From Betaproteobacteria bacterium (GTDB lineage: Bacteria > Pseudomonadota > Gammaproteobacteria > Burkholderiales > Burkholderiaceae_C): a DNA stretch of 40,091 bases. Positions 1 to 40,091 of this stretch are shown here, piece after piece. Location: NCBI GenBank assembly GCA_947448675.1, contig CANFOR010000002.1:1-40091 (forward strand), given 5' to 3'. The translations under genes and the position numbers were made by a program. The notes beneath the pieces were generated by a model. It ran no database searches. It had not been told where the DNA came from and was given only the letters and a program-made list of their open reading frames with translations. Numbering within the stretch: the first letter of the stretch is position 1; each line of letters begins with the position of its first letter.

Positions 1-2
1 CC

Positions 3-1811
3 CAGCCTTTTAGCCTGTACAACACCAGCGCCACTTACCGTAGCTGGGAGACCAGTGCCTCGGTGGGCAACAAAAACGGCAACCTGGCTTGGTTCATGAA
101 CTTTGAACACACTGACAGCCAGGGCCAGCCGCTGACCTTTGCCACACGCCTGCTCTCCAGCGGCACCAACAGCAGCGCAGGCACGCCGGTTAGCGGTGCG
201 GTGCTGGGCAACAACAGTGCCAACGCACCCTGGACCATCATCGGCACCGGCACGCAGTACCACACCCAGCAAGACCACATCAAGGCCAAGCTGGCCTACG
301 ATGTAAGCCCCACGGTGCGCGCTAGCTATGTGCTGGGCCTGTGGCAAAACAACTCCACAGGCCTGCCCAGCAGCTACCTGAGCAATGCCGCTGGCCAGAG
401 CGTGAGCAGCGGTGCCATCAACATCAATGGCAAGGCCTATACGGGCTCGCAAGCCCTGACGGGCGGCGACTTTGCTGTGACCCAGCAAAGCAGTTCGCAC
501 GCCATACACGGCCTCTCGCTCAAGAGCCACACCCAAGGCGTATTCGACTGGGAAGTGGCCGCCAGCTTGTACGACTACAGCAAAGACCAGCTGCGCCAAA
601 ACGCCAGTAGCAACAGCTTTCCCAATGCCACCAGTGGCGGCGCAGGCACCCTGGCCGACGGCGGCGGCTCAGGCTGGAACAACCTGGCCCTGCGCGGCAC
701 TTGGCGGCCCGGCGCAGACAGCGCTGCCGCCAAAGATGCCAAGAGCCCACACGTAGTGGACTTTGGCTACCAGCAAGACCACTACACCCTGCAGTACCGC
801 ACGTCTAGCATCACGGGCAACTTCCTCACTGACCCTGCAGGCAGCACGCTGAGCAATGTGGGCGGCAACACCGCTTTGCAAAGCCTGTATGCGCAAGACA
901 CCTGGGCTTTTGCGCCGCGCTACAAAGCGGTGCTGGGCCTGCGCGCCGAGCAGTGGACGGCCAGCAATGGCAACACACAAATTTTGAACGCCACGCCCGC
1001 AGTGAACACCCAGTGGCCGCAGCGTACCGAGCGCTTTGCCTCGCCCAAGGCCGCGCTCTCATACCAGTGGGCTGCAGACACGGTGCTCAAGGCCTCGCTG
1101 GGCCGCGCGGTGCGCATGCCCACCGTGAGCGAACTGTATGGCGGCACCTCGACCACCAATGCGCGTTTCATCAACGACCCGAATCTGCAGCCCGAGAAGT
1201 CATGGACGGGCGAGCTCAGCGCCGAAAAAGACCTGGGCACCGCCTTGTTGCGCCTGACCTATTTCCACGAGAACACGCGCGACGCGCTGTACTCGCAAAC
1301 CACGTTGGACCCGGTGGCTTTGGTCAACGTGAGCCGGGTACAAAACATTGGCCGCATCGAAACCCAGGGCTTGGAGCTGGCCTACAACGCCAACGACGTA
1401 TTCACCAAGGGCTTGGACCTGAGCAGCAGCCTGACCTACGCCCATTCCATCATTAAAGAGAACAGCGGTTTTGTGGCCACGCCCGGTGACACCATTGGCA
1501 AGCAGCAGCCCAACATCCCCCAATGGCGCGGCACCGTGCTGGCGGGCTACCGCTGGAATGCGCAATGGACCAGCAGCCTGGGTGTACGCTACAGTGGCAA
1601 CCAATACCGCACGCTGAACAACGCCGACGTCAACGGCATGGCCTACCAAGGCGTGAGCAAGTTTTTGGTGGCCGACCTGCGGGTGCGCTATCAAGTGAAC
1701 AAACAATGGAGTGCGGCTTTTGGCATCGACAATCTGAACAACGCCCAGTACTGGAACTTTCACCCCTATCCCCAGCGCAGCTACAACGCCGAGCTGAAGT
1801 TTGACCTTTAA
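3..1811 (+). CDS. TonB-dependent receptor, 5'-truncated by window edge
   Basis: Frame open from base 3; C-terminal barrel features such as 'RMPTVSELYGGTSTTNARFINDPNLQPEKSWTGELSAEKDL' and terminal 'NAELKFDL' ending in an aromatic-containing beta strand. Confidence 0.9.
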   Translation, partial: QPFSLYNTSATYRSWETSASVGNKNGNLAWFMNFEHTDSQGQPLTFATRLLSSGTNSSAGTPVSGAVLGNNSANAPWTIIGTGTQYHTQQDHIKAKLAYDVSPTVRASYVLGLWQNNSTGLPSSYLSNAAGQSVSSGAININGKAYTGSQALTGGDFAVTQQSSSHAIHGLSLKSHTQGVFDWEVAASLYDYSKDQLRQNASSNSFPNATSGGAGTLADGGGSGWNNLALRGTWRPGADSAAAKDAKSPHVVDFGYQQDHYTLQYRTSSITGNFLTDPAGSTLSNVGGNTALQSLYAQDTWAFAPRYKAVLGLRAEQWTASNGNTQILNATPAVNTQWPQRTERFASPKAALSYQWAADTVLKASLGRAVRMPTVSELYGGTSTTNARFINDPNLQPEKSWTGELSAEKDLGTALLRLTYFHENTRDALYSQTTLDPVALVNVSRVQNIGRIETQGLELAYNANDVFTKGLDLSSSLTYAHSIIKENSGFVATPGDTIGKQQPNIPQWRGTVLAGYRWNAQWTSSLGVRYSGNQYRTLNNADVNGMAYQGVSKFLVADLRVRYQVNKQWSAAFGIDNLNNAQYWNFHPYPQRSYNAELKFDL

Positions 1812-1819
1812 GGCTTGCC

Positions 1820-2434
1820 ATGAAAACCTTCACATGCCCTTCCACACCGCCCTCCACACCTCCTTCGCTCGCTCTTAAAAAGATAGCTGTCTACGCATTA
1901 TTGGCGGGCGTTACCGCCGTTTTGAGTGGTTTTTTAGCACCCGCCAGCGCGCATATTGTGTTTGACAACCCTGTCGCCGTTGCGGGCAGCAATTACAAAG
2001 CGGTTTTTAGAATCGGCCACGGCTGCGGCAACTCGCCTTTGAAGCAACTTGTGGTCACTATTCCTGCCGGTGTTCAGGGTGCCAAGCCAATGCCCAAAGC
2101 CGGTTGGAACTTGGAGATCGTGCGCGAAAAGTTGGCCACGCCCTATGTCGAATATGGCCGCACGATCAGCGAAGACGTGCGCCGCATCAGCTGGACAGCC
2201 AAGAGCAAAGACGACTACTTGCTCAACGACTGGTTCGACGAGTTTGTGCTACGGGCCAAACTACCCAGCACACCCGGCATGCTGTACTGGAGCGTAGCCC
2301 AGGTTTGCGAAGAGGGCCGCATGGACTGGGCCCAGGTGCCCACGCCCGGGCAAGACCCCAAAAAGCTGAAAAGCCCCGCTGCCACCTTAGACGTGCAAGC
2401 GGCCCCCAGCGGCAGTGCCGAGCATCACCATTGA
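1820..2434 (+). CDS. YcnI/DUF1775 family protein (copper-related, exported)
   Basis: Signal peptide then 'AHIVFDNPVAVAGSNYKAVFRIGHGCGNSPLKQLVVTIPAGV', typical of DUF1775; His-rich C-terminus. Confidence 0.88.
   Translation: MKTFTCPSTPPSTPPSLALKKIAVYALLAGVTAVLSGFLAPASAHIVFDNPVAVAGSNYKAVFRIGHGCGNSPLKQLVVTIPAGVQGAKPMPKAGWNLEIVREKLATPYVEYGRTISEDVRRISWTAKSKDDYLLNDWFDEFVLRAKLPSTPGMLYWSVAQVCEEGRMDWAQVPTPGQDPKKLKSPAATLDVQAAPSGSAEHHH
1871..1918 (+). repeat. Dispersed GCTAY-N8-TAGCT-N4-ACGCA element, copy 1 (inside DUF1775 signal peptide)
   Basis: GCTCT TAAAAAGA TAGCT GTCTACGCA TTATTGGCGGGCGTTACCGCC. Confidence 0.6.
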
Positions 2435-2441
2435 GCCTTTT

Positions 2442-2993
2442 ATGAAACGATTGCTGCGCTATTTCACACCCCGCCAAGCCCAGGCGCGCACCAGCATGCG
2501 CGCGCGCAACTACGCCGTTGTTGCTTGCGCATTTTGCACAGCCCTGCTCAGTCTGCTTCTGACCACTGCGCCGCCTGCCAGCGCGGCCTTGGCACCCACG
2601 CCTGCCGCCGTGCGTGTGCAGGCCGCCTGGGCTCGCGCCAGCGTGCCGGGGCAAAGGGCCAGCGGGGCCTTTATGACGCTCACCGCCAAGGAGCCCCTCA
2701 CTTTGGTGGCAGTATCGTCCCCGATGGCGGGCGTGAGCGAAATCCACAACATGAAGATCGAAGGCGAGGTCATGAAAATGCGCCGCCTGCCACAGGGCCT
2801 GGACCTGCCCGCGGGCCAAGCCGTGCAACTCAAACCCGGCAGCGTGCACCTGATGCTGATGGACTTGAAAGCGCCTTTGCAAAAAGACGCTCACGTGCCG
2901 TTGACCCTGGTCTTTAAAGACGCGCGCAACGTGCAAAGCACGCTAGAGCTGCAAGTGCCCATTGGCCTGGCCGCGCCCACGGTCTTGGAGTAA
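2442..2993 (+). CDS. Copper chaperone PCu(A)C family protein
   Basis: 'AWARASVPGQRASGAFMTLTAKEPLTLVAVSSPMAGVSEIHNMKIEGEVMKMRRL...LKPGSVHLMLMDLK' matches the PCuAC pattern (H...M...HxM). ORF opens at 2415; ATG 2442 (MKRLL) is the more likely start. Confidence 0.92.
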   Translation: MKRLLRYFTPRQAQARTSMRARNYAVVACAFCTALLSLLLTTAPPASAALAPTPAAVRVQAAWARASVPGQRASGAFMTLTAKEPLTLVAVSSPMAGVSEIHNMKIEGEVMKMRRLPQGLDLPAGQAVQLKPGSVHLMLMDLKAPLQKDAHVPLTLVFKDARNVQSTLELQVPIGLAAPTVLE

Positions 2994-3025
2994 GCTGTAG
3001 GCACAAATACAGCAGGAGAAAGCGC

Positions 3026-3775
3026 ATGACCGACGCAGCAAATGGTTTTGGCAGTTTTGGCAAATTGGTTCCGGGTTTTGACTTTTTGCAAAACCTGAGC
3101 GGCGCGGCCAAGGCCAGCCCCGCCAACATGCCGCCCCCAATGGGCAACTGGCTAGCGCCCAGCATCAATATCGAAGAGCTCGACAAACGCATTGAAGAAC
3201 TCAAGGCGGTGCAGTTTTGGCTCGACCAAAACGCCAACGCGCTCAAGGCCAGCATCCAAGCGCTAGAGGTGCAAAAAATGACCCTCACCGCGCTCAAGGG
3301 CATGAACTTCAGCATGGCCGATATGGCCAAGGCTTTTACGCCGCAGGCGGCGAGTGCCCCCGCCAGTTCCGCGACAAGTCCAACGGCCAGCAGTGCTGCT
3401 GCGAACGCAAATGCCAGCTCGCCCCCCAACACCGAAGCGTCCACTGCAGGCAGCGCAGCAGCAGCCGTGCCCGATGCCGCAGCCAAAGCAAGCGCTGCGC
3501 CCGGCGTGGTTGACCCCGTGCAATGGTGGGGCGCGCTCACGCAGCAGTTTCAAAGCATTGCCGCCAGCGCCATGCAAGACGCTGCCAAACACAGCGCAGC
3601 TGCAAGTGGAACGGCCCATGCAAACGCTACAAAAAAAGGAGCTGCAAACGCACGCCCGGTGCGCGCTAGCGCCAAAAACACAAAAAAACCCGCACGCAAA
3701 GCTAGCGCACCCATAGCTGCCAAAACCAGCGCGCCCAAAGCCAGCACGGCCGCTCAACGCCGCAAGGCAACTTGA
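3026..3775 (+). CDS. phaM: PhaM-type polyhydroxyalkanoate granule regulatory protein
   Basis: N-terminus 'FGKLVPGFDFLQNLS...WLAPSINIEELDKRIEELKAVQFWLDQNANALKASIQALEVQKMTLTALKGMN' plus Ala/Lys-rich C-terminal tail. Confidence 0.85.
   Translation: MTDAANGFGSFGKLVPGFDFLQNLSGAAKASPANMPPPMGNWLAPSINIEELDKRIEELKAVQFWLDQNANALKASIQALEVQKMTLTALKGMNFSMADMAKAFTPQAASAPASSATSPTASSAAANANASSPPNTEASTAGSAAAAVPDAAAKASAAPGVVDPVQWWGALTQQFQSIAASAMQDAAKHSAAASGTAHANATKKGAANARPVRASAKNTKKPARKASAPIAAKTSAPKASTAAQRRKAT
3626..3673 (+). repeat. Dispersed element, copy 2 (inside phaM)
   Basis: GCTAC AAAAAAAG GAGCT GCAAACGCA CGCCCGGTGCGCGCTAGCGCC. Confidence 0.65.
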
Positions 3776-5070
3776 TGAAACTCTTCCCCAGCGCGCACGC
3801 CACCCACCCGCAGTGGCGCATGGCGGCCGCCCTGGTGCTGGCCCAGTTGCGCGCACAGATGGCCTTGCCCAGCTATGCTGCGGCGCCGTCATTAGGCTTG
3901 CTCTACATCACCGACCACTACGCTGCGCAGGCCCAAGAGATTTTGGATTTTTTGAGCGCCGAGCTGCCCGAGGTGACCGACTGGTCTGGCACCGTGGGCG
4001 TGGGTGTTGCCGCCAACAATGTGGAATATTTTGACGAGCCCGCACTCAGCCTGATGCTGTGCGCACTGCCCGCCGAGCAGTACCGCGTGTTTTCGGGCGT
4101 CGCGCCCCTGGGTGGCCTGAACACCGGCGCGTTTGAAGCGCATACCGCACTGATCCATGCCGACGGTCACACGCCCGACTTGACCGACTTGATTGCCGAA
4201 CTGGCCGGCCGCACGCACAGCGGTTACTTGTTTGGGGGGCTGGCCAGCAGCCGCAGCCACACAGTGCAATTTGCCGTGGGCGGCAATGGCAATATCAAGG
4301 GCCAGGGCGCGGCGCGCGGCGTTTTTGAGGGTGGCATGAGCGGTGTAGCCTTTGGCGCGGGCGTAGGCTTGCTCTCGCGCGTTACGCAGGGCTGTCAACC
4401 GGTCTCAGGCACGCGCAGCATCACCGCCTGCGAGCGCAACCTGGTGCTGGAGTTAGACGGCAGGCCCGCGCTGGACGTGCTGCTGGCCGACCTGGGCGTG
4501 TCGCTTGACCAACCGCGCGCGGCCCTGGCCAAGGTGCGCGCCACCTTGGTAGGCTTGTCCGACGCTGCACGCGGCATCGCGGGCGACAGCATCAACAAGG
4601 CCGGGCAATTTGGCCCCGATGTGCGGGTGCGCCACATCGTGGGCCTGGATCCCGCGCGCCAAGGCGTGGCCATTGCCGAAACGGTGGAGCCGGGCATGCG
4701 CCTGGCCTTTTGCCAGCGCAACGCGGCCACTGCGCGCAGCGACTTGGTGCGCGTGTGCGCCGAGATCCGTGAAGAACTAGAACCCGAAGAAATGGCGCTG
4801 GAAACCGCCAATGCCCTGGCCTTGCCCGAGGCCCAGGCTAGCGCCCACCCGGCGCGGCGTATTGCTGGTGCGGTGTACGTGAGCTGCTCTGGGCGCGGTG
4901 GCCCGCACTTTGGTGCGCCCAGTGCCGAGCTGCAAATAGTGCGCCGGGCTTTGGGCGACGTGCCCTTGGTGGGTTTTTTTGCAGGCGGCGAGATTGCGCG
5001 CCACCACCTGTATGGCTACACCGGTGTGCTCACCGTGTTTACCGACGCCGCGGCGGGCCCAGCGCACTAG
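3775..5070 (+). CDS. FIST domain signal-transduction protein (FIST_N + FIST_C)
   Basis: Full-length FIST pattern including 'GGLNTGAFEAHTALIHADG...YLFGGLASSR' and C-terminal 'YVSCSGRGGPHFGAPSAELQIVRRALGDVPLVGFFAGGEIA'. ATG overlaps the phaM stop (TGATG). Confidence 0.88.
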   Translation: MKLFPSAHATHPQWRMAAALVLAQLRAQMALPSYAAAPSLGLLYITDHYAAQAQEILDFLSAELPEVTDWSGTVGVGVAANNVEYFDEPALSLMLCALPAEQYRVFSGVAPLGGLNTGAFEAHTALIHADGHTPDLTDLIAELAGRTHSGYLFGGLASSRSHTVQFAVGGNGNIKGQGAARGVFEGGMSGVAFGAGVGLLSRVTQGCQPVSGTRSITACERNLVLELDGRPALDVLLADLGVSLDQPRAALAKVRATLVGLSDAARGIAGDSINKAGQFGPDVRVRHIVGLDPARQGVAIAETVEPGMRLAFCQRNAATARSDLVRVCAEIREELEPEEMALETANALALPEAQASAHPARRIAGAVYVSCSGRGGPHFGAPSAELQIVRRALGDVPLVGFFAGGEIARHHLYGYTGVLTVFTDAAAGPAH

Positions 5071-5074
5071 CGCA

Positions 5075-6421
5075 CTAATGCAGCTTGACGTGCGGCTCGG
5101 TGCGCCGCGTTAGAAAACGGGCGAGCGTGTCGAGCGCTACTTTGGCAAAACCGTGCAATGCGTATTCGTGCATTTTGTAGAGCGACACATACATTAAACG
5201 CGCGAACAGGCCCTCAACAAACAAACTGCCGCCGACCAGGCCACCCATCATATTGCCTACGGTGCTGTATTCACCCAAGGAGACCAAAGAGCCGAAGTCG
5301 CGGTAGCGGTATTCGCTGGGCGCTCGGCCGGCCAGGCGCTGCTGAATTTGCCGCGCCAAGTGCGACGCTTGTTGGTGTGCCGCCTGGGCCCGAGGTGGTA
5401 CCAAGCGTGTGCTGTTGGCGCTGCCGTCGGGCCAGGGGCAGGCCGCGCAGTCGCCGATGGCGAAGATGTTGTCATCCAGCGTGGTTTGCAGCGTGGGTCG
5501 CACCTGCAATTGGTGGATGCGGTTGCTCTCTAAGCCACCCAGACCTTGCAAAAAATCAGGCGCTTTCACGCCTGCGGCCCACACCACCAACTCGGCGGCA
5601 ATATGCCGCCCGTCGGCAAGGCGCACGCCGTCCGGCAAGACCTCGGCCACCTTAGCGTTGGTGTGCACCGCCACGCCCAATTCGCGCAGCAATTTTTCGG
5701 TAGCAACTGAGAGCCGCTCAGGCAGGGCGGGCAAGATACGGGGCGCAGCTTCGATCACATTGACCTGAATATCTTTGTCGGCATTCAAGTGGTCGAGCCC
5801 ATAGGCCACCACTTCTCGGGTGCTGCGGTGCAGCTCGGCGGCCAGCTCCACGCCGGTTGCGCCTGCACCAATGATGGCCACATGCAATTGCTCGGGGCGC
5901 AGCGGCTCGGTTTGCGTGTTGGCCCGAATAAAGGCGCTGAGCATGCGGCGGTGAAAGCGCCGTGCGTCGGCTGCGCTTTCAAGCTTCATCGCGTAGGGGC
6001 CGACGCCGGGGGTGCCAAAGTCGTTGCTCTGGCTACCCACGGCAATGACCAAAGTGTCGTAGCCTAGGCGGCGCTCGGGGGTAATGCTTTGGCCGTCGTC
6101 GTCGATGTAAGGTGCAATGCTGATCTCACGCAATGTGCGGTCCAGGCCGGTCATGGCACCCAGGCAGCTGCTAAAGCCATGCCAATGCGCTTGCGCCAGC
6201 ATGTCGACCTCGTGTACGCCCATGTCCATGCTGCCAGCGGCAATTTCGTGCAGCTTGGGCTTCCAGATATGGGTGCGGTTGGCATCAACCAAGACCACAT
6301 GGGCGCAGGCTTTGCGCCCGCGCCGCGCTCCCAGCTTGTTACCCAAGGCGGTGGCAAGCTCTAGGCCTGCAGCGCCGCCTCCGACGATGACGATGCGGTG
6401 GAGTGGTGTATTTGCGCTCAT
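5075..6421 (-). CDS. NAD(P)/FAD-dependent oxidoreductase, type II NADH dehydrogenase-like
   Basis: 'RIVIVGGGAAGLELATALG' FAD Rossmann motif, 'VAIIGAGATGVELAAEL' NAD motif, 'DDNIFAIGDCAACP' C-terminal FAD motif. Confidence 0.9.
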   Translation of the reverse strand: MSANTPLHRIVIVGGGAAGLELATALGNKLGARRGRKACAHVVLVDANRTHIWKPKLHEIAAGSMDMGVHEVDMLAQAHWHGFSSCLGAMTGLDRTLREISIAPYIDDDGQSITPERRLGYDTLVIAVGSQSNDFGTPGVGPYAMKLESAADARRFHRRMLSAFIRANTQTEPLRPEQLHVAIIGAGATGVELAAELHRSTREVVAYGLDHLNADKDIQVNVIEAAPRILPALPERLSVATEKLLRELGVAVHTNAKVAEVLPDGVRLADGRHIAAELVVWAAGVKAPDFLQGLGGLESNRIHQLQVRPTLQTTLDDNIFAIGDCAACPWPDGSANSTRLVPPRAQAAHQQASHLARQIQQRLAGRAPSEYRYRDFGSLVSLGEYSTVGNMMGGLVGGSLFVEGLFARLMYVSLYKMHEYALHGFAKVALDTLARFLTRRTEPHVKLH

Positions 6422-6513
6422 GGGCTATAGCCTACCACTGGGCAAGCCCTGGCTTACGATGTCACAGTCTGCCGTCACAATCTAAGCTAACGACTATTTG
6501 CCGAGACTTTTAT

Positions 6514-8421
6514 ATGCGCAACACTTCCAGCACTCCCGCACATGAACATCCCAACCAATTTGCGCTCTTGAAGCAAAAGCGGTTTGCGCCTTTTTTCTGG
6601 ACGCAATTCTCTGGTGCAGCGAATGACAATTTGTTCAAATTCGCGTTTACGGTGATGGTGACCTACCAACTCAGTGTGGACTGGATGCAACCGGCGATGG
6701 CGGGCTTGATAATTGGCGCGCTGTTCATTCTGCCTTTTCTATTGTTTTCTGCCACTTCCGGCCAGCTCACCGATAAGCTCAACAAAACGGTGATGATTCG
6801 CTTTGTTAAAAATTTAGAAGTGCTCATCATGCTGATTGCGGCTTTTGGGTTTATCACCGCAAATGCCGCTGTGCTGTTGCTCTGCACTTTTTTAATGGGG
6901 CTCCACTCCACGCTGTTTGGCCCTGTTAAGTTTGCATACCTGCCCCAAGTGCTGAGCGAACGCGAACTAACCGGCGGCAATGGCATGGTGGAGATGGGCA
7001 CTTTTGTAGCCATTTTGCTGGGCAATGTGGTGGGCGGCATTATTGTGGCGATTCCTGAAACTGGCCACCGTGATATAGCCATCGCTTGCGTGGTTTTGGC
7101 CTTGTTCGGCCGTGCGGTTGCGCAGTACATACCCAGTGCACCGGCTACCGACCCTGGGTTGAAAATCAATTGGAATCCCGTCACCGAAACCTGGGCCAAT
7201 CTGAAACTGGCGCATGGCAACTTGGTTGTGTTTCGTTCTTTGCTGGGCATAAGATGGATGTGGTTTTTTGGCGCCGTGTTTTTGAGCCAGTTTCCCAGCT
7301 TTGCGAAAGAGGTTTTGCATGGTGATGCCCATGTTGCCTCGTTACTCTTGGTGGTATTTTCGATTGGCATTGGCACTGGCTCTTTGCTCTGCGAAGTACT
7401 TTCTAAACGCCATGTAGAAATTGGCTTGGTGCCGCTTGGCGCTATTGGTATGAGCGTGTTTGCCATCGACCTTTACTTTGCTTCGCGCAGCATGCCTGCT
7501 TCTGAAATCATGGGCCTGGATGCATTCATGGCACAGCACGCGCATTGGCGTGTGATGGCAGACTTATTTTTACTCAGTCTGTTTGCCGGGCTGTACAGCG
7601 TACCCATGTATGCGCTGATTCAGCTACGCAGCGTAGCGTCGCACCGTGCACGCATCATTGCGGCCAACAATATTCTAAATGCGCTGTTCATGATTGCCAG
7701 CTCCATCATCGCTGGTGCTCTGCTAGCTTCACAATTTACGGTGCCGCAAATTTTCTTATTCGTTGGAATTGCCAACGCAGTCGTTGCTGCCTACATCTTC
7801 TTGATCGTGCCGGAGTATTTGCTGCGTTTTATAGCCTGGTTGCTCTCGCACTTGGTTTACCGCTTCAAGATTCGCGGCGATGAAAACATTCCCACCACAG
7901 GTGCGGCGATTTTGGTGTGCAACCAGGTGAGTTTTGTAGACGCCATTTTGCTGATGGCGGCCAGCCCAAGGCCCATTGTGTTTGTAATGGACCACCGTAT
8001 TTTTAAATTGCCGATCTTGGGTTGGCTATTCAAGCTGGCCAAAGCCATCCCTATTGCATCACATAAGGAAGACCCAGAGGCTTATGTAACGGCTTTTGAA
8101 CGCGCCGCGCAGGTGCTTCAAGCTGGTGACTTGTTGTGCATCTTCCCCGAGGGTGGCATTACGCGCGACGGCACCTTGCAAGAGTTCAAAGGCGGTCTGA
8201 TAAAAATTTTAGAGCGCCAGACTGCTCCTGTGATACCTATGGCATTGCAGAACCTGTGGGGATCTTTCTTCAGCCGCGTCGAGAAGGGTAGCGCCATGGT
8301 GCGGCCGTTCAGACGCGGCCTCTGGAGCCGCGTTGGCTTAAATGTTGGTACGGCCCTAACGCCTGGGACAGTGTGCCCTGCGGGATTACAGGAGCGAGTT
8401 GCTGCTCTGCTTACTAGTTAA
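6514..8421 (+). CDS. MFS (LplT-like) transporter fused to 1-acyl-glycerol-3-phosphate acyltransferase (PlsC-like)
   Basis: N-terminal multi-TM MFS ('FFWTQFSGAANDNLFKFAF') then acyltransferase region 'ILVCNQVSFVDAILLM' (NQ in place of canonical NHxxxxD His) and 'CIFPEGGITRDGTLQEFKGGL'. Start set at ATG 6514. Confidence 0.88.
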   Translation: MRNTSSTPAHEHPNQFALLKQKRFAPFFWTQFSGAANDNLFKFAFTVMVTYQLSVDWMQPAMAGLIIGALFILPFLLFSATSGQLTDKLNKTVMIRFVKNLEVLIMLIAAFGFITANAAVLLLCTFLMGLHSTLFGPVKFAYLPQVLSERELTGGNGMVEMGTFVAILLGNVVGGIIVAIPETGHRDIAIACVVLALFGRAVAQYIPSAPATDPGLKINWNPVTETWANLKLAHGNLVVFRSLLGIRWMWFFGAVFLSQFPSFAKEVLHGDAHVASLLLVVFSIGIGTGSLLCEVLSKRHVEIGLVPLGAIGMSVFAIDLYFASRSMPASEIMGLDAFMAQHAHWRVMADLFLLSLFAGLYSVPMYALIQLRSVASHRARIIAANNILNALFMIASSIIAGALLASQFTVPQIFLFVGIANAVVAAYIFLIVPEYLLRFIAWLLSHLVYRFKIRGDENIPTTGAAILVCNQVSFVDAILLMAASPRPIVFVMDHRIFKLPILGWLFKLAKAIPIASHKEDPEAYVTAFERAAQVLQAGDLLCIFPEGGITRDGTLQEFKGGLIKILERQTAPVIPMALQNLWGSFFSRVEKGSAMVRPFRRGLWSRVGLNVGTALTPGTVCPAGLQERVAALLTS

Positions 8422-8428
8422 AAGAGGC

Positions 8429-8797
8429 TCAAGCTTCTGGATCTTCATCAGCCAAACTGCCCAGATGAAAACACAGACCACCCATGAGCAAGGAAACAGC
8501 GGCCAGGCTAATGGCCAAACGCTTGCCATGCCAAAGTGATTTGAGCCAGGTGTGCAACTCTACCGTGAGCACGGCTTGGGTACCCCCAATGCGTTTCAAC
8601 TCATAGAGTGCTCGCGCTTGCTCTTGAGCAGACAACCCAAATGATTGACCACCAACCATGCTGTATGCGGTGTTTTGGTCTTCTGAATTAGTGCTGGCCA
8701 AGCGATAAACCACTGCTGCACTCAGCAGCCCCACCGAGAGGATGAGCATACCGGCTTTGCGCCAGTTACCTTGTAGCCATTGAGGCCAGTGGATCAT
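8429..8797 (-). CDS. Small hypothetical protein with two predicted TM segments
   Basis: 122-aa ORF with hydrophobic stretches 'GMLILSVGLLSAAVVY' and 'LAISLAAVSLLMGGLCF'; 23 bp downstream of the cNMP-binding gene. Confidence 0.65.
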   Translation of the reverse strand: MIHWPQWLQGNWRKAGMLILSVGLLSAAVVYRLASTNSEDQNTAYSMVGGQSFGLSAQEQARALYELKRIGGTQAVLTVELHTWLKSLWHGKRLAISLAAVSLLMGGLCFHLGSLADEDPEA

Positions 8798-8820
8798 GTT
8801 TTTGCGAATAAGTGGGTTAA

Positions 8821-9378
8821 CTACGCGCCTTTGCCGCGACTGTCCATGATGGCGTTAATCTCTTGCTGTAATGCGTTATTGATCTTCGAGAACAGCTTGA
8901 GTTTTTGATTGGTTTCGCGTAAGCGATCTGCCAAACGCTTCGAAATGGCCAGGGTTAAATGCGCGGCAGTCTGCGGTTTTTCTTGGATCAGTTTGAATAG
9001 CGCAGCCCGTGACAACACCGCTACCGCCAAGTCGCTTGCTGCAGTGCAGGTGGCTGAGCGCGGTGCGCCATCTAAGATGCCCATTTCTCCGATCAGATTG
9101 CCCGGCCCGATGATGGACACCACCATGCCCACTTGATCGCCCGGGGTGTGCGTCTCGACCGACACATCGCCATGCAAAACCAAGAGCATGTAGTTGGTAT
9201 TGGTTTTCTCACCTTCACGCATGAACACCACCCCTTCTGGGATGCGTTTGGGCTGCATGTACTGAACCACACTGCGTGCGTCATCCAAGCTAAGTTCGAT
9301 TAGCGCAGACGAGGTAATCAGCAGTTGGGCTGCTTCATCTTGTGTGACGGTATTTTCAAAAATGCTGGCGGATTCCAT
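8821..9378 (-). CDS. Cyclic nucleotide-binding domain protein (no recognisable DNA-binding domain)
   Basis: 'IPEGVVFMREGEKTNTNYMLLVLHGDVSVET...IGPGNLIGEMGILDGAPRSATCTAASDLAVAVLSRAAL' is a CNB-domain pattern; C-terminus is a short helix rather than an HTH. Confidence 0.85.
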   Translation of the reverse strand: MESASIFENTVTQDEAAQLLITSSALIELSLDDARSVVQYMQPKRIPEGVVFMREGEKTNTNYMLLVLHGDVSVETHTPGDQVGMVVSIIGPGNLIGEMGILDGAPRSATCTAASDLAVAVLSRAALFKLIQEKPQTAAHLTLAISKRLADRLRETNQKLKLFSKINNALQQEINAIMDSRGKGA

Positions 9379-9407
9379 AGTTCACATTGTAAGCATGCGT
9401 GCATGAA

Positions 9408-9429
9408 AAAGCCGCTCAAGAGCGGCTTT
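9408..9429 (-). terminator. Rho-independent terminator of the atp operon
   Basis: AAAGCCGCTC-AA-GAGCGGCTTT hairpin followed by a U-run on the minus strand, just downstream of atpC. Confidence 0.85.
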
Positions 9430-9447
9430 ACTGGGGAATAACGAGTC

Positions 9448-9864
9448 TTATTTTTTCTGCCTAAAACGGCGCAAGGCGGCCAACTGTGCGGCCATCACCG
9501 ACAACTCAGACTGTGCCTTGGCGATGTCGAGCTCACCTTTGGCATTGCGCAAGGCATCTTCAGCTGCTGCTTTGGCGGCATTGGCTTTTTCTTCGTCGAG
9601 GTCTTTGCCACGAATCGCAGTATCGGAGAGCACCGTCACGCAATCGGGTTGAACTTCGAGAACACCGCCGGCGACGAAGATGAATTCTTCGCTACCGTCG
9701 GCCTTTTCTATGCGCACCGAACCGGGTTTGATGCGGGTGATCAGTGGCGTGTGGCGTGGGTAAATGCCCAGTTCGCCAGCCTCACCGGGCAGGGCCACAA
9801 ACTTGGCCTCACCTGAAAAGATCGACGCTTCGGCACTGACAACATCAACGTGGATGGTCGCCAT
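9448..9864 (-). CDS. atpC: F1Fo ATP synthase subunit epsilon
   Basis: '[45 protein letters not shown]'; position in operon. Confidence 0.97.
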
Positions 9865-9866
9865 GA

Positions 9867-12190
<2,324 letters not shown>

Positions 12191-12225
12191 TCGTGGCTCC
12201 TAGTAGTAGGTGTATCAGGTGGGGA

Positions 12226-13779
12226 TTAGGCGAAGGTCTTTTTGAAAGCGCCAACGGCAGCCGTCAATTCAGCCTCAGACTCTTTGTCCAGGGCCTTGCT
12301 GTCTTCCAGCTTGGCCAGCAGGGCAGCGTGCTTGTCTTTGAGGTAAGCGTGCAGACCGTGCTCGAAGGGCAAAATCTTTTTGATTTCCACATCATCCATA
12401 AAGCCTTTGTTCACAGCGAACAAAGTTGCACCCATCAAGCTGATGGGCAGCGGGCTGTACTGAGCTTGCTTCAAGAGCTCGGTCACGCGGGCACCACGGT
12501 CGAGCTGCTTGCGGGTGGACTCGTCCAAGTCAGACGCAAACTGCGCAAAAGCAGCCAGCTCACGGTACTGCGCCAAATCGGTACGGATACCGCCCGACTG
12601 GCCCTTGATGATCTTAGTCTGGGCCGAACTGCCCACGCGGGACACCGAGATACCAGCGTTAATCGCGGGACGAATGCCAGCGTTGAACAGCGAGGTTTCC
12701 AAGAAAATTTGACCGTCGGTAATCGAAATTACATTGGTAGGCACGAAGGCCGACACGTCGCCCGCTTGCGTTTCAATGATGGGCAATGCTGTCAACGAGC
12801 CGGTTTTGCCTTTGACTTCACCTTTGGTGAAGGCTTCGACGTAGTCGGCATTCACGCGGGCGGCGCGCTCGAGCAAACGGCTGTGGAGATAGAACACGTC
12901 GCCGGGGTAGGCTTCGCGGCCTGGTGGACGGCGCAAGAGCAGAGACACTTGGCGGTAAGCCACGGCCTGCTTCGACAAATCGTCATAAACGATCAACGCG
13001 TCTTGACCGCGGTCGCGGAAGTACTCGCCCATGGTGCAGCCTGAGTAGGCGCTAACGTACTGCATAGCAGCCGACTCAGAAGCCGAAGCCGCCACCACGA
13101 TGGTGTAGGCCATGGCGCCAGCTTGCTCAAGGGCACGCACCACGTTTTTAATCGACGAGGCTTTTTGGCCAATGGCGACATAAACGCAGGTCATGTTCTG
13201 ACCTTTTTGGTTGATGATCGCGTCAATCGCTACAGCGGTTTTGCCGGTCTGGCGGTCACCAATGATCAGTTCACGTTGACCACGCCCTACGGGCACCATG
13301 GAGTCGATCGACTTCAAACCAGTTTGCATAGGCTGGTCGACCGATTTACGGGCGATCACACCCGGCGCAACCTTTTCGATCACGTCGGTCATCTTGGCGT
13401 TGATCGGACCTTTGCCGTCAATGGGCTGACCTAGGGCGTTAACCACGCGGCCAATCAGCTCGGGGCCGACCGGTACTTCCAAAATGCGGCCCGTGCATTT
13501 AACGGTGTCGCCTTCAGAGATGTGCTCGTACTCACCCAAGATCACCGAACCCACCGAGTCGCGCTCGAGGTTCAGGGCCAGGCCGTAAGTAGGCTGGCCG
13601 TCTTTGGTGGCGGGGAATTCGAGCATTTCGCCTTGCATCACGTCAGACAAGCCGTGGATGCGAACGATACCGTCGGTCACCGAAACAACGGTGCCTTGGT
13701 TGCGGATGTCGGCACTGACGGCAAGGCCTTCAATGCGGCTTTTAATCAGCTCGGAAATTTCTGCGGGATTGAGTTGCAT
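12226..13779 (-). CDS. atpA: F1Fo ATP synthase subunit alpha
   Basis: '[28 protein letters not shown]', '[24 protein letters not shown]'. Confidence 0.98.
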
Positions 13780-13790
13780 TTGACTTGTCC

Positions 13791-14321
13791 TCAGGCCGTT
13801 AGGGCCACTTTCATTTGTTCCAGACGGGCCTTGACGGAGGTGTCTAGCACTTCGTCACCGACCACCACGCGCACGCCACCGATCAGGGCGGGTTCGAGCA
13901 CCACCGACACATTGAGCTTGCGCGCAAAACGCTTCTCCAGCGTGCTGGCCAGTTCAGCCAAGGCTGCGAGTTCGATTGGGAAGGCACTGTGCACCACCGC
14001 ATCGGACGAACCGCTTCGCGCATTTTTCAAAGCACGAAACTGGGCTGCAATTTCAGGCATGGCCGACAGGCGACCATTTTCGATCACGGTGCGCAAAAAG
14101 TTTTGCGCATTCGCAGGCAAGCTGGTTTTGGCTACGCCAGAGACCACTGCAAAAACCTGTGCGACATCAACCTTGGGGTTGTCAGCAAACTGCTGCAACT
14201 GCAGATTGGCCGCAATGGCAGCGAGCTCGTCCACCCACACAGCCGCACCAGCCATGTCAGCAGACGAGGCCTTGAACAGCGCTTCGGCGTAAGGGCGGGC
14301 GATGGTGGCGAGTTCAGCCAT
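13791..14321 (-). CDS. atpH: F1Fo ATP synthase subunit delta
   Basis: '[15 protein letters not shown]...[25 protein letters not shown]'. Confidence 0.97.
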
Positions 14322-14329
14322 AGCAGTCC

Positions 14330-14800
14330 TTACAGCTCAGTCTTCAAACGGCTCAGCAAGTCTGCATGCACACCGGCATTGACTTCTTTGCGCAGAATTT
14401 GCTCAGCGCCCTTGACAGCCAAAGCGGCCACCTGCTCACGCAGGGTCTCGCGGGCTTTCACGGTTTGCTGATCGGCCTCGACCTTGGCCGCAGCCACGAT
14501 CTTGCTGGCTTCTTCCGTGGCGCGGGCCTTGGCCTCTTCCACGATAGCCTGACCACGGCGCTCGGCATCGGCCAAACGCTGGGTGGTTTCTGTGCGTGAC
14601 TTGGCCAGCTCGGCTTCTACGCGCTGGTTGGCGGCAGACAGTTCGCTCTTGGCTTTGTCGGCGGCGGCCAAGCCGTCGGCGATCTTGTTTGCACGTTCGT
14701 CCAGCGCGGTTGCGATAGGAGGCCACACGAATTTCATCGTGAACCACACCAGAATCGCAAAAACGATGGCCTGGACGAACAGGGTTGCGTTGATGCTCAC
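14330..14800 (-). CDS. atpF: F1Fo ATP synthase subunit b
   Basis: N-terminal TM then long charged helix; '[34 protein letters not shown]'. Confidence 0.97.
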
Positions 14801-14843
14801 AGCAACACCCTTTCAGTCAGTTGGTGGACGGGGCTATGCTGAA

Positions 14844-15116
<273 letters not shown>

Positions 15117-15148
15117 TTAAGGTTAAGGGAAAAGAAAACTCGAAAAAA

Positions 15149-16024
15149 TCAGTGCGCGTCGTGGGCTTGGCCAATGTAGACCAGGGTCAACATCATGAAC
15201 ACAAAAGCCTGTAGACCGACGATCAAAATGTGGAAAATCGACCACACCGTGCCCGCCAAAATATGCGCAATTGGCAGCAAAATACCCGAGGCCGACAAGG
15301 CCAAGTGACTGCCCATGAGAGCGATCAGCATAAACAGCAGCTCGCCCGCATACATATTGCCAAACAGTCGCATGCCATGCGAGACGGTTTTGGCCACGAA
15401 TTCGATCATTTGAAACAAGAAATTGATGGGGCCCAGCTTGGCACCAAAGGGCGCGCTGAACAGCTCATGGATCCAGTGACCCAGACCTTTGATCTTGATG
15501 TTGTAGAAAATGCAAACCAAGAGCACCGAGACCGACAGGCCCAGCGTGGTTGACAAGTCAGCGGTGGGCACCACACGGAAGAAAGCGTGGTGCGCGTCAT
15601 GGCCCGCAGCGCCGTAGATCATTTCCCACACGCGGGGCAATAAATCAACGGGCAAGAAGTCCATGGAATTCATTAAGAAAATCCACACAAACACGGTCAG
15701 CGCCAAGGGGGCTACCAGCTTACGGCTGTTAGCGTTGTGCACAATGCCTTTGGCCTGCGCATCCACAAACTCAACCAAAAACTCTACCGCCGCCTGAAAG
15801 CGACCAGGCACACCTGAGGTAGCCGCTTTGGCAGCGCGCCAGAGGAAGAAACAGCCCACCACGCCCAACAGAATCGACCAAAAAATGGAGTCGTAGTTCA
15901 CAACGCCAAAGTCGATCACACCCTTCATGGGGCGGTTTTGCAGATGTGTCAGGTGGTGAACAATGTATTCACCAGCCGTTGGGCCTTGCCCAGCAACGTG
16001 TTCAACAGCAGATTCAGCAGCCAT
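15149..16024 (-). CDS. atpB: F1Fo ATP synthase subunit a
   Basis: '[28 protein letters not shown]' and '[30 protein letters not shown]'. Confidence 0.97.
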
Positions 16025-16038
16025 ACATCAACAGTCTC

Positions 16039-16527
16039 TCAACTTTTGTTCGTTTGGAGGCGGGCGCTGAATGTTTTTTTAAACACCAGCGCCAACCAGT
16101 ACACCTTCATGGCGAGCACCAGGCCAACCAGCATTGCTGGCCAACTCAAGCCCACCACCAACCTTGGCGCGGCAAACAACATTGCCACCGTCAAAGCCAA
16201 CTTAATCGCTTCCCACAAAAAAAATGCAAACGCCGCTGCGCCCGCATGTATTTGTGCCACTGGGCTGGCCAGCCCCCGGGCAAACAATGCCGCCGGAACT
16301 ACCACCGCCAATGCCCCCCACGCCACCGACCACGCCACCGAAGGCCTGCCCGTTAGAACCCACGCCAGCAAGGCCACGAGGGCACCCGCCAGAATTTGAC
16401 CCACGATCACCCGCCAGGGAGACAGCGGGGGATTTTTTTCACGCAGCTCACGCGCTTGTTGAGCGGTGAGCGGCTTGAATTCGGGCTCTTCAGACGCAAG
16501 ATCAGAATCGGGCTGCAGGGTTGACAT
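16039..16527 (-). CDS. atpI: ATP synthase subunit I
   Basis: Four-TM AtpI-like protein at the head of the atp operon ('LKVYWLALVF'-type C-terminus). Start set at MSTLQPD. Confidence 0.85.
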   Translation of the reverse strand: MSTLQPDSDLASEEPEFKPLTAQQARELREKNPPLSPWRVIVGQILAGALVALLAWVLTGRPSVAWSVAWGALAVVVPAALFARGLASPVAQIHAGAAAFAFFLWEAIKLALTVAMLFAAPRLVVGLSWPAMLVGLVLAMKVYWLALVFKKTFSARLQTNKS

Positions 16528-16660
16528 GTCAGAACGAGGGCCCAAAATTGCGCCAAGCCTCTCATTATAAGTACAAACCCGAGCGCTTCCTTACAGCGCT
16601 GAACATTTCTTTATTTTTCTGCCGCTGCGCGACAATCTAACCACTCTTTGAAAGAACCCC

Positions 16661-17107
16661 ATGCCCGCTCTTGCCAAATTTTTGCATCTCGCTGCAGCCC
16701 TGTTCTGGGTGGGCGGCATGGGCTTTGTACTGCTGGCCCTGCGCCCTGTGGTGCACGCACAACTCGCGCCGCCCGTTCGCCTGGCTTTGATGGCGGCTGT
16801 GTTGCGCCGCTTCTTTGTCGTAGTGTGGCTGGGCATTGCGCTCTTGCTGCTCACCGGCATGCACATGCTGGTCAGCGTGGGCATGCGCAGCGCGCCTTTG
16901 GGCTGGCACTATATGTTGGGCCTGGGCCTGCTGATGATGGCCGTGTTTGCCCACCTGTACTTTGTTCCCTACCGCCGTCTGCAGCGCGCGGTGGCGGCGG
17001 CCGACTGGCCGCTGGCCGGGCGGCATATGGCCAGCATTGCCTTGCTGGTGAAAATAAATTTTGCGCTGGCCTGGTTCGCCATTGCTGCGGTAATTTTGAT
17101 CAAATAG
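16661..17107 (+). CDS. CopD family membrane protein
   Basis: 'LAKFLHLAAALFWVGGMGFVLLALRPV' typical CopD-like helix bundle. Confidence 0.75.
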   Translation: MPALAKFLHLAAALFWVGGMGFVLLALRPVVHAQLAPPVRLALMAAVLRRFFVVVWLGIALLLLTGMHMLVSVGMRSAPLGWHYMLGLGLLMMAVFAHLYFVPYRRLQRAVAAADWPLAGRHMASIALLVKINFALAWFAIAAVILIK

Positions 17108-17155
17108 GCCGCTAACGCACTGTTTATGCGCGTATATAGCTCTTTTTTTTATAGC
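17103..17155 (-). repeat. Dispersed element, copy 3 (spans CopD stop and MBL start)
   Basis: Reverse complement GCTAT AAAAAAAA GAGCT ATATACGCG CATAAACAGTGCGTTAGCGGCCTATT. Confidence 0.55.
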
Positions 17156-18283
17156 GCATGTGGCCTCATACTGGGTCTGGGCGCTTGCTCGAACATGAAC
17201 CCTTACTACAACCACGCCCTGCCCCATCACACCCCCAGCGGCTTTAAAAACAACTATGTTGAGCAGGTCGACAAGTCCTTCACCGACCTGCTGCGCTGGC
17301 AGTGGCAGGCGCGCACCCAAGGCCTGCCCAAGCCACCGCAAACGCCCACCGCCACGGTAGCGGCCGACCTGCCGCGCATCCAGGCCTACGCCAGCGCCTA
17401 CACCGCCAGCCCCCTGCAGAGCGCGCCGCAAATGACCTGGATCGGCCACGCCAGCATGTTGGTGCAAGCCGGTGGCCTGAACGTGCTGACCGACCCCGTC
17501 TTCAGCGACCGCGCCTCGCCCGTGCAGTTTGCCGGTCCCCAGCGCGCCCAGGCACCGGGCTTGGCCTTGGCCGAACTGCCGCCCATCGACGTGGTACTGA
17601 TTTCCCACAACCACTACGACCATTTAGACAAAAATACCGTGCAAACGCTTTCCAGTCGTGCGTTGAATGCTACTGTTTTTATAGTACCTTTGGGCATTAA
17701 GCCGTGGATGGAAGCGCTGGGCATTCGCAACGTGGTTGAACTCGACTGGTGGCAAAGCCACACCGTGAAGGGCGTGGAATTTCACTTCACGCCGGTGCAA
17801 CATTGGTCGGCGCGTGGCGTAGCCGACCGCCTGCAAACCCTGTGGGGCGGCTGGGCCGTGCTCGGGCCCGACTTGCACTGGTACTTCAGCGGCGACACCG
17901 GCTACTCTAAAGACTTTGCCGACACCCGCCAACGCTTTGCGTCGCGCCAAACTGCGGCCCTGGGCGGCGGCTTTGACATGGCCCTGATCGCCGTGGGCGC
18001 CTACGAGCCGCGCTGGTTCATGAAGGAGCAGCACATCAACCCCGCCGAGGCTGTGCAAATCCACCAAGACCTGGGTGCCAAACGCAGCGTGGGCGTGCAT
18101 TGGGGCACCTTTAACCTCACCGACGAGCCACTTGACCAACCGCCGCAAGACCTGGCCGCCGCCCGCCAAGCGCAGGGCGTGGCAGACGAAGATTTTTTCG
18201 TCATGGCCATTGGCGAAACCCGCGCCTTGCAGCCACGCAGCCCTGCCCCCGCAAATTCCACGACCCACCCCTACGCCCAGTGA
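17126..18283 (+). CDS. MBL-fold metal-dependent hydrolase (NAPE-PLD/RomA-like), predicted lipoprotein
   Basis: 'VVLISHNHYDHLD' HxHxDH motif, 'YFSGDTGYSKDF', 'SVGVHWGTFNLTDEPLDQPP'; N-terminal 'LILGLGAC' lipobox. Confidence 0.88.
   Translation: MRVYSSFFYSACGLILGLGACSNMNPYYNHALPHHTPSGFKNNYVEQVDKSFTDLLRWQWQARTQGLPKPPQTPTATVAADLPRIQAYASAYTASPLQSAPQMTWIGHASMLVQAGGLNVLTDPVFSDRASPVQFAGPQRAQAPGLALAELPPIDVVLISHNHYDHLDKNTVQTLSSRALNATVFIVPLGIKPWMEALGIRNVVELDWWQSHTVKGVEFHFTPVQHWSARGVADRLQTLWGGWAVLGPDLHWYFSGDTGYSKDFADTRQRFASRQTAALGGGFDMALIAVGAYEPRWFMKEQHINPAEAVQIHQDLGAKRSVGVHWGTFNLTDEPLDQPPQDLAAARQAQGVADEDFFVMAIGETRALQPRSPAPANSTTHPYAQ
17640..17695 (-). repeat. Dispersed element, copy 4 (inside MBL CDS)
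   Basis: Reverse complement ACTAT AAAAACAG TAGCA TTCAACGCA CGACTGG.... Confidence 0.45.
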
Positions 18284-18327
18284 GGCCCCGCTAAGCCCCA
18301 CGAACCCCAATTGTGATCCGATTGCCT

Positions 18328-18639
18328 ATGCACACCCCACCGCCCACCGCCACGCCACAAGGCAGCACACCCAGCCCGGCGCAAGAATCCCTCATTGAAT
18401 ACCCCTGCCAGTTCCCCATCAAGGTCATGGGTGCCAAGGTCGATGGCTTTGTGCACGCTCTGACCCACATCGCCCACCAGTTCGACCCGGCCTTTGACGC
18501 CACCAGCATCGAGCTGCGCGAGAGCAAGGCCGGCAACTACCTGGGCGTCACCCTCACCGTGCACGCCACCAGCCGCGAGCAGCTCGATGAGTTGTACCGC
18601 GCGCTCTCGACCCACCCGATGGTCAAGATGGTGCTTTGA
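18328..18639 (+). CDS. DUF493/YbeD family protein
   Basis: 'LIEYPCQFPIKVMGAKVDGFVHAL...GNYLGVTLTVHATSREQLDELYRALSTHPMVKMVL'. Confidence 0.9.
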   Translation: MHTPPPTATPQGSTPSPAQESLIEYPCQFPIKVMGAKVDGFVHALTHIAHQFDPAFDATSIELRESKAGNYLGVTLTVHATSREQLDELYRALSTHPMVKMVL

Positions 18640-18658
18640 GCCCCCGACAAGGTCTTTT

Positions 18659-19345
18659 ATGCCAGTTCCTCGCCCTCATGCCAGCCCCGCCCAGCCCAAG
18701 CTGCCCGCCGAAGCTTTGGCGCGCCTGCAAGCCCTTTTAACCCAGAGTTCGCATTCAGCCCACGGCGGACGGCGCATGCTGGGCATCGTCGGCCCGCCCG
18801 GCGCGGGCAAGTCCACCCTGGCCGAGGCCCTGCACGCCGCTGCGCCCACGCAAACCCAGGTGCTGCCCATGGACGGCTTTCACCTGGCCAACAGCGAGCT
18901 GCTGCGCCTGGGCCGCCGCGAGCGCAAAGGCGCGCCCGACACCTTTGACGCCGCGGGTTTTGCCGCCCTGCTGCAGCGCCTGCGTGCGCAAGACCCCCTG
19001 GGCAAGGAGACCATCTACGCACCGCGCTTTGAGCGCGCACTGGAAGAGCCGATCGCCAACGCCATTGCCATCGCGCCCAGCTTGCCCCTGCTGATCGTCG
19101 AAGGCAACTACCTGTTACTCGACCAAGGCCCCTGGCGGCAAGCAGCTCCCCTGCTCGACCAAACCTGGTACCTCGACGTAGACGACGCCTTGCGCCGCCA
19201 GCGCCTGCAAGCGCGCCACATGCAATTTGGCCGCAGCGCAGAGGCAGCTTTGGAGTGGATGGAGCACACCGACGAGCCCAATGCCCGCTTGATTGCGCAC
19301 AGCCGGGCGCGGGCCAGTTGGTGCCTAGCTTGGGGCGCGGCATGA
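18659..19345 (+). CDS. Nucleoside/nucleotide kinase family (YggC/PanK-like P-loop kinase)
   Basis: Walker A '[17 protein letters not shown]', '[29 protein letters not shown]', '[16 protein letters not shown]'. Confidence 0.85.
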
Positions 19346-20097
19346 GTGCTGCGCAAGACGCCCGAGCCGTACCCGCCGGGCATGCCACAAAGCCGTTGCA
19401 AGCGCAATTTCTAGGCCGCGCCAACACCGCCCCCAGCTACGCCAGCATCGTCGCGGCCATGCAAGACTTCACCGCGCAACGCAGTGTGGATGCGCCTGAT
19501 CAGCTATGGATTTGTGAGCACGCTGCGCTCTACACCCAAGGCTTGGCGGGCAAAAGCGAACATGTTTTGCAGGCGGGCAATATTCCCGTGGTGGCCACCA
19601 ACCGGGGTGGTCAAGTGACCTACCACGGGCCAGGCCAAGTGGTGGCCTACCCCTTGCTGGACCTGCGCCGCGCGGGCTATTACGTGAAGGAATACGTGTT
19701 CCGCATCGAAGAGGCGCTCATCAAAACCCTGGCCCACTTTGGTGTGACCGGCCACCGCGTGCGCGGCGCGCCAGGCATCTATGTCCGCGTGGCCGATCCC
19801 GCCAGCCACGCCCGCTTGCCTGCTGCGTTCACGGCACAGCAGCTAGGCCTGCCACCGCAGGCTGGGGGCGTTGGGCTAGGCAAAATTGCGGCGCTGGGCA
19901 TCAAAGTAAGCCGCCACTGCACGTACCACGGCCTGGCGCTGAACGTGGCCATGGACCTCGAACCCTTTGCCCGCATCAACCCCTGCGGCTATGCAGGCCT
20001 GCAGACGGTAGACCTCGCTAGACTTGGCGTAGCCACTGCGTGGGACGAAGCCGCCGCCGTGCTGGCAAGCAAACTGCAAACCTATCTTGTGGCTTAA
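19342..20097 (+). CDS. lipB: Lipoyl(octanoyl) transferase
   Basis: '[24 protein letters not shown]' and '[25 protein letters not shown]'; ATGA overlap with the preceding kinase. Confidence 0.95.
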
Positions 20098-20153
20098 AAA
20101 AAATTTAAGCCACGGCTGTAAGCTTTGCCCAAGCCCTGCGACTAAGAGGTTGA

Positions 20154-20176
20154 AGGCAGTGTTGTGCTGCCTTTTT
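20154..20176 (+). terminator. Candidate Rho-independent terminator after lipB
   Basis: AGGCAG-N7-CTGCCT followed by TTTT. Confidence 0.55.
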
Positions 20177-20193
20177 ACCGACTAGGAGTCTCT

Positions 20194-20586
20194 ATGTTGA
20201 ACCGCAAAGCTTTTCTCTCCACCCTGGCTGCTGGCCTGCTGATGCTGGCCGGTGCCGCCCAGGCGCTCACTATCAAACCCTATAGCGCCGCCGCATTGGC
20301 CGCTGCGCAAACTGAGGGCACGCCCGTGGCCGTGGCTTTTCATGCCGACTGGTGCCCTACGTGCAAAGCCCAAGGCAAAGTGTTTGACGGCTTCAAGAGC
20401 GACACCGCTCTGAGCAAGCTGACCATCTTGGTAGCCGACTACGACAACGAAAAGGCGCTGAAGAAAGAAATGAACATCCGCACCCAGTCCACCATCGTGG
20501 TCTTTAAGGGCAAGAGCGAGGTAGCCCGTAGCGCGGGCGTGACCGAAGCCGCTGCACTCAAAACCACTTTGACCACCGGCCTGTAA
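20194..20586 (+). CDS. Thioredoxin-fold protein (exported)
   Basis: Signal peptide followed by 'FHADWCPTCKAQGKVFDGF' WCxxC active site. Confidence 0.88.
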   Translation: MLNRKAFLSTLAAGLLMLAGAAQALTIKPYSAAALAAAQTEGTPVAVAFHADWCPTCKAQGKVFDGFKSDTALSKLTILVADYDNEKALKKEMNIRTQSTIVVFKGKSEVARSAGVTEAAALKTTLTTGL

Positions 20587-20599
20587 AGCGGTAACACCC

Positions 20600-21325
20600 A
20601 TGGCCAGCCCCACCCAACTGGCCCTGAGCCTGGCCGCAGGCAGCCTGACCACGCTCAGCCCCTGCGTCTTTCCCATTTTGCCCTTGGTGCTGGGCGGCGC
20701 GGTGCAAAACAACAAGCTCGCACCACTGGCCATGGGCGTGGGCATGGCCACTTCGTTTGCATTGATTGGCATGCTGCTGGGCCTGCTCGGCCCCGCGCTG
20801 GGCATCGACGGCGACAGTGTGCGCGTGGGTGGCGCTGCCCTGCTGGTGGCTTTTGGCATCGTCATGCTGGTGCCTTGGTTGAATGAAAAATTTACCAACC
20901 TGGTCACACCCCTGGCCAACTCAGCCAACAGCGCCAGCAGCCGCTTGAACACCGAGTCGCTCTGGGGCGCGTTGGCGCTGGGCGGCTTGCTGGGCTTGGT
21001 GTGGAGCCCCTGCTCGGGCCCACTGCTGGCCTCGGCCCTGACCTTGGTGGCCAGCGAGGGCGGCGCGGCCAGCGGTGGCCTTATTTTGGGCTTGTTTGGC
21101 GTGGGCGCAGCCATCCCCTTGGTGGCGGCGGCCTACGCCTCGCGCAGCGGCTTCAACCGCGTGCGCGGCTGGGTGCTGGGTCGCATGGACGGCGTGAAAA
21201 AAGCCTTTGGCCTGCTGCTGCTCTTGGTAGGCGTAGCCATTTTGACGGGTGGCGACAAATGGCTCGAAGCCCAAGTGGTAACCGTATTGCCCGACTGGTG
21301 GGTGAATTTGGCGGTGAAGTTTTAG
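20600..21325 (+). CDS. ccdA: CcdA-family cytochrome c biogenesis/thiol-disulfide membrane protein
   Basis: '[26 protein letters not shown]' and '[19 protein letters not shown]' paired Cys TM motifs. Confidence 0.9.
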
Positions 21326-21389
21326 GCCTCGGCTCTGGCGTAAACCTGCACGCAGTACGCACCCCACGCGCATCGGCGAAAATGCGTGC

Positions 21390-22394
21390 ATGAGCACATC
21401 CCACGTTAGCAACTCCCCCGTCGTGCGCGACGCGCAAAGCCAAAGCGACTACAACCCCTTGGCCAAACAAAAAGCCGGGGCCAAGCTCAGCCGCATCCCC
21501 GTCAAGGTTGAAAGCGGGCCGGTGCTGAAAAAGCCCGACTGGATCCGCGTCAAAGCGGGTTCGCCCAGCACCCGCTTTTATGAGATCAAAGACATTCTGC
21601 GCAAGAACAACTTGGTCACTGTGTGCGAAGAGGCTTCTTGCCCGAACATCGGTGAATGCTTTGGCAAGGGTACGGCCACCTTCATGATCATGGGCGACAA
21701 GTGCACACGGCGCTGCCCGTTTTGCGACGTCGGCCATGGCCGCCCTGACCCGCTAGATGCGAATGAACCGCTCAATTTAGCCAACACCATTGCCGCGCTC
21801 AAGCTGAAATACGTGGTGATTACCAGCGTCGACCGCGACGACCTGCGCGACGGCGGGGCGGCGCATTTTGTCGAGTGCATCCGCAAAACCCGCGAGCTCT
21901 CGCCCGGCACCACCATCGAGGTGCTGGTGCCCGACTTTCGTGGCCGCGACGACCGCGCCTTAGAGATTTTGAAAGCCGCGCCACCCGACGTGATGAACCA
22001 CAACCTGGAAACCATCCCGCGCCTGTACAAAGAGGCCCGCCCCGGCAGCGACTACGCTTTCAGCCTGAACCTGCTGAAAAAGTTCAAAGCCCTGCACCCG
22101 AACGTGCCAACCAAGAGCGGCATCATGGTCGGCCTGGGCGAGACCGACGACGAGATTTTGCAAACCATGCGCGACATGCGCGCCCACGGCATCGACATGC
22201 TGACCATTGGCCAGTACCTCGCGCCGTCGAACGCGCATCTGAGCGTCAAGCGCTATGTGCACCCCGACACCTTCAAAATGTTTGAAGCGCAGGCCTACGC
22301 CATGGGCTTTAGCCACGCAGCCGTGGGGGCCATGGTGCGCAGCAGCTACCACGCCGACCAACAGGCGCATGGGGTTTTGGCAGCCACGCTTTAA
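21390..22394 (+). CDS. lipA: Lipoyl synthase
   Basis: '[41 protein letters not shown]' radical-SAM/auxiliary Fe-S motifs. Confidence 0.98.
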
Positions 22395-22411
22395 GAAAAG
22401 TATCTATTCAG

Positions 22412-22470
22412 AAATCTATTAGATTTTTGACAAAATTCGTTTATTGACAGATACTTATAAAAAAGTATCT
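22412..22470. promoter_or_regulatory. Candidate promoter and overlapping operator dyads of the HipA-like gene
   Basis: TTGACA (22427-22432), 17-bp spacer, GATACT (22450-22455). AAATCTA-T-TAGATTT (22412-22426) and AGATACTT-N6-AAGTATCT (22449-22470) are perfect inverted repeats; a further AAGTATCT lies at 22398-22405. Confidence 0.6.
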
Positions 22471-22474
22471 ATTA

Positions 22475-23845
22475 ATGAATGCCCCTGAACCTCCACCGCT
22501 TAGCCCACCGCCAAAGCCGCTGACCGAGGCCTCACTTGAAGGCTTGGACGCTCAGTTGCGCAACCTGCTGGCGCAGGGCGGGCCGCTGAGCGCCAAGCAA
22601 TTGGTGGCCGCCACAGGCAAAAGCCAACCCAGCATCTCGTTGGCCTTGGGCCGTTTGGGCAGCGTCGTGCACAGGCTGGGCGCGGCGCGTAGCAGCCGCT
22701 ACACGCTCACTCGCAGCATCTTGGGCTTGCCCAGCGCGCAGAACCTGCTGCGCACCAATGCCAAGGGGCGCACAGAGATTTTTGGCACGCTACAGTTTTT
22801 GCAACAAGGCGAGGTGCATGTGCGCGGCACGCAGGGCCACGAATGGCTGGGTCGGGGCGGTCTGCCTTGGTTTTTGAGCAGCCTACGGCCCCAGGGCTTT
22901 TTGGGTCGGCAGTACACCCATTTGCGTCCCGACTTCCCTAGCGACCCCGACGCATGGACAACCGAGCAGGCGCTCTACATGGCAGCCAATCACATCAGCG
23001 ACCCACCCGGTGCGTTTGCGTTGGGTGCGGGCCATAGCCAGCATGAGGGCCTGCAAGTTGACGCAGACAACATCGCCCGCTTTTACGACCACATGGCCAC
23101 GCAAGCGGGCCACAGCCTGCCAGCAGCCTCGTCTGCCGGGGGCGAGCAACCCAAGTTCACGGCGCGCGTGCAGGGCCAACATGTGATCGTTAAATTCAGC
23201 CCACTTTGCGGCACGCCCTTTGGCGAGCGTTGGCACAACCTGCTGCAGCTCGAACACTTGGCCAACCAGGTCTTGCAAGCAAACGGCATTGCCAGCGCGC
23301 CCACCGTTTTGCTGCGTAGCAAGCAGCGCACGTACCTGCAGTCCACCCGCTTTGACCGCATTGGCACGCAGGGCAAGCGCCATGTGGTCGAGCTCAGTGC
23401 GCTGCACGATGCTTTTGTGCAAACGCCAAGGCAACACTGGGTCGCCAGCTGCGAGGCTTTGGTGCAGCAAAAATTGCTCTCGCCCCAAGGCCTTGAGCGC
23501 ATCGCGCTGCAATACCTGTTTGGCCAGTACATCGGCAACACCGACATGCATTTTGGCAACCTCGCGTTCTTTGTTGACGACGTGACCAAGCCGCAGCTCG
23601 AGCCCACACCGGTGTACGACATGCTGCCCATGCAGTGGCGGCCCGGCGTGCACAGTGGCGAACTGGGCTGTGCACCCGTGCAAGCGCAACGCCAGCCAGC
23701 GGGCTACGGCGCGCTGGCCGAGCGCGCGCGCCACATCGCCACCCTGTATTGGCAGCAAGCCGCCCAGCTGCGCAGCCTGAGCAGCGCGCTGCGGGCGGCC
23801 GCGCGCAGCAATGCGCAATTGCTGGCGCGCAATTTTCAAGACTAA
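22475..23845 (+). CDS. HipA-like kinase with N-terminal winged-HTH (YjjJ-type single-gene HipA family)
   Basis: N-terminal 'GGPLSAKQLVAATGKSQPSISLALGRLG' HTH; 'SSAGGEQPKFTARV' G-loop-like; 'VIVKFSP'; 'IGNTDMHFGNLAFFVDD' catalytic/metal motif. Confidence 0.85.
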   Translation: MNAPEPPPLSPPPKPLTEASLEGLDAQLRNLLAQGGPLSAKQLVAATGKSQPSISLALGRLGSVVHRLGAARSSRYTLTRSILGLPSAQNLLRTNAKGRTEIFGTLQFLQQGEVHVRGTQGHEWLGRGGLPWFLSSLRPQGFLGRQYTHLRPDFPSDPDAWTTEQALYMAANHISDPPGAFALGAGHSQHEGLQVDADNIARFYDHMATQAGHSLPAASSAGGEQPKFTARVQGQHVIVKFSPLCGTPFGERWHNLLQLEHLANQVLQANGIASAPTVLLRSKQRTYLQSTRFDRIGTQGKRHVVELSALHDAFVQTPRQHWVASCEALVQQKLLSPQGLERIALQYLFGQYIGNTDMHFGNLAFFVDDVTKPQLEPTPVYDMLPMQWRPGVHSGELGCAPVQAQRQPAGYGALAERARHIATLYWQQAAQLRSLSSALRAAARSNAQLLARNFQD

Positions 23846-23857
23846 ACCCTCACTCCC

Positions 23858-24733
23858 ATGCAGAGCTTCACGCACGCCAGCCGTTCCACCGCTTACGCCC
23901 TGGCTGCCATTGCGCTGTGGGCCCTGCTCGCCTCATTGGGTTTGGCGCTGCGCCATGTGCCGCCGTTTTTGCTCACGGGCATTGCGTTGCTGGTCGGCAG
24001 CAGCTTGGCCTGGCCCTTTGTGCTGCGCCAGCCCGGGCTGTGGCGCGTGTCGTCCAAAGCCCTGGGCTTGGGGGTGTATGGCTTGTTTGGTTTTCATTTT
24101 TTGCTCTTTATCGCGCTGCGCCACGCGCCGCCGGTGCAGGCCAATTTGGTCAACTACCTGTGGCCCTTGTTGATGGTAGTTTTGGCCCCGCTGTTTTTGC
24201 CGAACACACATCTGACTGCTATACATTTAATAGCTGTTTGTGTAGGATTCACGGGCGCTGCAGCCGCCATCATGGGTTCCAGCGGAACGGAGCGTGCGCT
24301 TTTTAATGGCCTGCCCTGGGGCTACCTTCCAGCCGCCGGTTCGGCCTTTATTTGGGCCAGCTACTCGCTCACCTGCAAGCGCTGGGCACTGGCGGGCCAG
24401 GCCTTTCCCAGCGCGGCGGTTGGCTTGTTTGCCTTGGTCTCGGGCTTGCTGGCCTTGCTCTGCCACTGGACCTTAGAAGCGCCCACCCCGCTGAGCGCGC
24501 AAGACTGGGGCCTGCTGCTACTGATGGGCCTGGGCCCGCTGGGCGCAGCGTTTTTCTTATGGGACGCCGCGCTCAAGCACGGTGACGCGCAGCGCATCGG
24601 TATTTGGAGCTACCTCACGCCTTTGCTCTCTACCGCTTTGCTGATGCTGGTGTCGGGTCAGCCACTGACCTGGGCGATTGCTGGGGCGGCGGCTTTGATT
24701 GTGGGTGCGGCGGTGCTGGCAACACGTGCATAA
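23858..24733 (+). CDS. EamA/DMT family transporter
   Basis: Ten hydrophobic segments, two EamA repeats ('NYLWPLLMVVLAPLFL', 'SYLTPLLSTALLML'). Confidence 0.88.
   Translation: MQSFTHASRSTAYALAAIALWALLASLGLALRHVPPFLLTGIALLVGSSLAWPFVLRQPGLWRVSSKALGLGVYGLFGFHFLLFIALRHAPPVQANLVNYLWPLLMVVLAPLFLPNTHLTAIHLIAVCVGFTGAAAAIMGSSGTERALFNGLPWGYLPAAGSAFIWASYSLTCKRWALAGQAFPSAAVGLFALVSGLLALLCHWTLEAPTPLSAQDWGLLLLMGLGPLGAAFFLWDAALKHGDAQRIGIWSYLTPLLSTALLMLVSGQPLTWAIAGAAALIVGAAVLATRA
24218..24265 (+). repeat. Dispersed element, copy 5 (inside DMT transporter)
   Basis: GCTAT ACATTTAA TAGCT GTTTGTGTA GGATTCACGGGCGCTGCAGCC. Confidence 0.6.
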
Positions 24734-24772
24734 AAAAAGCCACCACGCAGAGCTCGGTGGCAGCTTTTTGTT
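24732..24772 (+). terminator. Rho-independent terminator, possibly bidirectional
   Basis: AAAAAAAGCCACC-N11-GGTGGCAGCTTTTTG between convergent genes. Confidence 0.7.
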
Positions 24773-24806
24773 CTGCAGCTACTGCGGTCAGCGAAGCAGC
24801 ATCGCG

Positions 24807-26999
24807 TTAGTTATTCCAGCCAAAAATGCTGAACACAAAAGCGCGCCCCTGCGAAGACCGAATGCCGATTTCACGGTAATCGCCAGCCGAGCCAGCAACC
24901 AATGAGGGGATAGCAGTAGGCACAGGGCCCGCAGGTATGCTGATCACAGCATTTGTCGGGCTGTTATTGGTCGAATACGCCGCAGCCACATTGCTGGTGT
25001 AGTTCCACTTGTTCGTAGTGAAGGTGCCCGCAGCGCCCTTGGGGCTACGCTCTTCGGCATAGATATAAGCCACATCAACCGGAGGCGAATTCAAATTATT
25101 GGTCCATTGAATGGTGGCACTGGTAATACTGCCTTGCGGCGCCGTGACCAAAGCCGCAGAGCGCGATAAATCATTCACCGGCAAACCGAGCGCATTGCTT
25201 GGCGACACAATGGGGGCCAAAATCCGCGCGTATTCAATGGCCTCGGGCGTCGTATTGCCTTGGTTGCTATTTAAGAAAAATTCAAAAGTATATTTGCTAT
25301 ATGCAATGAACGGAGAAAAATCTGTTACCGCTGGAATGGCAAACGCATTGCCACCGCTTACGCCCACAGCGCCTGTGCTGGTAGGCCAGTAGCCGCTAAA
25401 CAATGCCGTTCCATCCAACGCAACTGCGTTTAAGCGGAATGAATTGCTAGCAAGAGCGGTCACCATCGGCGTCGTATCCACCTGGCCAATGCTGTTGTGC
25501 ACGCTAAAGGTGGTTTGGCCCGCTACGCTCGATGGGGTCATCACCACGCCCGGCGCTGGCAAACCAGGGCCAGTAACACGCACCGCACGTATATTGGCAT
25601 TCACATAGGTTTTAGTAGGTATGTCGTACCGCATAGAGTCCACATAGAAGCGAATCTGTGTGCGCATATACGATGGATTGCTGCCCGAGGTATTGCTTTG
25701 TTTTGCCGGGTTTTGTTGTGAATAGCGTTCATACCTTGGATTAAGGCTGAATTGAAAATTGCGCTGGTTACCATGCAAGATCCAATTGCCCGCATTGGCA
25801 CGCGTCAAGGTATCGTCACGTTTAAAAACCAAGACCTGGGTGTATTCCACAGGCGTTGCCACCGCACCATTAGGCCCATTGGAGCCAATGAACGGTTGCC
25901 GAATAGTGAACTCCACCACAGCCAAGTCGTCATAGGCGGCCGCACTGCCAGCGTATTTGCCAACAAACAGTAGCACTGGGTTGCGAAAGCTGCTACCCGC
26001 CACCGCCGTGGTGTTGGTATCGCTCAAGAGCGTACGAAATTCTTCGCCGAAGTCTTTGCTGTTGTGCATAAAGTTGAGCGATGCGCGGCGTGTGCCATCG
26101 GCATCTTGGCAGGCCACATCAGCCTGCCTTGCAGTAGAGCTTGTAATTGCCAAGCAACGGTTAATTTCATTCGTCCAGGCCTGCAGTTTGCTAAATGTTA
26201 GAACCGGGTTATTGGGCGTTGCTACCAAATTAGTAGCTAGCGGCGTAGCCGCAGTAATCAAACTCGTGGTGTCTACGTTGACCAGCTTGGCACGCAATTG
26301 CGTTGCGCCAGTGTTCGGGTCGCGGGTGTGGCTAACCGACTCGATCAAGGCGTCTACGCCGGTGCCGTCGTAGGCATAGGGTGACTTGATCGGGTCAAAC
26401 ACGGTGCTGGTTACGCCTGCTGCGCCCAATGCCGCGCGTACCGAAGTGAGTAAATCTTTCTTGGCTTGGGCCAATTTGGCCATGTCGATTTTGGAGCCGT
26501 CAAAGTTTTTGTCGGTGCCGGGCACGCCGCTGGAGACCACCGCGTCGGACACGATTTTGTCTGTCAGCGGATTGATCATGATGCGCACGGCTTTGCCTGC
26601 CACCGCGCTCTCGTCGGTCACCGATGTGAGCACGTTGCCGCCTGCGTCTACTACCTTGGCGACAATGGGCGAGGTGAAGTTGGAGAACTTCACAAAGTAG
26701 ACGCCATTGTCGTCAGTGAGGCCGCTGACCGACTTGCCGGTTGCGTCGGTCACTACCACCACCGCTTTGCGCAATGGCGAGCCATCGCCCGCACCACCAC
26801 CTGCGCCCGAGCTGCCGCCTCCGTCTCCACCGCCACTGCCATCGACGTAGCCAAAAGATGTCGCAGACAAATCGACCACGCCTTGGGGGGCCAGCGGGTC
26901 TACGGCAGCGGGAGCCGAGCCACCGCCACCACCGCAGCCGGCCAAAAACCCTGCGGCAGCCAGAGTGGCCGACAAGGTGATGAGTTGAATCCGATTCAT
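24807..26999 (-). CDS. Large hypothetical lipoprotein with Gly-rich linker and carboxypeptidase-regulatory-like N-terminal region
   Basis: Signal 'LSATLAAAGFLAGC' lipobox then GGGGG and 'GSGGGDGGGSSGAGGGAGDGS' linker; 'RKAVVVVTDATGKSVSGLTDDNGVYFVKF' resembles a CarboxypepD_reg-like beta domain. Rest unrecognised. Confidence 0.75.
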   Translation of the reverse strand: MNRIQLITLSATLAAAGFLAGCGGGGGSAPAAVDPLAPQGVVDLSATSFGYVDGSGGGDGGGSSGAGGGAGDGSPLRKAVVVVTDATGKSVSGLTDDNGVYFVKFSNFTSPIVAKVVDAGGNVLTSVTDESAVAGKAVRIMINPLTDKIVSDAVVSSGVPGTDKNFDGSKIDMAKLAQAKKDLLTSVRAALGAAGVTSTVFDPIKSPYAYDGTGVDALIESVSHTRDPNTGATQLRAKLVNVDTTSLITAATPLATNLVATPNNPVLTFSKLQAWTNEINRCLAITSSTARQADVACQDADGTRRASLNFMHNSKDFGEEFRTLLSDTNTTAVAGSSFRNPVLLFVGKYAGSAAAYDDLAVVEFTIRQPFIGSNGPNGAVATPVEYTQVLVFKRDDTLTRANAGNWILHGNQRNFQFSLNPRYERYSQQNPAKQSNTSGSNPSYMRTQIRFYVDSMRYDIPTKTYVNANIRAVRVTGPGLPAPGVVMTPSSVAGQTTFSVHNSIGQVDTTPMVTALASNSFRLNAVALDGTALFSGYWPTSTGAVGVSGGNAFAIPAVTDFSPFIAYSKYTFEFFLNSNQGNTTPEAIEYARILAPIVSPSNALGLPVNDLSRSAALVTAPQGSITSATIQWTNNLNSPPVDVAYIYAEERSPKGAAGTFTTNKWNYTSNVAAAYSTNNSPTNAVISIPAGPVPTAIPSLVAGSAGDYREIGIRSSQGRAFVFSIFGWNN

Positions 27000-27067
27000 T
27001 CACGCGCTCCTAGAGGGGGGGGGAAGGTTTGTTTTTTGCACCTCCCACCATAGCGCTTTGTCAAGCA

Positions 27068-27088
27068 CTTGAACATCCTATGTTCTAG
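27068..27088. promoter_or_regulatory. Operator-like dyad in the lipoprotein/caspase divergent region
   Basis: CTTGAACAT-CCT-ATGTTCTAG: perfect GAACAT-N3-ATGTTC core, plus two more pairs beyond one mismatch. Confidence 0.5.
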
Positions 27089-27150
27089 GGATGCGCATTT
27101 ACGAAAAACCTGCTAGGGTTAAAGCCATCTATCGTTCCCATTGGATTCCT

Positions 27151-29304
27151 GTGCGTTCATTTATTCAAAACTTTCTAGCTGCCTGCTCCCTTGCTCTGCT
27201 CTGTGCAGCCCCTGTGCAAGCCCAAAATGCCGAGCGCGTCGCCCTGGTGGTGGGCAATTCGGCTTATCGCACTGCGCCTTTGTTCAATCCGCAAAACGAC
27301 GCCAAGGCAATGTCCAATCTTTTGCGCAACGCAGGTTTTGCAGTGGACCAGCAGGTAGACACCAGCTTAGATGCCTTGCAAAATGCAGTGGCGCAATTTG
27401 GCAAAGCCATTGCCGACCCTAAAGTGAAATTTGCGGTTTTTTACTACGCAGGCCACGGCGTGCAGCTGGACTGGCGCAACTACTTGGTGCCGGTAACGGC
27501 CAACATCCGCACGGCCGAAGACGTGCGCAACCAGACTGTCGACGTGAGCAGTTTGTTGGCCTATATGGGTGCGGCTAAAAACAAAAACTACATCATTATT
27601 CTGGACGCTTGCCGAGACGACCCTTTTGCAGGCGCCTACCGCGCGCCTGCAAAAGGCCTGAGCCAGTTTGACGCGCCAGTTGGCAGTGTATTGGCCTATT
27701 CCACCTCCCCCGGCAAGGTGGCTTTAGACGGCGAAGGCAGCAACGGTTTGTACACCGCTTATTTGCTAAAAGAGTTTGCCGTAAAAGGCGTAAAAATTGA
27801 AGACGCATTTAAGCGCACCCGTTTGAACGTACGCTTAGCCTCAAACGGTGCGCAAGTCCCGTGGGAAACCACCTCGCTCGAAGAAGACTTGTACCTGTTC
27901 CCCGAGGCCCGCAAACATTTAAGCGACGCCGAGCAAGACACCCTGCTTGAGCAAGAGCTACAAGCTTGGGCCAAGGTGAAAAACAGCAACGACTTTTTAG
28001 CGCTAGCCGAGTTCATCCGCGTCTACCCCAGTGGCAGCGTGAGCGAACTGGCGGCCTCGCGCATGAACCGTTTGCTGAGCGTTGCGCATGAGCGCGAGTC
28101 GCGCGGTTTGGTGGCCAAGTCGGCGTCTTTGCAGGCTGCCGAGCTAGAACGTACGTCACGTGAAGAAGCCTTGCGCCTGGCTGCAGAAAAGGCCGAGGCC
28201 AGCCGCGTGGCTGCCGCACAAGCAGAAGCTGCGCGCCAAGAAGCACTGCAGGCCGAGACCACCCGGCAAGAGACACTGCGCGCCGAGACCCAGCGTGCGC
28301 AGGCCGTGGCCGCGCAGCGTGAAGCGCAGGCCCAAGCCGAGGCTCAGGCCCGATGGGCACAAGCGCAAAGTGAGCAGGCGCGGGCCGAGCACATGCGCGT
28401 TGAAAGCGCACGCGCTGAGGCGGCGCGGCAAGAGGCCTTGCAAACGGCGCAGCGCGCGCAAGAAGCTGCAGCGCGGCAACAGGCCCAACGGGCACAGGCC
28501 GAGCGTGAGCAAGCAGCGCGGCAACAAGCGCAGCAAGAAGCCGCCCGAGCCGCGCTTGCTGCCGAGCAAAGCGCACGGCAGCAAGCCGAGGCCGCCCGCG
28601 CGGCACTGCTGGCGGTCCAGCAAAATGAGCTAGCAAAACAGGCTGCAGCGCCCGTCAGTACTGCGCAGACAGCTCCTATTTTGATAGCATCTGCAACCAG
28701 CGAAGTGCTGGCCAGCACGCCCTACTTCAGCGGCGCGACCGAACACTTGCGCCGCTACAGCGTGGGCGACAGCTTTAGCTTTCGCGTGATCGACCAGTTC
28801 AACAAAAGCAGCAAACCGCTAGAGATGCGCGTCACCGCACTCGACTTTGCCACCGACCAAGTGCAGTTCAACAACGGCGAATATGTGGCCGACCTGATGG
28901 GCAACATCTTGACCAATTTGCGCGGCAGCTCCAGTACACCGCGCCAGTTCTACCCGGCCGACATGTTGGTGGGCAAGCGCTGGCGCACCCAGTTCAAACA
29001 GGTGCGCGCAGCAGCGGGCGTCACCTACACCTTTCGCTACGACCTCAAAGTGGTGGGCAAAGAACGCGTCACCGTACCAGCGGGAACCTTTGACTGCTTC
29101 AAGATCGAAGCGCGCGGCTACAACATGGAACTTGGCGCTCGCCTAGAGCGCAATATTTGGGTCGCCCCCGGCGTGAACGCCGATATTGCCCACGAAACCT
29201 TGGTGCGCCTGCGCAACGGGCAGATCGAGCAAAACGAGCGCCAAGAGCTGGTGAGCTACAAACAAACTGCGCCAGTGCCTGGCTCTTCGCTGGCGAGCCG
29301 TTGA
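27151..29304 (+). CDS. Exported caspase family (peptidase C14) protein with Ala/Gln-rich coiled-coil and C-terminal beta-rich domain
   Basis: 'RVALVVGNSAYRTAPLFNPQNDAKAM', catalytic-dyad motifs 'FYYAGHGVQLDWRNY' (His at 27454-27456) and 'ILDACRDDPF' (Cys at 27610-27612). ORF opens at 27091; GTG 27151 gives a clean signal peptide (RSFIQNFLAACSLALLCAAPVQA). Confidence 0.88.
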   Translation: MRSFIQNFLAACSLALLCAAPVQAQNAERVALVVGNSAYRTAPLFNPQNDAKAMSNLLRNAGFAVDQQVDTSLDALQNAVAQFGKAIADPKVKFAVFYYAGHGVQLDWRNYLVPVTANIRTAEDVRNQTVDVSSLLAYMGAAKNKNYIIILDACRDDPFAGAYRAPAKGLSQFDAPVGSVLAYSTSPGKVALDGEGSNGLYTAYLLKEFAVKGVKIEDAFKRTRLNVRLASNGAQVPWETTSLEEDLYLFPEARKHLSDAEQDTLLEQELQAWAKVKNSNDFLALAEFIRVYPSGSVSELAASRMNRLLSVAHERESRGLVAKSASLQAAELERTSREEALRLAAEKAEASRVAAAQAEAARQEALQAETTRQETLRAETQRAQAVAAQREAQAQAEAQARWAQAQSEQARAEHMRVESARAEAARQEALQTAQRAQEAAARQQAQRAQAEREQAARQQAQQEAARAALAAEQSARQQAEAARAALLAVQQNELAKQAAAPVSTAQTAPILIASATSEVLASTPYFSGATEHLRRYSVGDSFSFRVIDQFNKSSKPLEMRVTALDFATDQVQFNNGEYVADLMGNILTNLRGSSSTPRQFYPADMLVGKRWRTQFKQVRAAAGVTYTFRYDLKVVGKERVTVPAGTFDCFKIEARGYNMELGARLERNIWVAPGVNADIAHETLVRLRNGQIEQNERQELVSYKQTAPVPGSSLASR
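28641..28688 (-). repeat. Dispersed element, copy 6 (inside first caspase CDS)
   Basis: Reverse complement GCTAT CAAAATAG GAGCT GTCTGCGCA GTACTGACGGGCGCTGCAGCC; last 15 nt identical to copy 5. Confidence 0.65.
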
Positions 29305-29314
29305 GCCAGCCAGA

Positions 29315-30817
29315 TCAAGGCGACTTCTGTAGCGCAACCATGACCGACGAAGAATATTCTGTGATTTTTCCGTTATTACGAAACAATAGATCACTGCGCA
29401 CGATCATCATGGTTTTAGGATCAATCCAACTTGTTCCCGTTTGCACGGTAACGCCATTTCTGCCGACTGCTCGGCCATTGCGCTCTACCTTGAAAGCCAT
29501 GATTTTTCCGATCGGTAAATCAAGCTCTTCAAGCGCCACAATTTTGGCATCCCAGTAATTGTTGGTGCTGTTTTGTCCGTCACGGGTATTGACAAAAGTA
29601 GAGCGCCACTTTTTACCAATGGCCAGATCGGCGGGTACTTGCAAGATGGCCGGATCTTTTGTGCCCAGCCGATTTTTCACCACGCCACCCATTTGATCGA
29701 GCTCTGCCTCGCCGCCATTCAGAATCACGCGCACGTCGTCCGCTGCAGTAACTTTGTAGACATTGCGGCTGGTAACAGCGTTGCTGAAACCGTCACGTAA
29801 CTCCATGGTGAAACTATCACCAACCTTGTAGCGGTTGGCACCTGCAGCCAAGGCTGTGATGCCTTGCTTATTGGGCCCCAAAACAATAGCGGCTTTTTGG
29901 AGTCGGTCTACAGCAAACTGCGCTTGCTCGCTGATGCTGCCGTTGGGGTATTTTTGTAAATACGCATAAAAGTCATCGGCGCTCTTGCTGTCTTTGATCT
30001 TGTCCCAATCGGCCTTCTCTAGCGCAAAGGATTTTTCTTTGACCGAGTCGTCTAGTGGCTGGCTGGGTTTGAGACCTGAGTTGAAATAAAAGTCGTCTTC
30101 CAGGCTGGTGCTCTCCCACGGGATCTGCCGCCCCTGGCTCTGCTTGCGCACGTTCAGGCGCACGCGCTTGAAGACATCTTCAATTTTGGCGCTGGGCTTT
30201 TTCAACTCTTCCAGCAAATACTGCGTGTAAAGGCCATTGCCGCTTTTGCTGTCGCCGTCTTCGGCCACATTGCCGGGCGCGGTGGCGTAGGCCAAAAAGG
30301 TGCCCGGTGGTGCGTCGAGCTGGGCTAGACCTTTGCCGCTGGCGCTGCCTCCAAAAGGGTTGTCGCGGCAGGCGTCGAGCACCACGATGTTCATGCGGTT
30401 GCCTGCGGTTTTAAAGGCTTCAATGACTTGCGCCAATTCCACGGTTTGCGCGGGCACGTCGGCAGCTTGCCTGAGTTTGGCGTCTACCGGCACCATGTAG
30501 TTGCGCCAGTCGAGCTGCAGTCCATGGCCCGCGTAGTAGAGCATACCAATGGCTTGTTTGCCCTTCAAGTTGGCTTGCACTTGCGCAATGGCTTCGCTCA
30601 TTTGGGTTTTGGAGCCGTCGCGTACCTCCACCACCGTAAAGCCCAAACCGCGCAAGACTTCGCCCATGGCTTTGGCGTCTTTGGTGGGGTTGTCCAGCGC
30701 AGCTGCACCGGCATAGGCCGCATTACCAATCACCAGCGCAATGCGCACGTCGGTCGGGGCTTGGGCCGCGGCGCTGAGCGCCGTGAGCGCAAGGGCGGCA
30801 ACCAGGCTGCGCATCAA
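29315..30817 (-). CDS. Exported caspase family (peptidase C14) protein, paralogue of the convergent gene
   Basis: Signal peptide 'MMRSLVAALALTALSAAAQA'; 'RIALVIGNAAYAGAAALDNPTKDAKAM', 'LYYAGHGLQLDWRNYMVP', 'VLDACRDNPF'. Confidence 0.92.
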   Translation of the reverse strand: MMRSLVAALALTALSAAAQAPTDVRIALVIGNAAYAGAAALDNPTKDAKAMGEVLRGLGFTVVEVRDGSKTQMSEAIAQVQANLKGKQAIGMLYYAGHGLQLDWRNYMVPVDAKLRQAADVPAQTVELAQVIEAFKTAGNRMNIVVLDACRDNPFGGSASGKGLAQLDAPPGTFLAYATAPGNVAEDGDSKSGNGLYTQYLLEELKKPSAKIEDVFKRVRLNVRKQSQGRQIPWESTSLEDDFYFNSGLKPSQPLDDSVKEKSFALEKADWDKIKDSKSADDFYAYLQKYPNGSISEQAQFAVDRLQKAAIVLGPNKQGITALAAGANRYKVGDSFTMELRDGFSNAVTSRNVYKVTAADDVRVILNGGEAELDQMGGVVKNRLGTKDPAILQVPADLAIGKKWRSTFVNTRDGQNSTNNYWDAKIVALEELDLPIGKIMAFKVERNGRAVGRNGVTVQTGTSWIDPKTMMIVRSDLLFRNNGKITEYSSSVMVALQKSP

Positions 30818-32712
30818 CGCAACTCTTCAATGGCGAAGCTCGCTGCGCCGTAAGCGTCAGAGCACAGCGCATTGTTTTTACGCGCCGCCGGGCTGGCGCA
30901 TTCGCTGCTCGCTGCGGCGCTGGCGCTGCTCATCAGCGCGCCGAGTTGGGCGCGGCCTTGCGCGTCGTTGAGCGAGGTCATGAACGGGCCTTCTTTGCCT
31001 GCAGCGAGCGCGCCTAAGTCGCGCGGGCTGTCGGCCACGATCACCAGCAAGTTGTTGCTGCCCGCTGGGCCTTGCGCTTTGACGCGCCAGCTGCTGCGCG
31101 GCAGGGCCAGGGTTTGGCCAGCTTGAATTTTGTTGTTGGCGTCGAGCGCGTTGGGGAACAGCAGGTACAGGGCTTTGTTGTCCGAGCCCGCCAGCGCCAC
31201 ATAGACATAGCCCGCGCGCTCGGACTGCACCGAAAAGTCCAAATAGTCTTGGCCGATTTTCAGCTTCTCTTTGCCCACAGTTACGCGCACATTGCGCTTG
31301 GCGTCGCGCTGCGCAAACATTTGCTGCAGCGCTTGCGCGCCAGAGAGTGGCGCGGGCTCTGCGACCGCTACAGGTTTAATAGCTGCAGACGCAGCATTAG
31401 CGGGCATTGCAGGCATTGCCACCGGCTTCACGCTCGCCAAGTCCATAGCCGGAGCCGCAGGCACGCCCTGGCTGAACCACGCGGGCACAAAGCCGGTGTT
31501 GCCCGACAGGGTGATGTTGTGCGCCTTGTAGCTGGGATCGTTTTGCATGCGGTTGTTGAGCTTGTCTTGCGCGCACATGCGGATTTCTTCCACGCTGATG
31601 GCGCCCGAGCCGTCAAGGTCTTTGGCGTCGCGCAGCATGCAGTCGCGCATGAACTCGGTCGCTAGGCCGCCTTTTTGCTCGTCGTCAAAACTGATCTCGT
31701 TGTCGCGCGCGGCCGAGATGTGGATGATGTCTTGCGGCAGCGCGCCCTTGCTCTGCGCCTCGACCACCAGGTTGCGAGTTTTGACGTTGCTGGGCTTGCC
31801 GCATTCTTCTGAAATGCTGGCAAATTTGGGCCGCAGCTTGCCCTCGTCACCAGGGATGGAGATGCCGCGTGTGCGCACGGTCGAGGCATTGGCCACAATG
31901 CCGCCCGAGTGGCAGGCGTCGTACATCACCATCAGCTTGTCGGTTTTGTTGGTAATGGGCTTGAGCAGCTCGGCCATTTCGCGGTTGGTAATGGTGCCGG
32001 GCCAGCCGCCGTCGTAGGCCAACAGCGCTTCAACACAGCCGCCCGCTTGCGTGTCTTGGAAGCGCGTGCCGTGGCCGGAGTAGTGAATGAAGACCTTGTC
32101 GCCGTCGAGCACATCTTCGTTCAAAGCCTTGATGGCGGCGCGAATGTTGTCGCCGGTGGCCTGCTCGTCTTGCAGGTAGGTGATGTTGCTCTTGGGCACT
32201 TGCATGGCCAAGGCCATTTGGGTGGCGCTCTCGCGGTCGATCTTGGCACCGGGCAGGGCGGGCGTGTTGGGGTCGGCGTAGTGGCTGATGCCGATGATGA
32301 GCGCATGCCGGTTGCTGCGCGCAGGCAGGCTGCGCACGCCCAGGGTCATGGCGGTGTTGCTGGCCAAGGTGGCTTGGCGGCCATTGTCTTGCAGCGCGGC
32401 CAGCGAGCTGCCTGCCGACAGGTTGAGCGCCGAGGCCCGCACCCAGCCCAAGCGGCCCGCCGCCTCCACATAGACCCAGCCGCCCTCTAGGCTGAGCACG
32501 CGCAGCGCAGCGCCAGGGGCCAGCGGGGCCAGCACCGCCGCGCCGGGCAGTTTGTCGGCGCGCAACTCCGTGGCGCGCAGCACACTGCTGGCCGCTCCAG
32601 GGGCGTTTACAACCCCGTTGCCAGCCCCAGCAGGGGCTTGCGCGTGGGTGGGCAAGGCCAGGGCAGCCAAAGCGCAAAAAGTGGCCGCTACGGCGGTTTG
32701 AAAGGGCTTCAT
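30814..32712 (-). CDS. Exported metacaspase-like protein with N-terminal SH3-like region, EF-hand-like loop and C-terminal DUF4384-like region
   Basis: Signal peptide; 'LRVLSLEGGWVYVEAAGRLGWVRASALNL' SH3b-like; 'HALIIGISHYADPN', 'IHYSGHGTRFQD', 'VMYDACHSGGIV'; 'DLDGSGAISVEE'; 'VYVALAGSDNKALYLLFPNALDANNKIQAG'. Confidence 0.9.
   Translation of the reverse strand: MKPFQTAVAATFCALAALALPTHAQAPAGAGNGVVNAPGAASSVLRATELRADKLPGAAVLAPLAPGAALRVLSLEGGWVYVEAAGRLGWVRASALNLSAGSSLAALQDNGRQATLASNTAMTLGVRSLPARSNRHALIIGISHYADPNTPALPGAKIDRESATQMALAMQVPKSNITYLQDEQATGDNIRAAIKALNEDVLDGDKVFIHYSGHGTRFQDTQAGGCVEALLAYDGGWPGTITNREMAELLKPITNKTDKLMVMYDACHSGGIVANASTVRTRGISIPGDEGKLRPKFASISEECGKPSNVKTRNLVVEAQSKGALPQDIIHISAARDNEISFDDEQKGGLATEFMRDCMLRDAKDLDGSGAISVEEIRMCAQDKLNNRMQNDPSYKAHNITLSGNTGFVPAWFSQGVPAAPAMDLASVKPVAMPAMPANAASAAIKPVAVAEPAPLSGAQALQQMFAQRDAKRNVRVTVGKEKLKIGQDYLDFSVQSERAGYVYVALAGSDNKALYLLFPNALDANNKIQAGQTLALPRSSWRVKAQGPAGSNNLLVIVADSPRDLGALAAGKEGPFMTSLNDAQGRAQLGALMSSASAAASSECASPAARKNNALCSDAYGAASFAIEELR
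31367..31414 (+). repeat. Dispersed element, copy 7 (inside metacaspase-like CDS, antisense to it)
   Basis: GCTAC AGGTTTAA TAGCT GCAGACGCA GCATTAGCGGGCATTGCAGG. Confidence 0.6.
31585..31620 (-). other. EF-hand calcium-binding loop motif inside the metacaspase-like CDS
   Basis: Encodes D-L-D-G-S-G-A-I-S-V-E-E, a 12-residue DxDxSGxIxxxE loop. Confidence 0.8.
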
Positions 32713-34418
32713 TGGGGGTCTCCTGTGGAATCGAATCGGGGAAACTGCTGGCTGGCCGCCAGTGCCAGGCGCACCAATTCGGCGCGGCTACAGGGCGTGG
32801 GCAGGCTTTGCAGAGGCGCACTGCGCAGGCGGGGCGCGGGCGCTTGCGCTGTTTCCTGCGCAAGCGCCTGCTGCAGGCGCAGCAGTTGCACGGCGGGCCC
32901 GAGCACGGCGGCGTATTGGGCGATCTCGGGCCAGTGCAAACGGCCCGGCCAGCTGACCTGGGCGTCGGCGCAAACCAAGCGACAGTCGGGTGCCTGGGCC
33001 TCGAGCGCGTCCATCAGGTGGTCGAGCGCAGCATTGGCCAAGGCCTCGGGGGCGTGCAGTGGCAGCAGCGCGTAAGCCGCTTGCGTTGCGGCTTCTGGCG
33101 CAGCCTCGCCCCAGCCTGGCGGCAGGCTGCACCAATGGCTGCGCCGCCAGCCGTTCCAAATGCGCAGCGCGCTCAAAAACAGCAGGGCAATGCTGGCCGA
33201 CAGGTTCAGGTCGACAAACACTGGCGCGCCGTGCAGGCTGAGGTAACTCAGGCCCAGCAAGGCGCCGGGCAAGAGCAGCAGCGCCGCATCGAGCGAGGCA
33301 ATGCCGCGGCGCTGCACCCAGGCCGCCACACCCAGGCACAGGGCTACGGCCAGCAGGGCTTGCAGGCTGCGCGGCAGCTCGGCCAGGTGGCGCTGGTGCA
33401 GGGCGTTGTCGGTGGCGGTGGCCAAGCTGTCGACGCCCTGCTGCAGCGGGGCCAGGGGCGTGGGGTGCATGTCGTGCAGGCTGGGCGCGGTCGAGCCTAC
33501 CAAGACCACCTTGCCGGCAAAGCTGGGCAGGGCTTGGCGCGGCGTGCCGCCTTCGGCCTTGGCAAACACGTCGGCAAAAGGCACGCGCGGGTACATGTCG
33601 GCCTTGGCGCGCCAGGCCAACAACCCATGCTCGTAGCCAAAAACGCCTACAAGGCCCGTATTTTGTGCGTTAGCAGCTATTTTTTTTGTAGCACCCGCAG
33701 CTAGGCTCACTTCGCCGTTGACAAGCCGCGCCACGGCCAAGGCCAGCGACTGGATGGCGCTGCCGTCGGCCAATGGCTCAGCGTAGCGGTAGCGGCGCAG
33801 CACGCCGTCGGCGTCGGGCGTACCGTTGTTCAGCCCCAGCGGGCCTGCCGCCAGCGCGGGCAGCACCGGCGGTATGGCGGCCAGCGTGAGCGTGAGCGTG
33901 GCGTGGCGCGTCGGGGCCGGTGGCAACCACAGCCCCGGCAGGCTGCTGCGCGCCAACTGGCTTTGCGCGTCGTTGGCAGCGGGCAGGCGCACCACCGAGA
34001 ACACGCTGTGCACGCTGCGCTTGGCGGCTTCGTCAAAGGCTTTGTCGCCGCCGGGCGAGAGCTTGTCAGCGTCGCTAAACCCAATGTCCCAAGCGATGGC
34101 GGCGGGGCTCTGTTGTTCGATGAAGTCGAGCACCGTGGCCAAGGTGTCGCGCGGCCAGGGCCAGCGGCCAAACTCAGCGCCCATGCGCGCCAGCGAGGCC
34201 TCGTCGATGTCCACGATGACGATGCGCGTGTCGGGCGGGGCGGCGTAAAGGCGGGCCCGCACCATGGCGTCATAGGTCGAGCGCGACAGGCCGCTAGAGA
34301 CCTGCAGCACAAAACCGTCGGCCACCGCCCATAGCGAAAACACCAAGGCCAAAAGCCAGGTAACGCGCCGCGCAGGCCAACGGCCCAGGGCCTGCGTGAG
34401 GCTTTGCCAAGGTTTCAT
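32709..34418 (-). CDS. CHASE2 domain membrane protein with unrecognised C-terminal domain
   Basis: 'STYDAMVRARLYAAPPDTRIVIVDIDEASLARMGAEFGRWPWPRDTLATVLDFIEQQSPAAIAWDIGFSDAD', 'GKVVLVGSTAPSLHDMHPTPLAPLQQGVDSLATATDNAL' CHASE2 hallmarks followed by TM helices; no GGDEF, HisKA or cyclase motif seen. Confidence 0.9.
   Translation of the reverse strand: MKPWQSLTQALGRWPARRVTWLLALVFSLWAVADGFVLQVSSGLSRSTYDAMVRARLYAAPPDTRIVIVDIDEASLARMGAEFGRWPWPRDTLATVLDFIEQQSPAAIAWDIGFSDADKLSPGGDKAFDEAAKRSVHSVFSVVRLPAANDAQSQLARSSLPGLWLPPAPTRHATLTLTLAAIPPVLPALAAGPLGLNNGTPDADGVLRRYRYAEPLADGSAIQSLALAVARLVNGEVSLAAGATKKIAANAQNTGLVGVFGYEHGLLAWRAKADMYPRVPFADVFAKAEGGTPRQALPSFAGKVVLVGSTAPSLHDMHPTPLAPLQQGVDSLATATDNALHQRHLAELPRSLQALLAVALCLGVAAWVQRRGIASLDAALLLLPGALLGLSYLSLHGAPVFVDLNLSASIALLFLSALRIWNGWRRSHWCSLPPGWGEAAPEAATQAAYALLPLHAPEALANAALDHLMDALEAQAPDCRLVCADAQVSWPGRLHWPEIAQYAAVLGPAVQLLRLQQALAQETAQAPAPRLRSAPLQSLPTPCSRAELVRLALAASQQFPRFDSTGDPQ
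33634..33692 (-). repeat. Dispersed element, copy 8 (inside CHASE2 CDS)
   Basis: Reverse complement GCTAC AAAAAAAA TAGCT GCTAACGCA CAAAATACGGGCCTTGTAGGCGTTTTTGGCTA; aligns without gaps to copy 9. Confidence 0.75.
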
Positions 34419-34432
34419 GCGAAGCGCATTTC

Positions 34433-34491
34433 GCTACAAAAAAAGTAGCTTACAACGCATACTTCATGCGCCTTGTGGGCGTTTTTAGCTT
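34433..34491 (+). repeat. Dispersed element, copy 9 (OmpA-CHASE2 intergenic)
   Basis: GCTAC AAAAAAAG TAGCT TACAACGCA TACTTCATGCGCCTTGTGGGCGTTTTTAGCTT. Confidence 0.75.
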
Positions 34492-34505
34492 TGGAAAGCA
34501 AGGCT

Positions 34506-35165
34506 TTAGTCCAGGTTGACGATGCGTACGCGGCGGTTTTCTGCAGCGTTGGGCTCGGCGCTGTTGGCCAGCTCGGTGGCGCCCTTACCAGCAGCGTGCA
34601 AGCGCTCGGGCTGGACGCCCAAGCTGGCCAGCACGGCCACCACGGCGTCGGCGCGCTGCTGCGACAAATGCAGGTTGTAGTCGGGCTTGCCCTTGGCGTC
34701 GGTGTGGCCCTCGACCGCAAAGGCCGAGGCGCTGAGCGCGGGCGACCGCAGGGCCTGGGCCAAGTTGGCCAGGGCTTGCTGGCTCTCGGCCTTGACGCGG
34801 GCGGAGTTGAAGTCAAACTGGATCAACAGCGAGAGCGTGGGGCGGGCTGCAGGTGCGGCTGGTGTTGGCGTAGCAGCGTTTTGCACGGCCAGCTTTTGGC
34901 CCGCTGCTGGCTCGGCACTGGCTGCGGGCGCTGCCTCCACCGCCAGATTGCGCAGGCTGCGGGTGCGGGGCGCGTTGGCGCTGGGTGCGGCAGGCGGCGC
35001 GGCACGCAATTGCTCGATCATTTGCTCGGCGCTGGGCGTGGCCAGGGTTTGCGCCCATGCGCCGCTGCTCGCGCTGGCCCCAGCAAAAACGGCACAGGCA
35101 ACCAAGGCAGCACCTTGGGCAAAGCGTAAAAAGGCGGCGCGCGCGCGAAGTACAGTTGGTTTCAT
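34506..35165 (-). CDS. OmpA-family (peptidoglycan-binding-like) exported protein
   Basis: 'LIQFDFNSARVKAESQQALANLAQAL...FAVEGHTDAKGKPDYNLHLSQQRADAVVAVLASLGV...NRRVRIV'. Start set at MKPTVLRAR (35165), giving a signal peptide. Confidence 0.9.
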   Translation of the reverse strand: MKPTVLRARAAFLRFAQGAALVACAVFAGASASSGAWAQTLATPSAEQMIEQLRAAPPAAPSANAPRTRSLRNLAVEAAPAASAEPAAGQKLAVQNAATPTPAAPAARPTLSLLIQFDFNSARVKAESQQALANLAQALRSPALSASAFAVEGHTDAKGKPDYNLHLSQQRADAVVAVLASLGVQPERLHAAGKGATELANSAEPNAAENRRVRIVNLD

Positions 35166-35329
35166 ATGCGCACGATTGTGCTTGATAGCGCTGGCTTTTT
35201 GCATCCCCTCAACTGGGGATGTGCCGCCGATACAACGCCTGCAGCCCTGCTTAAAGCCCTGATCAACCAAGGCCCATGCCAAAGCCCTGGCCAACGCACA
35301 TCACCGCCCGCACCCCAAGCACAGGGGGC

Positions 35330-36337
35330 CTATGGCTGAACCTGCTCGGCAAAGGCCTTGCCGGCTGAGGCTGCCACTGCCCTGCGCAGCCAGGCTTGGG
35401 CGCTGCTGGCCTGGCTGTGCTGGTGCCACAGCGCGTCCACGTGCACGGCGGGCACCTTGAAGGGCAGCTCGCGCAGCACCAGCTCGCTTTGTAAGCCGGT
35501 CACCCGCACAAAATGGCGCGGCAACACGGTGAGCAGGTTGGACTTGGTGACCACCTGGCCCGCGGTAAAAAACTGGTTCACGGTGAGCACAATGCGCCGC
35601 GTTTGGCCCAGCGAAGCCAAGGCTTCGTCAACAAAACCAAAGGGCCGCCCCGAGAAGCTGACCAGCAAATGGTGGGCCGCGCAAAAGCGCTTGAGCGTGA
35701 GCGGCCCGCGCGCCAGCGGGTGGCCGCTGCGCATGACGCAGACGTAGTCGCCGTCATACAGGCGCTGGTGCGCAAAGGCCACGGGTTGGCCCGCTTGCAC
35801 GCGGCCCGTGAGGTCGGCCAACACAGCGGGGAAGTGGCCCACCGCCAGGTGCACCGACTCGCCCTCTAAGAGTTGGCGTGGGTCGCGCGTGGTCAGGGGC
35901 AGCACGCGCATGGAAACACCGGGCGCGTCGCGCTCGATGATCTCGATCAAGCCGGGCATCAGCTCGGCGGCGGTAGCGTCGGCCATGGCCAGCACAAAGG
36001 TGTCGCGCGCGCTGGCGGCTACAAAACTGCGCGGGGCCAGGCTGTCTTGCAGCTGCTGCAGGGCCTCGCGTACCTGGGGCCACAGGGCTTGCGCGCGCGG
36101 CGTGGGCTCGACGCCATAACCGCTGCGGCGCAGCAAGTCGTCGCCCAAGACCTCGCGCAGGCGGCGCAGCGCGTTGCTCACGGCAGGCTGTGTCATGGCC
36201 AGGTTGTGCCCGGCGCGCGTCAGGCTGCGCTCGGCCATGACTTGGTCAAACACACGCAGCAGGTTGAGGTCGAGCGTGCGAAAGTTCACGCTGGGTGCGC
36301 TTGTCGCAGGGGCGGCGGGTGATGGGGCTTTGGGCAT
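35330..36337 (-). CDS. LysR family transcriptional regulator
   Basis: 'LDLNLLRVFDQVMAERSLTRAGHNLAMTQPAVSNALRRLREVLGDDLLRRSGYGVEPTPRA'. Confidence 0.95.
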   Translation of the reverse strand: MPKAPSPAAPATSAPSVNFRTLDLNLLRVFDQVMAERSLTRAGHNLAMTQPAVSNALRRLREVLGDDLLRRSGYGVEPTPRAQALWPQVREALQQLQDSLAPRSFVAASARDTFVLAMADATAAELMPGLIEIIERDAPGVSMRVLPLTTRDPRQLLEGESVHLAVGHFPAVLADLTGRVQAGQPVAFAHQRLYDGDYVCVMRSGHPLARGPLTLKRFCAAHHLLVSFSGRPFGFVDEALASLGQTRRIVLTVNQFFTAGQVVTKSNLLTVLPRHFVRVTGLQSELVLRELPFKVPAVHVDALWHQHSQASSAQAWLRRAVAASAGKAFAEQVQP

Positions 36338-36464
36338 GGCGCCAACTATACGATTTGTGAATGAATAGCATCATCAATATAAAGTTGAACAACACTGGTA
36401 ATTACCCTAGTATTTGTTCATCCCATTCGCGATTGTTGCTGGTGGGGGTTACCAGGAGCGCACG

Positions 36465-36926
36465 ATGACCAGTTTTGTACACACCCACTTCCCTACCGAA
36501 CACCCCGGCGTGGTTCGCGCAGAGCGCGCAGCCCAAGCGGTGAGCCAAGTTGCCCGCAGTTTTGACGGTGCCAAAGGTTTGGCCACCTTGCTATTGGCTG
36601 CGGTCGTTGCCGCCTTGCTGGTGGTTGCCAACCAAGTGATGGACAGCTGGACCGACGGCCATTTGCTGATGGGCTGGGTTGCCCTGTGGGCTGTGGCTTT
36701 TGCCGCCTTGGCTTTGCTGGCCGCCCCCGCGCGCCAAGCCGCACGCAGCCTGCGCACCGGCTTTGCCGCATGGAACGCCCAGCGCAAGCTCGACGCATCC
36801 GACGAAAAAATGTGGGACATGGCCCTGCAAGACGCCCGCGTGATGGCCGAAATCAGCCGCGCCATGACCGCCGACCCGTCAGCCATCCACAAGCGCCGCT
36901 ACGCTGGGATGCTGCATAATTTGTAG
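36465..36926 (+). CDS. Small hypothetical membrane protein
   Basis: ATG 36465 preceded by an AGGAG-like RBS; two TM segments ('LATLLLAAVVAALLVVANQVM', 'WVALWAVAFAALALLAAPA'). Confidence 0.7.
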   Translation: MTSFVHTHFPTEHPGVVRAERAAQAVSQVARSFDGAKGLATLLLAAVVAALLVVANQVMDSWTDGHLLMGWVALWAVAFAALALLAAPARQAARSLRTGFAAWNAQRKLDASDEKMWDMALQDARVMAEISRAMTADPSAIHKRRYAGMLHNL

Positions 36927-36971
36927 CATTCTATGCATAGCTGGCGGGCGTTGCAGCCTGCTATAGCAATT

Positions 36972-36999
36972 AAAAAGCGACCTTGCGAGGTCGCTTTTT
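36972..36999. terminator. Bidirectional Rho-independent terminator
   Basis: AAAAAGCGACCT-TGCG-AGGTCGCTTTTT between convergent genes. Confidence 0.88.
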
Positions 37000-37039
37000 T
37001 GTGGGGAAAATGCTTTGGCCACCCATACAGGCCAAGACT

Positions 37040-38920
37040 TTAGCCTGCCAAGCGCGCCTCCAACTTAGCCTTGTTCACCACCAGTGCTTGCGGCAGGTGG
37101 TGGGCCAGTTGGGTGAACAGGGCTTCGTGCAGCTTGAGCTCGGCGCGCCATTGGCCAGCGTCCATGCGGGTCGCGGCTTCGAACTGCGCGGGCGTGAAGT
37201 TCAAACCGGCCCAGTTGATTTCTTCATACGCCGGGCTCACGCCAAAGGCGTGGTCTACGCCCTGGGCATTGCCCTCGACGCGGTCGATCATCCACTTGAG
37301 CACGCGCATGTTTTCACCGTAGCCGGGCCAGACAAATTTGCCGTCTGCGCCTTTGCGGAACCAGTTGGTGGTGAAAATGGCGGGCAGCTTGGTGCCCGAG
37401 GTTTTGGCCGCAGCGGCGAGCGACTCGCCCATGTTGAGCCAATGCTGAAAATAGTCGCTCATGTGGTAGCCGCAAAACGCGATCATGGCGAAGGGGTCGC
37501 GGCGCACCACGCCTTCTTGGCCAACGATGGCGGCGGTGGTTTCGCTGCCCATGGTGGCGGCCATGTACACGCCCTCGACCCAGTTGCGCCCCTGCATGAC
37601 CAGGGGCACGGTGTTGCTGCGGCGGCCGCCGAAGACAAAGGCGTCGATCTTCACGCCGCGCGGGTCGTCCCATGCGGGGTCGAGCGCGGGGTTGTTGGTG
37701 GCGGCCACGGTAAAGCGGGCATTGCCGTGGGCGGCTTTGACGCCGGTGGCCTTGGCAATCTCTGGCGTCCAGTCTTTGCCCTGCCAGTCGATGCAATGCG
37801 CGGGGGCCTCGCCCATGCCTTCCCACCACACGTCGCCGTCGTCGGTCAGGGCCACATTGGTGAAGATCACGTCTTGGTGCAGGCTGGCCATGCAGTTGGG
37901 GTTGGTGAGCTGGTTGGTGCCGGGGGCCACGCCAAAGTAGCCCGCTTCGGGGTTGATCGCGCGCAGGGTGCCGTCGGCCTGCGGCTTGATCCAGGCAATG
38001 TCGTCGCCCACGGTGGTGACCTTCCAGCCCTCAAAGCCTTGGGGCGGTACCATCATGGCGAAATTGGTTTTGCCGCAGGCGCTGGGGAAGGCCGCAGCGA
38101 CATGGTATTTTTTACCCTGCGGGTTGGTCACGCCCAAGATGAGCATGTGCTCGGCCAACCAACCCGTGCCGTCGCCCTGCACGGCTTGCAAGCCCATGTT
38201 GCTGGCGATGCGCAGCGCAAAGCATTTTTTGCCTAACAAGGCGTTGCCACCGTAGCCCGAACCGAAGCTCCAAATTTCGCGCGTCTCGGGGTAGTGCACG
38301 ATGTATTTGGTTGGGTTGCAAGGCCACTTCATGTCGGCCTGGCCGGGCTGCAGCGGCACACCCACGGTGTGCACGCAGGGCACAAACTCGCCGTCTAGGC
38401 CCAATACGTCGTACACGGCTTGGCCCATGCGCGTCATGATCTTCATGTTCACTGCCACGTAGGGGCTGTCGCTCAGCTCCACGCCAATGTGGGCGATGGG
38501 GCTGCCCATGGGGCCCATGCTGAAGGGCACCACGTACATGGTGCGGCCTTGCATACAGCCGTCAAACAGGGGCTGCAAGGTGGCGCGCATCTCGGCGGGG
38601 GCGACCCAGTTGTTGGTCGGGCCCGCTTGGTCTTGGGTGGCGCTGCAAATGTAGGTGCGGTCTTCGACGCGGGCTACGTCGGTCGGATCGGAACAGGCCA
38701 AAAAGCTATTGGGCCGTTTGGCCGGGTTGAGCCGGGTGAACACACCAGCGTCCACCAATTTTTGGCACAGGCGCTGGTATTCGGCGTCAGAGCCGTCGCA
38801 CCATTCGATGGCGCTGGGCTTGCACAGGGCCACCATGTCGGCGACCCAGGCGATGAGTTTGGCGTTTTTAACGTAGGTGGGGGTGCCCAGGCCCAAGCCC
38901 TTCATAGCAGGTGAATTCAC
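37040..38920 (-). CDS. pckG: Phosphoenolpyruvate carboxykinase (GTP)
   Basis: '[16 protein letters not shown]' kinase-1a motif, '[21 protein letters not shown]', 'FNWFRKG'-like C-terminal region. Confidence 0.97.
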
Positions 38921-39006
38921 GTTAGATCCTCAAGTTATCAATTGAAGCCACAATAGCGGCGAACAGAGTTGCGGTAAAAAGTTACCAAGTGGTTACCAAC
39001 TATTCT

Positions 39007-39870
39007 ATGCACAATTTATACGAACACGATTTGAACCCCATAAGCAGACATCGGCAATGCGTAAACCATCCAGGTACACCCCACATTACCGCAGCATGCC
39101 TTGAGCGTCGATACTATTTATTGACACTCTTGGCTGCAGGCTGGGGCCAATCCCATGCCCAAAACAAGCCCCCCAGTGGGTCGGTGCGGGTGGTTGCTGC
39201 GAGTGATCTCAAATTTGCGTTGGACGACTTGGTGGCCCGATTCACCTCGGAAACATCCACGAATGTGAGCCTTTATTTCGGTTCATCGGGTAGTTTGGCA
39301 GCCCAGATACGCCAAGGCTTGCCTGCAGACCTATTTATGTCTGCCGACGAATCGTTGGTCTACGAGTTGCATGCGCAAGGCCTATTGCGCAACACTGGCG
39401 CACTCTATGGCGAGGGCCGCATCGCCCTGATTGCATCGGCACAGTCTCAGTTGCCATTGGATGAAAATTTTTCTGGGGTTCGCACCAACTGGGCCCAAGT
39501 CAACAAATTTGCCATTGCCAACCCTCAACATGCGCCTTATGGTCGCGCAGCCAAAGAGGCCTTGCAAAAATGGGGCGTGTGGGATTTTGTCCAATCGAAG
39601 TTGATCCTCGGTGAAAACATTTCGCAGGCGACCCAGTTCATAACCACTGGTGCCGCCCAAGTCGGCATTACCGCCTTGTCTTTGGCCCTTACCGGAGCTT
39701 TGGCTCCCAGCACGCGATACCTTGTGCTGCCAAATCGTCTGCATTCGCCTTTGAAGCAACGGATGGCGCTTACCAAAAACGCCAGCGAAGAAGCGGCCCA
39801 ATTTTTTGTTTGGCTGCAAAGCCCCGGCAGCAAGTTGGTGTTGCAAAAATATGGGTTTGCAACCCTCTAG
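39007..39870 (+). CDS. modA: ModA-like molybdate/tungstate ABC transporter substrate-binding protein; start codon uncertain
   Basis: 'VRVVAASDLKFALDDLVARFTSETSTNVSLYFGSSGSLAAQIRQGLPADLFMSADESLVYEL...GENISQATQFITTGAAQVGITALSLAL'. N-terminus does not start as a standard signal peptide. Confidence 0.82.
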   Translation: MHNLYEHDLNPISRHRQCVNHPGTPHITAACLERRYYLLTLLAAGWGQSHAQNKPPSGSVRVVAASDLKFALDDLVARFTSETSTNVSLYFGSSGSLAAQIRQGLPADLFMSADESLVYELHAQGLLRNTGALYGEGRIALIASAQSQLPLDENFSGVRTNWAQVNKFAIANPQHAPYGRAAKEALQKWGVWDFVQSKLILGENISQATQFITTGAAQVGITALSLALTGALAPSTRYLVLPNRLHSPLKQRMALTKNASEEAAQFFVWLQSPGSKLVLQKYGFATL

Positions 39871-39882
39871 CAGAGTAAAAAG

Positions 39883-39931
39883 TGGCCAAGTAGCGCACCA
39901 AATCTGCGTGTGACGCTCTATTTTTTATAGC
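39883..39931 (-). repeat. Dispersed element, copy 10 (modA-dac convergent intergenic)
   Basis: Reverse complement GCTAT AAAAAATA GAGCG TCACACGCA GATTTGGTGCGCTACTTGGCCA. Confidence 0.55.
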
Positions 39932-39941
39932 GTCTTGACGT

Positions 39942-40091
39942 TTACTTGATCCACAAACGCAAAGCGTCCCAGGTGCGGCCCAAAAAGCCTGCGGGCTCCA
40001 CCGCTTCGAGCGCCACCAGCGGGGTTTCTACCACCACCTGCTCGCCCACCGTTACTTTCAAGCTGGCCACTGGCTGGCCCAGCGCAAAGGG
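39942..40091 (-). CDS. D-alanyl-D-alanine carboxypeptidase (PBP5/6-type) C-terminus, truncated by window edge
   Basis: Minus-strand translation 'PFALGQPVASLKVTVGEQVVVETPLVALEAVEPAGFLGRTWDALRLWIK*', similar to the PBP5 C-terminal domain and amphipathic anchor; not in the supplied ORF track. Confidence 0.8.
   Translation of the reverse strand, partial: PFALGQPVASLKVTVGEQVVVETPLVALEAVEPAGFLGRTWDALRLWIK

Follow-up and report, generated by a model that had tools for sequence, protein, structure and literature searches.

A conserved gene set joining predicted exported caspases to a CHASE2 receptor and an OmpA-like protein in relatives of Comamonas and Acidovorax: a candidate trans-envelope protease bridge

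Bacterial relatives of the caspases have been studied mostly as cytoplasmic proteins of stress, death or defence, and CHASE2 receptors are usually, if not essentially, fused to a kinase or cyclase output. Fusions of caspases with CHASE2 and with DUF4384 are already known in cyanobacteria; that of Trichodesmium erythraeum joins CHASE2 to a caspase predicted to be cytoplasmic (PMC3501461, PMC2853523). Anchoring across the envelope has an experimental example in Acidovorax citrulli, where the outer-membrane protein TssW binds and positions the kinase PpkA at its periplasmic domain (PMC12607579). Here we describe a locus in a 40,091-nucleotide stretch of DNA (the window): genes for an OmpA-like protein, a CHASE2 receptor and two caspase homologues, casp3 and casp2, run in one direction, and a third caspase gene, casp1, is convergent to them. 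No publication of this OmpA/CHASE2/casp3/casp2 operon was found in the open-access literature. With moderate confidence, we propose that the locus encodes a protease bridge spanning the envelope from CHASE2 through casp3 to the OmpA-like protein.

The host assembly (2.7 Mb in 286 contigs; closest matches in the Comamonadaceae) holds four caspase genes, three of them at this locus (Table 1). Pfam placed the OmpA, CHASE2 and three Peptidase_C14 domains where an earlier reading made from the sequence alone (hereafter the sequence-only reading) had put them; the five genes stand as listed there apart from minor changes of start positions and of one overlap. That reading also described two ATGA overlaps; the one between CHASE2 and casp3 is indeed ATGA, whereas casp3 and casp2 meet at TGATG. 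A gap of 87 bp separates the OmpA-like and CHASE2 genes, so that a single transcript of all four co-directional genes is only putative. Scanning for promoters and terminators gave results at chance level, and an Rfam scan returned no match. The divergent lipoprotein, suggested earlier as a possible partner, is a weak candidate, since a relative of it adjoins the OmpA gene in just one other genome (locus L025).

Table 1. Features of the locus, with window coordinates, strand and supporting evidence.
Feature	Position	Strand	Evidence
Divergent lipoprotein	24807-26999	-	Lipobox LAGC in sequence
casp1, convergent, predicted exported caspase	27091-29304	+	Pfam Peptidase_C14; alternative GTG start at 27151
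casp2, paracaspase-like Peptidase_C14	29315-30814	-	Pfam E 3e-40; H97/C149
TGATG overlap, casp3 stop/casp2 start (one shared base)	30812-30816	-	Sequence
casp3, SH3b + metacaspase-like Peptidase_C14 + DUF4384	30814-32712	-	Pfam; H214/C267; PDB metacaspases
ATGA overlap, CHASE2 stop/casp3 start	32709-32712	-	Sequence
CHASE2 receptor	32709-34418	-	Pfam E 1e-47; four hydrophobic segments
OmpA-like protein	34506-35165	-	Pfam OmpA E 4e-22; start = ATG at 35165
Linear motif conserved near the N-terminus of the OmpA-like protein (putative docking site for DUF4384)	34923-35039	-	Profile match E 3e-16; invariant L, R, R, N

The three caspases look both active and exported. Peptidase_C14 was found in all of them far above the cut-off (Pfam E-values of 4e-35, 3e-40 and 2e-21), each retains the catalytic His-Cys dyad within its GHG and DAC motifs, and a signal peptide is evident in each, both on inspection and by a simple heuristic, in agreement with what had been read from the sequence. 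The His and Cys are likewise kept in most of 85 caspase open reading frames, 73 of which carry a signal peptide by the same heuristic; several of the remainder have doubtful starts, gene starts across the loci having been called in this analysis. The nearest solved structure to casp2 is MALT1 (E 2e-13), and those nearest to casp3 are metacaspases. Invariant aspartates of casp2 (D46/D147) and casp3 (D159/D265) align with those of the MALT1 and metacaspase chains that form the acidic S1 pocket for Arg or Lys at P1; casp3 is a predicted Arg/Lys-specific protease. The only cysteine of casp2 is the catalytic one, and mature casp3 has six others, four of which are invariant among 27 sequences, patterns that fit an oxidising compartment, short of proof, and that together with the predicted signal peptides support the export proposed earlier. 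A C-terminal domain is common to casp2 and casp1; in the latter, whose C-terminus is DUF3108-like, it is separated from the caspase by some 200 Ala/Glu/Gln-rich residues weakly matching a TolA-like coiled coil. AlphaFold models of CHASE2 and casp3 were of low confidence (mean pLDDT 48 and 51). The fourth caspase of the genome (contig C258, locus L015, 2-1930), predicted from its N-terminus to be exported, bears MORN-like repeats and lies beside miaA. In one related caspase operon (L009, 3359-6153) a gene for a ShlB-type transporter adjoins that of a caspase-fold protein with GHG and without DAC.

The recurrence of CHASE2, caspase and OmpA genes together in other genomes, on which the sequence-only reading had chiefly staked its proposal, was borne out when casp3 and CHASE2 profiles were each run over the same 300 genomes of the family. 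A casp3 orthologue lies within approximately 3 kb of 20 of the 23 related CHASE2 proteins, spread over 15 genera; the gene set occurs in relatives of Comamonas and Acidovorax. CHASE2 and casp3 share a strand in all 22 loci fetched, overlap by ATGA in at least 11, and are accompanied on the same strand by a motif-bearing OmpA gene in 16 of the 22, two of the loci ending upstream (L009, L029) and one having the motif in another frame of its OmpA gene (L028). Identity of CHASE2 to the window protein falls to about 30% among the linked loci. As a control, approximately 150 top-scoring CHASE2 matches from 150 genomes of the order were inspected, and only one of them had a caspase match no more than 10 kb away, which argues that the linkage is not due to chance; no caspase was seen beside the CHASE2 relatives searched at the level of the class. 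The locus is enlarged in some relatives, by as many as four extra caspases in a tandem array, by TPR-CHAT proteins or a two-component pair, or by a ShlB-type transporter or Mla-type genes. A small exported protein recurs beside casp3 in L021-L023, L037, L038 and L041-L045 (cluster c5), the one member checked having no Pfam match. Flanking genes common to the window and its relatives (lipA-, hipA- and eamA-type genes in L021, eamA in L023, and LysR, PEPCK and modA in L045) point to vertical inheritance, and a plasmid search for casp3 found none.

The CHASE2 protein is predicted to consist of one transmembrane segment, a periplasmic CHASE2 domain, three further transmembrane segments and a C-terminus of about 150 residues; no Pfam domain was found after the last segment and thus no fused catalytic output. 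The SH3b module at the N-terminus of casp3 accompanies such receptors closely, being present in 20 of 22 casp3 loci with CHASE2 (and weakly in one more) versus none of 16 without it (Fisher 7e-9 with the 20 clear cases counted, a significance overstated by the shared ancestry of the genomes). Two CHASE2-casp3 loci, L033 and L034, have little or no SH3b, and a motif-bearing OmpA gene was not found in either. Elsewhere in the class, in families other than this one, seven loci (L058-L063, L066) show a comparable arrangement: an output-less CHASE2 gene is followed by one for an exported SH3b protein and then by one for an exported M48 protease, HExxH being present in all six proteases checked. The stand-alone SH3b protein matches the N-terminus of casp3 with 47% identity over 59 residues (E 4e-13) and, tail included, with a profile-profile probability of 98.5%, from which it appears that proteases of two different kinds are combined with the CHASE2-SH3b pair. 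We found no description of the CHASE2-SH3b-M48 operon in the open-access literature. The host genome also has an ordinary output-bearing CHASE2 locus (contig C128, L014, 505-7123), where a CHASE2-cyclase, FHA, PP2C and a CHASE2-Ser/Thr kinase stand in a row.

At the other end, the OmpA-like protein consists of a signal peptide, an MIEQL...RTRSL-RNL motif, a linker and a peptidoglycan-binding OmpA_C domain (PF00691); neither Pfam nor alignment revealed the N-terminal beta-barrel of an OmpA porin. The motif is absent from eight other OmpA-domain proteins of the same genome. Its profile gave 25 matches below 1e-4 in the 300 genomes, 24 of them near a DUF4384 gene (22 within approximately 6.5 kb of a caspase-DUF4384 and two near a kinase-DUF4384; one had neither in the fetched stretch), figures whose significance is overstated since the profile was built from these same loci and the genomes share ancestry. 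A looser form of the motif occurs in small OmpA proteins adjoining several kinase-DUF4384 genes and is missing from the TssL-type OmpA proteins of the same loci. A caspase is also present in five of the nine kinase-type loci with the motif; in L051, L053, L068 and L075 the motif accompanies DUF4384 kinases, and the stretch fetched contains no caspase. On an Azospirillum plasmid an OmpA gene with TRSL directly precedes a DUF4384 gene, and a nearby gene annotated as a caspase family protein ends in DUF4384. The occurrence of the motif follows that of DUF4384, be the domain part of a caspase, part of a kinase or on its own. In many of the kinases DUF4384 follows a transmembrane segment, a position that makes it probably extracytoplasmic. 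One such locus (L068, 8478-15391) groups a motif-bearing OmpA gene with genes for T6SS-type FHA, PP2C, kinase-DUF4384 and a papain-like protease.

The observed part of the proposed bridge comprises the linkage of the genes, the domains that they encode, the intact active sites and the co-occurrence of each of the two domain pairs; export, physical contacts, specificity, signal and targets are its inferred part, and topology is predicted. With SH3b paired with CHASE2, and DUF4384 with the OmpA motif, casp3 looks like a bridge from a receptor to a wall-bound anchor. The earlier suggestion that CHASE2 and OmpA-like proteins position the caspases is supported in a more specific form, that of these two pairings. 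CHASE2 would act as a receptor in the inner membrane, its sensor domain facing the periplasm; exported casp3 would couple to it through its N-terminal SH3b and dock through its C-terminal DUF4384 on TRSL-RNL in the OmpA-like protein, and the latter would fasten the whole to peptidoglycan. The trigger would be some envelope change, be it a CHASE2 ligand, wall damage or an altered spacing between membrane and wall, by which the predicted Arg/Lys-specific caspase would be set free or activated; the caspase might then cut envelope targets and perhaps activate casp2-type paralogues. More tentatively, the locus may represent a general trans-envelope switch built of interchangeable parts, in which a caspase could be joined to either end, an M48 protease to the CHASE2-SH3b end and a kinase to the OmpA motif-DUF4384 end; with a caspase, both ends would be united in one protein and give a periplasmic proteolytic response.

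The same bridge could serve another purpose, namely envelope quality control, in which a regulated periplasmic protease would maintain outer-membrane lipids and proteins as a housekeeping task, like the M48 versions, rather than mediate death or defence. The CHASE2-SH3b-M48 operons offer the parallel, and Mla-type lipid-transport genes occur in five of the 22 loci: MlaE precedes and MlaD follows CHASE2-casp3 in L033 (2-5133) and, with a TPR protein next to MlaD, in L034 (583-7191). Most loci, however, lack Mla genes and none was seen beside the window locus, and the several divergent caspases and TPR-CHAT additions resemble a response that can be tuned more than they do steady housekeeping. 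We consider this purpose possible but somewhat unlikely.

Our initial idea was that the OmpA-like protein is a substrate, the Arg-containing TRSL-RNL motif being a cleavage site whose cutting would free the anchor from the wall. Positively charged residues are those after which prokaryotic homologues of caspases cleave (PMC6426788), the motif of this exported neighbour holds two invariant arginines, and a caspase accompanies more than half of the kinase-type loci that bear the motif. The idea was demoted because the motif also adjoins the DUF4384 kinases of the four loci that had no caspase in the DNA fetched; moreover, its non-basic positions (T, L, N, L) are conserved as well, as expected for a docking site. 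We now regard cleavage at the motif as unlikely, and docking of DUF4384 remains the role that we propose for it within the bridge.

Bacterial caspases are often effectors, and the locus might be taken for one of programmed death or anti-phage defence with the caspases as killers: the PADLOC caspase model matches all three, and TPR-CHAT genes neighbour them in some relatives. Yet the EACC1 model of ternary conflict systems scores 56 and 30 bits against a curated 140, no NTPase, nucleotide sensor or gasdermin was found among the genes of the locus, the chromosomal neighbourhood is common to relatives, the plasmid search for casp3 gave no copies, and the predicted export of the caspases speaks against such a role. 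Defence was rejected as the main reading and is in our estimation improbable. That the caspase folds are exported scaffolds only, an option the sequence-only reading had left beside proteolysis and one that the existence of pseudo-orthocaspases (PMC6426788) and the missing Cys motif of a few distant relatives (L047, L048, L055) might suggest, is very improbable in view of the dyads kept in the window caspases and in most related copies.

If the proposed bridge is correct, caspase-type control would extend to the envelope through a conserved exported set wired to an inner-membrane receptor and to the wall. We found no description of such an extracytoplasmic use of caspase relatives in the open-access literature. 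The bridge would also supply specific candidate partners for three components that are poorly understood: output-less CHASE2 proteins, DUF4384 and exported SH3b modules.

Four systems come closest to the locus. It shares with the Trichodesmium erythraeum fusion the coupling of a caspase homologue to a CHASE2 receptor, and differs from that single protein in its separate genes, predicted exported caspases, SH3b, DUF4384 and OmpA-like partner. As in cyanobacterial orthocaspases (PMC7475262), caspase and DUF4384 are found in one protein; an OmpA partner, a signal peptide and the periplasm go unmentioned in that paper. The CHASE2-SH3b-M48 operons likewise combine an output-less CHASE2 with a homologous SH3b module and an exported protease, but have a metalloprotease in place of the caspase, and no DUF4384 or motif-bearing OmpA was seen in them. 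Finally, the arrangement resembles the TssW-PpkA axis (PMC12607579), in which an anchor in the outer membrane binds an inner-membrane effector by its periplasmic part and so positions it, and DUF4384 kinases with motif-bearing OmpA occur in T6SS-type loci of relatives. The effector of the TssW-PpkA axis is a kinase that serves the T6SS; the window locus and its checked neighbours contain no T6SS, kinase, PP2C or FHA gene.
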